Of a DNA stretch of 64,000 nt, positions 1-64,000 are shown piece after piece. Position numbers and translations under genes: made by a program. Source of the DNA: Demequina sp. NBRC 110054 (GTDB lineage: Bacteria > Actinomycetota > Actinomycetes > Actinomycetales > Demequinaceae). The DNA lies in contig NZ_BBRK01000006.1 in NCBI RefSeq assembly GCF_002090115.1, forward strand, positions 62,001 to 126,000. The letters are read 5' to 3'. Position 1 is the stretch's first letter; each line of letters begins with the position of its first letter. The notes under the pieces were generated by a model. It ran no database searches. It saw nothing but the letters and a program-made list of their open reading frames with translations, and was not told the DNA's origin.

Positions 1-624
1 CGAGAACGAGTAGCCGCGGTCGGGCGTCACGTTGATCTCGATGGTCTGCTCGTCGAGCCCGAGCAGCGGGATCGCGTCGGCACCGGGCACGAGCGCGTCG
101 GAAGGCACGGAGACGCCCGCGAAAACCTCGGACGAGCCCGAAGGCGACGCGAGCACGATGATGCCCGAGTGGTCGTCCCCGAGGCCGAGCTCCTTGGACG
201 AGCAGATCATGCCGTCCGACCAGTGACCGTACGTCTTGCGGCCGCCGATCGGGAACGGCCCGGGCAGCACGCCGCCGGGCAGCACGCAGACCACGTAGTC
301 GCCCTCGACGAAGTTGTGCGCACCGCAGACGATGCCCTTCGACGCCGGGTACTCGACCTTGTGGTCGGGCTTGTGGCCCGGCCCCTCAGGATCGTTGTGC
401 TCGCCGACATCCACGCGGCAGTAGTTGATGGTCTTGCCGTTGGACTGCTCCTCCTTCACCAAGGAGAGAACGCGGCCGATGACGAGCGGCCCCGTGACGG
501 AGCCGCCCTCGATGCCCTCCTCCTCGAGGCCGACCTTGACGAGCGCGGCGGCCACGTCGGACGCGGTGGAACCGGGCAGCAGGTCGACGGACTCCTCGAG
601 CCACTTCAGCGGAATCTTGGGCAT
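1..624 (-). CDS. pheT: phenylalanyl-tRNA synthetase beta subunit (N-terminal part)
   Basis: Large subunit of the cytoplasmic (alpha-beta)2 phenylalanyl-tRNA synthetase, which charges tRNA-Phe. Only the first 208 codons are present; the gene runs off the left edge. The protein starts MPKIPLKWLEESVDL, the usual PheT opening. It continues into the EMAP/OB-type tRNA-binding domain (about residues 42-155, with VCGAHNFVEGDYVV) and the start of the B3/B4 region. The ATG begins one base after the pheS stop codon, so the two subunits are translationally coupled. Nothing abnormal is seen in the visible part. Confidence 0.96.
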   Translation of the reverse strand, partial: MPKIPLKWLEESVDLLPGSTASDVAAALVKVGLEEEGIEGGSVTGPLVIGRVLSLVKEEQSNGKTINYCRVDVGEHNDPEGPGHKPDHKVEYPASKGIVCGAHNFVEGDYVVCVLPGGVLPGPFPIGGRKTYGHWSDGMICSSKELGLGDDHSGIIVLASPSGSSEVFAGVSVPSDALVPGADAIPLLGLDEQTIEINVTPDRGYSFS

Positions 625-625
625 G

Positions 626-1775
<1,150 letters not shown>

Positions 1776-1795
1776 TGCGGCCGCGTGCGGATTCA

Positions 1796-1818
1796 GGCCA
1801 GGCGGTCCTCGCCTGGCC
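1796..1818 (-). terminator. hairpin after the leader ORF, upstream of pheS
   Basis: Perfect inverted repeat: arms GGCCAGGCG and CGCCTGGCC around a 5-nt loop. On the minus strand the 5' arm starts with the last base of the small ORF's TAG stop codon. No U-tract follows, which is common in high-GC actinobacteria. It could end the short leader transcript, or act as an attenuator if transcription continues into pheST. Confidence 0.5.
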
Positions 1819-1910
1819 TACATAAACAGCGAAGGTGCGGGGCGGCTCTGCGCGCCCGACTCCCGAGGCACGGCGGCGCCCGCGACAGGGGCGCTCGGCT
1901 GCGTGCTCAT
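1818..1910 (-). CDS. possible 30-aa leader peptide ORF upstream of pheST
   Basis: A short ORF in the pheS leader region encodes 30 residues beginning MSTQPSAPVAGAAV and ending PAPSLFM. It has no Shine-Dalgarno. A -10 element TAAGGT ends 7 nt before the ATG, the arrangement seen at several other genes here, so a leaderless mRNA is likely. The penultimate codon is TTT, the rare Phe codon in this GC-rich genome, directly before the stop codon and the hairpin at 1796-1818. This resembles an attenuation leader for a Phe-related operon, but there is only one Phe codon. No homologue is recognised; it may be a chance ORF. Confidence 0.35.
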   Translation of the reverse strand: MSTQPSAPVAGAAVPRESGAQSRPAPSLFM

Positions 1911-1917
1911 GGATGCC

Positions 1918-1923
1918 ACCTTA
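1918..1923 (-). promoter_or_regulatory. -10 element TAAGGT, leaderless spacing
   Basis: TANNNT hexamer separated by 7 nt from the ATG of the 30-aa ORF. No clear -35 was identified. Confidence 0.35.
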
Positions 1924-1928
1924 GCAAT

Positions 1929-1991
1929 GGACGATGCGTCAGTCACCGGGCACCGGGACGATGCGTCGCTCCCCGGGCCACGGACGATGCG
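1929..1991. repeat. three copies of the 10-mer GGACGATGCG
   Basis: Exact copies at 1929-1938, 1956-1965 and 1982-1991, spaced 27 and 26 bp, in the 305-bp gap between pheS and the first GGDEF gene. The rest of that gap holds the small ORF, hairpin and pheS promoter. The same 10-mer recurs about 20 times in the window. Confidence 0.8.
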
Positions 1992-2019
1992 GCACCCGGG
2001 CAGGTGGGGACGACCCGGA

Positions 2020-3549
2020 TCAGTGCTCGGAGGCCGGAGGCACGGCCTCGTATGCGGTCCCCTTCTCGTCCTGGCGTCCCTCAACCATCGCGCCGTCCGC
2101 GGCGCGCACGAGCCGGTCCAGGCGCCGCTCTCCCCCGTGGGTCGTCGCCCATCCCGCACTCACGCCGACCGCGATCTCTCCCACGACGACCTCGGAGTCC
2201 ACGCATGCCTTGAGCTCGAGGTCGGCGAGCGAGCGGAAGCGCTCGACAGTCTCCGAGGCGTCCTCATCGTCACCGAGCCAGTGCACGAGCGCGAACTCGT
2301 CGCCGCCGGTGCGGGCCACGACGTCGCGGGGTCCCGCGGCGCCCGTGAGCGCGTCGCCGACGATCTGCAGCGCGGCGTCGCCCGCGTCGTGGCCGATGAC
2401 GTCGTTCACCTGCTTGAAGCCGTCCAGGTCGAACACGACGACGAGCACGTGAGCGCCGCGTCGTCCCGCCGCTGCGAGGATGTCCTTGCCGCGGACGTGG
2501 AAGTGATGGCGGTTGGCGAGCCCGGTGACGGCGTCGGTGCGCGCGAGCGCGGAGATCTCCCCCGCGGGCCTGCGCAGCACCCAGGCGACCGCGCCGAAGA
2601 CCGCGACGAGGATCAGCACGAGCGCGGTGTAGAAGGTCATGGTGTGCGCGACCGCGGCCGCCGACGGCACGACCTCGTCGGCGCTCGCGCACAGCACGAG
2701 CGTCCAGCCGAGGCCCGAGTCGGTGCTCACGGTGCGCGTGTAGTAGACCCAGTTGCCGTCGACCGCGACGGAGCCCTCGTCCACCGCCGTCGACATGAGG
2801 TCCTCGGGCACCTGGACGTCCTCACCTGCGATGAGCTCGCCCTCGGGCGAGTAGACAGCGACCTGTCCGACCTCGACAGCCTTCGTGTCCGCGAGCGCCT
2901 CGTCGAGCATGTCGATGTCGATCGCCGCCTGCACCGTGGCGATGAGCTCGCCGTCATCGTCGTAGACCGAGAGCCGGCTCGGGACCGCGAGTCCTCGCTC
3001 CGAACCGATGGGCTGAGGCTCGCCGCGGACGATCTCGCCCTGCTCGACGGGCTCAAGGTCGAGGATCGCCTTGCTCGGCGGGTTCGCGATGGCGCCCTGG
3101 GCGGTGAAGAACGAGTTGAAGTGGATGCCCTCGACGGTGCCGTCCGCATGACGCCCCACGAAGGCGAAGCCGCCCTCGACGCGGTACATCCCCGCGAACG
3201 TCCCGTCGGCCACCTCGACCTGCATCGAGCCGACCTCGTCGAACGACAGCATCGCGGTCGCGAGCATCGTCGCGACGTCCGCCGGCTCAAGCAGCGTCGG
3301 GTCAGCATAGATCCCCGAGCGCAGCGCGGTCAGCACCAGGTCCGCAGGCAATGAGGACTCGACGAGCTGCGCGGCGGCGGCGTCCCCGATCACCTGAACG
3401 GCCTCCGAAGTCACCGTCTGCGCCTCCTCGGAGACGTCGGCGCGCACGAACAGCGACGAGCCCGCGATCACGGTGAGCACCACGAGGGCGACCACCACGA
3501 CCCACGCGAAGGGATCGCGCAGCCTCTCCCGGATCCTTCCTTCAGCCAT
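2020..3549 (-). CDS. membrane-bound diguanylate cyclase (GGDEF), paralogue 1
   Basis: Predicted diguanylate cyclase making c-di-GMP from two GTP, 509 residues. Layout: TM helix (about 14-35), extracytoplasmic sensor region (about 40-300, dCache-like by length and position), second TM (about 306-325), cytoplasmic GGDEF domain. The domain has DLDGFKQVND for metal and guanine binding and an intact GGDEF signature at about 415-419. The inhibitory I-site position reads GPRD rather than RxxD, so product inhibition may be missing. The chosen ATG (3549) has a GGGGGA ribosome binding site; an ATG 36 codons upstream opens a low-complexity Arg-rich stretch and was rejected. It is the most divergent of four adjacent paralogues. 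Confidence 0.9.
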   Translation of the reverse strand: MAEGRIRERLRDPFAWVVVVALVVLTVIAGSSLFVRADVSEEAQTVTSEAVQVIGDAAAAQLVESSLPADLVLTALRSGIYADPTLLEPADVATMLATAMLSFDEVGSMQVEVADGTFAGMYRVEGGFAFVGRHADGTVEGIHFNSFFTAQGAIANPPSKAILDLEPVEQGEIVRGEPQPIGSERGLAVPSRLSVYDDDGELIATVQAAIDIDMLDEALADTKAVEVGQVAVYSPEGELIAGEDVQVPEDLMSTAVDEGSVAVDGNWVYYTRTVSTDSGLGWTLVLCASADEVVPSAAAVAHTMTFYTALVLILVAVFGAVAWVLRRPAGEISALARTDAVTGLANRHHFHVRGKDILAAAGRRGAHVLVVVFDLDGFKQVNDVIGHDAGDAALQIVGDALTGAAGPRDVVARTGGDEFALVHWLGDDEDASETVERFRSLADLELKACVDSEVVVGEIAVGVSAGWATTHGGERRLDRLVRAADGAMVEGRQDEKGTAYEAVPPASEH

Positions 3550-3575
3550 CGCAGCGTCCCCCTTGCCGCGGCCGG

Positions 3576-4046
3576 TCAGCCTAGAGCGCCCGTGAACACG
3601 AGGACGACGACCGCACCCGCCGCGGTGTTGGCGAGCGGAAGGGCCGCGCGCATCCACACCGGCATGTCGGGATTCTTCACGACCATGATGGACATGAAGA
3701 ACAGCAGCAGCGCGAGCACCATGCCGATGGTCCCCGGGACGGTGCCGAACAGCGCGGTGACCAGCAGGAGCAGCGGCGCGAACATGGTCACGCGCGCGAC
3801 CATCGGCACGTGGTCGCCGAGCCCGACGACGGGCTCGCCGTCGACCACGACCTTCTGGAAGCCGGGAAGCAGCCCCCGCAGGCGGATCTCCGCGGTGCGT
3901 CCACCGCTCACCGGAACGGCGAACACGCCCTTCTTGGGGCGCACCGGCTCGCCGTCGAGCAGCACCTTCGCGGTGACGCCGTGGCGGCCCTCCACCTCGA
4001 CCTTGCCGCGCGCGCCTCGCACGTCGATCCGCACCGTGTTATCCAT
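3576..4046 (-). CDS. small membrane protein of unknown function
   Basis: 156 residues; family not recognised. The N-terminal ~75 residues look beta-rich and soluble (MDNTVRIDVRGARGKVEVEG). The second half is hydrophobic, with about three TM segments (roughly 85-104, 106-120 and 133-153). The ATG has a strong GAGGAGGATCC ribosome binding site, and a -10-like TAGCCT lies upstream. It sits 26 bp before GGDEF paralogue 1 in the same direction, so the two are probably cotranscribed. A link to c-di-GMP signalling is inference from position only. Confidence 0.75.
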   Translation of the reverse strand: MDNTVRIDVRGARGKVEVEGRHGVTAKVLLDGEPVRPKKGVFAVPVSGGRTAEIRLRGLLPGFQKVVVDGEPVVGLGDHVPMVARVTMFAPLLLLVTALFGTVPGTIGMVLALLLFFMSIMVVKNPDMPVWMRAALPLANTAAGAVVVLVFTGALG

Positions 4047-4109
4047 GGATCCTCCTCAGACTGCGCCCGAGGCTACCAGTGAGGGCCCGCCGCGCCCCAG
4101 GCCCCTGCC

Positions 4110-5696
4110 TCATCGCGTCGCGGCGTACGAGTGCGACTTCGCGCGGCGCTTGCCCTCGACGAGGGCCTGATCGGCCTCCCGCACGAGCTCCTCGATGGCC
4201 TCCCGCCCGGTGAGCGACCGCGTGCCGCCGGCGGTCACCCCGAGGCCCGGCACGTCAGGGAAGAGCGTGACGAGCGCATCCTCGGCCGTGTCCCGCAGCC
4301 TCTCCATCGCGGCCACGCCCAAGGTGTCATCGGGCATCGCAAGCAGGGCGACGAACTCGTCGCCTCCCCATCGCGCGACCAGGTCCGGCCCTCGCGCATG
4401 GTTCCTGAGCGCCTTGCCGACTGCCTCGAGCCCGGCGTCGCCGGCCTTGTGTCCGCGCGCGTCGTTGAGCGCCTTGAAGTTGTCGAGGTCGAGCACGACC
4501 ACGCACACGTGGCCGCCTTCCCGGTGCGCGTTCGCGATGACCTGAGGGGCGAGGTGCGTGAACCGACGGCGCGTGAGCAACCTTGTCAGACCGTCCTCAT
4601 AGGCGGCGCTCCGCATCTGCCGCAGCGGCTTCCAGATGATCGCATACACGATCGCCGCGAGCAGCAGCACAAGGAACATGCCCGCCGTGACCCACCTGAA
4701 CACCGTCGCGAGATGCACGATCCCGGGGGCGAGTGAGGAATCCGTCGCCCGGAAGTGCAGGATCCACGGAACCCCGAGGTCGTTGAGCCCACGCTCGGCG
4801 GTGTGGAGGTCGCCGTCGGTGCCGATCTGCACTGCGATGTCGTATGGAGTCGCGCGCTCGGACGGGTCGAGGCCGAAGCCGGCGCTGCTCAGCCCACCGT
4901 CCTCGTCGAAGCCCGCGGCGATCCGTTCGCCGAGCTCGGTCGGGCCGGTCATCACGCGTCGGTCGCCGTCGAGCAGGAAGATCTCCCCGTCGCTGCCGAG
5001 CGGCAGCGCGTTGAGGTCCTCCTGAAGCGACTCGAGCGGGAAGTCTGTGCCGACGATCGCCTCGATCTCGCCGTCATCGTCGAGCACACGCTGTGCGGCC
5101 CAGGCACCTCCGACGCCGGTGATCGGACGGAGCGCGGGCTGCGTCCACACGAGCTCGTACGAGGGCGCGGCGGCCTCCCAGAAGCCGAGCTCCGTGCCTC
5201 CGACGGCCCAGTCGTACGACTCGTCCGCGATGGGCTCGAGGTCCATGTTGTAGCCCGTCAGGACGTAGGAGCCGTCGGTCGCGTCGGCGGTCGCGGTCAC
5301 ATACGCGTAGCCGCTCCCCTCCCACGCGGGCACGACGGCGACGAAGGAGTCGTCCGGATAGGCCACGGCGATCACCCGCAGGCGCGAGTCGGCGGCGACG
5401 ATCACCAGCAGGCGGTCGGCGATCTCCTCCCTCGTGGGCGAGTCCCTGTCGATCCACCTCGCCACGGCGTCGGTGGTCTGCTCGGAGGCCTCCACGTACT
5501 CGGCCACCTGGGCGGTCGAGCTCTCCGCGACATACGCGAACGCCTCGGCGAGGGCCGTCTCGACGCCCTCGCGCGCGACCCCGCCAGTCCAGATCGCGAC
5601 GGCGAGGTGGGCGAGCAGCACCAGGTCGGCGAGCAGCAGACCGATCACGAACGTGTGCCGGCGAGTCCGGCGTCGTGGCTGGCTGCGTGCGATCAC
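4110..5696 (-). CDS. membrane-bound diguanylate cyclase (GGDEF), paralogue 2
   Basis: Predicted c-di-GMP synthase of 528 residues. Layout: short Arg-rich cytoplasmic start, TM helix (about 18-38), dCache-type extracytoplasmic sensor (conserved GFWEAAAPSYELVWTQ), second TM near 335-355, GGDEF domain. The active site is complete (DLDNFKALND, GGDEF). The I-site RGPD is present, so feedback inhibition is expected. The C-terminal tail EGKRRAKSHSYAA is shared with paralogues 3 and 4. The start is a GTG 6 nt after a TAGGTT -10 element; another in-frame GTG at 5702 abuts that hexamer and is less likely. Confidence 0.9.
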   Translation of the reverse strand: MIARSQPRRRTRRHTFVIGLLLADLVLLAHLAVAIWTGGVAREGVETALAEAFAYVAESSTAQVAEYVEASEQTTDAVARWIDRDSPTREEIADRLLVIVAADSRLRVIAVAYPDDSFVAVVPAWEGSGYAYVTATADATDGSYVLTGYNMDLEPIADESYDWAVGGTELGFWEAAAPSYELVWTQPALRPITGVGGAWAAQRVLDDDGEIEAIVGTDFPLESLQEDLNALPLGSDGEIFLLDGDRRVMTGPTELGERIAAGFDEDGGLSSAGFGLDPSERATPYDIAVQIGTDGDLHTAERGLNDLGVPWILHFRATDSSLAPGIVHLATVFRWVTAGMFLVLLLAAIVYAIIWKPLRQMRSAAYEDGLTRLLTRRRFTHLAPQVIANAHREGGHVCVVVLDLDNFKALNDARGHKAGDAGLEAVGKALRNHARGPDLVARWGGDEFVALLAMPDDTLGVAAMERLRDTAEDALVTLFPDVPGLGVTAGGTRSLTGREAIEELVREADQALVEGKRRAKSHSYAATR

Positions 5697-5702
5697 GGCC
5701 AC

Positions 5703-5708
5703 AACCTA
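5703..5708 (-). promoter_or_regulatory. -10 element TAGGTT for GGDEF paralogue 2
   Basis: TANNNT hexamer, 6 nt before the GTG at 5696; no Shine-Dalgarno. This favours a leaderless mRNA and fixes the start choice. Confidence 0.45.
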
Positions 5709-5736
5709 GAGCAGCGAGAGCGGCGAGCACACCCCT

Positions 5737-5773
5737 GTGTGGCAACTCTCACCCTCGCTCATCAGGCGTTTCT
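5737..5773 (-). promoter_or_regulatory. conserved 37-bp upstream element, copy A
   Basis: Matches 9154-9190 at 28 of 37 positions by hand alignment. On the plus strand the shared core is AAC, TCACC, GCTCA, CAGGC and TTTC with fixed gaps. Each copy lies about 29 bp upstream of the -10 element of a GGDEF gene (paralogues 2 and 4). It may be an activator or operator site, or residual identity from gene duplication. Confidence 0.45.
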
Positions 5774-5833
5774 TGTCCGCGTGTGCTGGGGCGTGCCGCA
5801 GCAAGGGGCCGAGCGTGCTGCCGGCGCGCGAGG

Positions 5834-7420
5834 TCACGGGTGCGCGGCGTAGGACCTCGACTTCGCGTGCTGCTTGCCCTCGACGAGCGCCTCATCCGCG
5901 AGCGTGATGAGCTCCTCGACGTCGTCCCACGCGCCCGCCGCGGGCGCGCCTCCCGCAGTGACCCCAAGGCCGTGCTGCTTGGGGAACGCGGTGTCGAGCG
6001 CGTCGGCCACCCCCGCGCGGAGCCTTTCCATCGCGGCCTCGCCCGTCGCGGCGTCCGGGACCATGAGCAGCGCGACGAACTCGTCGCCTCCCCACCGCGA
6101 GACCAGGTCCTTGCGACGCACCTCGGCCTCCATCGCACGCCCCACCTCCGTGAGCGCGGCGTCTCCCGCATCGTGCCCTTGGGCGTCGTTGAGCTCCTTG
6201 AAGTTGTCGAGGTCAAGCACGACCACGTAGGCGATGCCTCCCGCACGGTTGGCCTCGAGGATCGTCGCCGACGCGAGCTCGATGAAGCGGCCGCGGCGCA
6301 GCAGCCCCGTGAGCGAGTCCGTGTACGCGGCGCTGCGCATCTCCGAGAACGGCCGCCACAGCACGAAGAACAGCGCGGAGGCGCCGATCACCATCCCGAA
6401 GAGGATCGCGGCCGCCCAGGCGAGCGCGCCCTGCAACGTGATGACCTCGGGCGAGATCTCGTCGTCGATCGCCCTCACGTGCAGGATCCAGCCCACCCCG
6501 AGCGACTCGAGACCCACCTCGGCCGTGCGCACGTCGCCGTCGAAGCCGAGCTGAATCGTCGCGTCCTCCGGCGTCGCGACGGCGGACGTGGTGAGGCTCA
6601 GCGCCTTGTCATCGACCAGGCCACCAGTCTCGAACGCGTCCTCGAGGTCCGCCCGCAGCATCTCGGGAGCAACGAGCACACGCCGCTGGCTGTCGAGCAC
6701 GTACACGCCGGCGCTGTCGCCGAGCGAGACGGCGTTGACCGCCTCGGCGAGCGAGTCGAGCGTGAAGTCCGAGGCGACGACCGCGACCACGTTGCCCGCA
6801 TCGTCCCGCACCGCCTGCGCCGCCCACGACCCGATGTCGCCGTTGAGCGCCTTGCGCGCGGGGTCGGTCCACACGAGCGCATCGGCGGACGCGGCGGTGG
6901 ACCAGAACCCGAGCTCCTCAGCGTCGAGCTCCCCCTCCTGCTCGGAGGCGCTCACCCGAACCAGGCCGCTCGAGTACTCGGTCGTGCTCTCAGCGCCACC
7001 CAGGCCCGAGCTCGTCACAACGGTGAAGGCCTCCTCCGATGGGAAGATCCCTCTGGTCACGGCGACCCACGAGCCGTCCGGGTACGCGACCGCGACGGTC
7101 CGCAGGGTCGAGTCCACGGCCTCCGCGACGAGCAGCCGGTCGGCGACCTGCGCGGGTGACGGATCGTTCTGGGCGACCCAGCCTGCGAGGCCCGCGGTGG
7201 TGTCCTCGGCGGACCCCAGGTACTCCTCGACGCGCCCCATGGCCGTGTCCGCGGCCGAATCGAGCGCTCCCTCGACGACCCGGTCCACGCCGTTGCCAGC
7301 CAGCGACCCGATCCAGATCGTCACGCCAAGCAGCACGACGAGCATGGTCGCGCTCACGACCGCCCCGGCCCGCACGAGGTCGCGGGACCGTCGCGCGCGC
7401 AGCGGGGAAAGGTGGCTCAT
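5834..7420 (-). CDS. membrane-bound diguanylate cyclase (GGDEF), paralogue 3
   Basis: Predicted diguanylate cyclase of 528 residues. Layout: TM helix (about 17-38), dCache-like extracytoplasmic sensor (conserved AYPDGSWVAV and ELGFWSTA), second TM near 325-345, GGDEF domain. The active site is complete: DLDNFKELND, GGDEF at about 444-448, I-site RRKD. The ATG at 7420 lies 6 nt after a TACGAT hexamer; an ATG 23 codons upstream was rejected because it opens a Pro/Arg stretch before the TM. It ends 137 bp before paralogue 2 starts, in the same direction. Confidence 0.9.
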   Translation of the reverse strand: MSHLSPLRARRSRDLVRAGAVVSATMLVVLLGVTIWIGSLAGNGVDRVVEGALDSAADTAMGRVEEYLGSAEDTTAGLAGWVAQNDPSPAQVADRLLVAEAVDSTLRTVAVAYPDGSWVAVTRGIFPSEEAFTVVTSSGLGGAESTTEYSSGLVRVSASEQEGELDAEELGFWSTAASADALVWTDPARKALNGDIGSWAAQAVRDDAGNVVAVVASDFTLDSLAEAVNAVSLGDSAGVYVLDSQRRVLVAPEMLRADLEDAFETGGLVDDKALSLTTSAVATPEDATIQLGFDGDVRTAEVGLESLGVGWILHVRAIDDEISPEVITLQGALAWAAAILFGMVIGASALFFVLWRPFSEMRSAAYTDSLTGLLRRGRFIELASATILEANRAGGIAYVVVLDLDNFKELNDAQGHDAGDAALTEVGRAMEAEVRRKDLVSRWGGDEFVALLMVPDAATGEAAMERLRAGVADALDTAFPKQHGLGVTAGGAPAAGAWDDVEELITLADEALVEGKQHAKSRSYAAHP

Positions 7421-7426
7421 ACCTGG

Positions 7427-7432
7427 ATCGTA
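7427..7432 (-). promoter_or_regulatory. -10 element TACGAT for GGDEF paralogue 3
   Basis: TANNNT hexamer 6 nt before the ATG at 7420, with no Shine-Dalgarno between. The shared upstream element of paralogues 2 and 4 is absent here. Confidence 0.4.
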
Positions 7433-7517
7433 GGCACAGGGACAATGCGGGGGCGAGGGCCATGCAGGTCGCCGCCCGGGCCGCCGCACCTTTTGCGTCG
7501 AATGTCCGGCGAGACGG

Positions 7518-9113
7518 TCACCGGGTGCCCGCGTACGAGCGCGACTTCTCCTGCTGCTTGCCCTCGATCAGGTGGGCGTCGGCGGTGTCCACGAGCTCGC
7601 GGATGTCGGCGTCACCCGAGCGCGACACGACGACGCCGGCGGTCGCGCCGAGGCCCAGGTCCTCGGGGAAGGACCCGCGGAACGCGGTCTCGCACTCGCT
7701 CCTGAGCCGCTCCGCGACCGACAGGCCGACAGCGTCGTCCTTGAGCCTCACGAGCGCGACGAACTCATCACCACCCCAGCGGCAGACCAGGTCCCCCGAG
7801 CGCACCGCGGCGCTGAGAGCCCGCGCGGCCTCGGTGAGCGACCTGTCCCCGGCCGCGTGGCCCGCCTCGTCGTTGACGCGCTTGAAGTTGTCGAGGTCGA
7901 GCACGACGACCGCGACGGCGGCCCCCGTGCGATGCGCGTCCGCGATCACCTCGGGGGCCAGCTCCAGGAAGCGGCTGCGGCGCAGGAGGCCCGTGAGGCC
8001 GTCCGTGAACGCGGTCCGTCGGATCTGCTTCATGGGACGCCAGTACAGGAAGAAGAGCACCGCGCCGCCCACCAGCACCGTGAACTGTGCGAACGATGCG
8101 ATCTGAATCGTCGTCCTGAGACTGAGGATCTGCGGAGCCAGCTCCTCGTCGACCGCGCGAAGCTGGAGCACCCACGGCACCCCCACCGACTCGAGGCCGA
8201 TCTCCGCCACGTGATACTGGCCGTCGTACGCGAACTGGGCATGCGAGTCGTCCGGCGTCGCCTCGGCCGCGGTCGCCAGGCCAAGGCTCTCGGCGGTCGC
8301 GCGCGCCGTCGACGTCGAGCCGTCCGCCGCGCCTGTCGCGAGATCGGTCGGGGCCGCGACGACACGTCGCTCCGCGTCAAGCACCACCGCACTTCCGTGC
8401 TCACCGAGAGAGACCTCTGCGAGCGCGGAGGACATGCCCTCCACGGGGAAGGACGAGGCGACGACGGCGACGAGCTCACCGTCGCCGTCCCGCGCGGGCT
8501 CGGCGAGCCAGACGCCGTGATCCTCAGATCGAGGGTCGACCTCGTCCGAGACGTACCACAAGGCATCGTCGGAACGCGAGGCCTCCTCCCAGAACGTCAC
8601 CTCGAGCGGCACCCGATTGTCGTCGAGGACGATCGTCTCGACCAGTCGCAGGTCGCTGTCATAGAACTCGGCCGTCTGCGTCAGCCCTTCCCCGACCGTG
8701 GACGTGCTCGCGACCGCAAAGGCGTACTCGTCGCCGTCGCCTCCCACGTCGATCGCCGTCCATGACCCGTCCGGGTACGCGACGACGACCGTGGTGAAGT
8801 GGGGATTGAGTGCGGCACTCGCCAGGAGGACCTCGGTGACCTCGTCGGGAGCCGGTGAGGCGCGCGAGATCCACGCCGCGGTGCCGGAGGTCGCGGACAC
8901 GACCGCCTCGGTGTAGTCCGCGACCCACTCCTGGGCGCTCTCGACCGAACTGGTCATGACCTCGTCGACCGCGTCGGCGACGCCGTTGACCGCCACCCCG
9001 CGCATCCACAGGGCGATCAGGAGCTGCGCGACGAACATGAAGACCATGACGGCGACTCCGAGCGCGAACATGCTGCGCGGGCGCACTCGCCCCTGCGACA
9101 TCAGCTCGGTCAT
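7518..9113 (-). CDS. membrane-bound diguanylate cyclase (GGDEF), paralogue 4
   Basis: Predicted diguanylate cyclase of 531 residues, most similar to paralogues 2 and 3. Layout: TM helix (about 15-38), dCache-like sensor (conserved AYPDGSWTAI), second TM near 325-345, GGDEF domain. The active site is complete: DLDNFKRVND, GGDEF at about 447-451, I-site RSGD. The tail EGKQQEKSRSYAG matches its neighbours. The ATG is 6 nt after TAGCCT, suggesting a leaderless mRNA. No EAL or HD-GYP hydrolase is nearby, so the cluster makes but does not degrade c-di-GMP. Different sensor domains suggest different input signals. Confidence 0.9.
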   Translation of the reverse strand: MTELMSQGRVRPRSMFALGVAVMVFMFVAQLLIALWMRGVAVNGVADAVDEVMTSSVESAQEWVADYTEAVVSATSGTAAWISRASPAPDEVTEVLLASAALNPHFTTVVVAYPDGSWTAIDVGGDGDEYAFAVASTSTVGEGLTQTAEFYDSDLRLVETIVLDDNRVPLEVTFWEEASRSDDALWYVSDEVDPRSEDHGVWLAEPARDGDGELVAVVASSFPVEGMSSALAEVSLGEHGSAVVLDAERRVVAAPTDLATGAADGSTSTARATAESLGLATAAEATPDDSHAQFAYDGQYHVAEIGLESVGVPWVLQLRAVDEELAPQILSLRTTIQIASFAQFTVLVGGAVLFFLYWRPMKQIRRTAFTDGLTGLLRRSRFLELAPEVIADAHRTGAAVAVVVLDLDNFKRVNDEAGHAAGDRSLTEAARALSAAVRSGDLVCRWGGDEFVALVRLKDDAVGLSVAERLRSECETAFRGSFPEDLGLGATAGVVVSRSGDADIRELVDTADAHLIEGKQQEKSRSYAGTR

Positions 9114-9119
9114 GTGCAG

Positions 9120-9125
9120 AGGCTA
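9120..9125 (-). promoter_or_regulatory. -10 element TAGCCT for GGDEF paralogue 4
   Basis: TANNNT hexamer 6 nt before the ATG; no Shine-Dalgarno. Confidence 0.4.
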
Positions 9126-9153
9126 GGGAACCATGCGCGCGCGAGGCGAGCGC

Positions 9154-9190
9154 GTGTGGGAACAATCACCAATGCTCACCAGGCATTTCA
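9154..9190 (-). promoter_or_regulatory. conserved 37-bp upstream element, copy B
   Basis: Partner of 5737-5773, at the same distance (about 29 bp) from the -10 hexamer of GGDEF paralogue 4. It lies between that gene and the upstream methyltransferase. Confidence 0.45.
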
Positions 9191-9206
9191 CGGCTTTGCC
9201 CAGATT

Positions 9207-9228
9207 TGCCCCGGTACCCTCGGGGGCA
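9207..9228 (-). terminator. possible terminator after the rRNA methyltransferase gene
   Basis: 6-bp stem TGCCCC/GGGGCA with a 10-nt loop, about 65 bp after the methyltransferase stop on the minus strand. There is no U-tract, so this is weak. Confidence 0.3.
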
Positions 9229-9291
9229 TCCCGCGACGTTCGGTTGGCTGGACGGACACGCCTCGGGCCGCGACCCGCTCAGGCGACGCGG

Positions 9292-10119
9292 TCAGGAGCG
9301 CGCGAACAGGCTCGCGTACATGCACACCGCGGCCGCGGTGGCGAGGTTGAGGCTCTCGGCCTGGCCTGGGATGGGGATCCTGACGACGTGCTCGACGACG
9401 GCGAGCTCGTCGTCCGTGAGACCCCAGGCCTCGTTGCCGAAGACCCACGCGTGCGGCTCTCGCAGGGCCGGCTCCGTGGCCCGCCCGAGCTCGTCGGCGC
9501 CGCTCACGTCCGCCGCGACGAGCGCGAGGCCGCGCTCCTTCAGGGCCGCCGCGGACTCCCTCAGTTCCGGCGCGCGCAGCACGGGAAGGTGGAACACGCT
9601 GCCGACCGAGGCGCGGATCACCTTGGGCGAGGCGGGGTCGACGCACTCGCCGGCCAGCACCACGGCGTCGGCGCCCACGGCGTCCGCGACCCGGATCGCC
9701 GCGCCGAGGTTGCCGGGGTCGCGGATCGCGCTCAGCACGGCGACGAGCGTCGCATCGGAAGGAATGCTGTCGATCTCGCCCGTGGCGCGGGCGGTGAGCA
9801 CGGCGATCACGCCCTGCGCGTCACCGCTCATGGCGTGTGCGACCTCGTCGGTGACGGGGTGGACGAAGAGCCCGGCCTCGAGCGCCTCGTCGACGATCTC
9901 GGGGTGCGCGACTCGCGCATCGTCCGTGACATACACGTCGCGCACGTCGGCCGCGGCGAAGCGCACGGCCTCGCGCACGGCCTGCGGACCCTCGACCAGG
10001 TAGGTGCCCGACCGCTTGCGCGCAGAACGCCCCGCCAGGGCCCTCACGCCTCTCACGCGATCGGCCCTCGGGTTCGAGAGCGTGTCGCGGAGGCGGGGCC
10101 CGGCGGGGCGTCCTGTCAT
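9292..10119 (-). CDS. TrmH/SpoU-family RNA 2'-O-methyltransferase
   Basis: SPOUT-fold methyltransferase of 275 residues, predicted to methylate a ribose 2'-OH in 23S rRNA or tRNA using SAM. The N-terminal ~95 residues form the substrate-binding domain (SGTYLVEGPQAVREAV). The C-terminal SPOUT domain has its three motifs: IRDPGNLGAAIRVADAVGAD, VFGNEAWGL and IPIPGQAESLNLATAAAV (trefoil knot, SAM site). It lies 25 bp after rplT, its usual place in actinobacteria between rplT and pheS; here pheS is displaced by the GGDEF cluster. The start is uncertain because no Shine-Dalgarno is seen. Confidence 0.92.
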   Translation of the reverse strand: MTGRPAGPRLRDTLSNPRADRVRGVRALAGRSARKRSGTYLVEGPQAVREAVRFAAADVRDVYVTDDARVAHPEIVDEALEAGLFVHPVTDEVAHAMSGDAQGVIAVLTARATGEIDSIPSDATLVAVLSAIRDPGNLGAAIRVADAVGADAVVLAGECVDPASPKVIRASVGSVFHLPVLRAPELRESAAALKERGLALVAADVSGADELGRATEPALREPHAWVFGNEAWGLTDDELAVVEHVVRIPIPGQAESLNLATAAAVCMYASLFARS

Positions 10120-10144
10120 GCGGGTGCTGCTTGGGTGGCGACGC

Positions 10145-10525
10145 TTACGCGGCGGGCGCGTTGACGTCGGCCGGGAGGGCCTTCTTGGCGACCTCGACGA
10201 GCTGCGCGAAGGCGGCCTCGTCGTTGACCGCGAGCTCGGCGAGCATGCGGCGGTCGACCTCGATCTCCGCGGCCTTGAGGCCCTGGATGAGGCGGTTGTA
10301 GGTCATGCCGTTCGCGCGGGCCGCAGCGTTGATGCGCTGGATCCACAGCTTGCGGAACTCACCCTTGCGAGCGCGGCGGTCCCGGTAGCTGTACACCATG
10401 GAGTGGGTGACCTGCTCCTTGGCCTTCCGGTAGAGGCGCGAGCGCTGGCCGCGGTAACCCGCTGCCCGCTCGAGGGTGGACCGGCGCTTCTTCTGGGCGT
10501 TGACTGCCCGCTTGACGCGTGCCAT
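10145..10525 (-). CDS. rplT: 50S ribosomal protein L20
   Basis: Ribosomal protein L20, 126 residues, binds 23S rRNA early in 50S assembly. It opens [15 protein letters not shown], has the typical [15 protein letters not shown], and is followed by the globular domain. The ATG has an AAGGAG site 6 nt upstream. Third gene of infC-rpmI-rplT, 28 bp after rpmI. Confidence 0.98.
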
Positions 10526-10553
10526 TTCGTACTCCTTAGTTTTGCGGGCGGGC

Positions 10554-10748
10554 TTACTTGCCCAGCAGCTTCTTGATCTTCTTGGCGTCGCCGTCGGCGA
10601 GCGTCTGGTCCACGGCCACGCGGCGCTTGCGCGAGGAGTGCTTCTCCTCGAACTTGTGCACGTTCATCGCCGAGGCGTGCTTCACCTTGCCGGTGCCAGT
10701 GAGCTTGAAGCGCTTCTTGGCGCCCGAGTGGGTCTTGTTCTTCGGCAC
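10554..10748 (-). CDS. rpmI: 50S ribosomal protein L35
   Basis: Ribosomal protein L35, 64 residues. The conserved N-terminus [15 protein letters not shown] begins at a GTG codon at 10748, preceded by AAGGAGGCCATC, an ideal ribosome binding site. An ATG 14 codons upstream would add a non-homologous extension and was rejected. Middle gene of the infC operon; 92 bp separate it from infC. Confidence 0.97.
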
Positions 10749-10840
10749 GATGGCCTCCTTCTTCAGGTCAGGCCGCGCCCGCGAGGGCACGACACGTTCG
10801 TCCGGGACCCGTGGGGGCCCCGGGAAGTCTGTGATGAGGC

Positions 10841-11494
10841 TTACGCCTCCTCCACCTCGGCCTCCACCGGCTCTGCCGATGCGGGCTTCGACGCGGCCTT
10901 GGCCGCCTCGCGCTCGGTGCGCTCCGCGACATCCGCCGCCTTGCGCGCCTCGCGCTCCTTGCGCTGCTCGTCCCGAGCCTCGGCCTTCTTCTTCAGAGGA
11001 CCGAGCACGAGGGACATGTTGCGTCCCTCCTGGCTGGGACGGTTCTCGACGACCGCGTACTCCGCGACCTCGTCCGCGAGCTTCATGAGGAGTCGACGGC
11101 CCATCTCGGGACGGGACTGCTCACGGCCGCGGAACATGATCGTGACCTTGACCTTGTCGCCACCCTTGAGGAAGCGGACGACGTGGCCCTTCTTGGTCTC
11201 GTAGTCGTGCTCGTCGATCTTGAGGCGGAACCGCATCTCCTTGATCTCGGTGTTCGCCTGGTTGCGACGTGCCTCGCGTGCCTTGACCGCAGCCTCGTAC
11301 TTGAACTTGCCGTAGTCCATGAGCTTGACGACGGGAGGACGCGAGTTGGGCGCCACCTCGACCAGGTCGAGCTCGGCGTCCTGCGCCAGACGGAGGGCAT
11401 CCTCGATGCGGACGATGCCGACCTGCTCGCCCTTCGGGCCGACCAGGCGGACCTCGGGGACACGGATGCGCTCGTTGATGCGCGGCTCGTTGAT
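10841..11494 (-). CDS. infC: translation initiation factor IF-3 with ATC start codon
   Basis: IF-3 binds the 30S subunit, blocks premature 50S joining and proofreads initiator tRNA and start codon. The conserved N-terminus [20 protein letters not shown] begins at an ATC codon (11494-11492) preceded by AAGGAG with 5-nt spacing, and no ATG/GTG/TTG is placed suitably. Rare start codons are a known feature of infC, used for autoregulation because IF-3 rejects them. Both domains are present: IF3-N to about residue 75, then IF3-C with [18 protein letters not shown]-terminal Ala/Glu/Lys-rich extension of about 45 residues is common in actinobacteria. A leader hairpin is listed separately. Confidence 0.95.
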
Positions 11495-11556
11495 AGCGGC
11501 TCCTTCTCGTTGCTTGCGTCGACGACCTTCCGACCGGCGCCTTCCCCGGAAATGGG

Positions 11557-11585
11557 AAAAGCCCCTGCCCGAACACGAGCAGAGG
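11557..11585 (-). terminator. infC: putative attenuator hairpin in the infC leader
   Basis: On the minus strand CCTCTGC pairs with GCAGGGG (7 bp, one G-U) around a 10-nt loop, followed by C and TTTT. This is a terminator-like structure 62 nt upstream of the infC start, in the 5' leader rather than after a gene. Leader attenuation is known for infC-rpmI-rplT operons of other bacteria; its use here is inferred. Confidence 0.5.
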
Positions 11586-11735
11586 CCACCAGCGATCCCG
11601 CCCCCACGTACGATGAACGCACGCCACGGGCGAGGACCTGTACCCTGGCCCATCTGCTGGCCCTAGGGTGGGAGGCGGACTCCACTTGCGCGTCACAGCA
11701 TGTGCCGTGACCGGTCGATCAAGAAGGATAGCACG

Positions 11736-12119
11736 ATGAGCCCAGAAACACCCGTCGAGGACTCCACGACCCCCGCGCGCCGCACCTGGGCCGACGCGGG
11801 CGAGGAGACCCGGGACCTCTCCGACGTCACGTCGGTCGAGCTGATCACCACTGTAGGCGTGCACCTGCTGAGCGCCGCCGCACTGCGCTGCGGCCTCGCG
11901 GAGGACGGCGACGAGCACCAGGACCTCGACGAGGCACGCACGCTCATCACCGCCCTCGCGGGGCTCGTGACCGCGGCCGCGCCGGAGATCGGCGACACCC
12001 ACGCGCGCGCCCTTCGCGACGGCCTCCGGAGCGTACAGTTGGCGTTCAGGGAGGCCTCGGTCTTCCCGGATGCTCCGGGCGAGGGGCCGGGCGAGAAGTA
12101 CACGGGGGCAGTCAGCTGA
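11736..12119 (+). CDS. DUF1844 family protein
   Basis: 127 residues; a small mostly helical protein of the DUF1844 family (conserved VTSVELITTVGVHLLSAAAL, later ITALAGLVTAAAPEI). It is typically found next to infC in actinobacteria, as here, but has no established function. The ATG (11736) has AGAAGGA upstream; an ATG 12 codons earlier was rejected. It is transcribed divergently from infC. The next gene starts 2 bp after its stop. Confidence 0.88.
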   Translation: MSPETPVEDSTTPARRTWADAGEETRDLSDVTSVELITTVGVHLLSAAALRCGLAEDGDEHQDLDEARTLITALAGLVTAAAPEIGDTHARALRDGLRSVQLAFREASVFPDAPGEGPGEKYTGAVS

Positions 12120-12121
12120 CG

Positions 12122-12940
12122 ATGGCGCGAGACACGGCGGGTTCCTCCGCGCACGGCGGCGGCTCGGATCCGGACGGATCCGAGCTCGAGTCGACCGCGC
12201 GTCGCTCGCCTCGCGCCTCCCGCACCCCAGGTCTCTCCCGACGTGCGCGGGCGCGTCGCTCGCGCACCGCGGGCGACGAGGCCGACACCACCACGTCCGA
12301 GATCTCCAGCCCTCCGCCGACCGCCGCCGGGCTGTCGCTCGCCGAGCGCTCCGGATCCGCCTTCGGGTACGAGGACGACTGGGACGACGACGACCTCCCT
12401 GAGGGGGAGCGCAGCGACGACCGCCGAGGCGCCCGCCTGCGCTGGATCATGGTCACGGCCTTCCTCGCCCTCACGGTGCTGTCGCTCACGGGCGTCGCGA
12501 TCTACCTCACCGATGTGGTCGAGCAGTGGGAGCAGCGCTCCGACGAGCTCACCGAGGCGAACTACGAGCTCGGCGACAAGATCGCCTCGCAGAAAGAGAC
12601 GATCGCGTCGAAGACCGACCAGATCGACATCCTCACCGAGCAGCTCAACACTGCGCAGGACCGCATCAGCGAGCTCGCGAGCCAGAGCGCCAACAGCGAC
12701 GACGACCTCGCCTATGCCGAGCAGCGCCTCGAGATCCTCAGCGGCTACGCGAGCACCGGCGCCGCGGTCGCGAACGCTCTGGTCCGATGCCTCGACAGCG
12801 AGGAGCAGCTCGTCGAGTACCTCGCGAACCCCGACGACTACGACGAGGACGAGGTCGCGGCGTACGCGGAATCCGTGGACGAGCTGTGCACTGCGGCACG
12901 CGAGTCCAACTCCCAGTTCCAGGCGCTGCTGACCGAGTGA
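12122..12940 (+). CDS. membrane-anchored coiled-coil protein, cassette 1
   Basis: 272 residues; family not recognised. Layout: long charged, disordered cytoplasmic N-terminus (1-105, ending in an Asp-rich patch), one TM helix (107-129), extracytoplasmic coiled coil (about 133-208), C-terminal segment with two cysteines (223 and 256). A single-pass protein with the coiled coil outside the membrane is predicted. The protease gene starts 4 bp downstream, so the two form a translational pair. The same pair is repeated directly downstream (13780-15026): the second coiled-coil protein has two cysteines 34 residues apart, against 33 here. A partner or sensor for the protease is inferred. Confidence 0.8.
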   Translation: MARDTAGSSAHGGGSDPDGSELESTARRSPRASRTPGLSRRARARRSRTAGDEADTTTSEISSPPPTAAGLSLAERSGSAFGYEDDWDDDDLPEGERSDDRRGARLRWIMVTAFLALTVLSLTGVAIYLTDVVEQWEQRSDELTEANYELGDKIASQKETIASKTDQIDILTEQLNTAQDRISELASQSANSDDDLAYAEQRLEILSGYASTGAAVANALVRCLDSEEQLVEYLANPDDYDEDEVAAYAESVDELCTAARESNSQFQALLTE

Positions 12941-12944
12941 CCCC

Positions 12945-13694
12945 ATGAAGACTCCCCGCTCTCTCGCCCTCGCAGCGTCCGCGCTCCTGATCGCGGGCTG
13001 CGGCGTCCTCCCCGAAGGACCTGACCCGATGCCGTCCGACTGGGTGCCGACGGCGTCGGCCTCCCCCGCCGCGCGCGCGGGAGCGATCTCTCCCGACGGC
13101 TTCTCCGCGGCACAGCGCATGACCGTGCGGCTGCGCAACATCGGGTGCGGCTTCATCGCGACGGGAACTGGTTTCATCTACGACAGCACCACGCTGATCA
13201 CGAACCGCCACGTGATCGAGAACTCTCGCCAGATCCAGGTGTCGACGTACAACGGGACGAGCCTGACGACGACCGCGGTGTCGTCGACGACAGTCGCCGA
13301 CATCGCGATCGTCCGCATCGAGGAGTCGGTGCTCACGAGCTTCGCGAAGCTCGCGCAGGAGGACCCCGAGGACGGCGACGTCATCACGGTCATCGGCTAC
13401 CCCAACGGCGGCGAGCTCACGACCGTGTCAGGCGTGGTGCTCGGCGCCACGTCCGATCCTCTCGACTCGTCGATCGGACAGGTCCTGCTGACGAGCGCCG
13501 AGGTCGAGCCCGGCTCGTCGGGATCCCCTGTGCTCAACGAGAGCGGCGCGGTCGTGGGCGTCGTCTACGCGAAGACCGACGACGACCGCAGCCTGATCGT
13601 GCCCGTGTCGACGCTGCGCACCCTGCTGAACGAGACATCCCTGCTGGTCCCCGAGGCTCTCTCGTGCGACACCGCCACGGGATCCTCCTCCTGA
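12945..13694 (+). CDS. trypsin-like serine protease lipoprotein, cassette 1
   Basis: 249 residues. A signal peptide ends in lipobox IAGC (lipidated Cys19), so it should be anchored outside the cytoplasmic membrane. It has the S1/HtrA-type protease fold with a visible triad: His89 in TNRHV, Asp119 in ADIAIV, Ser192 in PGSSGSP. There is no PDZ domain; the protein ends about 45 residues after the serine. Cys68 and Cys241 could form a disulfide. The paralogue at 14304-15026 keeps the triad, lipobox and both cysteines. Substrate unknown. Confidence 0.88.
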   Translation: MKTPRSLALAASALLIAGCGVLPEGPDPMPSDWVPTASASPAARAGAISPDGFSAAQRMTVRLRNIGCGFIATGTGFIYDSTTLITNRHVIENSRQIQVSTYNGTSLTTTAVSSTTVADIAIVRIEESVLTSFAKLAQEDPEDGDVITVIGYPNGGELTTVSGVVLGATSDPLDSSIGQVLLTSAEVEPGSSGSPVLNESGAVVGVVYAKTDDDRSLIVPVSTLRTLLNETSLLVPEALSCDTATGSSS

Positions 13695-13779
13695 CGCACC
13701 CGCCCGCGGCCCTCGCTCTCCACCGAGAGCGCTCCGATGCCCGATACTGGTCACGCCCGCCGCACACCTGGGAGGACCA

Positions 13780-14307
13780 TTGACGACCGACGCCCTCGCC
13801 ACCGCTCCGCTCCCACCGCCCGCGCCCTCGCGCGGCAAGGGACGGGTGTGGCGCACGCTCGGCCTCATCGTCCTCGTCCTTGCGCTGCTGGCCGCGTCGT
13901 CGCTCGCCGCCTACCTGTGGCTCGTGAGCTCGCAGTGGATGGACCAGAACGACACCCTGCGGTCCGAGGCGACCGCGATGGGTGAGCAGCTGGCGGAGGC
14001 CCAGGATCAGGCCGCAGCGCTGCAGGCGCAGGTCGAGACTCTCGAGGGCCAGCTCGAGACCACGGCGACCCGACTGTCCGACGTGGTCAACGAGGAGGCG
14101 CACGCAGGTGATGACCTGCAGTACCTGGGCGACCTGATCGACGCGTATGCCAACTGCGTCGACTCGTACGACGAGGTGCTCACCGACGCCCTCAACGCGG
14201 GATACACGTACAGGAACTCGAACGCGAGCAGCGTGCAGGCCGACGTTGCCGAGTACTGCGACTCGCTCGCCGAGGCGTACGCGGAGTACACGGCGGAGGC
14301 CGAGTGA
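13780..14307 (+). CDS. membrane-anchored coiled-coil protein, cassette 2
   Basis: 175 residues from a TTG start with GGGAGGACCA upstream. Layout: short cytoplasmic N-terminus, TM helix (24-49), coiled coil (about 55-105), C-terminal helical segment with Cys126 and Cys160. It resembles the protein at 12122-12940 in architecture, cysteine spacing and position, but lacks its long disordered N-terminus. Its stop codon overlaps the next start (GTGA), so it is tightly coupled to the protease gene. Confidence 0.8.
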   Translation: MTTDALATAPLPPPAPSRGKGRVWRTLGLIVLVLALLAASSLAAYLWLVSSQWMDQNDTLRSEATAMGEQLAEAQDQAAALQAQVETLEGQLETTATRLSDVVNEEAHAGDDLQYLGDLIDAYANCVDSYDEVLTDALNAGYTYRNSNASSVQADVAEYCDSLAEAYAEYTAEAE

Positions 14308-15026
14308 GGAGACCCGCGCTCCTGGTCGCCCTCGCGGCGCTGCTCGCGGGGTGCGCAACCCTGCCGTCGTCCCCTCCCCCGCTGCCGGACAGCTTCGTGC
14401 CCGAGACGAACCCGACCGTCGACACGGCCTACGTGTCCGACGACGGCTTCACCCTGGCCGAGCACGCGTCCTACCGGGTCCGGGTGCGCACGTGCGACGG
14501 CTACGCGACCGGCACAGCCTTCGCGATCGACGAGCACACGCTGGTCACCAACCGGCATGTGGTCTCCGAGGCCGTCGAGGTGGACGTCACGACCTATGAC
14601 GGCCGCGAGCTCGACGTCGTGACGACCCGCATCGACCGCGACGCGGACCTCGCGCTCCTGACAGTCGACGACTCGCTCGACGAGTGGCTCGAGCTCGCGG
14701 ACGAGGAGGCGGTCAAGGGCGACATCGTGTCGGTGTCCGGCTATCCCGAGGGCGACAGCCTCTCCACCGTGAGCGGCCCGATCCGCGGAGTCGTGGACGA
14801 GGTCTTCGGGACCGACGCGGACGAGGTGCTGCTCGTCCGAGTGCCCGCGGCGCCCGGAAGCTCCGGCTCCGCGGTCGTGGACGACTCCTCCGAGGTGGTC
14901 GGAGTCCTCTACGCGATCGACGCCGACGAGGATGGCTGGTCGTACGCGGTCAGCCTCGACTCGCTCGTCACGATGCTCGAGGACTCGAGCGTGCTCGATC
15001 CCGTCGTCGGGCTGTGCGCGGACTGA
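14304..15026 (+). CDS. trypsin-like serine protease lipoprotein, cassette 2
   Basis: 240 residues from a GTG start overlapping the upstream stop. Signal peptide with lipobox LAGC (Cys17). Protease triad: His85 in TNRHVV, Asp115 in DADLAL, Ser187 in PGSSGSA. Two further cysteines (64 and 238) sit at the same places as in the first copy and could pair. No PDZ domain. Overall similarity to 12945-13694 is clear across the catalytic core, but divergence is considerable, so the duplication is not recent. Confidence 0.88.
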   Translation: MRRPALLVALAALLAGCATLPSSPPPLPDSFVPETNPTVDTAYVSDDGFTLAEHASYRVRVRTCDGYATGTAFAIDEHTLVTNRHVVSEAVEVDVTTYDGRELDVVTTRIDRDADLALLTVDDSLDEWLELADEEAVKGDIVSVSGYPEGDSLSTVSGPIRGVVDEVFGTDADEVLLVRVPAAPGSSGSAVVDDSSEVVGVLYAIDADEDGWSYAVSLDSLVTMLEDSSVLDPVVGLCAD

Positions 15027-15041
15027 AGTCGACCATCGGCG

Positions 15042-15061
15042 CGACGCGCGGCCGCGCGTCG
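15042..15061. terminator. palindrome between convergent genes
   Basis: A 20-bp perfect palindrome (halves CGACGCGCGG and CCGCGCGTCG) lies 16 bp after the second protease gene and 41 bp after the SseB gene's stop on the other strand. It would fold into an 8-bp stem with a GGCC loop from either strand, so a bidirectional terminator is plausible. No U-tract. Confidence 0.4.
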
Positions 15062-15102
15062 TCTTGGGCCGTGCTCTCCGCCCGCGTCTACTCCGCGGGC
15101 GT

Positions 15103-15831
15103 CTACTCCGCCGGCGCGAGCCTGAGCTCGACGCTGTCGATGCGGTGCGCCACCACATCCGACGCCGCGAGCTGACGCTGCACCCGTCTCAGCAGGTCGT
15201 CGACCTCAGGCTGCGTCAGGCCTGGGATGAGTCGTAGCACCACCGCGACCTCGCTGCGTCGTCCCGGCGCCGCGTCGACCCTCCTGAGCCGGTCGTCGAG
15301 CGTGACGGCGTCGCGTACGGCGTCGACCACGTCCCCCTCTACCTCGCCCTCGACGATCGCGGGCCGCCAGGTCTCGCCCTGGCCCAGCGCCCAGACCGCC
15401 GGTCGAGGGATCACCGTGGTCTCCATGCCCGGGTTCAGCACGAGCACGGCCCACTCCTCCGTGATGGCCGCGAGCGCCGCGCGAGGCCCCTCCGCAGGGA
15501 TGGGGCGCGCGTTCTCGTTCCATGCCTTCATGGCGTCGACGTCGGTGAAGATCGGCAGGCCCGCGCGACCGTCGGGCATCTGCACCGCGACCACGCCGGT
15601 CGACGCGACGTGATCCTGCTCGAGCCCGTGGCGACCCATCACGCGCTGCTCACCGTCCGCGAGCACGGGCACGAGCACGCGCGCGTACGCGAGCGCCTCG
15701 ACCACCTCGGCGAGCGGCGCCTTTCCCCGCGAGTGCCGGATCAGCGCCTGCGCGAGGCGCGCGTCGGCGCTCCCGTCGTCGTCCGCGAAGATCGACTCGG
15801 GGATCTCCTTGAGCGGGTCCTCGTCGGTCAT
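15103..15831 (-). CDS. SseB family protein
   Basis: 242 residues. The first ~130 residues match the SseB N-terminal domain (LVPVLADGEQ, VVAVQMPDGRAGLPIFTDVD, AITEEWAVLVLNPG). The rest resembles the SseB C-terminal region. Exact function in actinobacteria is unknown; SseB-type genes often sit close to the hisA end of his clusters, as here. The ATG follows TACCCT by 6 nt, suggesting a leaderless mRNA. Convergent with the protease cassette. Confidence 0.85.
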   Translation of the reverse strand: MTDEDPLKEIPESIFADDDGSADARLAQALIRHSRGKAPLAEVVEALAYARVLVPVLADGEQRVMGRHGLEQDHVASTGVVAVQMPDGRAGLPIFTDVDAMKAWNENARPIPAEGPRAALAAITEEWAVLVLNPGMETTVIPRPAVWALGQGETWRPAIVEGEVEGDVVDAVRDAVTLDDRLRRVDAAPGRRSEVAVVLRLIPGLTQPEVDDLLRRVQRQLAASDVVAHRIDSVELRLAPAE

Positions 15832-15837
15832 GCCTCA

Positions 15838-15843
15838 AGGGTA
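15838..15843 (-). promoter_or_regulatory. -10 element TACCCT for the SseB-family gene
   Basis: TANNNT hexamer 6 nt before the ATG; no Shine-Dalgarno. Confidence 0.35.
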
Positions 15844-15890
15844 CGGGCAGGGCCCGACAAGCCGACATACCGCTGTGGCGATTCCGACGC

Positions 15891-16580
15891 TCAGGACGAT
15901 GCGGCCGTCCAGGCAGCGGCCGCCGCTGAGGCAGTGGCGGAGACCGGGATCGTGGGCCCGAGGAGCGCGCGCAGGTCGTCCAGTGCGGCACGCCCACCGT
16001 CGACGATCAGCCACCCGGACTCCAGCGCATCGTCCGCGCTCTCCCCGGGGGCCGTGACGAAGGGATCCTCGGTGAATCGCACAGTCTCGCAACCGAAGAC
16101 GTCGATCACGACTCCCGTGAGGTCCCCGTCGTCCACCAGGACCACGAGCTCCCGAGGACCGAGGTCGGCGAGGCAGTCCATGCTGGCCGACGCGACGGCG
16201 AGCCTGTCCAGGACGTCATCGACGATGGGCAGGTCCTCCTCCGCGAGCTCGACGGGCGTGGTCGCGAGGTGCCACGAGTTGAAAGTCCCGTTGCCGTCCT
16301 CCTGAGGGCGGTCGATGGGGACGTACTCACACAGCCATACGGCGTCGTAGCCGCCGAGCTCGGGCACCGCATCGCCCTCGAGGTCCGCTCCAAGCCCGTA
16401 CCGGTCAGACGAGTCCACGAGCGAGTCCGGGCACGCGACGCCGCCGTAGGCCGCGAGCTCGGAACCCGCGGGAGCCGATCCCTCCGCGCCCGAGTGCTCG
16501 GCGTCGCCAGAGCACCCCGTCAAGACCACCGCGAGCGCTGCGCCGCACAGGCTCGCCGCTGGAGTCCCGATGTTCCCCAT
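15891..16580 (-). CDS. putative lipoprotein of unknown function
   Basis: 229 residues. A signal peptide with lipobox LTGC (Cys23) is followed by a short Ser/Gly linker and an acidic domain with several cysteines (ACPDSL, LCEYVP, DCLADLG, FGCETV) that could form disulfides outside the cell. Family not recognised. The ATG has AAGGGGGATGGC upstream and a -10-like TACGCT about 28 nt before it, so it appears to have its own promoter. It lies downstream of hisA on the same strand. Confidence 0.8.
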   Translation of the reverse strand: MGNIGTPAASLCGAALAVVLTGCSGDAEHSGAEGSAPAGSELAAYGGVACPDSLVDSSDRYGLGADLEGDAVPELGGYDAVWLCEYVPIDRPQEDGNGTFNSWHLATTPVELAEEDLPIVDDVLDRLAVASASMDCLADLGPRELVVLVDDGDLTGVVIDVFGCETVRFTEDPFVTAPGESADDALESGWLIVDGGRAALDDLRALLGPTIPVSATASAAAAAWTAASS

Positions 16581-16703
16581 GCCATCCCCCTTGCTGAGAT
16601 CCAGCGTAGTACTCAGGGGAGAACCCGAGCGGCCCCGGGCGCCTCCCCCAGGGAAGACGCGCGGAAGGCCCAGCTCGTGGGGTCTGGCGCGGCGATATGC
16701 CTG

Positions 16704-17441
16704 CTACGGACGCCCGGCGATGTCGAGGGCCTCGGGCAGCGTGAAGTTGCCGTTGTAGAGCGCCTTGCCGACGATCGCGCCCTCGACGCCCTTCGGGGTG
16801 AGGGTGCGGATCGCCTCGATGTCGGCGAGCGAGCTCACGCCGCCCGACGCCACCACGGGCGCCTTGGTCGCCTCGCACACCTGGCCGAGCAGCTCAAGGT
16901 TCGGGCCCGTGAGCATGCCGTCCTTCTTGACGTCCGTGACCACGTAGCGGGAGCAGCCGGCCGCGTCGAGGCGCGCGAGCACCTCCCACAGGTCGCCGCC
17001 GTCCTTGGTCCAGCCGCGCGCGGCCAGGGTCGTGCCGCGCACGTCGAGGCCGACGGCGACGCGGTCGCCGAAGCGGTCGATCGCCGACGCGGTCCACTCG
17101 GGGTTCTCGAGCGCCGCCGTGCCGAGGTTCACGCGAGCGCAGCCGGTCGCCATCGCGCGCTCGAGAGACTCGTCGTCGCGGATGCCGCCGGACATCTCGA
17201 CCTTGACGTCCACGGCCTTGACGACCGACGCAAGCAGCTCCGCGTTCGAGCCGCGACCGAACGCCGCATCGAGGTCCACGAGATGGATCCACTCGGCGCC
17301 ACCCTTGACCCAGTCCATCGCGGCGGACAGCGGGTCGCCGTAGCTGGTCTCCGAGCCCGCCTCGCCCTGCGTGAGGCGGACGGCCTGACCGTCGGCCACG
17401 TCGACGGCGGGAAGGAGCTCGAGGCGGGGAAGGTCGGTCAT
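16704..17441 (-). CDS. hisA: phosphoribosyl isomerase (HisA/PriA)
   Basis: (beta-alpha)8 isomerase of 245 residues converting ProFAR to PRFAR in histidine synthesis. In actinobacteria this enzyme (PriA) usually also serves tryptophan synthesis; whether it does here depends on a trpF elsewhere. Catalytic Asp in [10 protein letters not shown] and Asp in [10 protein letters not shown] are present, as are phosphate-binding glycines in VASGGVSS and GAIVGKALY. The ATG at 17441 begins [15 protein letters not shown]; the 40 codons further upstream are not homologous. Last gene of the local his cluster. Confidence 0.96.
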
Positions 17442-17514
17442 CGTGGTCGCTCTCTCGTGGGGTGAAGGGCCGACGACCAGCGTACCGGCGCGCGGACGGC
17501 ACCGGGTGCGCGAG

Positions 17515-18825
17515 TCAAGAGATGAAGCTCGCGGCGCAGTACACGGAGTCGCCGGCATCACTCAGGCGCCAGAAGCAGCCGACCTTGGCCGCGGCGGGCT
17601 CACCGTCCGTGAGAATCTCCCCGAGGTGGACGTCCGAGTCGAGGAACGCCTCCATCAGGGCCGGGATGTCCGCGGCGTAGCCGACGATGTTGTCGTGCCC
17701 CGAGTGCCAGATATCGGACGCCTCGGCCATGTCCTCGGCATGCGCGACGAGCGAGCCCCACTCGCCGCACGAGGTGAGCGGTGGCGAGCCCGCGGCCTCG
17801 CGGATCTCGTCGAGCGCCCTGCAGAAGCGCGCCTCGCTGCTGCGGTGCTTGAGAGTCACGGGCGTCGACGTCGACGTGCTCGATCCTCCGCTCGCCGTCG
17901 ACGCGTGCGGCGAGGGCTCCGATGGCTCCTTCTCCGCGGAGCCTTGGGACGTCGTGCCTTGCCCTGTACCGCTCGTGCCCGTCGACTGCGACCCTGACGG
18001 CTGTGACCCTGACGGCTGCGCGGCCTGCTGCGCGGCCAGTCGCGCTGCCTCCTCAGCCTCCGCCTGCGCCGTCTCCCACTTGTCGTGCGACGCGGACACG
18101 AGGGCTGCCGCGGTCCGCAATTCGCCGCGCGCCGCGCCGAGCAGCTCAGCCTGCTGCGCCAACCACGGCGCGTCGTCGGCGGCGGACGCCTCCGCGTCGA
18201 GCGCCTCCTGGAGCGCGTCCAACGCGGCCGCGAGCCGCTCGCGGGTCCGCTCGTCCGACACCTCACCCGCGGTGTCGGCATAGACGCCCTGCGCCTTCAC
18301 CTGCGCGCGCTGCGCGGCGTCCGCGGCGTCCGCATACGCGAGGGAGGCCGCCTCCAGGACGGCCTCGCCCTCCGCATCGTCCAGCGACGCCTGCCCGGCC
18401 TCGAGATCCGCCGCGAGCGACTCGAGCTCCTCCGCCGCGGCGACCAGCTCCGCGGTCAGAGCCTCGTTCTCCTCCACGGTGTTCTCGTCCAGCGTGTTCC
18501 CGCGCGCCGCGTCTCCCGCCTCGGGGTCGCACGAGTCCACCGCGGCGAGCGATGCGGAGACTGTCTCCGCGAGCGCCTGGCCGGCCTCGGAGTCGACCGT
18601 CAGCTCGGCCCCCGCCAAAGCCTTCTCGGCGTGCTCAGCGGCTTTGCGCAGCGCGCTCTCGGCGTCCACACACGTCGCTGCGGCCTCCTCGACCTCGGCG
18701 ATCGAGGCCGCGAGCGCCTCACGGTCCCGCTGCTGCGCCGTGGCGATCCACCCACCGGCGCCGAGCGCGACGACGCCGACCACGGCAAGCGTGGTCATCA
18801 CGCGCGCACGCGGCATCATTGCCAT
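17515..18825 (-). CDS. secreted or anchored coiled-coil protein with CAP/SCP-like C-terminus
   Basis: 436 residues. An N-terminal TM or uncleaved signal (about 8-28) is followed by Ala/Glu-rich coiled coil (about 35-270), a Ser/Gly/Thr/Gln linker (about 275-325), and a C-terminal ~110-residue domain. That domain resembles the CAP/SCP fold: [37 protein letters not shown]. Four cysteines there could form two disulfides. The match is by pattern only and divergent. The ATG has GAAGGGG upstream. It sits between hisH and hisA although nothing suggests a histidine role; wall attachment is inferred. Confidence 0.75.
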
Positions 18826-18884
18826 GTCGCCCCTTCAGAAGCCTCGATCTACGGTAATCGACGGTGGCGCGAGGCGGAAGGCTC

Positions 18885-19541
18885 CTAGAGCGACTGCACC
18901 CAGTTGCGCAGCAGCGCGAGGCCCGCCTCACCCGACTTCTCGGGGTGGAACTGCGTGGCCATGAGCGGGCCGTTCTCGACCGCCGCGACGAAGCGATCCG
19001 ACTGCTCCACGGTTCCGGCCTCCGACCACGTGACGAGCGGTGCGCGGAAGCGGCCGGTGTCTTCGGTGGTGCCGAGCGGGAACTTGCGCGCGCCGTAGCT
19101 GTGCACGAAGTAGAAGCGCTCGTCGGCGATCCCGTCGAACAGCACGGAGCCCTCGGGCGGCTCGACCTTGGCCCAGCCCATGTTCGGCACGACAGGTACC
19201 TGGAGCCGCTCGACGGTGCCGGGCCACTGATCGAGGCCGTCGGTCTCGACGCCGTGCTCAACGCCCTTGGAGAACATCACCTGGAGACCCACGCAGATAC
19301 CCAGAACCGGGCGTCCTCCGGAGAGGCGGCGGCCGACGATCTGGTCGCCGCGCGCCTCCTTGAGGCCCTCCATGACGGCCGCGAACGCGCCCACACCGGG
19401 GACGATGAGGCCGTCGGCATTCATCGCGACGTCGCGGTCGGCGGTCAGGTGCACCTCGGCGCCCACGTGCTCGAGGGCCCTGGTCGCAGAGCGGACGTTG
19501 CCGAAGCCGTAATCGAAGACGCAGACGGTGGGGGTGCTCAC
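18885..19541 (-). CDS. hisH: imidazole glycerol phosphate synthase, glutamine amidotransferase subunit
   Basis: Class I glutaminase of 218 residues supplying ammonia to HisF for ImGP and AICAR formation. Triad: Cys in LGICVGLQ, and His and Glu in TQFHPEKSG. The conserved N-terminus STPTVCVFDYGFGNVRS fixes a GTG start at 19541; the longer upstream ORF is a spurious extension. The GTG lies 7 nt after TAGACT without a Shine-Dalgarno, so hisH may have its own leaderless transcript. hisF is not in the window. Confidence 0.96.
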   Translation of the reverse strand: MSTPTVCVFDYGFGNVRSATRALEHVGAEVHLTADRDVAMNADGLIVPGVGAFAAVMEGLKEARGDQIVGRRLSGGRPVLGICVGLQVMFSKGVEHGVETDGLDQWPGTVERLQVPVVPNMGWAKVEPPEGSVLFDGIADERFYFVHSYGARKFPLGTTEDTGRFRAPLVTWSEAGTVEQSDRFVAAVENGPLMATQFHPEKSGEAGLALLRNWVQSL

Positions 19542-19548
19542 CCGCGCC

Positions 19549-19554
19549 AGTCTA
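19549..19554 (-). promoter_or_regulatory. hisH: -10 element TAGACT for hisH
   Basis: TANNNT hexamer 7 nt before the GTG start; identical hexamer and spacing occur at hisC. Confidence 0.45.
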
Positions 19555-19614
19555 GTGGCGGCCGCGGCAGTCGAACGCGGGCCTGCGGCACGGAGGTGGC
19601 GCCCGGAACCGGCT

Positions 19615-20073
19615 CTACTGCGAGAGCCGGCCCTTCGCCTCCTTGGCGACCGCGCGGAGCGACCGGAAGGCCTTCCACTTGGACATGCGCGCATCGGCGA
19701 CCTTGTCCTCGTGCAGTGCGGCGACCTCGTCGAAGTCCTGGGATCCCGACATCACGGACAGGACCACGCCGGGGGCGTTGTCGAGCGCGAGGCCGGGGGG
19801 CAGTGCCTCCCCGCGCGCGCCGGCGCGCCACTCGATCGCCGTGATCTGCCCGTCCTTGCGGTCGAGCACCACGACCGGCATCGTCTTGACGAAGTTGGAC
19901 ACGACCTGGCCCACCTTGGCGGCCATCTCATCCGACGCATCGTCCAGGACTCCGAAGGCACCGCCCGAGGTGAGGATCACGCGGCCCTTGCAGCCGCCCA
20001 TCGCCATCACGGCGGCGAGGACGCGCTGGTCCCCGACCGGCGTGAAGACGGCGAGGACCTCGGCGTCCGCCAC
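19615..20073 (-). CDS. conserved-looking protein of unknown function in the his cluster
   Basis: 152 residues, GTG start overlapping the hisB stop by one base (TAGTG), so translationally coupled to hisB. Probably cytoplasmic: no signal or TM. Visible features are FTPVGDQRVLAAVMAMGG, a hydrophobic central part (VSNFVKTMPVVVLDRKDG) and a basic C-terminus (MSKWKAFRSLRAVAKEAKG). Family not recognised and no catalytic motif obvious. Position between hisB and hisH suggests coexpression with histidine synthesis; role unknown. Confidence 0.8.
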   Translation of the reverse strand: MADAEVLAVFTPVGDQRVLAAVMAMGGCKGRVILTSGGAFGVLDDASDEMAAKVGQVVSNFVKTMPVVVLDRKDGQITAIEWRAGARGEALPPGLALDNAPGVVLSVMSGSQDFDEVAALHEDKVADARMSKWKAFRSLRAVAKEAKGRLSQ

Positions 20074-20675
20074 TACAGCGCGCCCTTGGTCGACGGGATG
20101 ATGCCAGCGATGCGCGGGTCCTCCGTGACGGCGGCGCGCAGCGCGCGGGCGAGCGCCTTGAACTGCGCCTCGACGATGTGGTGCGGGTCGCGGCCCGACA
20201 GCACGCGCATGTGCACGCAGATCCCCGCGTGGTGCGCGATCGACTCGAGCGCGTGCGCGGTCAGCGAGCCTGCGAAGTTGCCGCCGATGAGGTGCGTGGC
20301 CTGGCCGACGGGCTCTCCCGTGTGCACGAAGTAGGGACGGCCCGACACGTCGACGACGCACTGCGCGAGAGCCTCGTCGAGCGGGACCAGGGCGTCGCCG
20401 AAGCGCGAGATGCCTGCCTTGGTGCCGAGCGCCTCCTTGAGCGCCTCGCCGATGCAGATCGCGATGTCCTCGACCGTGTGATGCGAGTCGATGTGCACGT
20501 CGCCGGTCGCCTTGACGGTGAGGTTCATGAGCGAGTGCTTGCCGAGCGCCGTGAGCATGTGGTCGTAGAACGGCACGCCGGTGTCGATGTCCGTGACACC
20601 GGTCCCGTCCAGATCCAGCTCGACGAGCACCTGCGACTCGCTCGTGGCGCGCTCGATGCGTCCGGTACGGCTCAT
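20073..20675 (-). CDS. hisB: imidazoleglycerol-phosphate dehydratase
   Basis: Monofunctional HisB of 200 residues, dehydrating IGP to imidazole-acetol phosphate with Mn2+. Metal-binding motifs [34 protein letters not shown] and [12 protein letters not shown] are intact. Starts [14 protein letters not shown] at an ATG whose ATGA overlaps the hisC stop. The fused phosphatase domain of enterobacterial HisB is absent, as expected in actinobacteria. Confidence 0.97.
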
Positions 20676-21766
20676 GCGGTGACCTCCAACAGGGCGCTGC
20701 GGAACAGCGCCATCTCCTGCGGCGTGCCGATCGACACGCGCAACCAACCCTCGGGACCCGTGACACGGATCAGCACCCCACGCTCGAGCAGTCCCTCGAA
20801 CACCTTCTCGCGGTCCTCGAACGGACCGAACAGCGCGAAGTTCGCGTCCGTGTCCGCGACCGTGTAGCCCTGCGCCGTGAGCCACGCGACCGTGTCGTCG
20901 CGCTCGGCGCGGATCTCCGCGACCTGGGCCTGGAGCTCTCGCGCGTGCGCGAGCGCGGCGCGGGCCGTCGCCTGCGTGACCGCGCTCAGGTGATACGGCA
21001 GACGCACGATCTGGAGCGCGTCGACGATCTCGGCCGATGCCGCGAGATAGCCGAGGCGACCGCCGGCCATCGCGAAGGCCTTGGACATGGTCCGGCTCAC
21101 GACGAGGTTCGGCTGGGTCGGCAGCAGGCTCAGCGCGCTCGGCACGCCGACGTGGCGGAACTCCGCGTAGGCCTCGTCGACGACGACGAGGCAGCCGGCC
21201 TCGACCTTGTCGGCAGCCTCGAGCAGCGCGACCGTGTGGTCGAGCGGCAGGGCCGTGCCCGTCGGGTTGTTCGGGCTCGCGACGATCACCATCGACGGCT
21301 GCACCTCGGCGATCGCGGCGACCGCCGCGTCGACGTCGAGCGTGAAGTCGTCCGAGCGCGGGAACGTCACGTACTCGGTGAGGGTGTCGCGCGCATACTC
21401 GGGGTACATCGAGTAGGTGGGCGCGAAGCTCAGCACCTTGCGCCCCGGGCCGCCGAAGGCCTGGTGGAGGTGGAGCATCACCTCGTTGGAGCCATTGGCA
21501 GCCCACAGGTTCTCGGTCCGCAGGAAGTCCGCGTCGGACTCGGAGGCCAGGTAGGCGGCGAGGTCCCCGCGCAGGCCCTCGGCGTCGCGGTCCGGGTACC
21601 GGTTCAGGCTCGAGGCCGCCTTGCGCACCGCCGTCGCGATCGAGTCGACCACCGAGTCCGGGGGCAGGTACGGGTTCTCGTTGACGTTGAGCCGTGCCTC
21701 CACGTCCAGCTGCGGGGCGCCGTACGGCTTGAGGCCCTCGAGGTCGGGGCGCAGGGGCAAAGTCAT
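20672..21766 (-). CDS. hisC: histidinol-phosphate aminotransferase
   Basis: PLP-dependent class I/II aminotransferase of 364 residues converting imidazole-acetol phosphate to histidinol phosphate. N-terminus [15 protein letters not shown] and [10 protein letters not shown] are typical. The PLP lysine lies in [17 protein letters not shown], and NNPTGT and DEAYAEF are present. The ATG at 21766 is 7 nt after TAGACT, so it appears leaderless with its own promoter. This makes sense because hisD is separated from it by a 7.5-kb block. The stop overlaps hisB. Confidence 0.96.
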
Positions 21767-21773
21767 GGCCACG

Positions 21774-21779
21774 AGTCTA
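21774..21779 (-). promoter_or_regulatory. hisC: -10 element TAGACT for hisC
   Basis: TANNNT hexamer 7 nt before the hisC ATG, no Shine-Dalgarno; same arrangement as hisH. Confidence 0.45.
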
Positions 21780-21852
21780 GTGGCGGGACCCGACCGGGCT
21801 TGGCACCGCCTGCCACGGCTTCGGTCGCATCGTCCGCGTACCTGGCGCCGCG

Positions 21853-23127
21853 TCAGCCGATGCTCACGTCGCCCGTGAAGGTGAGCACGAGCAGCACCGC
21901 GTTGAGCGCGACGATCGCGGCGACGACGGTCCAGGCCACCGCCTTCGTGCCGACGCCCGCGGCATGCATGCCCATGAGAGAGCGGTCCGAGATGAGCCGC
22001 ACGAGGGGGATGAGAGCGAACGGGATGCCGATGCTCAGCACCACCTGCGAGATCACGAGCGCCCACGTGGGGCTCACGCCACTGCCGAGGATGATCAGCG
22101 CGGGGATCAGCGTGATCGAGCGGCGGACGATGAGCGGGATCCGACGGTGGATGAGGCCGCCCATGATCGCGGAGCCCGCGTAGCAGCCGACGGAGGTCGA
22201 GGCGAGGCCCGAGGCGAGCAGCCCGACACCGAAGATCGCGGCGATGACGGGGCCGAGCGCGCCGTCGATCGCGGCGTAGGCGCCCTCGATCGAGTCGGTG
22301 CCGTCGACGCCGCGCAGGGCGCCGGCGGCGAGCATGAGCATGCCGATGTTCACGCCGCCCGCGATGATGAGGCTCAGGCCCACGTCCCACTTGGTCGCGT
22401 GGAGCAGCTCCTTGAGCCTTCCGTGCCCGTGACCCGAGCCGTGCCGGTCACGCGACAGCGAGCTGTGCAGGTAGATCGCATGCGGCATGACGGTCGCGCC
22501 GAGCATCGAGGCGGCGAGCAGCACGGTCGGTGCGCCGTCGAAGCGCGGGACCAGGCCCTCCGCGGCCTCTCCCCACTGCGTGTCGGTGAAGAGCAGACCG
22601 ACGAGGAAGCCGACCGCGATGATCGCGAGCAGGCCCATGATGACGAACTCGAAGGGGCGCTGGCCGCGGTTCGACTGCACGCGCAGCAGGCCGAGCGAGA
22701 CGATGCCGACGATCAGGCCACCCAGCACGAGCGGGATGTCGAAGAGCAGGTAGAGCGCGATCGCACCGCCGATGACCTCGGCGAGGTCCGTCGCGGCCGC
22801 GACGATCTCGGCCTGCGCCCAGTAGGTGATGCGCGTGCCGCGGCCGAGCCGCTCCCCCAGCAGCTCGGGCAGGCTGCGGCCCGTGACGAGGCCGAGCTTG
22901 GCGGACGAGTACTGGATGAAGACCGCCATCGCGTTCGACACGACGAGGACCCACATGAGCAGGTAGCCGTACTCCGCACCCGCGGTGAGGTTCGCCGCGA
23001 CGTTGCCGGGATCGACGTACGCGATCGCGGCGACGAAGGCCGGGCCGAGCAGCGTGGCGACGCGCCGGATCGGATTCCGCGGACGCGCGTCCTGGCCCTC
23101 CTCGCTGGGGGTCAGCGTGCTGGTCAT
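21853..23127 (-). CDS. mntH: Nramp-family Mn2+/divalent metal transporter
   Basis: Proton-coupled divalent metal importer of 424 residues with 11 or so TM helices. The TM1 motif AAIAYVDPGN (DPGN) and the TM6 motif GATVMPHAIYLHSS (MPH) mark the metal site of Nramp proteins; Met in MPH favours Mn2+/Fe2+. The start MTSTLTPSEEGQD at 23127 places a short cytoplasmic tail before TM1; the 62-codon upstream extension is unlikely. A 22-bp perfect dyad lies 50 bp upstream, suggesting control by a metalloregulator. Confidence 0.95.
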   Translation of the reverse strand: MTSTLTPSEEGQDARPRNPIRRVATLLGPAFVAAIAYVDPGNVAANLTAGAEYGYLLMWVLVVSNAMAVFIQYSSAKLGLVTGRSLPELLGERLGRGTRITYWAQAEIVAAATDLAEVIGGAIALYLLFDIPLVLGGLIVGIVSLGLLRVQSNRGQRPFEFVIMGLLAIIAVGFLVGLLFTDTQWGEAAEGLVPRFDGAPTVLLAASMLGATVMPHAIYLHSSLSRDRHGSGHGHGRLKELLHATKWDVGLSLIIAGGVNIGMLMLAAGALRGVDGTDSIEGAYAAIDGALGPVIAAIFGVGLLASGLASTSVGCYAGSAIMGGLIHRRIPLIVRRSITLIPALIILGSGVSPTWALVISQVVLSIGIPFALIPLVRLISDRSLMGMHAAGVGTKAVAWTVVAAIVALNAVLLVLTFTGDVSIG

Positions 23128-23176
23128 GGGGACCGCCTTCACCTCAGGGACGGACCTCTCGGCCCACCTTGCTCGC

Positions 23177-23198
23177 AAAGTTCGCCGTGGCGAACTTT
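23177..23198. promoter_or_regulatory. 22-bp perfect dyad upstream of mntH
   Basis: Arms AAAGTTCGCC and GGCGAACTTT separated by GT: a 10-bp perfect inverted repeat in the mntH/recQ intergenic region. Its length and symmetry suit a DtxR/MntR-type metalloregulator operator. Which regulator binds is not shown by the sequence. Confidence 0.65.
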
Positions 23199-23283
23199 CC
23201 TTGGACGCCAAGCCTATACGCGCCTCGGCTCGTGTCGCGACGACATGCCGTGGCCCGCCTTCGTGCCTGTCGGACCACCCCCT

Positions 23284-23289
23284 TAGGCT
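23284..23289 (+). promoter_or_regulatory. -10 element TAGGCT for the RecQ-like gene
   Basis: TANNNT hexamer 7 nt before the ATG at 23297; no Shine-Dalgarno, so probably leaderless. Confidence 0.4.
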
Positions 23290-23296
23290 CGTGCGC

Positions 23297-25441
23297 ATGA
23301 CCGAGACGCTCACGATGAGGAACGCCGCGGAAGCCGCGCTGCGTGCGCTCGTCGGCCGCGAGGACGCGTCGCTGCGCGCGGATCAGTGGACCGCGATCGA
23401 GGCGCTCGTCGCGCGCCGCTCGCGCGCGCTCGTGGTCCAGCGCACGGGCTGGGGCAAGTCCGCGGTGTACTTCGTCGCGACGCGCCTGCTGCGGGACGCG
23501 GGCGCCGGGCCCACGATCATCGTCTCCCCGCTGCTCGCCCTCATGCGCGACCAGATCGCAGCGGCCGGGCGTGCGGGGATCAGCGCGGTGACGATCAACT
23601 CCGCCAACGTCACCGAGTGGGACGCGGTGCACGAGTCGATCGCCGCCGGCGACGTCGACGTCTTGCTGTGCTCGCCCGAGCGGCTCAACAACCCCCAGTT
23701 CCGCGACACGGTGCTGCCGCGTCTCGCGGCGGACGCGGGGCTCGTCGTGATCGACGAGGCGCACTGCATCTCCGACTGGGGGCATGATTTCCGTCCCGAC
23801 TACCGACGCATCCGGACTCTGCTGGCGAGCCTGCCGTCGGGCATCCCCGTGCTCGCAACCACGGCGACCGCCAACGCGCGCGTGACCGACGACGTCGCGG
23901 AGCAGCTCGGCGTGACCGGAGACTCCGCGTCCGCGGAGGTGCTCGTGCTGCGCGGACCGCTCGACCGGGAGTCGCTCCATCTCGCGGTGCTCGACCTGCC
24001 CGACCCCGCGGCGCGCGTCGCCTGGCTCGCGCAGTCGCTCGGCTCACTCGAGGGCTCGGGCATCGTGTACTGCCTCACCGTCTCCGCCGCCGAGGAGGTC
24101 GCGTCGCAGCTGCGTGCCGCGGGGCTCGCCGTCGGCGCGTACACGGGCCGCACCGACCCGGCCGAGCGCGAGCAGCTCGAGCAGGACCTCAAGGACAACC
24201 GGGTGAAGGCGCTCGTGGCGACGTCCGCGCTCGGGATGGGTTTCGACAAGCCCGACCTCGCCTTCGTCGTGCACCTTGGCGCGCCCTCGTCCCCGATCGC
24301 CTACTACCAGCAGGTGGGCCGCGCGGGTCGTGGCGTCGACCGCGCCGTCGTCGCCCTGCTTCCCGGGCGCGAGGACCGCGCGATCTGGGACTGGTTCGGC
24401 TCTCAGGCCTTCCCTCCCGAGGACACCGTGCGCGCGACCCTCGCGGCGCTGAACGCGGAGAGTCCCACGAGCGTCCCCGCGCTCGAGACCGCGGTGGAGC
24501 TCAGCCGCTCCCGGCTCGAGGCGATGCTCAAGGTGCTCGACGTCGACGGCGCGGTGCGCCGGGTCCAGGGAGGCTGGATCGCGACGGGCGCCCCCTGGAG
24601 CTACGACGCCGAGCGCTACGCCAAGGTCGCCGCGACCCGCGAAGCCGAGCAGCGGACCATGCTCGCGTATCAGCGCGCCGAACGCTGCCGGATGGCCTTC
24701 CTGCGCGAGGTGCTCGACGATCCCGAGCTTGCACCCGGCTGGGCGTGCGGGCGATGCGACGTCTGCGGTGGAGTGGCGCTTCCCGAGGCACCGACCGAGG
24801 AGTCCGTGTCCCGCGCGCAGGAGGCGCTCAACGTGGTCGGCGTCGAGGTCGTCGCTCGCCGACAGTGGCCCAGCGGCATGCAGACGCTCGGCGTCAATCT
24901 GCGTGGACGCATCGCCCCTGAGGAGCAGGCGTCGCCCGGTCGTGCCATCGCGAGGCTCGACGGCCTCGGCTGGTCGGGGATGCTGCGCGACCTTTTCGCC
25001 GCGCGTTCCGAGGACGGGACGCCCGTTGACGCCGAGCTGCCGGTGCCGCTTCGCCATGCGGCCGTGCAGGTGCTCGACGAGTGGCCCGACCGAGGCCGGA
25101 TCAACGGCGTCGTCGGCATCGATTCGACCACCCGCCCGGCGATGATGAGCCACCTGCCAGCGGGGCTCGCCCGCTACCTCGGCGTTCCCGTGCTCGGCAC
25201 CGTGAGGCCCGCGCCCGGACGCGAGGAGCCCACGCGGCACGACGTGAACTCCGCGCAGCGGCTCGCGGCCGTCGCCGCGAGGCTGCGGTGGGAGCCGGCC
25301 GCGGAGACATCGGTCGGGGGCGCGCGCGTGCTCCTGGTCGACGATCAGACCGAGTCCGGATGGACGCTCACGGTCGCGGCCCGCGAGCTGCGGCTCGCGG
25401 GCGCGCAGGAGGTGCTGCCGTTCGTGCTCGGAGTGCGCTGA
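23297..25441 (+). CDS. RecQ-family DNA helicase with phosphoribosyltransferase-like C-terminus
   Basis: 714 residues. SF2 helicase core: Walker A in RTGWGKSAVYF, DEAH in VIDEAHCISDWGHDFRPDY, SAT-like TTATAN, and motif VI region YYQQVGRAGRG. The RecQ zinc cluster is present (RCRMAF, then CGRCDVCGG). After about residue 500 the usual WH/HRDC arrangement is not evident. The end carries a PRTase-like signature VLLVDDQTESGWTLTVAA, typical of nucleotide-binding phosphoribosyltransferase folds. It probably unwinds DNA in repair; the C-terminal function is unknown. It is the only plus-strand gene between 15.1 and 34.9 kb. Confidence 0.88.
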   Translation: MTETLTMRNAAEAALRALVGREDASLRADQWTAIEALVARRSRALVVQRTGWGKSAVYFVATRLLRDAGAGPTIIVSPLLALMRDQIAAAGRAGISAVTINSANVTEWDAVHESIAAGDVDVLLCSPERLNNPQFRDTVLPRLAADAGLVVIDEAHCISDWGHDFRPDYRRIRTLLASLPSGIPVLATTATANARVTDDVAEQLGVTGDSASAEVLVLRGPLDRESLHLAVLDLPDPAARVAWLAQSLGSLEGSGIVYCLTVSAAEEVASQLRAAGLAVGAYTGRTDPAEREQLEQDLKDNRVKALVATSALGMGFDKPDLAFVVHLGAPSSPIAYYQQVGRAGRGVDRAVVALLPGREDRAIWDWFGSQAFPPEDTVRATLAALNAESPTSVPALETAVELSRSRLEAMLKVLDVDGAVRRVQGGWIATGAPWSYDAERYAKVAATREAEQRTMLAYQRAERCRMAFLREVLDDPELAPGWACGRCDVCGGVALPEAPTEESVSRAQEALNVVGVEVVARRQWPSGMQTLGVNLRGRIAPEEQASPGRAIARLDGLGWSGMLRDLFAARSEDGTPVDAELPVPLRHAAVQVLDEWPDRGRINGVVGIDSTTRPAMMSHLPAGLARYLGVPVLGTVRPAPGREEPTRHDVNSAQRLAAVAARLRWEPAAETSVGGARVLLVDDQTESGWTLTVAARELRLAGAQEVLPFVLGVR

Positions 25442-25497
25442 CCTCCTCGTGCCGGCGGACCGCAAGGCTCTTGATGGAGCGGCCCACGAGACACGCA

Positions 25498-25527
25498 GAG
25501 GGGCACCGTCCGAAGACGATGCCCCTC
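25498..25527 (-). terminator. UUCG-loop hairpin terminator, copy 1
   Basis: On the minus strand a 13-bp stem (GAGGGGCATCGTC with GACGGTGCCCCTC, one G-U) closes a TTCG tetraloop, 17 bp after the stop codon at 25545. No U-tract. From the plus strand the stem has one C-A mismatch, so it may also stop transcription of the RecQ-like gene. Confidence 0.75.
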
Positions 25528-25544
25528 CACTGACTCGGTCCGCG

Positions 25545-27272
25545 CTAGCTGACCTTGGTGAACTTGTTGCAGCCGTTGACCTCGATGAAGTCGTACGCCG
25601 AGTCCAATTGCAGGTAGATGGTGCCGGAGCGGGTGAAGCTCTGGAAGTCGGGGTCGTAGAGGTTCGCGGTCAACGTCGCGCCGTCCGGGTCCTTCCAGAA
25701 GGTCATCTCGCAGCCGCTGTTGCCCGTCGACTTGTACGTTCCGGCCTTGACGTCGACACCCACGCCGAACATGCCGTCGCCCGGCATGGTGCTGCGCTTG
25801 AGTCCGGTCCCGTCGTAGCGGATCCATCCACCGCAACCCTCGCCCTCCACAGGAACCGCCACAGCGAGCCTGAAGGGATCCGTCGAGCTCGACTGCGTCA
25901 CGTACGTGATCTTGCCGGCGGTGATGACGGTCTTGTCAGACGCGCTGATTGAGATCATCCGCCTTCCGCTGCCAGTGTTGGTTCCACCCGTCCAACGGTT
26001 GCCCGTCTTGCGGGTCCATTCGCAGTACTCCGTCTCCGACGCCGTGTAGTAGATGCCGGGCTGCACATCGACGCCGACCTCCCATGTGCCGTTGCCCTGC
26101 ATGACGAGCGGGCGCTTCCTGATCTCCGCCGTCAGCGCGGAGGTTCGCGTCGTCGTGACATAGCCATCCTTGACGTAGGTCACCCTGACCGAGATCCTGC
26201 GGCCCGCGTCGACGTTCTTGAGCCCGTATCGCGCGCTGGTCGCACCCTTGATCGCGTTCCCGTTGCGCAGCCACTGGTAGGTGATCTTCGTGCTGCCCGG
26301 AGTGACCGTACCCAGCCGCACGGACAGTCGGTTACCGGCCCTGGTGGTGCCCGTGAGCACGGGCTTGGTTGCCTCAATATGACCCTTGCGCACCTTGTCG
26401 GTCGCGCCGGAGGTCCTGGACTTCGCGAGGTAGCCGGGCTTGTGCCCTGTCACTGTCACCGTGATCTTGTGACCGAGGTCGTTCACGGTAAGCCTGCGAG
26501 TCTTGCCGGTGGCTCCCTTGATGGCCACGCCGTCACGGTTCCACTGATACGTGTACGACTTCACGCCCGGCGACCACTCGCCCACCGAGGCCTTGAGCAC
26601 CTGACCCACCCGCACGGTGCCGCTGATCTTCGGCGCCTTCGACGCGGTGAACACACGTTTGACCTTCGACGTCGCGTTCGCGATCGACTTCTGCGTGACG
26701 TAGCCGGGCGCACTCTGCACGACCTTCACCGACATGCGGTGCCCGGCGTCGGCTGACCTGAGCGTGTAGGTCGAGGACGTCGCCCCCGAGATCGCGACCC
26801 CGTCGCGGCGCCACTGCACCGTGTACGGCCCCGAGGCGGGGACCTTCGCCTTGAGGGTCTTGCCGACCACGAGCGAGCCCGACAGCGACGTCGAGAACTC
26901 CTCGAACGTCGCCTTCTGCACCGTCACGGCCGCGGTCTCCAGCGTCGTGTCCGCATAGCCGTCCTGATGACCGGCCACCGAGAGCACCAACGACTTCAGC
27001 GCATCCTCCGCGACCACGTCATACGTCTGCGTCGTGCCGACGACCACGCCCGCGACGCTCCACTCGTAGTCGTACGTCGCCGCCGCATTGTCCGTCACCG
27101 CGGTCAGCGTCTCCCCGACCTGCACCACGCCAGAGACCTCCGGCGAGAACGCCACCGGATCCAGCTCGACCGCCTGGGCGGCCGTCGTCAACGTCAACGC
27201 CGCGACGATCGCCGCCGCGACAGCCATGAGACCACGCCCGGATCGACGTGGCGCGCGTGCGAATGAATGCAT
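25545..27272 (-). CDS. secreted Ig-like repeat protein, paralogue A
   Basis: 575 residues. A Sec signal peptide ends near TTAAQA; the mature protein begins VELDPVAFSPEV. Four Ig-like beta-sandwich repeats of about 85-90 residues follow, with YxWxRDGxAIxGAT as the recurring core. The last ~185 residues hold two copies of a motif GxWEVGVDVQPGIYYTAS...CEW and GMFGVGVDVKAGTYKSTG...GCEM. This Gly/Cys motif is common in actinobacterial surface proteins of unknown function. No sortase motif or TM at the C-terminus, so it is probably released. The ATG has GAGGGGG upstream. A near-identical N-terminus and promoter occur in the adjacent paralogue. Confidence 0.85.
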   Translation of the reverse strand: MHSFARAPRRSGRGLMAVAAAIVAALTLTTAAQAVELDPVAFSPEVSGVVQVGETLTAVTDNAAATYDYEWSVAGVVVGTTQTYDVVAEDALKSLVLSVAGHQDGYADTTLETAAVTVQKATFEEFSTSLSGSLVVGKTLKAKVPASGPYTVQWRRDGVAISGATSSTYTLRSADAGHRMSVKVVQSAPGYVTQKSIANATSKVKRVFTASKAPKISGTVRVGQVLKASVGEWSPGVKSYTYQWNRDGVAIKGATGKTRRLTVNDLGHKITVTVTGHKPGYLAKSRTSGATDKVRKGHIEATKPVLTGTTRAGNRLSVRLGTVTPGSTKITYQWLRNGNAIKGATSARYGLKNVDAGRRISVRVTYVKDGYVTTTRTSALTAEIRKRPLVMQGNGTWEVGVDVQPGIYYTASETEYCEWTRKTGNRWTGGTNTGSGRRMISISASDKTVITAGKITYVTQSSSTDPFRLAVAVPVEGEGCGGWIRYDGTGLKRSTMPGDGMFGVGVDVKAGTYKSTGNSGCEMTFWKDPDGATLTANLYDPDFQSFTRSGTIYLQLDSAYDFIEVNGCNKFTKVS

Positions 27273-27383
27273 CAATCCCCCTCAGTAGACAGGCACCCCG
27301 GAGGGCACTAGGGAAGATAGTGGTGGGATCGCGAAGTTTTGCGAAGGGACGCCCGGCGCAAATGGATTACGAAGTGATAACGA
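27264..27383 (-). repeat. duplicated 5' flank, copy A
   Basis: About 120 bp covering the start codon, ribosome binding site and upstream region are nearly identical to 29151-29270. The block contains a direct repeat GCGAAG-TTTT-GCGAAG (period 10). Identity stops abruptly after GATAACGA, marking the duplication boundary. Confidence 0.85.
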
Positions 27384-27459
27384 TCCCTCTCGAGACGGCA
27401 CGGGCCGCCTCGCTGCGGACGTGCCACGCACCTGACCTCGTCGTGCGCGGAGAAGCACA

Positions 27460-27489
27460 GAGGGGCACCGTCCGAAGACGATGCCCCTC
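27460..27489 (-). terminator. UUCG-loop hairpin terminator, copy 2
   Basis: Same 30-bp hairpin as 25498-25527, again 17 bp after the stop codon of the paralogous gene, so the terminator was duplicated with the gene. Confidence 0.75.
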
Positions 27490-27506
27490 TGATGGCCCGG
27501 TCAGCG

Positions 27507-29159
27507 CTAGCTGACCTTGGTCCACTTGTTGCAGCCCAGCACCTCGACGAACTCGGCACCCGCATCCAGGAACAGGTAGACCTTGCCGTCGTACTCGTCG
27601 CTCTCGACGATGTCGGCGATGTCACCCGACGGGGCGTCCAGGATCGCGACGTAGCACCCGTCGTTACCGGTGGACTGGTACGTTCCGGTGCGCACGTCCA
27701 CGCCTACCTTGAACACCCCGCTGCCGGGCAGGCCGCTGCGCTTGAGCCCGGTGCCGTCGAAGCGGATCCAGCCACCGCAGCCGTAGGTGTAGACGTACTC
27801 GTCGCCAGAGTCGATCTGCATCATCCGACGCCCGGTGCCCCAGTCACCGCCGGCGACCGCGTCCTCGTACGAGCCGGACATGTCGTCCCACCGCTCCCAC
27901 GTGCAGGACTCCGTCGGAGAGGCCGAGTAGTACAGGCCGGGCTTCACGTCGACCCCGACCTTCCAGGCACCGTTGCCTCGCATGACCTGGTTGCGCTTCG
28001 CGATCTTCGCGGTCTCGACGGAGGTCCGCGTCTTGGTGACGTAGCCGTCCCTCGCGTAGGTCACCTCGACCGAGAGGGTCTTTCCCGCGTCGACGTTCTT
28101 GAGAGCGAAGGTCGCCTCGGTGGCACCGCTCACCGCCTTGCCGTTGCGGTACCACTGGTAGGAGAGCGACACGTTCCCCGGCGTGATCCGCCACGCGTAG
28201 TCCTCGACGGTGAGCCGCTTGCCTGCCTTGCGGGTGCCGGCGATCGTGGGCCTCGGAGCGCTGATGATTCCCTTGCGCACCTTGTCCGTGCCAGCCGACG
28301 TGCGCGACTTCGGCGCATAGCCGGGCTTGTATCCGGTGACGGTCACCGTGATCTCCGCACCCAGGTCGTTGACCGTGAGCTTGCGCGTCCTCTTCGTGGC
28401 GCCTGTGATCGCCTCACCGTCCCGCTTCCACTGGTACGTGTAGGAACGCACCGTCGGCGACCAGTCAACGACGTCCGCGGTGAGGACCTTGCCGACCCTC
28501 GCGGTGCCACGGATCTGCGGTGCCTTCGACGCGGTGAACACGCGCTTGACCTTGCCCGCTGCGTTCGCGATCGACTTCTGCGTGACGTAGCCGGGCGCGC
28601 TCTGCACGACCTTCACCGACATGCGGTGGCCGATGTCAGCGCTCTTCATCGTGTAGGTCGCGGACGTCGCCCCCGAGATCGCGACCCCGTCGCGGCGCCA
28701 CTGCACGGTGTAGGGCCCCGAGGCGGGGACCTTCGCCTTGAGGGTCTTGCCGACCACGAGCGAGCCCGACAGCGACGTCGAGAACTCCTCGAACGTGGCC
28801 TTCTGCACCGTCACGGCCGCGGTCTCCAGCGTCGTGTCCGCATAGCCGTCCTGATGCCCGGTCACCGAGAGCACCAACGACTTCAGCGCATCATCCGCGA
28901 CTACGTCATACGTCTGCGCCGTGCCGACGACGGCGTCGTCGACCATCCACGCGTAGTCGTACGTCGCCTCGGCGTTGTCCATCACGGCCGTCAGGGTCTC
29001 CCCCACCTGCACCACGCCAGAGACCTCCGGCGAGAACGCCACCGGATCCAGCTCGACCGCCTGGGCGGCCGTCGTCAACGTCAACGCCGCGACGATCGCC
29101 GCCGCGACAGCCATGAGACCACGCCCGAATCGACGTGGCGCGTCTGCGAATGAATGCAT
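27507..29159 (-). CDS. secreted Ig-like repeat protein, paralogue B
   Basis: 550 residues, same layout as paralogue A: signal peptide, four Ig-like repeats, then two Gly/Cys motifs (GAWKVGVDVKPGLYYSAS...CTW and GVFKVGVDVRTGTYQSTG...GCYV). The signal peptide and first two repeats are almost identical to paralogue A, repeats 3-4 moderately so, and the C-terminal part diverges. The spacing between the two C-terminal motifs is shorter than in A. This gradient suggests tandem duplication with later gene conversion or purifying selection at the front. ATG at 29159 with GAGGGGG upstream. Function unknown; outside the cell. Confidence 0.85.
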   Translation of the reverse strand: MHSFADAPRRFGRGLMAVAAAIVAALTLTTAAQAVELDPVAFSPEVSGVVQVGETLTAVMDNAEATYDYAWMVDDAVVGTAQTYDVVADDALKSLVLSVTGHQDGYADTTLETAAVTVQKATFEEFSTSLSGSLVVGKTLKAKVPASGPYTVQWRRDGVAISGATSATYTMKSADIGHRMSVKVVQSAPGYVTQKSIANAAGKVKRVFTASKAPQIRGTARVGKVLTADVVDWSPTVRSYTYQWKRDGEAITGATKRTRKLTVNDLGAEITVTVTGYKPGYAPKSRTSAGTDKVRKGIISAPRPTIAGTRKAGKRLTVEDYAWRITPGNVSLSYQWYRNGKAVSGATEATFALKNVDAGKTLSVEVTYARDGYVTKTRTSVETAKIAKRNQVMRGNGAWKVGVDVKPGLYYSASPTESCTWERWDDMSGSYEDAVAGGDWGTGRRMMQIDSGDEYVYTYGCGGWIRFDGTGLKRSGLPGSGVFKVGVDVRTGTYQSTGNDGCYVAILDAPSGDIADIVESDEYDGKVYLFLDAGAEFVEVLGCNKWTKVS

Positions 29160-29270
29160 CAATCCCCCTCAGTAGACAGGCACCCCGGAGGGCGCTAAGG
29201 AAGATCCTGGCGGGATCGCGAAGTTTTGCGAAGGGACGCCCGGCGCGAATGGATTACGAAGTGATAACGA
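29151..29270 (-). repeat. duplicated 5' flank, copy B
   Basis: Second copy of the block at 27264-27383, upstream of paralogue B. The GCGAAG-TTTT-GCGAAG direct repeat is unchanged, which suggests it is functional (for example regulator binding). Confidence 0.85.
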
Positions 29271-29320
29271 ACACTATCCACGCGGCGCGCACCGTGCACG
29301 GTTCGCGAGAGCCGGGCGCT

Positions 29321-30643
29321 TCAGCCCCGCTCGAGACGCGCAGCGATCGCCTCTCCGTGCGCCGGAAGGTCCTCGGCGTTCGCGAGCGCGATCACCTTGC
29401 GGCCTACCTCGGCCAGCGCGCCGGCGTCGTACTCGATGACCGACACCGCCTTGAGGAAGCTCACGACGTTCAGGCCCGACGCGAAGCGCGCGGTGCCACC
29501 CGTGGGCAGCACGTGGTTCGAGCCGGCGAGGTAGTCACCGAGCGGCACCGGGCTGTGCGGACCGACGAAGATCGCGCCCGCGTTGCGGATGCGCCCGGCG
29601 ACCTCGGCTGCGTCGCGCGTGTGGATCTCGAGGTGCTCCGCGCCGTACGCGTCGGCGACCTGGATGGACTGCTCGAGGCTGCCCGTGAGGATCACGGCCG
29701 ACTGGATGCCCGTGAGGGCCTCCTTGGTGCGCGCGACGTGCTTGGTCGCCTGGGCCCTCGCGAGCAGCGCCGTCTCGACGCGCTCGGCGAGGTCCGCGTC
29801 GTCGGTGATGAGGACCGAGCCCGCCATCGGGTCGTGCTCGGCCTGGCTGAGCAGGTCCGCGGCGACGTAGTCCGCGTCAGCGGAGTCGTCCGCGACGATC
29901 GCGATCTCAGTCGGGCCGGCCTCCGAGTCGATGCCGACGACGCCGTTGACCGCGCGCTTCGCGGCGGCCACGTAGACGTTTCCCGGGCCCGTGATGACGT
30001 CGACCGGCTCGCACAGCACCGATCCGTCCGCGGCCTCGGCGCCGTAGGCCAGCATGCCGACCGCCTGGGCGCCTCCGACCGCGTAGACCTCGTCAACGCC
30101 GAGCAGCGCGCATGCCGCGAGGATCGTCGGGTGCACCGAGCCTCCGAACTCACGCTGCGGCGGGCTCGTGACGGCGATCGCCTTCACGCCCGCGGACTGC
30201 GCCGCGACCACGTTCATGACGACCGAGCTCGGGTAGACGGCGAGCCCGCCGGGCACGTACAGGCCGACGCGTCCGACCGGGATCCACCGCTGCGACACGG
30301 TCGCACCGGGCGCGAGCTCGACCTTCACGGGCGGCGGGACCGTCGCGACGTGGAAGGCGCGCACGCGCGTGATCGCCTCCTCGAGCCCCTCGCGGACGGC
30401 GGGGTCGAGAGTCGTCAGCGCGTCCTCGATCTCCGCGGCCGGGACGCGCAGCGACGAAGGCACCGCACCGTCGAAGCGCTCGCCGTACTCGCGCAGCGCA
30501 TGCTCGCCTCGCTCGCGCACGTCGGCGAGGATCGGCAGGACGGTCTGGAGCGCGGCGGCGACGTCCACCTCCGCGCGGGGAACCACCTCGAGCAGCTCGC
30601 GGGTGGTGAGGTCGCGGTCACGCAGGTCGATACGGCTGAGCAT
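29321..30643 (-). CDS. hisD: histidinol dehydrogenase
   Basis: Zn2+ and NAD+-dependent enzyme of 440 residues catalysing the last two oxidations to histidine. Family motifs are present: VPGGLAVYPSSVVMN, ITGPGNVYVAAAKR, SEAGPTEIAI, QAEHDPMAGSVL and HLEIHTRDA. Starts MLSRIDLRDRDL, 6 nt after TAGGCT, apparently leaderless. In related Micrococcales hisD is usually followed directly by hisC; here 7.5 kb intervene (mntH, recQ-like, Ig-like pair). Confidence 0.97.
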   Translation of the reverse strand: MLSRIDLRDRDLTTRELLEVVPRAEVDVAAALQTVLPILADVRERGEHALREYGERFDGAVPSSLRVPAAEIEDALTTLDPAVREGLEEAITRVRAFHVATVPPPVKVELAPGATVSQRWIPVGRVGLYVPGGLAVYPSSVVMNVVAAQSAGVKAIAVTSPPQREFGGSVHPTILAACALLGVDEVYAVGGAQAVGMLAYGAEAADGSVLCEPVDVITGPGNVYVAAAKRAVNGVVGIDSEAGPTEIAIVADDSADADYVAADLLSQAEHDPMAGSVLITDDADLAERVETALLARAQATKHVARTKEALTGIQSAVILTGSLEQSIQVADAYGAEHLEIHTRDAAEVAGRIRNAGAIFVGPHSPVPLGDYLAGSNHVLPTGGTARFASGLNVVSFLKAVSVIEYDAGALAEVGRKVIALANAEDLPAHGEAIAARLERG

Positions 30644-30649
30644 GAGGTC

Positions 30650-30655
30650 AGCCTA
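30650..30655 (-). promoter_or_regulatory. hisD: -10 element TAGGCT for hisD
   Basis: TANNNT hexamer 6 nt before the hisD ATG; no Shine-Dalgarno. Confidence 0.4.
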
Positions 30656-30729
30656 GTGGCGCGGCGTGCCGCGTCCGGGCCCCGAGGCTCTCTGTCTTGC
30701 CGGGCATCGCCCGCTGCCGGCGGACGCCC

Positions 30730-31116
30730 CTAGTCCTGTCCGGAGACCGGGTTGACGTGCTCCGACAGCGACAGCAGGTTGCCCTCGGTGTCATGGAACC
30801 AGGCGACGCGGTCGCCGTTCGGGGCCGTCCACACGTCGGAGCCCTCGGCCGAGCCGAGATGCTCGAAGCGCACGTCCTCCGCGACGAGCCGAGCGACCTC
30901 GGCCTCGATGTCCCGCACCTCCCAGCCCAGGACCGTGAAGGGCTGCGGCGAGAAGTCGCGGGGCTCGACGATCCTGACCATCGTGCCGCCCATCTCGCAC
31001 ACCGCGGCGAAGCCATCGTCCTCCACGAGTCTCGCCCCGAGCACCTCGGTGTAGAACTCGACCGCGCGAGGCTGATCCTCGGCCGGCACGAAGGCGATCA
31101 CGGGCCATCCGCTCAT
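30730..31116 (-). CDS. VOC/glyoxalase superfamily protein
   Basis: 128 residues, vicinal oxygen chelate fold. Features: MSGWPVIAFVPAEDQPRAVEFYTEVLGARL at the start (quoted in two parts: MSGWPVIAFVPAEDQ, then PRAVEFYTEVLGARL), FTVLGWEVRDIEAEV in the middle and DRVAWFHDTEGNLLSLSEHV at the end. Such proteins may be metal-dependent lyases, dioxygenases or resistance binders; the substrate cannot be told. ATG at 31116 with GAGGAGG upstream. It lies 135 bp after dnaE and 86 bp before hisD. Confidence 0.85.
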   Translation of the reverse strand: MSGWPVIAFVPAEDQPRAVEFYTEVLGARLVEDDGFAAVCEMGGTMVRIVEPRDFSPQPFTVLGWEVRDIEAEVARLVAEDVRFEHLGSAEGSDVWTAPNGDRVAWFHDTEGNLLSLSEHVNPVSGQD

Positions 31117-31149
31117 GGCTCCTCCTCTCGGGCGGACCCCGAGGACGAG

Positions 31150-31191
31150 CCGACGACACGCGCGAGGCACGCTGAAGCGGGCGTGCCGCCC
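31150..31191. repeat. REP-like intergenic element, copy 1
   Basis: Shares its ends (CCGACGACACGC and GCGTGCCGCC) with the element at 40276-40320; the middle differs. Two copies only, so family status is tentative. Confidence 0.3.
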
Positions 31192-31251
31192 CGGAGCCGC
31201 CACCACGTCGTCGGGGTCATACCTCGACGCTAGCGCGCCGCGCCGCCGACG

Positions 31252-34200
31252 TCAGGCGAGACAGGCCGGACCGAGCGCCGCCTTGAGGTCGCCGTAGAGC
31301 GCGCTCGAGCGGGTGACGCGGAACTTGTCGTCGACAGACACCGTCACGGGGTCGCCCGAGCCGGTCAGCACGAGCTTCACCTCGATGCCGCCGGGGTGCG
31401 AGGTGAGGATCGACCGCACCTCCTCGACCACGGGCGGGGTCGCGCGCGACGCGGGCAGCGTGATGACGACCGGCGAGTTGTCCTGCACGTTGAGGTTCGG
31501 AACCCGCAGCTCGACCGCGGAGAACTGCATGCCGCCGTCGCCACGCTCGCGAGCGCGCGCCTTGATCACGATCACGGCGTCGTCGGCGAGGTCGCGCGCG
31601 TACGTCTCGTACGTCTTGCCGAAGAAGGAGATCTCGGTCTCGCCCGTGAGGTCCTCGAGCGTGACGATCGCGTACGCGTTGCCGGACTTCGCGATGCGTC
31701 GGTCGACGCGCGTGAGCAGGCCCGCGAAGGTGACCTGGTCGCCGTCCGACACGCCGTGCGAGGGCGTCGCCGTGAGGATCTGGTGCGAGGACTCGGACCG
31801 CAGCACGTTCTCGAGCCCGGACAGCGGGTGATCGGAGACGTACAGGCCGAGCATGTCGCGCTCGAGGTTGAGGAGGGTCTTCTTGTCCCACTCCTCGATG
31901 TCGGGCACCGACACCTTGACGCCGCCGCCGAGCTCCTCGTCCATCCCGAACAGGTCGAACTGGCCGGTCGCCTCCTGGCGCTTCACGCCCACGACCGAGT
32001 CGATGGCCTGCTCGTGGATCGTGTTGAGCGAGCGGCGCGTGTGGTCCAGCGAGTCAAACGCGCCGGACTTGATGAGCGAGTCGATCGTGCGCTTGTTGCA
32101 CACCGACGCGGGGACCTTGTCGAGGAAGTCGGAGAACGAGGTGAACTTCCCCTTCTCCTCGCGGGCCTTGACGATCTCCGCGACGACGTTGGCGCCGACG
32201 TTGCGCACTGCGGCCATGCCGAAGCGGATGTCGGACCCGACCGCGGAGAAGAACGCGCGGGACTCGTTGACGTCCGGCGTGAGCACGCTGATGCCCATGC
32301 GGCGGCATTCGGCCAGGTAGAGCGCCGACTTGTCCTTGTCGGTGCCGACCGACGTGAGCAGCGCCGCCATGTACTCGGTCGGGTAGTGCGCCTTGAGGTA
32401 TGCGGTCCAGAAGGAGAGGACGCCGTAGGCCGCGGTGTGCGCCTTGTTGAACGCGTAGTCGGCGAACGGGAGCATCGTCTCCCACAGCGCGTTGATGGCC
32501 TCGATCGAGTACCCGCGCTCGAGAGCACCGTTTTTGAAGGGCTCGAACTCCTTGTCGAGGATCTCCTTCTTCTTCTTGCCCATCGCGCGACGCAGCAGGT
32601 CGGCCGCGCCGAGCGTGTAGCCCGCGACGATCTGCGCGATGCGCTGCACCTGCTCCTGGTACACGATGAGGCCGTAGGTGATCCCGAGGACCTCCTTGAG
32701 CGGCTCGTCGAGCTCGGGGTGGATCGGCTGGATCTCCTGGCGGCCGTTCTTGCGCTCGGCGTAGTTGGTGTGGGAGTTCATTCCCATCGGGCCAGGGCGG
32801 TACAGCGCGAGCACAGCCGAGATGTCCTCGAACGAGTCGGGACGCATCTGGCGCAGCAGCGAGCGCATCGCAAGACCATCGAGCTGGAAGACGCCCAGGG
32901 TGTCGCCGCTCTGGAGGAGCTTGAAGGTCCCCTCATCGGCGAGCTCCAGGTCCTCGAGGACGAGCGGATCCTTGCCGTTGTCGACGATGTTGTCGAGCGC
33001 ATCGTCCAGGATCGTGAGGTTGCGGAGGCCCAGGAAGTCCATCTTGACCAGGCCGAGCGTCTCGCACGTCGGGTAGTCGAACTGGGTGATGATCGCGCCG
33101 TCCTGCTCGCGGCGCATGATGGGGATGATGTCGATCAACGGGTCGGACGACATGATGACGCCCGCGGCGTGCACGCCCCACTGACGCTTGAGCCCTTCGA
33201 GGCCGCGCGCGAGATCCATGACCTCGGCGGCCTCGGGGTCGGTCTCGAGCAGCGCCCTGAAGTCGGCGGCCTCGTGATACTGCTTGTGCGACTCGTCGTT
33301 GACGGCGCCGAGCGGCATGTCCTTGCCCATGATCGCGTCGGGGTAGGCCTTGGTGAGCTGCTCACCGACCGCGAACGGCTTGCCCAGGACGCGCGCGCCG
33401 TCCTTGAGCGCCTGCTTGGCCTTGATCGTGCCGTAGGTGACGATCATCGACACCCGGTCCTCGCCGTACTTGTCCGACACGTAGCGGATGACCTCGGCGC
33501 GACGACGCTCGTCGAAGTCCACATCGAAGTCGGGCTTGGACTCGCGCTCCGGGTTGAGGAAGCGCTCGAAGTACAGCTGGTGGACCAGCGGGTCGATGTC
33601 GGTGATCTTCATCGCGTACGCGGCCATCGAGCCCGCACCGGAGCCACGGCCGGGGCCGACGCGGATGCCGTGGTCCTTGGCCCACTGGATGAAGTCGGCG
33701 ACGACGAGGAAGTAGCCGGGGTATCCCTTGCCCGCGATGACCTCGATCTCGAAGTTGGCGCGCTCCTGCACCTCCGACGGGATCGTCTCGCCGTAGCGCA
33801 GGTGGAGGCCCTTCTGGACCTCCTTGACGAACCACGAGTGCTCGTCCTCGCCTGGCGGGCAGTCGTAGACCGGCATGTAGTCGGCCTTGGTGTCGAACGC
33901 GACCTCGCAGCGTTCCGCGATCGCCATGGTGTTGGTGAGCGCGTCGGGGTGCGCGTCTCCCCAGAGGTCCCACATCTCCTCGGATGACTTGACGTAGTAG
34001 CCGTCGCCCGAGAACGCGAAGCGCTTGCCGCCCTGGTCGTAGGTGGGCTCGTTGAGGTTGGAGCCCGACTGGATGCACAGCAGCGCCTCGTGCGCGTGGG
34101 CGTCCTCCTTGCGCACGTAATGCAGGTCGTTGGTCGCGACGAGCGGAGCGCCGATGGCCTTGGCGACGCGGATGAGGTCCTCGTAGACGCGCTTCTCGAT

Positions 34201-34791
34201 GGACAGGTTGTGGTCCATGAGCTCGACGAAGTAGTTGTCCTTGCCGAAGATGTCCTGGAACTCCGCGGCGGCCTTGATGGCCTCCTCGTACTGCCCCAGG
34301 CGCAGGCGGGTCTGGACCTCTCCGGACGGGCAGCCCGTGGTCGCGATGATGCCCTTGGCATAGCGCTGGAGAAGGTCGCGGTCGATGCGCGCCTTGTGGA
34401 AGTGCCCCTCGAGGCTCGCATACGAGCCCATCCGGAACAGGTTGTGCATGCCCTCGGTGGTCTCTGCCCACATGGTCGCGTGCGTGTAGGCGCCACCGGC
34501 CGAGACGTCGTCGGACTCCTGGCCGCGCTCGCCCCAGCGCACGCGGGTCTTGTCGGCGCGGGCCGTGCCCGGCGTGAGGTAGGCCTCGAGACCGATGATG
34601 GGCTTCACTCCCGCGGCGGTGGCCTTGCTCCAGAACTCGTACGCGCCGAACAGGTAGCCGTGGTCGGTGATCGCGATCGCGTTCTGACCCAGGCTCTTGA
34701 CCTCCGTCATGAGATCGCCGATGCGGGCCGCGCCGTCCAGCATGGAGTACTCGGTGTGGACGTGCAGATGAGTGAATTCCTTGCCCGGCAT
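31252..34791 (-). CDS. dnaE: DNA polymerase III alpha subunit
   Basis: Replicative polymerase of 1179 residues, normal DnaE1 length. The N-terminal PHP domain starts FTHLHVHTEYSMLDGA with conserved histidines. The polymerase core has catalytic Asp residues in KPDFDVDFDERRR and GPGRGSGAGSMAAY. The C-terminal part carries the beta-clamp binding region and OB domain (VTFAGLLTRVDRRI). The chosen ATG (34791) gives the conserved N-terminus and lies 7 nt after TAGAAT with no Shine-Dalgarno, so the mRNA is probably leaderless. Divergent from hrpA. Confidence 0.97.
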   Translation of the reverse strand: MPGKEFTHLHVHTEYSMLDGAARIGDLMTEVKSLGQNAIAITDHGYLFGAYEFWSKATAAGVKPIIGLEAYLTPGTARADKTRVRWGERGQESDDVSAGGAYTHATMWAETTEGMHNLFRMGSYASLEGHFHKARIDRDLLQRYAKGIIATTGCPSGEVQTRLRLGQYEEAIKAAAEFQDIFGKDNYFVELMDHNLSIEKRVYEDLIRVAKAIGAPLVATNDLHYVRKEDAHAHEALLCIQSGSNLNEPTYDQGGKRFAFSGDGYYVKSSEEMWDLWGDAHPDALTNTMAIAERCEVAFDTKADYMPVYDCPPGEDEHSWFVKEVQKGLHLRYGETIPSEVQERANFEIEVIAGKGYPGYFLVVADFIQWAKDHGIRVGPGRGSGAGSMAAYAMKITDIDPLVHQLYFERFLNPERESKPDFDVDFDERRRAEVIRYVSDKYGEDRVSMIVTYGTIKAKQALKDGARVLGKPFAVGEQLTKAYPDAIMGKDMPLGAVNDESHKQYHEAADFRALLETDPEAAEVMDLARGLEGLKRQWGVHAAGVIMSSDPLIDIIPIMRREQDGAIITQFDYPTCETLGLVKMDFLGLRNLTILDDALDNIVDNGKDPLVLEDLELADEGTFKLLQSGDTLGVFQLDGLAMRSLLRQMRPDSFEDISAVLALYRPGPMGMNSHTNYAERKNGRQEIQPIHPELDEPLKEVLGITYGLIVYQEQVQRIAQIVAGYTLGAADLLRRAMGKKKKEILDKEFEPFKNGALERGYSIEAINALWETMLPFADYAFNKAHTAAYGVLSFWTAYLKAHYPTEYMAALLTSVGTDKDKSALYLAECRRMGISVLTPDVNESRAFFSAVGSDIRFGMAAVRNVGANVVAEIVKAREEKGKFTSFSDFLDKVPASVCNKRTIDSLIKSGAFDSLDHTRRSLNTIHEQAIDSVVGVKRQEATGQFDLFGMDEELGGGVKVSVPDIEEWDKKTLLNLERDMLGLYVSDHPLSGLENVLRSESSHQILTATPSHGVSDGDQVTFAGLLTRVDRRIAKSGNAYAIVTLEDLTGETEISFFGKTYETYARDLADDAVIVIKARARERGDGGMQFSAVELRVPNLNVQDNSPVVITLPASRATPPVVEEVRSILTSHPGGIEVKLVLTGSGDPVTVSVDDKFRVTRSSALYGDLKAALGPACLA

Positions 34792-34798
34792 GGGGTTG

Positions 34799-34804
34799 AT
34801 TCTA
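34799..34804 (-). promoter_or_regulatory. dnaE: -10 element TAGAAT for dnaE
   Basis: TANNNT hexamer 7 nt before the dnaE ATG; no Shine-Dalgarno, no clear -35. Confidence 0.45.
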
Positions 34805-34892
34805 GGACCCGCCGCTGACAACGCTGGGCGAGACTCGCGGCCCACCGACCTCGCGGACGGATCACCCCTGACACCTTGGGACAATGGTGGGC

Positions 34893-37800
34893 ATGACCGC
34901 CGACACGCCGCCCGAGAACGCGCCGGTCCGTCGCCTCGACCGCGACGGGAACCAGGCGCAGGGACGCTCCGGTCGCCGCGGTCACGGTCGTCGCCGCGGT
35001 CAGGGGGCGGGTCGGGGCACGCCGCGTCAGCCGCGCGTGAGCCATGCCGCTCTCGCGGCCGCCGCGGAGAAGCGCGCCGCAGTCGAGCTGCCCTCGATCT
35101 CCTATCCCGAGGAGCTGCCGGTCAGCGCCAGGCGTGAGGACATCGCGGCTGCCATCCGGGACCACCAGGTCGTGATCGTCGCGGGCGAGACCGGCTCGGG
35201 CAAGACGACCCAGCTTCCCAAGATCTGCCTCGAGCTCGGTCGCGGCCGTGCCGGCCAGATCGGCCACACCCAGCCGCGCCGCATCGCTGCCCGCTCGGTC
35301 GCGGAGCGCATCGCCGAGGAGATCGGCACTCCTCTCGGCGGCATTGTCGGCTACCAGGTGCGATTCACCGACGAGTCCTCGCCCGAGACCCTCGTGCGCG
35401 TGATGACCGACGGCGTCCTGCTCGCGCAGATCCAGCGCGACCCCGAGCTACGCGCCTACGACACCCTCATCATCGACGAGGCCCACGAGCGCAGCCTCAA
35501 CATCGACTTCCTCCTCGGCTACCTCACCAACCTGCTCCCCCGCCGCCCTGACTTGAAGGTCATCATCACGTCGGCGACGATCGACTCGCAGCGATTCGCG
35601 AGGCACTTCGCTCCGGGGGGCCCGCTCCCCTACGTGGCACCCGAGGATACGGACGATGCGACCGCCGCCCTGGCATCGTCCGGAACCACCGCATCGTCCC
35701 TTCCCAGGGACATGGACGATGCGCCCGTCGCCCCGATCGTCGAGGTCACGGGCCGCACCTACCCGGTCGAGATCCTGTACCGCCCGCTCGAGGGCGAGAC
35801 CCGTGGCGCCGAGAGGGACCTGGTCACCGGCATCGTCGAGGCGTGCGACGAGCTCATGACGTGGGGCGACGGCGACATCCTCGTGTTCCTCTCGGGCGAG
35901 CGGGAGATCCGCGACGCCGCCGACGCGCTCGAGGGCCACTACGGCGACCGCGTGCGCAATCCCCGGCACCCCCGCCGGATCGAGGTCCTCCCGCTCTACA
36001 GCCGGCTCAGCGCCGCCGAGCAGCACCGCGTGTTCGAGCGCCACTCCGCGCGCCGCATCGTCCTGTCGACGAACGTCGCAGAGACGTCGCTGACCGTCCC
36101 CGGCATCCACTACGTCGTGGACCCCGGCACCGCGCGCATCTCGCGCTACTCGAAGGCCACCAAGGTGCAGCGCCTGCCGATCGAGCCGATCTCGCAGGCG
36201 AGCGCGAACCAGCGCTCCGGTCGCGCGGGACGCCTCGCCGACGGCATCGCGATCCGCCTGTACTCCCAGGAGGACTTCGAGGGCCGGCCTCGGTTCACCG
36301 AGCCCGAGATCCTGCGCACGTCGCTCGCGTCGGTGCTGCTCCAGATGATCTCCGTCGGCGTGGTCGCCTCGCCCGAGGACATGGCGTCCTTCCCGTTCGT
36401 CGAGCCGCCGGACACCCGCGCCATCCGCGACGGCATGAACCTGCTCGCCGAGCTCGGCGCGATCTCGCAGCGCGACGGTCAGACCCGGCTGACCGAGACG
36501 GGCCGTGCACTCGCGCGCCTGCCCATGGACCCGCGCCAGGCCCGCATGATCGTCGAGGCCGCCAAGCACGGCGTCGCGCACGAGGTCGCCGTGATCGCCG
36601 CGGCCATGTCCATCCAGGATCCGCGCGAGCGCCCCGCGGAGATCCGGGAGGCCGCGGACCTCCTGCATCGCCGCTTCGCCGACCCGTCGTCGGATCTGCT
36701 GTCCTACCTCAACCTGTGGGAGTACCTCCGCGAGCGCCGCCGCGAGCTGTCCGGCTCCGCGTTCCGCCGCCTCGTCAAGGCCGAGCACCTGCACTATCTG
36801 CGGATCCGCGAGTGGCAGGACGTGGTCCAGCAGATCCGCGAGGCCGCGAAGCCGCTCGGCATCCAGATGCAGTCGGGGAGGCCGAAGAGGGTCACCCCCG
36901 AGGGCGATGAGAGGGCCACCGGTGCGCTGCGGCACGTGTGGAACGAGGAGGCCATCCACCGCTCGGTCCTGTCCGGGCTGCTGTCCCAGATCGGCATGCA
37001 GGAGACCCTCGACGTCAAGGCCTCCGACTTCGCTCACCTCACCGGCGACAAGCGCCAGGCCGCGATCCGCAAGGCCCGCAAGCGCGCCTCGAACGAGTAC
37101 CTCGGCTCGCGCGGCGTGCGCTTCGCGATCAACCCCGGATCCGCGCTGTCCAAGAAGCCTCCGGAGTTCGTCATGGCCGGCGAGATCGTCGAGACGAGCC
37201 GCATGTGGGCGCGCGACGTCTCCTCGATCAAGCCCGAGTGGGCCGAGGAGCTCGCGGGCGACCTCGCCAAGAAGACGTACTCGGACCCGCACTGGTCGAC
37301 GAAGCAGGGGGCCGCGATGGCCCACGAGAAGGTGCTGCTCTACGGTGTCCCGATCGTGTCCGACCGCACGATCCTGTGGGGACGAGTACGACCCGCAGAG
37401 GCGCGCGAGATGTTCGTCCGCCACGCGCTCGTGCAGGGCGAGTGGACCACGCACCACAGATTCTGGAAGGACAACCAGCGGCTGCTCGCCGAGCTCGAGG
37501 AGGTCGAGGCCCGCTCGCGCACGCGCGGCCTCATCGCCGACGAGGAGACGCTGTTCGACTTCTACGACGAACGGATTCCCGACTCCGTCGTCTCCGCGCG
37601 CCATTTCGATCGCTGGTGGAAGGGCGCTTCGCGGACCACGCCCGATCTGCTCACGCTGCGCCGCGACGACCTGCTGCCGCCCGAGGCGGACGTCGACCCC
37701 GAGGCCTTCCCCGATGCGTGGCCTCAGGGCGAGCTCACGCTGCCGCTGCAGTACGCGTTCGAGCCCGGGGCGCTGCACGACGGGCTGACCGTCCGCATCC

Positions 37801-39230
37801 CGCTCGCGCTGCTCCCCCGCGTGGTGCCCGACGGCTTCGACTGGCTCGTGCCGGGCCTGCTCGAGGAGCTCACCACCGAGACGATCCGAGCGCTCCCCAA
37901 GCCCGTGCGGCGCGGCCTCGTTCCAGCACCCGACACCGCGCGCGCGGTCGTCGCGTGGCTTGTCCGCGAGACGCCCGCCTGGGCGGACATGGCTCGCGCC
38001 GGGGACATAGCCGAGTCGTACCGCTCCACGTTCACGCGCGCGATCGCGGCCGTCAAGGACGCCGCCATCCCCGAGGACGCATGGACCGAGGTCGACGCGC
38101 GGCTGCCCTCGCACCTGCGCGTGACCTTCGAGGCGGTCGACGGCCGCAAGGCGGTGTCCTCCTCCACGAGCCTGATCGCGCTGCAGCGCGAGCTCGCGCC
38201 CCGCACGGAGGCCGCCGTGAAGCGCGCCGTCGCGACGGCGCGCCCGTCGTCCCGGCAGCGCGGCGGCGCGAAGGGAGCGACGCCCTCCCCCGCGAACGTC
38301 GCGCCGGTCGTCCCGACGACGCTGCCCGAGCAGGAAGGGCTCACCTCGTGGCCCTCGCTCCCCGGCGGGACACTCCCCGAGCACGTCGAGGGCGTCGTCG
38401 GCGGCGTGGCAGTGCGCGGCTACCCGGGGATTGTCGCCGAGAAGGGTCGCAAGGCCTCGCTGCGGGTCATGCCCGACGCCGTCTCGCGCGACGCGGCCCA
38501 CCCGGCCGGGGTCAGGCGCCTGCTCGTGGCCGACCTCGCCCTCGCGACGGGACGCGTCACGTCGCGCTGGAGCTCGAAGGAGTCGCTGCTTCTCGCCTCG
38601 GCTTCGTACCGGAACACCGAGGCGCTCGTCGACGACCTTCAGCTCGCGGCGGTCACCGCCCTCACCACGCCAGGCTCCGACACCGGGCTCGACGCGGGAG
38701 CGATCCGATCCGCGGCAGCCTACGACCACGCGCGCACCGTGCTGCGCGAACGGCTCGAGGACGAGGTTCAGACGATCGTCACACGCGTCCTGCCCGCGCT
38801 CGAGGCCGCCCGCGAGCTCGACTCGGCCGTGCGGGCCTCGACGTCGCTGGCGCTGCTGAACGTGCTGTCGGAGCTGCGCGCGCGGTCCGCCGACCTCGTG
38901 GGCGACGGCTTCATCTCCGCGACGCCTCCCGCGCGGCTCAGGCACCTCGCCCGCTACCTCAAGGCCGCCAAGGTGCGGCTCGAGAAGGCGGCCACCGCAT
39001 CGTCCAGGGACACCGAGCTCGCGTGGAAGGTGCGAGAGGTCGCCGACGAGTACGAGGCCGTGCGCGGCGCAGTGCTCGCCGGACGGCCCGATCCGACGCG
39101 CGCGGCGGCGCTCGAGGACGTCCGCTGGATGATCGAGGAGTACCGCGTCTCGCTGTTCGCCCAGACGCTCGGCACAGACGGACCCGTGTCGGACAAGCGC
39201 ATCCGCAAGGCGCTCGCCGAGATCCGCTAG
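34893..39230 (+). CDS. hrpA: ATP-dependent RNA helicase HrpA (DEAH box)
   Basis: 1445-residue DEAH/RHA helicase, normal HrpA length. Walker A GETGSGKTTQLP (about 98-109), DEAH in IIDEAHERSLNIDF, SAT motif ITSATIDS, motif VI QRSGRAGR, then HA2, OB-fold and the long C-terminal HrpA region (DUF3418). In E. coli HrpA resolves stalled ribosomes. An insertion of about 30 residues after the SAT region (codons 35638-35740, ATAALASSGTTASS) contains three exact GGACGATGCG words. Start: ATG at 34893, 7 nt after GACAAT; the ATG at 34884 overlaps that hexamer. Divergent from dnaE. Confidence 0.96.
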   Translation: MTADTPPENAPVRRLDRDGNQAQGRSGRRGHGRRRGQGAGRGTPRQPRVSHAALAAAAEKRAAVELPSISYPEELPVSARREDIAAAIRDHQVVIVAGETGSGKTTQLPKICLELGRGRAGQIGHTQPRRIAARSVAERIAEEIGTPLGGIVGYQVRFTDESSPETLVRVMTDGVLLAQIQRDPELRAYDTLIIDEAHERSLNIDFLLGYLTNLLPRRPDLKVIITSATIDSQRFARHFAPGGPLPYVAPEDTDDATAALASSGTTASSLPRDMDDAPVAPIVEVTGRTYPVEILYRPLEGETRGAERDLVTGIVEACDELMTWGDGDILVFLSGEREIRDAADALEGHYGDRVRNPRHPRRIEVLPLYSRLSAAEQHRVFERHSARRIVLSTNVAETSLTVPGIHYVVDPGTARISRYSKATKVQRLPIEPISQASANQRSGRAGRLADGIAIRLYSQEDFEGRPRFTEPEILRTSLASVLLQMISVGVVASPEDMASFPFVEPPDTRAIRDGMNLLAELGAISQRDGQTRLTETGRALARLPMDPRQARMIVEAAKHGVAHEVAVIAAAMSIQDPRERPAEIREAADLLHRRFADPSSDLLSYLNLWEYLRERRRELSGSAFRRLVKAEHLHYLRIREWQDVVQQIREAAKPLGIQMQSGRPKRVTPEGDERATGALRHVWNEEAIHRSVLSGLLSQIGMQETLDVKASDFAHLTGDKRQAAIRKARKRASNEYLGSRGVRFAINPGSALSKKPPEFVMAGEIVETSRMWARDVSSIKPEWAEELAGDLAKKTYSDPHWSTKQGAAMAHEKVLLYGVPIVSDRTILWGRVRPAEAREMFVRHALVQGEWTTHHRFWKDNQRLLAELEEVEARSRTRGLIADEETLFDFYDERIPDSVVSARHFDRWWKGASRTTPDLLTLRRDDLLPPEADVDPEAFPDAWPQGELTLPLQYAFEPGALHDGLTVRIPLALLPRVVPDGFDWLVPGLLEELTTETIRALPKPVRRGLVPAPDTARAVVAWLVRETPAWADMARAGDIAESYRSTFTRAIAAVKDAAIPEDAWTEVDARLPSHLRVTFEAVDGRKAVSSSTSLIALQRELAPRTEAAVKRAVATARPSSRQRGGAKGATPSPANVAPVVPTTLPEQEGLTSWPSLPGGTLPEHVEGVVGGVAVRGYPGIVAEKGRKASLRVMPDAVSRDAAHPAGVRRLLVADLALATGRVTSRWSSKESLLLASASYRNTEALVDDLQLAAVTALTTPGSDTGLDAGAIRSAAAYDHARTVLRERLEDEVQTIVTRVLPALEAARELDSAVRASTSLALLNVLSELRARSADLVGDGFISATPPARLRHLARYLKAAKVRLEKAATASSRDTELAWKVREVADEYEAVRGAVLAGRPDPTRAAALEDVRWMIEEYRVSLFAQTLGTDGPVSDKRIRKALAEIR
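35651..35723. repeat. three GGACGATGCG copies inside hrpA
   Basis: Exact copies at 35651-35660 (+), 35690-35699 (complement) and 35714-35723 (+), plus a 9/10 match near 35673. They sit in a stretch encoding a low-complexity Asp/Ala/Ser/Thr loop. Confidence 0.8.
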
Positions 39231-39291
39231 CGTCGGAGTCATCAGCCCGGCACCGCACGTCGCGCCATCGGGCCCCGCCAGGAGGAGAACC

Positions 39292-40227
39292 GTGAGCGAC
39301 CGCAGGAAAGCGCCCGTCTGGCTCGTGTGGACCGAGCGAGGGCTCGCCCTCGCCGCGCTCCTCGTGGTGGCATGGGTGGCGCTCACCGCATGGGGAGGCG
39401 TCTCCCACGGGCATCCGCTGTATCCCGCGCTGCTCCTCGTCACGGTGCTCGGCGCCGCGCTCGTCGGAGTCGCGACGTGGCGTGGCTGGGGCGGGGCCCG
39501 CACATGGCAGATCGTCCTCCGCGTGTGCGCCGCAGTCGCGGGGGTGGCATGGATCGCCGCGATGGCGTGGCTCAAGCCGTTCTCCGCGACGGAGCCCGCG
39601 CTCGCCGCGATGGAGTCCGACGAGGCGGTAGCGGTCACCGAGACGAGCACGCAGATCGTCCTGCAGCCGACCGGCGAGGCGAGCACCGTGGCCCTCGCGT
39701 TCCAGCCCGGCGCGCGCGTCGATCCGCGCGCCTACGCCGCCGTGCTGCGGCCGCTCGCGGAGGCCGGCCACACCGTGGTCATCGTCAAGCAGCCGCTCGG
39801 GATCGGCTTCCTCGCCCTCGACGGCTACGCGGCCGCGACGGCGATCGATCCCTCGTTGGAGTGGGCCGTGGGCGGGCACTCGCTCGGAGGCACGGTGGCT
39901 GCGCTCGAGGCCGAGAGCGCCGCCGAAGCGCCCGCAGGGCTGCTGTTCTTCGCGTCCTACCCTGCCGACGACATGAGCGGCTTCGCGGGTACGGTGCTGT
40001 CGATCTCGGGCTCGGAGGACGGCCTTGCGACCCCCGACAAGATCGAGGCCTCGGCCGAGGACCTGCCTGCCGACACGACCTTCACCGTGATCGAGGGAGG
40101 CAGCCACGCCCAGTTCGGCGCCTACGGCCTCCAGCCGGGCGACGGCACGGCGACCATCTCCGATGACGAGGCTCGCGAGCAGATCTCGGACGCGACCGTG
40201 GCCTTCCTGGACTCGCTCGCATCCTGA
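39292..40227 (+). CDS. membrane-anchored alpha/beta hydrolase
   Basis: 311 residues. About three N-terminal TM helices (roughly 11-34, 43-63 and 72-93) are followed by an alpha/beta-hydrolase domain. Nucleophile elbow VGGHSLGGTVAA (Ser), acid in SEDGLATPDKI, and His in EGGSHAQFGAYG form a triad. The substrate is unknown. GTG start with a strong GGAGGAG site. It lies 61 bp after hrpA and may be cotranscribed; it is convergent with the GNAT gene. Confidence 0.87.
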   Translation: MSDRRKAPVWLVWTERGLALAALLVVAWVALTAWGGVSHGHPLYPALLLVTVLGAALVGVATWRGWGGARTWQIVLRVCAAVAGVAWIAAMAWLKPFSATEPALAAMESDEAVAVTETSTQIVLQPTGEASTVALAFQPGARVDPRAYAAVLRPLAEAGHTVVIVKQPLGIGFLALDGYAAATAIDPSLEWAVGGHSLGGTVAALEAESAAEAPAGLLFFASYPADDMSGFAGTVLSISGSEDGLATPDKIEASAEDLPADTTFTVIEGGSHAQFGAYGLQPGDGTATISDDEAREQISDATVAFLDSLAS

Positions 40228-40249
40228 CGCGTGAGTCCCGCCGCATGCA

Positions 40250-40337
40250 CTCCGCACGGATCTGCGTCCGACACCCCGACGACACGCCGACTGTGCCGGG
40301 CGACACGCTGGCGTGCCGCCCGCGAATCCGTGCGGAG
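40250..40337. repeat. 12-bp inverted repeat enclosing REP-like element
   Basis: CTCCGCACGGAT (40250-40261) and its exact complement ATCCGTGCGGAG (40326-40337) bracket 64 bp. The inner part holds the second REP-like element (40276-40320; ends CCGACGACACGC and GCGTGCCGCC). It fills the 121-bp gap between convergent genes and could act as a bidirectional terminator. Confidence 0.5.
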
Positions 40338-40348
40338 CGTTGGGTTGT

Positions 40349-40849
40349 TCAGTCCGCGCGGACGATGCGGTACGCGTCCTGGTGCCACACGTGCTCGTCC
40401 AGGTAGGCGTCGCCGAACGCCGTATAGCCGAGCCGGTGGTAGAACGGCATCGCCTGGCGCTGCGCGCTGACCTCGACCCGCACCTCGCCGTCGGCGCCGA
40501 AGCGCGCGACCGCCTCGCGCTCGAGGTAGTCCATGAGCGCACGCCCAGCCCCCGTGCCGCGGCCCGCGGCCGCGACCACCACACGCCCGATGTGCGGCAC
40601 GGTGGCGTCCATCCCGCCGATGCCGCCGTCGACCCCGTGCCCCGCGTCGGAGCCAGGCGCGACCAGCCGCGCGGTGCCCAGCACGGTGCCATCGTCGGCG
40701 AGGCACAGCGCGTGAAGGGTACGCGGATCGTCGTCGACGGCGTCGCGCTCACCCTCGAGGTCGAAGCCCTGCTCGGTGACGAACACCTGGATCCTCAGCG
40801 CGATCGCCTGGTCCAGCTGCGCCGCCGTGGTCACGGAGACGACGCGCAT
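40349..40849 (-). CDS. GNAT family N-acetyltransferase
   Basis: 166 residues, GCN5-related acetyltransferase. It starts MRVVSVTTAAQLDQAIALR, with IQVFVTEQGFDLEGE, then the acetyl-CoA loop GRVVVAAAGRGTGAGRALMD, and ends AMPFYHRLGYTAFGDAYLDE. This resembles ElaA-like acetyltransferases; the substrate is unknown. The ATG begins one base after the rluD stop, so it is the last gene of the lspA-rluD operon. Confidence 0.9.
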   Translation of the reverse strand: MRVVSVTTAAQLDQAIALRIQVFVTEQGFDLEGERDAVDDDPRTLHALCLADDGTVLGTARLVAPGSDAGHGVDGGIGGMDATVPHIGRVVVAAAGRGTGAGRALMDYLEREAVARFGADGEVRVEVSAQRQAMPFYHRLGYTAFGDAYLDEHVWHQDAYRIVRAD

Positions 40850-40850
40850 G

Positions 40851-41768
40851 TCAGGCCCGCAGCTTCTCGAGCGCGGACGCGAGGTCCTCGGGATACTGCG
40901 AGACGACCCGCACCTCGCCGCCGCGCGTCGGGTGCTCGAATGCGAGCTCATGCGCATGCAGCCACTGCCGTCCGAGGTTCAGCCGCTTCGCGAGCATCGG
41001 GTCGGCGCCGTACGTGAGATCCCCGACGAGCGGGTGGCGCATCGCCTGCATGTGCACGCGGATCTGATGCGTGCGGCCGGTCTCGAGGTGGATCTCCAGC
41101 AGCGACGCAGCGGGGAACATCTCGAGGACCTCGTAGTGGGTGACCGAAGGCTTGCCGCCCTCGACGACCGCGAACTTCCAGTCCGAGCTGGGGTGGCGCC
41201 CGATGGGCGCGTCGATGGTCCCCTCGGTGGGGTCCATATGGCCCTGCGCGATCGCGTGGTAGATCTTCTCGACCGTGCGCTCCTTGAACGCGGCCTTGAG
41301 CGCGCTGTAGGCGGGCACGGACTTCGCGACCACCATGAGTCCCGAGGTGCCCACGTCGAGGCGGTGGACGATGCCCTTGCGCTCGGGAGGACCGGCATCG
41401 GCGAGCGTCACCGCCGCCGAGGCGAGTCCACCGACGACCGTGGGTCCTGTCCAGCCTGGTGACGGGTGAGCGGCGACGCCGACGGGCTTGTCCACGACGA
41501 CGAGGTCCTGGTCCTCGTACACGATCATGAGTCCACCGGGGATCTCAGGCTCAGGAGCGGGCTCGCGATCGTCCGGGATCTCGACCGCGAGGACCCCATC
41601 CGACAGACGATCCGACTTGCCGAGGATCCGCCCGTCGAGCATCGCGGAGCCCGACTCGAGGATCTCAGCGGCCTTCGTGCGCGACAGCCCCAGCATCCGG
41701 GACAGCGCGGCATCGGCCCTCTCGCCCACGACGGCGTCGGGGACGGGGAGGTAGCGGGTCTCAGACAC
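40851..41768 (-). CDS. rluD: RluD-like 23S rRNA pseudouridine synthase
   Basis: 305 residues. N-terminal S4 RNA-binding domain (about 15-75), then the RluA-family catalytic domain with [16 protein letters not shown] holding the active-site Asp, and [14 protein letters not shown]. Family members modify helix 69 of 23S rRNA (RluD) or other sites; exact target not proven. The GTG start overlaps the end of lspA by 8 nt. Standard actinobacterial order lspA-rluD. Confidence 0.94.
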
Positions 41769-42279
41769 CGTCGGCCGTGCTCTCCGTGGCCTCGGCCTCG
41801 GTCGCCGCCTCGTGCTCGAGGAGACGATGCCCGAACAGCCCGGCGATGACCGCCCAGATCGCGGCTCCCACGATCGCGATGTCCGCGACGTTGCCGATGA
41901 AGAGGTCGCCGTACTTGATCATGTCGACCACGTGGCCCTCCCCAAACGACGGCTCGCGGAAGAGCCGGTCGATAAGGTTGCCGATCGCGCCGCCCAGGCC
42001 CATGCCGAGCAGCACGGCGGACCACGTCGCAGACGCCCGTCGGCCGTACCAGAGGATGCCGACGGTCAGCACGACGGCGACGACCGTCAGGATCAGGGTG
42101 CTCGAGTTGCCGAAGGAGAAGGCCGCTCCCGAGTTGAACACCAGCTGCAGCGACAGCAGGTCACCGAGGAGCTGATGCTCCGTGCCCGGCGTGAGGGCCG
42201 ACAGCGCCCACTGCTTGGTGGCCTGGTCGACCGCCACCGTGAGGATCGCGGCCAGCCAGAAGGCTGGCCGCCAGCTCAA
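41761..42279 (-). CDS. lspA: lipoprotein signal peptidase (signal peptidase II)
   Basis: 172 residues, four TM helices, cleaves signal peptides of prolipoproteins such as those encoded here at 12945, 14304 and 15891. Aspartyl protease motifs: [11 protein letters not shown] and [10 protein letters not shown] hold the two catalytic Asp residues; FNSGAAFSF is also typical. TTG start at 42279, overlapping the upstream stop (TTGA), with GAGGAG 5 nt before it. Longer N-terminal extensions in this frame are shadows of the upstream zinc-finger gene. Confidence 0.95.
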
Positions 42280-42728
42280 CGACGCTCCTCGCGCTGCTTG
42301 CAGGTGACGCAGTGGGTCGCCCGGGGGAACGCCTGCAGGCGCGCCTTGCCGATGCCGTTGCCGCACACCTGGCACGCGCCGAAGGTGCCCGCCTTGATGC
42401 GACGCAACGCGTCGACGCTCTGCTCGAGCATGTCACGCGTGTTGTTGACGATCGACATCTCCTGCTCGCGCTCGAGCGCGGTCGAACCGGCGTCGGCCTG
42501 GTCGTCTCCCGCGCCCTCCGAGGTGTGCAGCAGATCGTCGAGCTCGAGCTCCGTGTCGCGGAACTCCTCGAGCAGCCGAGCGACGTCGGAGTTGAGCAGC
42601 GTCACGATGTCCCTGAGCTCGCCGACCTTCCAAGCCTCGTCACCCTCACGCACCGGCAACGTCTTCACTGACGCCGCCTTGATGTCGTCCGGGTCGATCT
42701 CGATGATCGTCACGTCCGTGCTGGTCAT
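42276..42728 (-). CDS. DksA/TraR-type C4 zinc-finger protein
   Basis: 150 residues. Acidic N-terminal helical part, then a DksA/TraR zinc finger CQVCGNGIGKARL and HCVTCKQ (two CxxC pairs). Related proteins bind the RNA polymerase secondary channel; the actinobacterial member next to lspA is not well characterised. First gene of the operon with lspA, rluD and the GNAT gene. Promoter -35 TTGCCT, 17 nt, -10 TACGCT is visible upstream. Confidence 0.9.
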   Translation of the reverse strand: MTSTDVTIIEIDPDDIKAASVKTLPVREGDEAWKVGELRDIVTLLNSDVARLLEEFRDTELELDDLLHTSEGAGDDQADAGSTALEREQEMSIVNNTRDMLEQSVDALRRIKAGTFGACQVCGNGIGKARLQAFPRATHCVTCKQREERR

Positions 42729-42755
42729 GACACACCTCTTCTCGGTAGTGACGCG

Positions 42756-42784
42756 AGCGTAGACCTCATTCGCGTCGCAGGCAA
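42756..42784 (-). promoter_or_regulatory. promoter of the zinc-finger/lspA/rluD operon
   Basis: TTGCCT (42784-42779), 17-nt spacer, TACGCT (42761-42756), about 27 nt before the ATG. Good housekeeping-sigma match. Confidence 0.6.
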
Positions 42785-42868
42785 AGCGTGACGCGCCTTG
42801 TCAGCCGTCGGCGTACATACTTCCACAATCGGACGTCTGCCGGGCCCGACGCACCGCGCAGAAGCGAA

Positions 42869-42896
42869 GAGGGCCGGGCGTCGCCGCCCGGCCCTC
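42869..42896 (-). terminator. terminator downstream of divIVA
   Basis: 12-bp perfect stem GAGGGCCGGGCG/CGCCCGGCCCTC with a GCGA tetraloop, followed by TTCGCTTCT, 16 bp after the divIVA stop. Confidence 0.8.
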
Positions 42897-42912
42897 CTGT
42901 CGCTTGCTGAGA

Positions 42913-44334
42913 TCAGCCGTTCTCGTTCCGCGGCGTCACGTCGCCGAAGATCGACCGGATGTCGTAGATGTCGGGCTTGGGAGCCGCGGCCTCCTCCGCC
43001 TCCGTGTCGGCCGCCGCAGGCTCGGCCGGCTCAGTCGAGGCGGCCTGCGGGATGGACGACGTGGTGGGAGCCCACATCGGGGTCGTCTGCGTGGGCGCCT
43101 CGTAGCGCGGCGGCTCGGAGTACGCGGGCTCAGGTGCGGCAGGGCTCTCCTGCTGCGGCGCGGCGAAGGACTGCGGCGTGTAGGGCGCCACCTCCGGCTC
43201 GGCGGCAGGGGCGCCGAACAGCGACGCGCGCGCCGGGGCGGCAGGGGCCTCGGGCGAGGGCGCGGATGCCTCCGGCGTCGCGAACATGCGCGGCTGGTAG
43301 GGCTCAGGCTGCTCGGCCTCGGCGGGAGCTGCGGGCTCGTCGTCGGGCTGCTCCGCGCTGAACGTCGGCATCGCTGCGGACCAGGCCGGCGCCGCAGACT
43401 CCTCCGCGACGGGCTCCTCCTCCGGCTCAGCAGCAGCAGGAGCGAACTCGGCGACGGGAGCCTCCTCGGCGGAGGCCTCCTGGACCGACTGGCCGTACGG
43501 TGCGAAGCCTCCGAAGGGAGACGGTGCGGCCTCGGGCTCCTCCGCGGCGGGGGCGTACTCCTCGACGGGAGCCTCCTCGGCAGCGGGCTCCTCCGTCACC
43601 TCGTCGGCGAAGGTCTCGGGCTCGGCCTCGGCCTCTGCATCCATCGCCGGCTCGGCCTCGGTCTCGTCGTCCGCGGGGATCGTGTCCTCGCCGACTCCGA
43701 CCGCGGCCTCCTCAAGCGCTGCGGCAGCGACGGCCGCCTCGAGCCCGGCCACGTTCGCGGCGGGCGCGGCGGCCGGACCGGATGCGGCGACGCCCGTGGG
43801 GGCGGTGCCGTGGTCGAGGTCGCCGAGAAGGTTCTCGAGGTACGTCTTGAGACGGGCGCGGTAGTCACGCTCGAAGCGGCGCAGGTCGTCGATCTTGCTC
43901 TCGACCGCCGAGCGCTCCTGCGCCAGCTGGTCCATGCGCGCCGCCGAGTCCGTGTCGGCCTGGCGGAGCAGCTCGTCGGCCTTCGCACGCGCCTCCTCGA
44001 CGATGCGGTCGCGCTCCTCCTCGCCGGCACGGACGTACTCGTCCTGCAGCTTCTGGGCCATCGCGACCATCTCGGGTCCGCCGGCCTGCGACGGGTCGGT
44101 CGCGGCGGCGAGCAGCGACTCAGGCTCGGCGGGCGCCGCCTCAGGCGCGGGTGCCGCGCCGGACTGCGCCGCGGCCAGGCGCTGCTGAAGATCGTCCCGC
44201 TCGGCGGCGAGCACGGAGATCGTGTGCGCCACCTCGTCGAGGAAGTCGTCGACCTCGTCCTGGTCGAAGCCCTCGCGGTACTTCGTCTTGGAGAATGCCT
44301 TGTTCAGCACGTCCTCTGCTGTCAGCAAAGCCAT
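42913..44334 (-). CDS. divIVA: DivIVA/Wag31 polar growth protein
   Basis: 473 residues. The N-terminal membrane-binding lipid-contact domain MALLTAEDVLNKAFSKTKYR is typical (Wag31/DivIVA). It is followed by coiled coils (about 35-75 and 90-180) and a long Pro/Ala/Glu-rich tail (about 190-460) that makes it larger than most. It recruits the peptidoglycan machinery to cell poles and septa. ATG with GAAGGGG upstream. Conserved position after yggT in the dcw region. Confidence 0.93.
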   Translation of the reverse strand: MALLTAEDVLNKAFSKTKYREGFDQDEVDDFLDEVAHTISVLAAERDDLQQRLAAAQSGAAPAPEAAPAEPESLLAAATDPSQAGGPEMVAMAQKLQDEYVRAGEEERDRIVEEARAKADELLRQADTDSAARMDQLAQERSAVESKIDDLRRFERDYRARLKTYLENLLGDLDHGTAPTGVAASGPAAAPAANVAGLEAAVAAAALEEAAVGVGEDTIPADDETEAEPAMDAEAEAEPETFADEVTEEPAAEEAPVEEYAPAAEEPEAAPSPFGGFAPYGQSVQEASAEEAPVAEFAPAAAEPEEEPVAEESAAPAWSAAMPTFSAEQPDDEPAAPAEAEQPEPYQPRMFATPEASAPSPEAPAAPARASLFGAPAAEPEVAPYTPQSFAAPQQESPAAPEPAYSEPPRYEAPTQTTPMWAPTTSSIPQAASTEPAEPAAADTEAEEAAAPKPDIYDIRSIFGDVTPRNENG

Positions 44335-44449
44335 GGGTCACCCCTTCGCTACGTTCGGACAAAACGAACGCGTCGTTTCCGTCACTCTACTCATTCATCT
44401 ATCGGCTTGCACTTGAGCCGGTTCTCGAGACTTCCCAGGTCGGTCGGGG

Positions 44450-44740
44450 TTATGTGCTCAGGAACGAGAGCGCCAACATGAGGAAGTAGCACACGAAGAA
44501 CAGGATGATCACGGCCAGGTCCAGACGGATCTGCCCGATCGTGATCGGCGGGATGAGCGACCGCAGGAGCTTGATGGGCGGGTCGGTCACGCTGTACACC
44601 GATTCGACGATGACCGCGGCGACTCCGGTGGGTCGCCAGTCCCGGGCGAGCACCGACACCCAGCTCAGCACCACGCGTCCCAGAAGGAACATCAAGAACA
44701 GGAAGACGACGAACTGGAGCAGACCGAAGATGATTGTCAC
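44450..44740 (-). CDS. YggT family membrane protein
   Basis: 96 residues, YggT family: two hydrophobic halves, TM near 5-25 and 70-93, with DPPIKLLRSLIPPI between. Found between sepF and divIVA in most Gram-positives; role in division or osmotic tolerance not settled. GTG start at 44740, 6 nt after TAGGCT and without Shine-Dalgarno. Confidence 0.93.
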   Translation of the reverse strand: MTIIFGLLQFVVFLFLMFLLGRVVLSWVSVLARDWRPTGVAAVIVESVYSVTDPPIKLLRSLIPPITIGQIRLDLAVIILFFVCYFLMLALSFLST

Positions 44741-44746
44741 GCGACG

Positions 44747-44752
44747 AGCCTA
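44747..44752 (-). promoter_or_regulatory. -10 element TAGGCT for yggT
   Basis: TANNNT hexamer 6 nt before the GTG start; leaderless arrangement. Confidence 0.4.
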
Positions 44753-44792
44753 ACCGACGAACCGCAGGGTTCCCGCAGCGATGACGCGGGCC

Positions 44793-45263
44793 TCAGGACT
44801 GGTTGTAGAACGTCTGCTGGTCCTGCTGCTGCTCGTTGTCCATGCCGATCTCGACATGCGCCGGAGAGAGCAGGAAGACCGACGTCGTCACGCGCTCGAT
44901 CGAGCCGTGCAGGCCGAACGAGAGGCCCGCGGAGAAGTCCACGAGGCGCTTCGCGTCCGCGTCGGACATCTCGGTGAGGTTCATGATGACCGGGACTCCA
45001 GAGCGGAACGCCTCGCCGATCAGGCGCGCGTCGTTGTACGAGCGCGGGTTGATCGTCTGGATGCGTCGCAGGCTCTTCGACTGCGGCGCCGACGGCTCGC
45101 GGTGCGCCGCGCGCACCGAACCCGTGGCGGGCGCGCTCTTGCGCGCCTCCGACACCTCGTGAAGGTTCGTCACAGGGGCGAGCTCCTCCTCGGAGTAGTC
45201 GTAGTCCTCGTGCTCGCTCACATCGAAGCCGAGGTACTGAACAACCTTGCGCACCGCGCTCAT
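44793..45263 (-). CDS. sepF: cell division protein SepF
   Basis: 156 residues. N-terminal amphipathic membrane anchor (MSAVRKVVQYLGF), acidic linker, then the SepF core domain (INPRSYNDARLIGEAF, VPVIMNLTEMSDADAKRLVDF, VFLLSPAHVEI). It tethers FtsZ to the membrane, which fits the absence of ftsA and the FtsZ C-terminal tail DVPDFLR. ATG with GAGAGGAG upstream. Confidence 0.96.
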   Translation of the reverse strand: MSAVRKVVQYLGFDVSEHEDYDYSEEELAPVTNLHEVSEARKSAPATGSVRAAHREPSAPQSKSLRRIQTINPRSYNDARLIGEAFRSGVPVIMNLTEMSDADAKRLVDFSAGLSFGLHGSIERVTTSVFLLSPAHVEIGMDNEQQQDQQTFYNQS

Positions 45264-45312
45264 CGGCGTGCTCCTCTCCCCTGATGGATGTCCTGAGCCA
45301 TCTGGGACCACG

Positions 45313-46071
45313 TTAGGTCGCGGCGTCCTCGGGTGCCGGGACCGACACGCCGACAGGGCCCTCGCACACGATGACTCCAGCGTGGCGGCCCGTGCGCGCG
45401 TCCCTGCGGTGCGAGAACCACCGCGTGTCCTCGAACGTGCAGTGCCGGTGGCGCAGCACGGGGCCCACCCCCAGCTCGGTGAGCCGCGTCTCGATCGCCC
45501 GCGGGATGTCGAGCGAGGGGGTGCCCCACGACGTCGAGGCCACGGCGACCGGATGCCGCCTTCCCACGCGGGCGCGCAGGTTCTCGGGGACCTCGTAGCA
45601 CGCGCCACAGATGGCGGGCCCGATCGCGGCACGGATCCCGGCCGCACCGGCACCGCTCGGGCGCAGGTCGAGCATGGCCGCTATCGCGGAATCGACGACG
45701 CCGCGATAGAGCCCCTCCCGGCCCGAGTGCACCGCGGCGACGGCGCCTGTCTGCGGGTCGTTCAGGAGCAGCGGCACGCAGTCCGCGGCGATCGCGGCGA
45801 GCGCGATCCCCGGCGTCGTCGTGAGCAGCACATCCGCCTTGGGCGGTCTCGGGGTGGGCTCGTCGATCCTCGCGACCGTGATGCCATGATCCGCCTCCAG
45901 GAACGTCACGAGCGCGCCGGCGGCCTCCGACACCACGACTCGGTTGTGCGCGACCGCGTCCGGGTCGTCGTCGACGTGAAGCGCGACGTTGAGAGTGTCG
46001 TAGGGAGCCGCCGAGTGCCCTCCTCGCCTGTCGGTGAAGAAGGCTCTGACGGGCAGCCCGGCATCGAGCAC
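45313..46071 (-). CDS. pgeF: PgeF/YfiH multicopper-like (laccase-domain) protein
   Basis: 252 residues, YfiH/PgeF family, which in E. coli removes wrong amino acids from peptidoglycan precursors. Motifs: AADCVPLLLND, VHSGREGLYRGVVD, GPAICGACYEV with metal-binding Cys and His residues. In VHSGREGL the usual Trp (VHAGWRGL) is replaced, a mild oddity. GTG start just 7 bp after the ftsZ stop; standard place between ftsZ and sepF. Confidence 0.92.
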   Translation of the reverse strand: MLDAGLPVRAFFTDRRGGHSAAPYDTLNVALHVDDDPDAVAHNRVVVSEAAGALVTFLEADHGITVARIDEPTPRPPKADVLLTTTPGIALAAIAADCVPLLLNDPQTGAVAAVHSGREGLYRGVVDSAIAAMLDLRPSGAGAAGIRAAIGPAICGACYEVPENLRARVGRRHPVAVASTSWGTPSLDIPRAIETRLTELGVGPVLRHRHCTFEDTRWFSHRRDARTGRHAGVIVCEGPVGVSVPAPEDAAT

Positions 46072-46078
46072 GCGGCGG

Positions 46079-47248
46079 CTACCGCAGGAAGTCGGGAACG
46101 TCGAGCTCGTCCGCCGCGGCGGCCACCTTCGGCTTGACCTCGATCGCGTCCGTCATCGGCTCGGGCTCGGCGTCTGCGTCGATCGCGGTCGGGATCGCTG
46201 ACTGCTCGATCGGCGCGGACACGGGCTCTGCGGGCACCGCGGCGGCCGCGGGCTTGGTCTCCACGCCGCCGACCGCCGTGTCGTGCTGGCGGTACGTCGG
46301 CGCACCGCCGTCGAAGCCCGCCGCGATGACCGTGATCCGCAGCTCGTCGCCAAGCGAGTCGTCGATGACGGTGCCGAAGATGATGTTGGCCTCCGCGTGG
46401 GCCGCCTCGCGCACCAGGCGCGCCGCAGCCTCGACCTCCTTGATCCCGAGGTTCGAGCCGCCCGAGATCGACAGCAGCACGCCGTGCGCGCCCTCGATCG
46501 AGGCCTCGAGGAGGGGCGATGAGATCGCGCCCTCGGCCGCCTCGAGCGCGCGGCTCTCGCCGCGGGCGGACGCGACACCCATGAGAGCCGTGCCCGCGCC
46601 CTGCATCACGGACTTCACGTCGTTGAAGTCCACGTTGATGAGGCCGGGGGTCGTGATCAGGTCGGTGATGCCCTGCACGCCGCCCTGGAGGACCTGGTCG
46701 GCCGCCGCGAAGGCGCCGAGCACGCTCAGCTGCGCATCCGAGATGTCGAGCAGGCGGTCGTTCGGGATGACGATGAGGGTGTCGACCTCCTCGCGCAGGC
46801 GCTGGATGCCGGCGTCCGCCTGGTCCGCGCGGCGGCGGCCCTCGAAGCCGAAGGGGCGGGTCACGACGCCGACGGTGAGCGCGCCGAGGCCGCGCGCGAT
46901 CTTGGCGACGACGGGGGCTCCGCCGGTGCCGGTGCCGCCGCCCTCTCCCGCGGTCACGAACACCATGTCGGCGCCCTTGAGCGCCTCGGTGATCTCATCC
47001 TCGTGGTCGTCGGCGGCCTGGCGGCCGACCTCGGGGTCGGCGCCGGCGCCGAGGCCGCGCGTGAGCTCGCGACCGATGTCGAGCTTCACGTCCGCGTCGG
47101 ACATGAGCAGCGCCTGCGCATCAGTGTTGATCGCGATGAACTCGGCGCCCTTGAGGCCGACGTCGATCATGCGGTTGACGGCATTGACGCCGCCGCCGCC
47201 GACGCCGACGACCTTGATGTTGGTGATGTAATTCTGCGGTGCGGCCAT
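46079..47248 (-). CDS. ftsZ: cell division GTPase FtsZ
   Basis: 389 residues. Tubulin signature [13 protein letters not shown]7 loop with [11 protein letters not shown], and a C-terminal conserved peptide DVPDFLR after a variable linker (about 320-380). Forms the Z ring. ATG with GGGGAGG 6 nt upstream. Upstream lies a TTGACA box and a 21-bp dyad, suggesting a dedicated, activator-controlled promoter. Confidence 0.99.
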
Positions 47249-47267
47249 GGGTGCCTCCCCTAAACGT

Positions 47268-47288
47268 TAACCTTCAACTTGAGGGTTA
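47268..47288 (-). promoter_or_regulatory. ftsZ: 21-bp dyad in the ftsZ promoter region
   Basis: TAACCCTCAA-G-TTGAAGGTTA on the minus strand: 10-bp arms with one mismatch around a single base, 20-40 bp before the ftsZ ATG. MerR-type activators use dyads of this type, and the MerR-type FtsR controls ftsZ in Corynebacterium; binding here is inferred. Confidence 0.6.
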
Positions 47289-47294
47289 TAGTTA

Positions 47295-47300
47295 TGTCAA
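47295..47300 (-). promoter_or_regulatory. ftsZ: TTGACA -35 box upstream of ftsZ
   Basis: Perfect -35 hexamer directly upstream of the dyad. No good -10 lies at 17 nt; the dyad occupies that place, so activator dependence is plausible. Confidence 0.5.
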
Positions 47301-47392
47301 GTTGATCCACGACGAAGGTACGTCGCGCCGTCGGCTCGGCTCCGCAGGACACGCGCAAGTGTCGCGACAATCCGAAGTGAGAGAGTCGACCG

Positions 47393-48469
47393 TCACTCGT
47401 CGCGAGTGATCGGCAGGCTCGGCGCGGAGACGTCGATCACCTCCGCCGAGGAGGCCTTGTCCGAGTCGAGCAGCACCGACAGCACCTGAGCCTTCGTGGC
47501 AGAGTCCTCAACGCTCCCCCACTCCACGCGCGGCCCGTCGCGCAGGGTGAAGCTCACCGAGTCCTCGGTCTCCGCCTCGATGCTCTCGACCTGAGATCGC
47601 AGGTCGACGGGGAGCTCGTCGATCACGCCGAGCACCGCCTGGAGCACCCGGTCGCTCCCCTCCCCGAGCGGCACGGTCACGATCGGCAGCCTCTTGGGGG
47701 CGTTCTTGACCGTCGACACGGTCTGCGCCTCGTCATCCACGATGACGTAGCCGCCGCCGTCCCGCGGAACCGCGGCGACCGGGACGCGAGATTCGATCTC
47801 GACCCGGAGCGTGGTCGGCCACAGCCTCACGACGCTCGCCGAGGCGACTCCCCGGATCTCCTCGAGGCTCTCCACGAGCGCGCCCGTGTCCACGAGGAGC
47901 AGCGAGTCGCCGTCCTGCGCCGCGATGGCGGCCTCGACGGCGTCGCCGTCCACGTACCTGCCCGCGCCCGAGACCTCCACCGCCGACGCGTCGAAGCGCA
48001 GCAGCGGCGACATCATCACCGCCCACACGACCGCGACCACGCCGAGCGCGATCGCCGCGCGGATGCCCCACCGCCGCCACAGCACGCGCCGTTCGACGGC
48101 ACGGCGCTCCGCGAGGCGTTCCTGCATGCGCAGGGTCACGCGGTCGAAGGTTTGGGAGGCCCTGGCGACCCAGATGCTCGGGTCGGCGGCCTGCTGCTCG
48201 CCGGCCGCTCGCGCGGCCCCATCGGCGACCTCGTGCTCACCGGTCGCCTTCGCGGCCGGCGTCGCGCTCTCGCGGGACCTCGTGACTTCGGTGCGATCGA
48301 TGGTCCCGGTCGCCGCGCCCTGACGGCGCGTCGCCTGCGGCGCCACCGACATGGGTGCGCTCCCGGTGCGCGGGCGCTCCGCTTCCGTACTGCGCGGTGC
48401 CTCCGTACCGCGCGGCACGGCCGGGCGCCTCGCGGCGGGTCGCGAGGGCGCGGCCGGGCGCTCAGGCAT
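47393..48469 (-). CDS. ftsQ: cell division protein FtsQ
   Basis: 358 residues. Long disordered Ala/Arg/Pro cytoplasmic part (1-130), TM helix (about 136-156), POTRA domain (FDASAVEVSGAGRYVDGDAV) and beta domain. Part of the FtsQ-FtsL-FtsB divisome complex. The ATG overlaps the end of murC by 8 nt. The N-terminal extension is longer than average but usual in actinobacteria. Confidence 0.92.
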   Translation of the reverse strand: MPERPAAPSRPAARRPAVPRGTEAPRSTEAERPRTGSAPMSVAPQATRRQGAATGTIDRTEVTRSRESATPAAKATGEHEVADGAARAAGEQQAADPSIWVARASQTFDRVTLRMQERLAERRAVERRVLWRRWGIRAAIALGVVAVVWAVMMSPLLRFDASAVEVSGAGRYVDGDAVEAAIAAQDGDSLLLVDTGALVESLEEIRGVASASVVRLWPTTLRVEIESRVPVAAVPRDGGGYVIVDDEAQTVSTVKNAPKRLPIVTVPLGEGSDRVLQAVLGVIDELPVDLRSQVESIEAETEDSVSFTLRDGPRVEWGSVEDSATKAQVLSVLLDSDKASSAEVIDVSAPSLPITRDE

Positions 48470-49829
48470 CCGGGCCCCGGCCCTCGCCCTTCCGCAGGGC
48501 GTCGAGGATCCATCCAGCGGCCTGGGTCACGGGACCGGAACCGACCGTGAGCACGAGATCGCCCGGCTTCGCGAGACGCGCCGCCTCCGCAGCCGCGTCG
48601 ACGAGGGACGGTACGAGCGTGAGCGTCGACCCCTCTGGCATCGTGGCGCCGTCGGCGATGAGCTGCGACGAGACTCCGGGGATCGGGTCCTCCCTGTCAC
48701 CGTGCACCTCGGTGAGCACGACGTCGGCGTCGGCGACCGACAGCGCCTGGCCGAACGCCGCGGCGTGCAGCTGGGTGCGGGTGAACAGGGCCGGCTGGAA
48801 CAGCACGACGAGGTGTCCGGCCCCCGAGGCGCGCGCGCCCTCGAGCATCGCCGCGACCTCGGTCGGGTGGTGCGCGTAGTCGTCGATCACGCGCACCCCG
48901 CCTGCCTCGCCGCGCAGCTCGAACCTGCGGCCCGTGCCTCCGAACGTCGCGACCGCATCGGCGGCCTCGACAGGGTCCACTCCCAGGTGGACGGCGGCGG
49001 CCCATGCTGCCGCCGCGTTGAGTCTCTGGTGAGCGCCGGGCAGCGCGGGCGCGATCGCATACGTGTCGGCTCCGCGCACCAGCCCGTCGGCGGTGACCCG
49101 CACGTCGGCGTCGGGAGACTCGCCGTAGCCCACGACGTCGCGGCCCTCGGAGCGCAGCCGCTCGGCGATGCCCCGCACCACAGGGTCGTCGACGCACGCG
49201 ACCAGCAGGCTCGCCTCGCGCGCGAAGTCCTCGAATGCCTGGTGCAGCGCCTCGACCGTGCCGTGGTGGTCCAGGTGGTCCGGCTCGATGTTGAGGATGA
49301 TCGCGACCTCGGGGTGGTAGCGAAGGAACGAGCCGTCGGACTCGTCCGCCTCGACGACCCCGACGCCGCTCGAGCCCGCGTAGCCGCCCGCGACGGCGCC
49401 CTCGATGCCCAGCACGCGCGCACCCACGGCGTAGCTCGCGTCGATCCCACAGGCGTGGAGCACGTGAGCGGTGAGCGCGGACGTCGTGGTCTTGCCATGC
49501 GAGCCCGCGACGCCCACGAGGCGCTGCCCCGCGAGCGCGTTGGCGAGGGCCTCGGAGCGGTGCACCACCGGGATCCCGAGCTCACGCGCTCGCGCGAGCT
49601 CGACGTTGGTCTCGCGCACCGCGGTCGAGATCACGACGGCGGCCGCCCCCTCGACGAGCGCGGCGTCGTGCCCGATCCGCACGTCCATGCCGGCGCCCTT
49701 GAGCGCGAGGAAGTAGGCGCTCTCCTTCGCGTCGGTGCCCGACACCTCGACGCCCGTCGCCGCGGTGAGGCGGGCGACGGCGGACATGCCTGAGCCGCCC
49801 ACGCCGATGAAGTGGATCCTGTCCGTCAC
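48462..49829 (-). CDS. murC: UDP-N-acetylmuramate-L-alanine ligase
   Basis: 455 residues. Adds the first L-Ala to UDP-MurNAc. N-terminal Rossmann part HFIGVGGSGMSAVARL, ATP loop GVAGSHGKTTTSA, then DEYAHHPTEV-like DDYAHHPTEVAAML in the C-terminal domain. GTG start overlapping the murG stop (GTGA). Confidence 0.97.
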   Translation of the reverse strand: MTDRIHFIGVGGSGMSAVARLTAATGVEVSGTDAKESAYFLALKGAGMDVRIGHDAALVEGAAAVVISTAVRETNVELARARELGIPVVHRSEALANALAGQRLVGVAGSHGKTTTSALTAHVLHACGIDASYAVGARVLGIEGAVAGGYAGSSGVGVVEADESDGSFLRYHPEVAIILNIEPDHLDHHGTVEALHQAFEDFAREASLLVACVDDPVVRGIAERLRSEGRDVVGYGESPDADVRVTADGLVRGADTYAIAPALPGAHQRLNAAAAWAAAVHLGVDPVEAADAVATFGGTGRRFELRGEAGGVRVIDDYAHHPTEVAAMLEGARASGAGHLVVLFQPALFTRTQLHAAAFGQALSVADADVVLTEVHGDREDPIPGVSSQLIADGATMPEGSTLTLVPSLVDAAAEAARLAKPGDLVLTVGSGPVTQAAGWILDALRKGEGRGPDA

Positions 49830-50959
49830 TGCTGCGCGTCCTCCTTCAGCTGCGCCTCGACGAGGTCGGCGAGCCTCGCCGAGCCGTCGGCGATTCCCAC
49901 CCGTCTTGCCGCGGCGCGCATGCGCGCCGGCGCGTCCCTGTCGAGCAGCATTTGCTCCGCCGCCATCTCGATCGAGGCGGGCGTGAGGTCAGCATCGCGG
50001 ATCATGGTCGCCGCGCCCGCGTCGACCGCGGGACCGGCGTTGAGGCCCTGCTCGCCGTTGCCGTGCGGCAGCGGCACATAGAGCGCGGGGATCGCGAGGG
50101 CCGTGAGCTCGCACACCATGCCCGCGCCCGAGCGCGCGACGACGGCGTCGGCGGCCGACAGCATCGCCGCCATGTCGTGCGCATACTCCTCGACCTTGTA
50201 CATCTCGCGGTGCGAGGCGGACATGCCACCCCTCACGCGGAGCGCATCGTCCGCCTTGCCGATCCCCGTGAGGTGGATGACGTGGACGCCGTGCGCGGTG
50301 AGGCGCTCGGCGGCACCGACCGTCGCAGCGTTGAGGCTCGCAGCACCCGAGGAGCCGCCGGTGACCAGGAGGACCGAGGCGTCCGCGGGCCAGCCGAGCG
50401 CCTTGCGCGCCGCGGCCTGCGCCTCCTTGCGGGCGTCGTCGTCCAGCAGGATCGGGGCGAGCTCACCGATCTGCGCGCGCAGCGGCAGTCCGGTCACCAC
50501 CGCGCCCTTGAGCGGGGTCGAGGGGAACGTCGTCGCGACCGCGGCGGCCCAGCGCGCGCCGAGCTTGTTCGCGAGGCCAGGCATCATGTTCGCCTCGTGG
50601 ACGATCACGGGGAGCCTCCTGCGCCGCGCCGCGAGATACGCGGGCGTGGACGCGTAGCCGCCGAAGCCGACGACGGCCTTCGCGCCGATCGCGTCGATCG
50701 CGTCGGTCGCGGCATCGATCGCGCGCTTGAGGTTCAGCGGCAGGCGCACGAGGTCCATCGAGGGACGACGCGGCATGGGCACCTTGGGGACCGTGAAGAG
50801 CTCGAGGCCGGCGCGCGGGACGAGGTCGGCCTCGAGCCCCATCGACGTGCCGAGCGCCGCGGGCTCGTGCCCGCGTGACGCGAGCTCGGCCGCGGTCGCG
50901 AGCAGCGGGTTGACGTGGCCGGCGGTGCCTCCGCCGGCCAGCAGGATGGGATCACCCAC
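49826..50959 (-). CDS. murG: UDP-GlcNAc transferase (lipid II synthesis)
   Basis: 377 residues. GT-B glycosyltransferase converting lipid I to lipid II. N-terminal loop LAGGGTAGHVNPLLA, acceptor-side GFGGYAS, donor-side GGSSGAASLN and AMLSAADAVVARSGAGMVCEL. GTG start overlapping ftsW stop by 8 nt. Confidence 0.97.
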   Translation of the reverse strand: MGDPILLAGGGTAGHVNPLLATAAELASRGHEPAALGTSMGLEADLVPRAGLELFTVPKVPMPRRPSMDLVRLPLNLKRAIDAATDAIDAIGAKAVVGFGGYASTPAYLAARRRRLPVIVHEANMMPGLANKLGARWAAAVATTFPSTPLKGAVVTGLPLRAQIGELAPILLDDDARKEAQAAARKALGWPADASVLLVTGGSSGAASLNAATVGAAERLTAHGVHVIHLTGIGKADDALRVRGGMSASHREMYKVEEYAHDMAAMLSAADAVVARSGAGMVCELTALAIPALYVPLPHGNGEQGLNAGPAVDAGAATMIRDADLTPASIEMAAEQMLLDRDAPARMRAAARRVGIADGSARLADLVEAQLKEDAQQ

Positions 50960-52163
50960 GACGCCCCCTCGAGACGACCGCGATGGAGCGGCGGATCATC
51001 GACGGCCGGGCCGCGAAGGCCTCCTGCGCGCCGGGTTCTCGGCGCGCGAACGCCATGAGCACGCCGAGCGCGGCGAGGGAGGCGATCATCGACGATCCGC
51101 CCGAGGACAGCAGCGGCAGCGGCACGCCGAAGACCGGCAGCAGCTCGAGCACGACCGCGATGTTGAGGAAGGCTTGCCCCACGATCCAGGCGCCGATCGC
51201 GCCCGAGGCGATCTGCACGAAAGGATCGCGGTGGCGGCGCACGAGGCGTGAGACCGCGATGAGGATCATGGCGAACGCGATGAGCACCGTCACGGTGCCG
51301 ATGAGGCCCCATTCCTCGCCGATGATCGCGTAGATGAAGTCGTTCTCGGACTCCGGCAGGTAGCCCCACTTCTCGCGGCTGTTGCCGGGCCCCAGGCCCC
51401 AGATGCCGCCCGAGGCGAGTGCCCAGGTGCCGCGGGTCTGCTGCAGGCCCACGCCGACGGTGTCGGTCTCCCCCGACAGCCACGACGAGATGCGGGCCGA
51501 CCTGGTCGATCCCTGGGTGAGCAGCCAGATGACGAACGGCACCGCGGCAAGCGCTGCCATCACGAAGAACCGCGCGGGCACTCCGGCGATCCAGTACGCG
51601 GCGGCGACGACCATGCCGATCACCATCGCCGTGCCCATGTCCCCTCCGGCGAGGACGAGGCCGATCACCGCGAGCGCGGCGACGCCGCCAGGGAGCAGCA
51701 TCCCCTTGAGCGTGTGGAGCTCCTTGCGGCGCTGCGCAAGTACGAGGCCGAGGAACAGCGCGAGCCCGAGCTTCGCGAACTCGGACGGCTGCAGGGAGAA
51801 GCCCGCGATCCTGATCCAGTTCCTGTTGCCGTTGACCGCGGTGCCGGCGAGCTGGACGAAGATGAGCAGCCCGAGCGACCCGTAGAAGACGAGCGGCGTG
51901 AACGCCTTCCACTGCACGATCGACAGCCGCGACCCGAAGATCAGCACCACGAGGCCGATGAGCATCGCCGCGACCTGCACGATGAACGCGCCCCACGGGT
52001 TCCCGCCGGAGGTGAACGTCGACGTGATCGACGAGCTCGACAGCACGACCGCGAGGCCGATGAGCAGCAGGATGCCGGTGGCAGCGGCGAGCAGGTAGTA
52101 CGTGACGACGGGCGAGCCCGTCGGCGCGGGGGCGGCCTTGCGGCGGTCTGCCGTCGCGGTCAC
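50952..52163 (-). CDS. ftsW: SEDS peptidoglycan glycosyltransferase FtsW
   Basis: 403 residues, about 10 TM helices, SEDS family polymerase/flippase partner of FtsI. Motifs: FSLQPSEFAKLGLALF, IGEEWGLIG and PLLSSGGSSMIASL. The GTG start at 52163 (VTATADRRKAAP) has GGGGAGGTGCGA before it; the much longer frame upstream is a shadow of murD. Confidence 0.96.
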   Translation of the reverse strand: MTATADRRKAAPAPTGSPVVTYYLLAAATGILLLIGLAVVLSSSSITSTFTSGGNPWGAFIVQVAAMLIGLVVLIFGSRLSIVQWKAFTPLVFYGSLGLLIFVQLAGTAVNGNRNWIRIAGFSLQPSEFAKLGLALFLGLVLAQRRKELHTLKGMLLPGGVAALAVIGLVLAGGDMGTAMVIGMVVAAAYWIAGVPARFFVMAALAAVPFVIWLLTQGSTRSARISSWLSGETDTVGVGLQQTRGTWALASGGIWGLGPGNSREKWGYLPESENDFIYAIIGEEWGLIGTVTVLIAFAMILIAVSRLVRRHRDPFVQIASGAIGAWIVGQAFLNIAVVLELLPVFGVPLPLLSSGGSSMIASLAALGVLMAFARREPGAQEAFAARPSMIRRSIAVVSRGRRG

Positions 52164-52189
52164 TCGCACCTCCCCCGGCGCGTGCGCGC

Positions 52190-53551
52190 CTATGTCAGCG
52201 CCTCCGCCGCCCGGGCGAAGGCCTCTCCTCGATCCGCGTAGCTCGCGAACTGGTCGAACGACGCGCACGCGGGAGACAGCAGGACCGTGTCGCCCGCGGT
52301 GGCGAACGAGCGAGCGGCGATGACCGCCCTCGCCATCACAGTGTCCCCCGGTTCGATCCGCGATACGGGTATATCGGGCGCGTGTCCCGCGAGGGCCGAC
52401 AGGAGCGGCTCGGGGTCCTCGCCGATGAGGACCACGGCCTTGAGCCTGTCGCCGACCTCCCGCACGAGCTCGGAGAACTCCTGGCCCTTGGGCTGACCGC
52501 CCGCGATCCACACGACCGAGCCGGGGCTCATCCCGCCGAAAGCGGCGATCGCCGCGTGCGCGTTGGTCGCCTTCGAGTCGTCGACGTACTGCACGCCGTC
52601 GAGGTCGCGCACGAACGCCGTGCGGTGCTGGTCGAGGGCGAAGCCACGCAGCCCGGCGCTCACCGCCTCGGGCGGGACGCCCACCGCCCTGGCGAGCGCG
52701 GCCGCGGACAGCGCGTTCGTGACGAGGTACGGGGGCACGGCGCCCGCCACGAGGTGCTCGAGGTCCTGGAGCTCGCCGATCTCCGCGGCCTGGCGGCGAC
52801 GGTCCTCGACGAACGCGCGGTCGACGAGCAGGCCCTCGACGACGCCGAGCTGGCTGGGCGCGGGAGCGCCGAGCGAGACGCCGATCGCGCGGCAGCCGTC
52901 GACGACCTCGGCGTCCTCGACCATCCTCTCCACCCGCGCGTCAGCGCTCGGGTACACGCACGCGACCTGGACGTGGCGGAACACGCGCGCCTTGTCAGCG
53001 CGGTACGCCTCGAGCGAGCCGTGCCAGTCGGTGTGGTCGTCGTCGGCGTTGAGGCACACGGCGGCGTGCGGCGAGAGCGTCTCGGTGAAGTGCAGCTGGA
53101 GACTCGCGATCTCGACCGCGACGAGGTCGTGCTGCTCGCGCGCCGAGGCGATGACGGGGATCCCCATGTTGCCGCACACGGCGACATCGAGACCGCCGGC
53201 CTCGGCGATCGCGCCCACCATCTGGGTCGTGGTCGTCTTGCCGTTGGTGCCGGTCACGAGCACCCACGGGATGCCGGGACGGCGCACGCGCCACGCGAAC
53301 TCCATCTCGGACCAGATCGGCAGCCCGGCCTGCTCGCATGCGCGGATGGCCGGCGAGTGCGGGGCGAAGGCCGCCGACGCCATCACGACGTCGAAGCTCG
53401 ACAGGTCGACCTCGGAGAGGTCGCGGTGGTCGCCGTGACCGTTCGCGTCGACGGTCACCGCCTCCGCGCCGTCCTCGCGGCACGCCTGCGCCGCCGACGT
53501 CCCCGCGACGCCGACACCGAGGATCAGCACCCTCAGCCCGGCGATGCTCAC
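52190..53551 (-). CDS. murD: UDP-N-acetylmuramoyl-L-alanine-D-glutamate ligase
   Basis: 453 residues. Adds D-Glu. N-terminal [20 protein letters not shown] loop [13 protein letters not shown], central [12 protein letters not shown]-terminal [11 protein letters not shown]. The GTG start overlaps the mraY stop (GTGA); the ORF upstream of it is a shadow of mraY. Confidence 0.96.
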
Positions 53552-54633
53552 AGGTTCGCCACCCACTCCGCGTAGAACGCGCCGACCCCGGTCATCGCGC
53601 ACAGGCCCGCGATGATCCAGAAGCGCACGACGATCGTGACCTCGTTCCATCCCATGAGCTCGAAATGATGGTGCAGGGGCGCCATCTTGAAGATGCGTTT
53701 GCCGCCGCTGATCTTGAACCAGCCGATCTGCAGCACCGACGAGGCGACGATGAGGACGAACAGGCCGCCGATGAGCAGGCCGAGGAACTCGGTGCGGGAG
53801 ACGATCGTCATGCCCGCGATCGCGCCGCCGAGCGCGAGCGAGCCGGTGTCCCCCATGAAGATCCGCGCGGGCGAGGTGTTCCACCACAGGAAGCCGAAGC
53901 ACGCGCCCGCGATCGCGGAGCTGAGCACCGCGAGGTCGAGCGGGTCGCGCGTCTCGTAGCACAGCGATCCCGCGCCCTCGAGCTGGCAGTTCTGCTGCAG
54001 CTGCCAGATCGCGATGATGATGTACGAGCCGAAGAAGATGAGCGAGGCGCCGGTCGCGAGGCCGTCGAGCCCGTCCGTGAGGTTCACCGCGTTCGACCAC
54101 GCGGTGATGAGGAAGTTCGACCAGATGATGAACCCGATCGTGCCGACGGCGGGCGCGATGACCGCGAGATCGAGCGACGTGTCGCGCAGGAACGAGATCG
54201 CCGTGGACGCGGGCGTGAGGCCGTCCGCGTTCGGGAACTGGAGCGCGAGCACCGCGAAGCCGATGCCGACGATGCCCTGGCCGAGGATCTTCCACCCCGC
54301 CCTCAGACCGAGCGAGCGCTCCTGCCGGATCTTGATCGCATCGTCCAGGAAGCCCACGAAGCCGAGGCCCACGAACAGGAAGACCACGAGGATCGACGAG
54401 GCGTTAGGCGCCCTGCCGATGAACGCGTTGCCGACGAGCCAGCCGAACAGCGTGGCGAGGATGATGACGACGCCGCCCATGGTCGGGGTGCCGCGCTTGA
54501 CGTGGTGCGACGCGGGCCCGTCCTGGCGGATGAACTGCCCGTAGTGCTGCCTCGTGAGGTACCGGATGAACAGCGGGGTCCCGAGCAGGGACACCAGCAG
54601 CGCGATCCCGCCTGCGGCGACTACCGCCTTCAT
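53548..54633 (-). CDS. mraY: phospho-N-acetylmuramoyl-pentapeptide transferase
   Basis: 361 residues, 10 TM helices, transfers phospho-MurNAc-pentapeptide to undecaprenyl phosphate to form lipid I. Active-site motifs: [49 protein letters not shown]. The second DD motif Tyr found in many homologues is Ala here (DDAIK), within a GGACGATGCG word. ATG at 54633 has GGAGGAG and overlaps the murF stop. Confidence 0.97.
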
Positions 54634-56030
54634 GCACTCTCCTCCACGAGCTGGTCCGCCAGCCTCCACAGCCCTGAGCCGTTCGATGCCTTGACGAGCA
54701 CCGTGTCTCCTGGTCGCAGCGCTCCCTCGAGCATCGCGCGGGCCTCGTCAATCGTAGCGGCGAAGGCCGCCTCGTCGCCCCATGAGCCCTCGCGCACTGC
54801 CGAGACGTAGACCGGTCGCGCGCCCTCGCCGACGACGAGGATGAGGTCGAGCCGCAGGCGCACCGCGTCCAGCCCGATCTCCTCGTGGGCCTCGCGCGAG
54901 CGGTCGCCCATCTCGCGCATCTCGCCGACGACGGCGATCGCGCGGCCCTCGCCCGCGACCTCCTTGAGCGCGCGCAGGGCGGCCTTCATCGACTCGGGGC
55001 TCGCGTTGTACGCGTCGTCCAGGATGCGCACGCCGTCCGTGCGCTCGGTGAGCGCCATGCGGTGCGCGCTGACGGGGCCGGAGACGGCCAGGCGCGCGGC
55101 GACGTCGTCGAGAGCGACTCCGCACTCGAGCGCGACCGAGGCCGCGGCGAGCGCGTTGGTCGCGTGGTGCGCGCCGATGAGCCGCAGCGTCACGGGGGCC
55201 GTGGACTCCGGGGTGGTGAGCACGAACGACGCGCTGCCGCGCACGAGCGCGAAGCCGTGCGCGCCGAGCGCGAGCGCGGGGCCGTCGCCCTCGACGCCGA
55301 ACAGCCGCACGCGACGGCCGTCCTCGCCGAGGGACGGTCGGTCGGCCATCGCGAGCACGCGCGGGTCGTCCGCGTTGAGGATCGCGACGCCGCCGGGCAC
55401 GAGGCCGTCGAGCAGGGTCGCCTTCTCCGCGGCGAGCCCCTCGGGGGAGCCTTCGTAGCCGCCCAGGTGCGCGGTGCCGACGGTGAGGACGACGGCGATG
55501 TCCAGTGGCGCGATGCCCGTGAGGTACGCGAGGTCGCCGGGAGCGCTCGCCCCCATCTCGAGGATGAGGTGGCGGGTCGAGGACTCCGCGCCGAGCACCG
55601 TGAGCGGCATGCCGAGCGCGTCATTGTAGCTCTTGATCGGCGCGTGCGCGTCGGGCAGGAGCTGCGTGAGCAGATCCTTCGTCGTGGTCTTGCCGTTGGA
55701 GCCCGTGATGCCGACGACCGTGAGCTCGCCCTCGGCGCGCAGCAGCGCGAGGTAGGCCTTCGCGAGGCGTCCGACGGCGGCCGGGACGTCGTCGACGAGC
55801 ACGTGGGGCGATTCGACCGGGCGCGACGCGAGCGTGAGCACGGCCCCGGCCTCGGTCGCGGCGCCGACGAACTCGTGGCCGTCGAAGAACTCGCCCACGA
55901 CGGCGATGTACAGCGCGCCCGGCTTCAGCACGCGCGTGTCGTTCCACGCCGAGGTGACGGTGACGCCAGGGTCGGCGTGCAGCTCTCCCCCGACCTCCTG
56001 AGCGATCCAGCCGGCGGTCAGCGGCCTCAT
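54630..56030 (-). CDS. murF: UDP-MurNAc-tripeptide D-Ala-D-Ala ligase
   Basis: 466 residues. Adds D-Ala-D-Ala to complete the pentapeptide. N-terminal substrate domain [20 protein letters not shown] loop [13 protein letters not shown], then [19 protein letters not shown] overlaps the murE stop (ATGA). Confidence 0.97.
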
Positions 56031-57586
56031 GCGCCCGCCTCCCGCTCGGAGACGATGCGCGCGTGGGCGGCCAGGTAGGCGTCGCGGTCGTTGTAGCGAT
56101 GGAAGACGCCGGCGATCTCCTGGGTCGGCTCGTGGCCCTTGCCGGTGACGATGACGGTGTCTCCCGGGCGGCCCAGGCGCAGCCCGTACTCGACCGCGTC
56201 GACGCGCGGCTCGACCTCGTGGACGTCTGCCAGGTCGGGACGCACCCTCTGGATGCCCTCGCGGATCGCGGCACGGATCGCGGCGGGCTCCTCGGACCGG
56301 GGGTTCTCGTCCGTCAGGACGATGACGTCGGCCAGGTTCGCGGCGATCTCGCCCATGACGGGGCGCTTGCCCTGGTCGCGGTCGCCGTCCGAGCCGAAGA
56401 TCAGGATGAGGCGGCCGGGCGTGATGGGGCGCACCCCCTGGAGCGCGAGCGTGAGCGCGTCGGGGGTATGGGCGTAGTCGACGATCGCGAGAGGGTCCAC
56501 GTCGCTGCGCTCGATCACGCGCTCCATGCGTCCGGGGACCTCGTGACCTCCCGCGACCCCGGCGATCGCCTCGTCGAGCGGCACGCCCGCGGCGTGCGCG
56601 GCCACGATCGCGACCATCGAGTTGGAGACGTTGACGAGCCCGGGAAGAGGGCTCTCGGCGTGGTGCTCGGCTCCCGACGGATCGGTGAAGGCGAACCGCG
56701 AGCCGACACCGTCGAGGCCGATGTCGGCCCACGTGACGGTCCACTCAGCCTCGTGCGGGTCCTCGGGGCGGGTCGACACACGCTCGCACGGGATCTCGAC
56801 CCTGCCCGCGAGCTTGCGCCCCCACTCGTCATCGACGTTGATCACTCCCCTGCGCGCGCGGCCGGGCTCGAACAGCCGCGCCTTCGCGTCCAGGTAGCCG
56901 TCCATCGTCTTGTGGAAGTCGAGGTGGTCCCACTGCAGGTTCGTGAAGACCGCGACGGAGAACTCGACGCCCGCGATGCGGTCGAGCGCCGCTGCATGCG
57001 AGCTCACCTCGGTGACCGCGGCCGTGACGCCCTCGTCGAGCATGCGAGCGAGCAGCCCATGCAGGACCGGCGACTCGACCGTGGTCCGGGGGCTCTCGAT
57101 GGCCTCGTCGCCGAGGCGCAGCTCGACCGTGCCCATGATGCCGGTGAGCTCGTGGACGCGCCCCAGCGCCGACTCGATAAAGTAGCTCGTCGTGGTCTTG
57201 CCGTTGGTGCCCGTCACCCCGACGAATGCCAGCTGCTTCGAAGGGTCTCCATAGACCTCTGCGGCGGCCTCACCCATCGCCGCCCGCGCATCGTCCACGA
57301 CCACGACCGGCACGTCGACGCCGTCCGCGGCGAGGATCTCGGCACCCTCCGTGTCCGTGAGGATCGCGGCCGCGCCCGCGGCCTGCACCTGCGCGCCGAA
57401 GCGCGCGCCGTGGACCTTGAAGCCGGGGAAGGCGCCGAACAGGTCGCCCTCGCGCACCTCCCGCGAGTCGACGGTCGCGCCGCTCAGCGCGAGCCCTGCG
57501 ACGTCCGCCGGCAGCGGCGCGAGTCCGAGGCGCGCGGCCACGGCGGCGAGGGTGGTGCCCCGCGCGTGCGCGGGACGGAGGTCCAT
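56027..57586 (-). CDS. murE: UDP-MurNAc-L-Ala-D-Glu:diamino acid ligase
   Basis: 519 residues. Adds the third, diamino acid of the stem peptide. ATP loop [26 protein letters not shown] and TGKGHEPTQ are typical. The specificity motif reads LTDENPRSEEP: ENPR where meso-DAP enzymes have DNPR. Micrococcales often use L-Lys or L-Orn, so specificity is left open. Start: ATG at 57586 (MDLRPAHARG); a GTG at 57601 overlapping the ftsI stop would add 5 residues and is possible. Confidence 0.95.
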   Translation of the reverse strand: MDLRPAHARGTTLAAVAARLGLAPLPADVAGLALSGATVDSREVREGDLFGAFPGFKVHGARFGAQVQAAGAAAILTDTEGAEILAADGVDVPVVVVDDARAAMGEAAAEVYGDPSKQLAFVGVTGTNGKTTTSYFIESALGRVHELTGIMGTVELRLGDEAIESPRTTVESPVLHGLLARMLDEGVTAAVTEVSSHAAALDRIAGVEFSVAVFTNLQWDHLDFHKTMDGYLDAKARLFEPGRARRGVINVDDEWGRKLAGRVEIPCERVSTRPEDPHEAEWTVTWADIGLDGVGSRFAFTDPSGAEHHAESPLPGLVNVSNSMVAIVAAHAAGVPLDEAIAGVAGGHEVPGRMERVIERSDVDPLAIVDYAHTPDALTLALQGVRPITPGRLILIFGSDGDRDQGKRPVMGEIAANLADVIVLTDENPRSEEPAAIRAAIREGIQRVRPDLADVHEVEPRVDAVEYGLRLGRPGDTVIVTGKGHEPTQEIAGVFHRYNDRDAYLAAHARIVSEREAGA

Positions 57587-57597
57587 CTGAGTCAAGC

Positions 57598-59403
57598 TCA
57601 CTCCCAGGTCGTGGGGTACGGATCGGCCTCCCCCGTCGAGGGCGCGACGCCGAGCGACTGGAGCGTCAACGTCGCGACATCGCGGAAGACCGGTGCAGCC
57701 ACCGTGCCGCCCCAGATCGAGGTCCTGGGATGGAACATGATGACGGACACGACGATACGCGGATCGTCGGCCGGCGCGATTCCGACGAACGACGCGACGA
57801 CGCCGGACTGGGTGCCGTCGCTCGCGAACACCTGCGCCGTGCCGGTCTTGCCAGCCACGCGGTATCCCTCGATCGTCGCGGCGCCACCCGTGCCCTCGGC
57901 CGTGACGTCCTCGAGCATCGTCATCAGCTGCGAGGCCGTGTCCGCGGAGATCACCTGGGTGTCCTCCTCGGTCTCGCGCGCGGTGAACTCCCCGTCTGCG
58001 GACTCGTAGCCCTGGACGACCGTCGGCTGCACCATCACGCCGCCGTTCGCGATCGTCTGGTACACCTGCGCGGTCTGCAGCGCCGTGACCGAGACGCCCT
58101 GCCCGTAGTAGACGGCGTACTTGGTGCGCCCGTCCCAGTTCTCCCAGCTGCGCAGGATGCCGCCCGACTCCCCGGGCAGCCCGACGTCCGTGGGCTCGCC
58201 GAAGCCGAAGGCCTCGAGGTACTCGTAGAACGTCTCCGAGCCGAGCTCCTCGCCCACCTGGATGGTTCCCGTGTTGGAGGAGTTCACCAGAATGCCCGCG
58301 AGCGTGTACTGCTGCTTGCCGTAGTCGTGGGAGTCGCTGAAGGTCTGACCGTTCGACGTCGTGTACTGGTACGGCGCGACGTACTCGGACGTCGGGGTCG
58401 CGACGCCCTCCTCGAGTGCGGCGGCCATCGTGATCACCTTCGCCGTGGAGCCGGGCTCGAACACCGTCGAGACCGCGCGCGAGCCGCGGTCCTCCGAGTC
58501 GGAGGCGCCTGGGTCGTTGGGATCGACGGTGTCCGAGTCGGCCAGCGCGTAGATCTCGCCCGACTTGACGTCCTCGACGATCACGATGCCTCCCGACGAG
58601 CCCGTGTCGGCGACCGCCTCGTCGAGGATCTCCTGCACCTGATACTGGATGTCGGCGTCGATCGTCAGCACCACGGTGTCGCCCGGCTCCGCCGCGACCT
58701 CGTCGAGGATGCCCGTGGGGATCACGGTGCCGCTCGCGGAGTTGGCGCCGCGCTCGTACGTGACGGAGCCGTCCTCGCCGACCAGCGTGTCCTCGAGCGC
58801 GAGCTCGATGCCGGCGTTGCCGAACAGTCCTGCCTGGTCCGAGCGGCCGCCCATGTAGCCCACGATGTTGCCCGCGACGGTGCCGTTCGGGTAGTAGCGC
58901 TGCGAGACGCTCTCCTTGCCGATGCCGGAGATGCCCTCGTCGTCGATGAGCTCCCACGTCTCGGGAGAGACGTACTTCGCGATGTACGTGAACGTGCTGT
59001 CGCCGACGAGCTTCGCGGCGAGCTCGCTCTCGCTCATGTCGAGGATCGGCGCGAGGATCTTGGCCGCGTCGAGCGGGCCCTCGGCGACCAGCTGGCCACC
59101 CTCGTAGCGCGTCCAGCCCGCGAGCTCGGTCTGGTCGACGTACACGTGGTACTTCTGCACCGAGGTCGCGAGCACCGTGCCGTTGCGGTCGACGATGTCG
59201 GCGCGCTCGGTGGACACGCTCGTCGTGGTCAGCCGGGTCGCGAGCGCCTCGTCAGAGAGCTCCTCGGCATTGACGGCCTGCACCATCACGAGCCTGCCGA
59301 TGAACACGAGCAGGATGGCGAGCGCGGCGAAGGACAGCACGCGCTGCCGCCGCACAGGATGCCCCACGCGCTGCAGGTGCGTGCGCCCCGCGCGATCGGC
59401 CAT
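57598..59403 (-). CDS. ftsI: penicillin-binding protein 3 / FtsI transpeptidase
   Basis: 601 residues, class B PBP cross-linking septal peptidoglycan. TM anchor (about 23-42), pedestal domain starting near DIVDRNGTVLATS, transpeptidase with SxxK in FEPGSTAKVITM, SxN in VNSSNTGTI and KTG in VAGKTGTAQVF. The ATG overlaps the ftsL stop by one base (TGATG). Confidence 0.97.
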   Translation of the reverse strand: MADRAGRTHLQRVGHPVRRQRVLSFAALAILLVFIGRLVMVQAVNAEELSDEALATRLTTTSVSTERADIVDRNGTVLATSVQKYHVYVDQTELAGWTRYEGGQLVAEGPLDAAKILAPILDMSESELAAKLVGDSTFTYIAKYVSPETWELIDDEGISGIGKESVSQRYYPNGTVAGNIVGYMGGRSDQAGLFGNAGIELALEDTLVGEDGSVTYERGANSASGTVIPTGILDEVAAEPGDTVVLTIDADIQYQVQEILDEAVADTGSSGGIVIVEDVKSGEIYALADSDTVDPNDPGASDSEDRGSRAVSTVFEPGSTAKVITMAAALEEGVATPTSEYVAPYQYTTSNGQTFSDSHDYGKQQYTLAGILVNSSNTGTIQVGEELGSETFYEYLEAFGFGEPTDVGLPGESGGILRSWENWDGRTKYAVYYGQGVSVTALQTAQVYQTIANGGVMVQPTVVQGYESADGEFTARETEEDTQVISADTASQLMTMLEDVTAEGTGGAATIEGYRVAGKTGTAQVFASDGTQSGVVASFVGIAPADDPRIVVSVIMFHPRTSIWGGTVAAPVFRDVATLTLQSLGVAPSTGEADPYPTTWE

Positions 59404-59861
59404 CAGCCGGTCCTCTGCTTGAGGACGACCCCTTGCTCCAGCGACACGAAACCGAGCGTATCCGCGGACTGCATCCCGAGCTCGGAGGCACGCTGTGCCA
59501 GCCGCGGAGCTGCCGAGCTCTCCTCGAGCTCCGTGACGAGGTCGTCACGCTCCTGGGCGAGCTGCGCGATCTCGATCTTCAGGTCGCGGCGCTCGTACGC
59601 GCCCTCCGTCATCGCGATGTTGATGAGCAGCACGCTCGCGAGCGCCGCCACGATGACGCTCACGCACAGCATCGCGAACGGCACGATCGAGCGCGCCTGC
59701 TCGGGCGCCGCGACGGCCCGCAGATGCGGCGCGCGCGCCGGCTCCTCCGCCTGAGGCCGAGGGCGCTGACGGCGCGGCGCGGCAGCCGTGGCGGCGGACG
59801 ACCGCGAGACCGGGACGGGACGTCCTGAGACGCCGGGCCTCAGCTTGGGTGCGGCGCTCAC
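59403..59861 (-). CDS. ftsL: FtsL-like divisome protein
   Basis: 152 residues. Position and architecture identify it: basic Pro/Arg cytoplasmic part (1-58), one TM helix (about 60-82), extracytoplasmic coiled coil (about 88-118, ERRDLKIEIAQLAQERDDL) and a short end (ASELGMQSADTLGFV). Sequence conservation of FtsL is low in general. GTG start overlapping the rsmH stop. Confidence 0.88.
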   Translation of the reverse strand: MSAAPKLRPGVSGRPVPVSRSSAATAAAPRRQRPRPQAEEPARAPHLRAVAAPEQARSIVPFAMLCVSVIVAALASVLLINIAMTEGAYERRDLKIEIAQLAQERDDLVTELEESSAAPRLAQRASELGMQSADTLGFVSLEQGVVLKQRTG

Positions 59862-60847
59862 GCGTCCCTCCTTCGACGCGAAGGCGGCGTGGGCCGGAGC
59901 CGCTGTGCGGCGCGCAGCCGGACGGGCTTGGAGCGCGGGTTGACCTCGGCCTCCTCGGCGGAGGCCTTCTCAGCCCCGCGCGTGAGCAGCTTCAGGTAAG
60001 GCTGCGCCTCGTCGGGGACGACGGGCAGCCCGGGCGGGGCGTCGATCTCGGCCCCTGCGGCGAACGCGTGCTTCACGAGCCGGTCCTCGAGCGAGTGGTA
60101 GCTCATCACGACGACGCGGCCGCCGACCCCCACCGCCTCGATCGCGGCGGGGATGGCGCGATCGAGCACCTCGAGCTCGCGGTTCACCGCGATGCGCAGG
60201 GCCTGGAACGTGCGCTTGGCGGGGTGACCGCCGGGCGCGTGCCGCGCGGCGGCCGGCATCGCCTCGAGCACGAGGTCGGCGAGCTCCGTCGAGCGTGTGA
60301 GCGGCGCGGTCTCGCGGCGGCGCACGATCGCACGCGCGATGCGCGGCGCGAAGCGCTCCTCCCCGTACACCTTGAGGATGCGGGCGATCTCGCGCTCGTC
60401 CTCCTCGCGAAGCAGGTCCGCGGCCGTGCGCGGCTCCGACCGGTCCATGCGCATGTCGAGCGGAGCGTCCTGCGCGTACGAGAAGCCTCGCTCGGGCTCG
60501 TCGATCTGGAGGGAGCTCACGCCGAGATCGAGCAGGATCGCATCCGCGGCCCCGACGCCCGCGGTCGCGAGCGCGCCCGCCATGTCGTCGTACGTGGCGT
60601 GATGCGCGACGAAGCGGTCCCCGAAGCGCACGAGGCGCTCGGACGCGAGCGCGATGGCCTGCTCGTCGCGGTCGATGCCGACGACCCGCGCGAGCGGGCA
60701 GCGCTCGAGCAGCGCCTCGGTGTGGCCGCCCATGCCGAGCGTGCCGTCGATCGCGACCGCACCCTCGTGGTCGAGTGCAGGGGCCATGAGCTCGACGCAG
60801 CGGTCACGCATGACCGGCACGTGCCGAGAGGCCGCATCCTGACCCAT
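59858..60847 (-). CDS. rsmH: 16S rRNA m4C1402 methyltransferase
   Basis: 329 residues (RsmH/MraW). N4-methylates C1402 of 16S rRNA. N-terminal HVPVMRDRCVELMAP, SAM loop IDGTLGMGGHTE, MSYHSLEDRLVKH near the end, then a basic tail (RSKPVRLRAAQRLRP). 122 bp separate it from mraZ. Confidence 0.97.
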   Translation of the reverse strand: MGQDAASRHVPVMRDRCVELMAPALDHEGAVAIDGTLGMGGHTEALLERCPLARVVGIDRDEQAIALASERLVRFGDRFVAHHATYDDMAGALATAGVGAADAILLDLGVSSLQIDEPERGFSYAQDAPLDMRMDRSEPRTAADLLREEDEREIARILKVYGEERFAPRIARAIVRRRETAPLTRSTELADLVLEAMPAAARHAPGGHPAKRTFQALRIAVNRELEVLDRAIPAAIEAVGVGGRVVVMSYHSLEDRLVKHAFAAGAEIDAPPGLPVVPDEAQPYLKLLTRGAEKASAEEAEVNPRSKPVRLRAAQRLRPTPPSRRRRDA

Positions 60848-60969
60848 CTCCTGCCCCCTTCCTCCGTCGGTACTGCTTCAGGTCTGTCGTGCCCCGTGGT
60901 CTCCCTCCGGCCCTCTGGCGGGGGGAAGTCCGCCAGAGCTGCTCGGAAGAAGGCCACGGGGCACGCGCG

Positions 60970-61437
60970 TCACATGTCGTCGAACACCTCTGCCGCCGTC
61001 TCCGCGTAGGCGTCCTCGCCAGCCTCGAGGTACTTCTCCCACGCCTCCACGTCCCAGATCTCCACGCGGGATCCCATGCCGACCACTGCGACCTCGCGGT
61101 CGATCCCCGCGTACTTGCGCAGCGGCTGCGACAGCAGCACGCGCCCCTGCTTGTCAGGGATGTCGTCCTGCGCATACGCGAGAAAGCTGCGCATGTAGTC
61201 GCGCGCCGCCTTGTTCTCGAGCGGCGCCTTGCGCAGGCGGCTGTGAACCTCCTGGAACTCGTCGATCGGGAACACGAAGATGCAGCGGTCCAGGCCGCGT
61301 GTGGCGACCAGTCCCGATGCGAGGCGACCGCGGAACTTCGCCGGCAGGATCAGCCGGCCCTTGTCGTCGAGGCGGGGCATGAACGTGCCAAGGAAGACCC
61401 CTGTGGGTCCCAGGCCATGCGCCGCGATCTCCGACAC
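60970..61437 (-). CDS. mraZ: transcriptional regulator MraZ
   Basis: 155 residues, two AbrB-like SpoVT folds; first repeat [18 protein letters not shown], second [16 protein letters not shown]. In other bacteria MraZ represses its own dcw operon. The GTG start at 61437 has GGGGAGG about 10 nt upstream; the family's usual start MFLG corresponds to GTC-TTC-CTT here, which cannot initiate, so a 13-residue N-terminal extension is required. The promoter region has three direct repeats fitting MraZ boxes. Confidence 0.95.
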
Positions 61438-61475
61438 GTGGCCTCACCTCCCCTCGCCACGGTTCACCCGATGCC

Positions 61476-61500
61476 CCCACTTTACTCCACTTCCCCCCAC
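61476..61500 (-). promoter_or_regulatory. mraZ: MraZ-box direct repeats upstream of mraZ
   Basis: On the minus strand GTGGG-N5-GTGGA-N5-GTGGG, exact 10-bp period, 38-63 bp before the GTG start. This fits the TGGGN/5-nt pattern known for MraZ binding. TAAAGT within the array is a candidate -10. Confidence 0.75.
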
Positions 61501-61560
61501 ATTTTCAGAGGACAGGCGAAATTCTCCTGTCAGATTCCTCATATCTACTGGTAGATCACG

Positions 61561-61575
61561 GTGGAGGGATGTGGA
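61561..61575 (+). promoter_or_regulatory. two MraZ-like boxes facing moxR
   Basis: GTGGA-N5-GTGGA on the plus strand, same 10-bp period, about 64-78 bp upstream of moxR. Boxes are the weaker TGGA type; a TACGCT -10 candidate for moxR lies at 61604-61609. Confidence 0.4.
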
Positions 61576-61638
61576 GGAGTCTAGGCCTCCCCTGGGTGTC
61601 CGATACGCTCGAACCAGTCCGAACAGGAGGAACCCCGC

Positions 61639-62634
61639 ATGGCACACCCGATCCCCACCCCGGAGGAGCTCGCCGAGGTCGCCGAGGTGATGGAGCGCAT
61701 CCGTGAGTCGATCGGCACGGTGCTGTCCGGGCTCGGACCCGCGGTCGAGGCGACGCTGTCGACCGTCCTCGCCGAGGGACACGTGCTCATGGAGGACGTC
61801 CCTGGCGTCGGCAAGACGACGCTCGCCCGCGCGCTCGCCGCCTCGGTCGGGGCGAGCGTCGGCAGGGTGCAGTTCACCCCGGACCTGCTCCCCTCGGACG
61901 TCACCGGCGTCTCGATCTTCAGGTCCGACGAGCAGCGCTTCGAGTTCCGTCCCGGCCCGATCTTCGCGAACCTCGTCATCGCGGATGAGATCAACCGCGC
62001 CTCTCCCAAGACGCAGTCCGCGCTCCTCGAATCGATGCAGGAGCGCAGGGTGACCGTCGACGGCACGACGCACCCTCTGCCGTCGCCCTTCCTCGTCGTC
62101 GCGACCCAGAACCCCGTCGAGATGGAGGGCACCTACCCTCTGCCCGAGGCGCAGCGTGACCGCTTCATGACCCGCGTCGCGGTGGGCTATCCGTCTCCCG
62201 ACGACGAGCTCGCGATGCTCGACAGCCACGACGGCGTCGACCCGCTGCAGTCCGTCTCCGCGGTGACCGACACCGAGACGCTCGCGCGCCTCATCTCCAT
62301 CGCGCGCAGGATCTATGCAGCCCCGGCGATCAAGCAGTACATCGTCGACCTGGTCCGCGACACCAGGCAGGACCCGGCGCTGCGCCTCGGCGCCTCGCCG
62401 CGCGCGTCCCTCCAGCTGCTTGCCGCGGCGAAGGGCCGCGCCGCGCTGCACGGACGCAACCACGTGCTGCCGGACGACCTCAAGGCGCTCGCCGTGGCGG
62501 TGCTCGCGCACCGCGTGATGCCCTCCGTGGAGTCCCGCGCCGCGGGGCGGAGCGCCGAGTCGATCGTCGCCTCCCTCACGAGCAGCGTGCCTGTTCCCAC
62601 CGAGGCGCGCGTCGGGTCGTCCCGCTCCGCATGA
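61639..62634 (+). CDS. MoxR-family AAA+ ATPase
   Basis: 331 residues. Walker A EDVPGVGKTTLARAL, Walker B LVIADEINRASPKTQ, sensor region ATQNPVEMEGTYPLPEAQ. MoxR ATPases act as chaperones or metal-insertion factors together with DUF58/VWA proteins. ATG with ACAGGAGGAA upstream. First gene of a moxR-DUF58-(third gene) operon divergent from mraZ. Confidence 0.94.
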   Translation: MAHPIPTPEELAEVAEVMERIRESIGTVLSGLGPAVEATLSTVLAEGHVLMEDVPGVGKTTLARALAASVGASVGRVQFTPDLLPSDVTGVSIFRSDEQRFEFRPGPIFANLVIADEINRASPKTQSALLESMQERRVTVDGTTHPLPSPFLVVATQNPVEMEGTYPLPEAQRDRFMTRVAVGYPSPDDELAMLDSHDGVDPLQSVSAVTDTETLARLISIARRIYAAPAIKQYIVDLVRDTRQDPALRLGASPRASLQLLAAAKGRAALHGRNHVLPDDLKALAVAVLAHRVMPSVESRAAGRSAESIVASLTSSVPVPTEARVGSSRSA

Positions 62635-63908
62635 CCTCGCGCGGCACGTCGCAGGCTCGCACCGCTCCCGCGAGCGCGAGGCCGGGGCGCACGGAGACAG
62701 TCGTCACCGCGCGCGGCATCGGGATGGCGGGCGCGAGCATCGCGGTCCTCGCCCTGGGCATCGGGCTCGCCTCGACCCTGCTGGTGTTCATCGGCATGAC
62801 CGTGCTCGCCGCGACCCTGATCTCAGCCGCGTGGCTCGTCGGCGCGGTGCAGATGCTCAGGCGCCGGTTCCGCACCGCCCGCCGGGTCGTCGCGCCCTTC
62901 CCGCTCGTCGTCGGGGAGCCGGGCTCGGTCACGGTCGACGTCGACGCGGTGCGCGCGACGCGACGCGTCCCCCGGCTCGACATCCGCGAGCAGGCCTCCC
63001 CCGAGCTCACCGGGCCGCGGCCGACGTCCGCCGAGGTCCTGCGAGCACCCGGCCGAGTCCGCCTCGCGTACGCGCTCCACCCCGACGCGCGAGGACGCTG
63101 GCCCCTGGGCCCGGCCGTCGTGCGCGTCTCCGATCCCTTCGGCCTCGCCTGGGCCGACACCCCGGTCGGCGCCGAGGAGGTCGTGCCGGTGCGGCCCCAG
63201 GTGGTCGATCTCGCCGCCGCAGGCGCGGCCCGCCTCGAAGGCCTCGAGCAGCTCTCGCGGGGCGCGCGGCGCGCATCGTCGGACGATGCGGCGGTGCGCG
63301 AGTACCGGGTGGGCGACGACCCACGTCGCGTCCACTGGCCCAGCACTGCCCGCCGCGGCAGCCTCGTCGTCCGCGCGGATGAGCACGCCGGCCGCCCGCC
63401 CGCGACACTGATCGTCGATCTGCCAGGCGACGAGGAGTCGCTCGAGACAGCCGTGTCCGCCGCCGCGTCGGTCGCGCTGAGCGTGATCGCCGACGGCCAC
63501 GGCCTCACGTTCGAGGTGCCAGGCAGCGTCGACTCACCGAGCTGGAACGCAGACGCGCCCGACGAGGCCCGTGCGGGCATTCTCGATGCGTGCGTCGACC
63601 TGCGGTCCCCCTCCACGGGGGACGGCGATGCGCTCGCTCAGGCCACGCACGCCGTACTGCGACGCGACGGCGCCGCCTCGCTCGTGATCGCCATGGTCGA
63701 GCCGCGCGGAGAGAGGGACACGGGACTCGTCGCGCTCTCGGGACTCGGTGCGGGAGGCCGCGCGATCGCGCTCGTGCGTGCCGGAGAGCGCGCGTCCGAG
63801 ACCCAGCGACTGCTCGCGCGCGGCGGATGGCGCTGCGCGATCTGGAACGATCTCGACGACCTCGCGGACGCCTGGGGATCCATCGCGGGCGGGACGGGGA
63901 AGTCATGA
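62631..63908 (+). CDS. DUF58 domain protein
   Basis: 425 residues. Two N-terminal TM helices (about 30-70), then a VWA-like DUF58 domain with signature VREYRVGDDPRRVHWPSTAR. Partner of MoxR ATPases; function not settled. ATG overlaps the moxR stop (ATGA). Residues around REYRVGD follow a palindromic GGACGATGCG word at 63271-63290. Confidence 0.9.
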   Translation: MTSRGTSQARTAPASARPGRTETVVTARGIGMAGASIAVLALGIGLASTLLVFIGMTVLAATLISAAWLVGAVQMLRRRFRTARRVVAPFPLVVGEPGSVTVDVDAVRATRRVPRLDIREQASPELTGPRPTSAEVLRAPGRVRLAYALHPDARGRWPLGPAVVRVSDPFGLAWADTPVGAEEVVPVRPQVVDLAAAGAARLEGLEQLSRGARRASSDDAAVREYRVGDDPRRVHWPSTARRGSLVVRADEHAGRPPATLIVDLPGDEESLETAVSAAASVALSVIADGHGLTFEVPGSVDSPSWNADAPDEARAGILDACVDLRSPSTGDGDALAQATHAVLRRDGAASLVIAMVEPRGERDTGLVALSGLGAGGRAIALVRAGERASETQRLLARGGWRCAIWNDLDDLADAWGSIAGGTGKS

Positions 63909-64000
63909 ACGAGCCGACCCGCCGGGTCTCCCCCGCCGCGACGCTCCTGGTCGGGACCGCGAGCGTCGCGGGCCTGCTCGCGTACTCCGACCCGGTGGAG
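63905..64000 (+). CDS. start of a membrane protein gene, probably transglutaminase-like (TgpA type)
   Basis: First 32 codons only (MNEPTRRVSPAATLLVGT...). The ATG overlaps the DUF58 stop (ATGA). A hydrophobic stretch begins near residue 12. In moxR-DUF58 operons the third gene usually encodes a TgpA-like transglutaminase membrane protein; identification rests on position alone. Confidence 0.5.
   Translation, partial: MNEPTRRVSPAATLLVGTASVAGLLAYSDPVE

Follow-up and report, generated by a model that had tools for sequence, protein, structure and literature searches.

Adjacent genes for a protein that spans the membrane once and has a coiled coil on the outside (CC) and for a MarP-type lipoprotein serine protease (PR) very likely encode a two-part envelope protease that has hitherto not been described. 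The window (the whole stretch of DNA analysed, 64,000 nucleotides from Demequina sp. NBRC 110054) carries two such gene pairs in tandem, and in related genomes the protease gene is always found directly after that of its partner. MarP itself is the acid-resistance protease of the tuberculosis bacterium; in mycobacteria, proteases of its type govern both the hydrolases of the cell wall and the resistance to acid. In the CC–PR system the protease is separate from the membrane part and has one small partner, making it a simple, deletable two-gene test of regulation in trans. A search of the literature for the gene pair found no papers, and the CC family carries no name in the libraries searched.

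The two cassettes and their proteins

The cassettes and the gene immediately upstream of them are laid out as follows.

11700..12119, + strand: gene for a DUF1844 (PF08899) protein (Pfam E 3e-14)
12122..12940, + strand: CC1, predicted single-pass membrane coiled-coil protein (AlphaFold model, hydrophobicity period, conserved cysteines)
12945..13694, + strand: PR1, predicted MarP-type S1 serine protease with a lipobox (Pfam Trypsin_2, NCBIfam, Foldseek, conservation)
13780..14307, + strand: CC2, the second, diverged membrane partner with a coiled coil (start at TTG, two cysteines, CC tree)
14304..15026, + strand: PR2, second predicted MarP-type lipoprotein protease (Pfam, NCBIfam, alignment to PR1, PR tree)

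All four cassette ORFs were found where the initial annotation of this DNA had placed them, with a gap of 4 nt between CC1 and PR1 and with the start of PR2 overlapping the stop of CC2 (GTGA). CC2 starts at a TTG behind the sequence GGGAGG, 85 nt after PR1, and cassette 2 therefore appears to have a ribosome-binding site of its own. The DNA is GC-rich, and a scan of the locus for promoters and terminators yielded nothing of use. Each gene of cassette 1 has its homologue in cassette 2, with 37% identity between PR1 and PR2 over 199 amino acids (E 2e-41) and 25% identity between CC1 and CC2 (E 2e-6). A further coupling, missed earlier, lies at the front of the locus, where only 2 nt separate the DUF1844 gene from CC1; the DUF1844 protein may be co-translated with the pair. 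Downstream of the cassettes, the minus strand encodes a 229 amino acid lipoprotein-like protein (15891-16580) and a 436 amino acid protein with an Ala/Glu-rich helical region (17515-18825), both without a Pfam match.

Each protease begins with a lipoprotein signal peptide, the lipobox reading LIAGC in PR1 (Cys19) and LLAGC in PR2, which suggests that the mature protein is held by lipid on the outer face of the membrane. Pfam places a Trypsin_2 domain (PF13365) in both (E 1e-24 for PR1 and 2e-23 for PR2), with no PDZ match and nothing N-terminal to the protease domain in either. The catalytic triad is H89/D119/S192 in PR1 and, by alignment, H85/D115/S187 in PR2, and each protein has two extra cysteines (C68 and C241 in PR1, C64 and C238 in PR2), so that lipobox, intact triad and additional cysteines are all present as first described. 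Among the matches listed, the lipobox cysteine, C68, H89, D119, S192 and C241 are kept in 127 of 127 homologues, and both cassettes should therefore encode active proteases. The N-terminal arm of the mature protein has a DGF motif (residues 51-53 of PR1), kept in 119-124 of the 127 matches listed; it is a family feature and a candidate docking segment. The predicted model of PR1 has a pLDDT of 89, with 3k6y as the top Foldseek match.

CC1 and CC2 are built alike, each with a basic stretch, a single membrane helix and an outside portion that is helical. In CC1, a low-complexity cytoplasmic N-terminus (about residues 1-105) is followed by a transmembrane segment (about 108-132), an outside coiled coil and a helical hairpin, and the hydrophobicity of the protein peaks at a period of 3.5-3.55 residues, as in coiled coils. 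An AlphaFold model of residues 105-272 (pLDDT 91) contains helices at 2-85, 89-131 and 138-167 in model numbering. The first runs from the membrane to residue 85 and, after a turn, gives way to a two-helix hairpin bearing Cys119 and Cys152, which are Cys223 and Cys256 of CC1. Counted from the C-terminus, the two cysteines lie at 50 and 17 in CC1 and at 50 and 16 in CC2, confirming the spacings of 33 and 34 residues given in the initial annotation. Among the matches listed, they are present in 123-124 of the 127 rows, with a wider spacing at some loci (L078, L079, L081 and L082). Conservation of the key residues of both PR and CC is far beyond chance. The cytoplasmic part of CC is variable low-complexity sequence, the conserved part of the protein being its helical ectodomain.

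Searches of the PDB with the CC model found no fold match at E below 2, and comparison of CC with Pfam and NCBIfam gave only sub-threshold coiled-coil matches. PADLOC and PHROGs returned nothing but generic protease or coiled-coil matches (RT-Protease_XI at 76 bits and an Rz-like spanin at E 5e-4, for example); these were taken to reflect shared folds rather than membership of a defence or lysis system.

Gene pairing, host range and duplication

We searched 396 genomes of the order with hidden Markov models of CC and PR, a strong PR match being defined as one of at least 145 bits; a clear gap divides these matches from the next group, at about 100 bits and below, which comprises MarP- and HtrA-like proteins. 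Among the matches listed, each of the 105 strong PR matches is immediately preceded by CC on the same strand. The first CC model identified the partner of 101 of these, and the remaining four, apparent exceptions to the pairing, are second cassettes whose diverged CC is recognised by a model of the second-cassette partner. PR likewise lies downstream of CC in each of the 102 CC matches listed from these genomes. A set of 100 loci, overlapping the 396-genome set (the counts of 127 and 105 are thus not to be added), contains 127 PR genes, every one of them with CC upstream, and no natural CC–PR fusion was seen among these loci. As PR always directly follows CC, the two very likely work together. 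The initial annotation had proposed that each pair forms a functional unit and that the two families should be sought together in other genomes; they do co-occur, and both the consistency of the pairing and the duplication of the pair as one unit (see below) support the proposal.

The unit is found in the Demequinaceae, the Cellulomonadaceae and a few other genera, its hosts being soil and marine actinobacteria. Named hosts are Demequina, Cellulomonas, Isoptericola, Sanguibacter, Actinotalea, Krasilnikoviella, Cellulosimicrobium and Pengzhenrongella, and they include culturable environmental bacteria (Cellulomonas, Isoptericola and Demequina). The closest named relatives of PR1 come from Demequina salsinemoris (93%) and Demequina sp. 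SYSU T00b26 (81%). In a class-wide sample outside the order no CC–PR unit was found, the matches in it being MarP/HtrA-like and of 108 bits or less.

In three families (f1, f9 and f3), the cassette is located between the infC-rpmI-rplT region and SseB-HisA, most of these loci including DUF1844 as well (in the order infC/DUF1844-CC-PR-SseB-HisA), whilst in families f8 and f17 CC and PR are found in other surroundings and are still paired. DUF1844 is conserved upstream of the pair in Demequina and in most Cellulomonadaceae loci but is not part of the pair, and none was detected next to it at the loci examined in f3, f8 and f17.

Many Demequina possess two cassettes. All 27 second cassettes of the tree set fall into a single clade, with a support of 1.0 in the CC tree and 0.92 in the PR tree, and the CC–PR pair was thus duplicated as a unit. 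Tree distances of CC and PR correlate at 0.87, with a partial r of 0.53 once SseB, HisA and DUF1844 are removed. Other adjacent genes also give appreciable partial values (0.39 for CC and DUF1844, 0.41 for PR and SseB), so that linkage can explain the figure of 0.53, which is no independent proof of contact; the mirror-tree approach, confounded as it is by gene adjacency, was set aside as support for contact between CC and PR. A more elaborate arrangement occurs in G044, a genome of genus g2 in the family of the window genome, where contig C13 (131166-134222) has the order CC-PR-CC-CC-PR, with two diverged CC matches before the second protease, and where a further pair is located on contig C3.

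The role of the partner protein

What CC does for the protease can be approached by analogy, with MarP (for the membrane tether and the cleavage of RipA) and SteB as guides. CC is probably a membrane-anchored docking or regulatory subunit of PR, each cassette then encoding a two-subunit envelope protease. PR would be exported and held by its lipid on the outer face of the membrane as a MarP-type chymotrypsin-fold protease, and a disulfide between its two extra cysteines would presumably, as it does in MarP, tie the C-terminal tail to the first barrel. CC would lie N-in/C-out in the membrane, its coiled-coil rod standing away from the surface next to PR, with the C-terminal cysteine hairpin forming an accessory head that is probably stapled by a disulfide. 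Most likely, CC would bind PR and either position it for an envelope substrate or control its activity, as a counterpart in trans of the built-in membrane domain of MarP and of the PDZ domain of HtrA. We infer both the physical contact between the two proteins and the direction of any regulation, from CC to PR; that the substrate would belong to the envelope is suggested by the example of MarP and RipA.

Other explanations of the pairing have to be weighed against this one. CC might be not the regulator of PR but its substrate, the ectodomain being clipped in a regulated release or in a site-1-type cleavage. Strict one-to-one pairing on the same side of the membrane would fit an enzyme and its substrate too, and CC evolves the faster of the two (relative to the window copy, Cellulomonadaceae-type CC is about 25-31% identical and PR about 47-54%). 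The cytoplasmic N-terminus of CC, however, is unconserved and of low complexity and has no recognisable signalling domain, leaving no obvious message to be released, and it is the helical ectodomain that has been conserved; we regard cleavage of CC as unlikely. That CC and PR are merely co-transcribed neighbours with no shared function would be in keeping with partial mirror-tree values that track gene adjacency in general and with the conservation of DUF1844 and SseB beside the pair, but CC and PR stay joined at different loci, where DUF1844, SseB and HisA do not, and have been duplicated together, making simple neighbourhood a very improbable explanation.

Two further possibilities concern the cysteines and the loss of MarP. 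The initial annotation had suggested that the pair might sense redox state, in which case the cysteine hairpin of CC or the cysteine pair of PR would act as a switch for the protease. Among the matches listed these cysteines are nearly invariant in CC and PR alike, and the corresponding disulfide of MarP has been tied to oxidative stress and active-site stability (PMC4992679). An ordinary structural disulfide would account for the conservation equally well, however, and the pair is kept even in a lineage of family f8, genus g10 (loci L084 and L085), whose CC ends after the first helix and lacks hairpin and cysteines. The pair can thus persist without hairpin or cysteines, sensing of redox state by CC is not the core function, and a redox switch, weakened in this way, appears quite improbable. 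Replacement of MarP, with the pair processing peptidoglycan hydrolases or serving in acid or oxidative stress in MarP-free lineages, draws on the MarP-type protease domain of PR, on the cleavage of RipA by MarP (PMC6628586) and on the absence of canonical MarP, as judged by the NF033740 cut-off, from every one of the Demequinaceae searched and from most Cellulomonadaceae carriers. By genus, however, the association is weak and confounded by ancestry, MarP being present, among the matches listed, in 5 of the 17 genera that carry the pair and in 50 of the 92 that do not (Fisher p 0.07), and its absence was accordingly dropped as proof of replacement. Carriers in f8, in f17 and in some f9 genera have both MarP and the pair, and some genomes have neither; we consider replacement unlikely. 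Four f8 genomes (G053, G141, G154 and G180) encode a second full-length MarP-like protein that scores 227-238 bits, just below the cut-off. For the preferred reading of CC as a subunit of PR, a more ambitious version can be put forward tentatively: the Demequinaceae, the Cellulomonadaceae and their relatives may possess an undescribed split, two-protein MarP-type protease, controlled in trans by CC, that came to fill the place of MarP in lineages that had lost it.

Comparison with MarP, HtrA and SteB

On the evidence of sequence profiles and predicted structure, the most fitting description of PR is that of a protease of the MarP type that lacks the membrane domain of MarP. The best NCBIfam model for both proteins is that of the MarP family serine proteases (NF033740), with scores of 91 bits for PR1 and 83 bits for PR2 against a cut-off of 250, the match covering only the protease part of the model. 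MarP is also the best PDB profile match of PR (E 1e-21), and by VIA-align the PR model ties MarP with Deg/HtrA structures at a Z of about 25. A cysteine is present 21 residues before the catalytic histidine both in PR and in all six same-order MarP proteins checked, whilst the second cysteine follows the catalytic serine by 47 to 51 residues in PR and by 53 in those six proteins. The C-terminal cysteine of PR (mature residue 223) is the last residue aligned to MarP, and the aligned range of MarP ends at 394, beside its own C-terminal cysteine (MarP triad numbering was taken from PMC6628586). The cysteine positions matched by PR are those at which the MarP disulfide is located (PMC4992679). The S1-type protease of the initial annotation therefore does have a serine protease fold but is no orphan, belonging by profile, Foldseek and cysteines to the type of MarP (Rv3671c); its two extra cysteines, correctly placed, are the known MarP pair rather than something new.

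With MarP (structures 3k6y, 3k6z and 3lt3), PR shares the chymotrypsin fold, a location on the outer face of the membrane (probable in PR), the lack of a PDZ domain and the cysteine pair. MarP requires its membrane tether, a colicin V-like N-terminal domain of four transmembrane helices (PMC4992679), in place of which PR has a lipobox anchor. Under acid stress MarP cleaves RipA, a hydrolase of the cell wall (PMC6628586). Unlike MarP, PR is paired with CC and scores under the NF033740 cut-off. The HtrA/DegP/DegS proteins (S1C) have the protease fold and the Trypsin_2 domain in common with PR, but in HtrA and DegP a PDZ domain, absent from PR, follows the protease domain. Of the three HtrA-type proteins encoded by the same genome, two have a PDZ domain, and none of the three has a cysteine in its listed ORF. 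The closest parallel to CC is SteB of the Mycobacteriales SteAB-RipA system, likewise a single-pass protein with an outside coiled coil encoded in an adjacent gene pair, which binds and activates the envelope hydrolase RipA (PMC12977500). This likeness, set by description, is an analogy only: SteB is paired with SteA and acts on an NlpC/P60 peptidoglycan hydrolase, whereas CC is paired with a serine protease.
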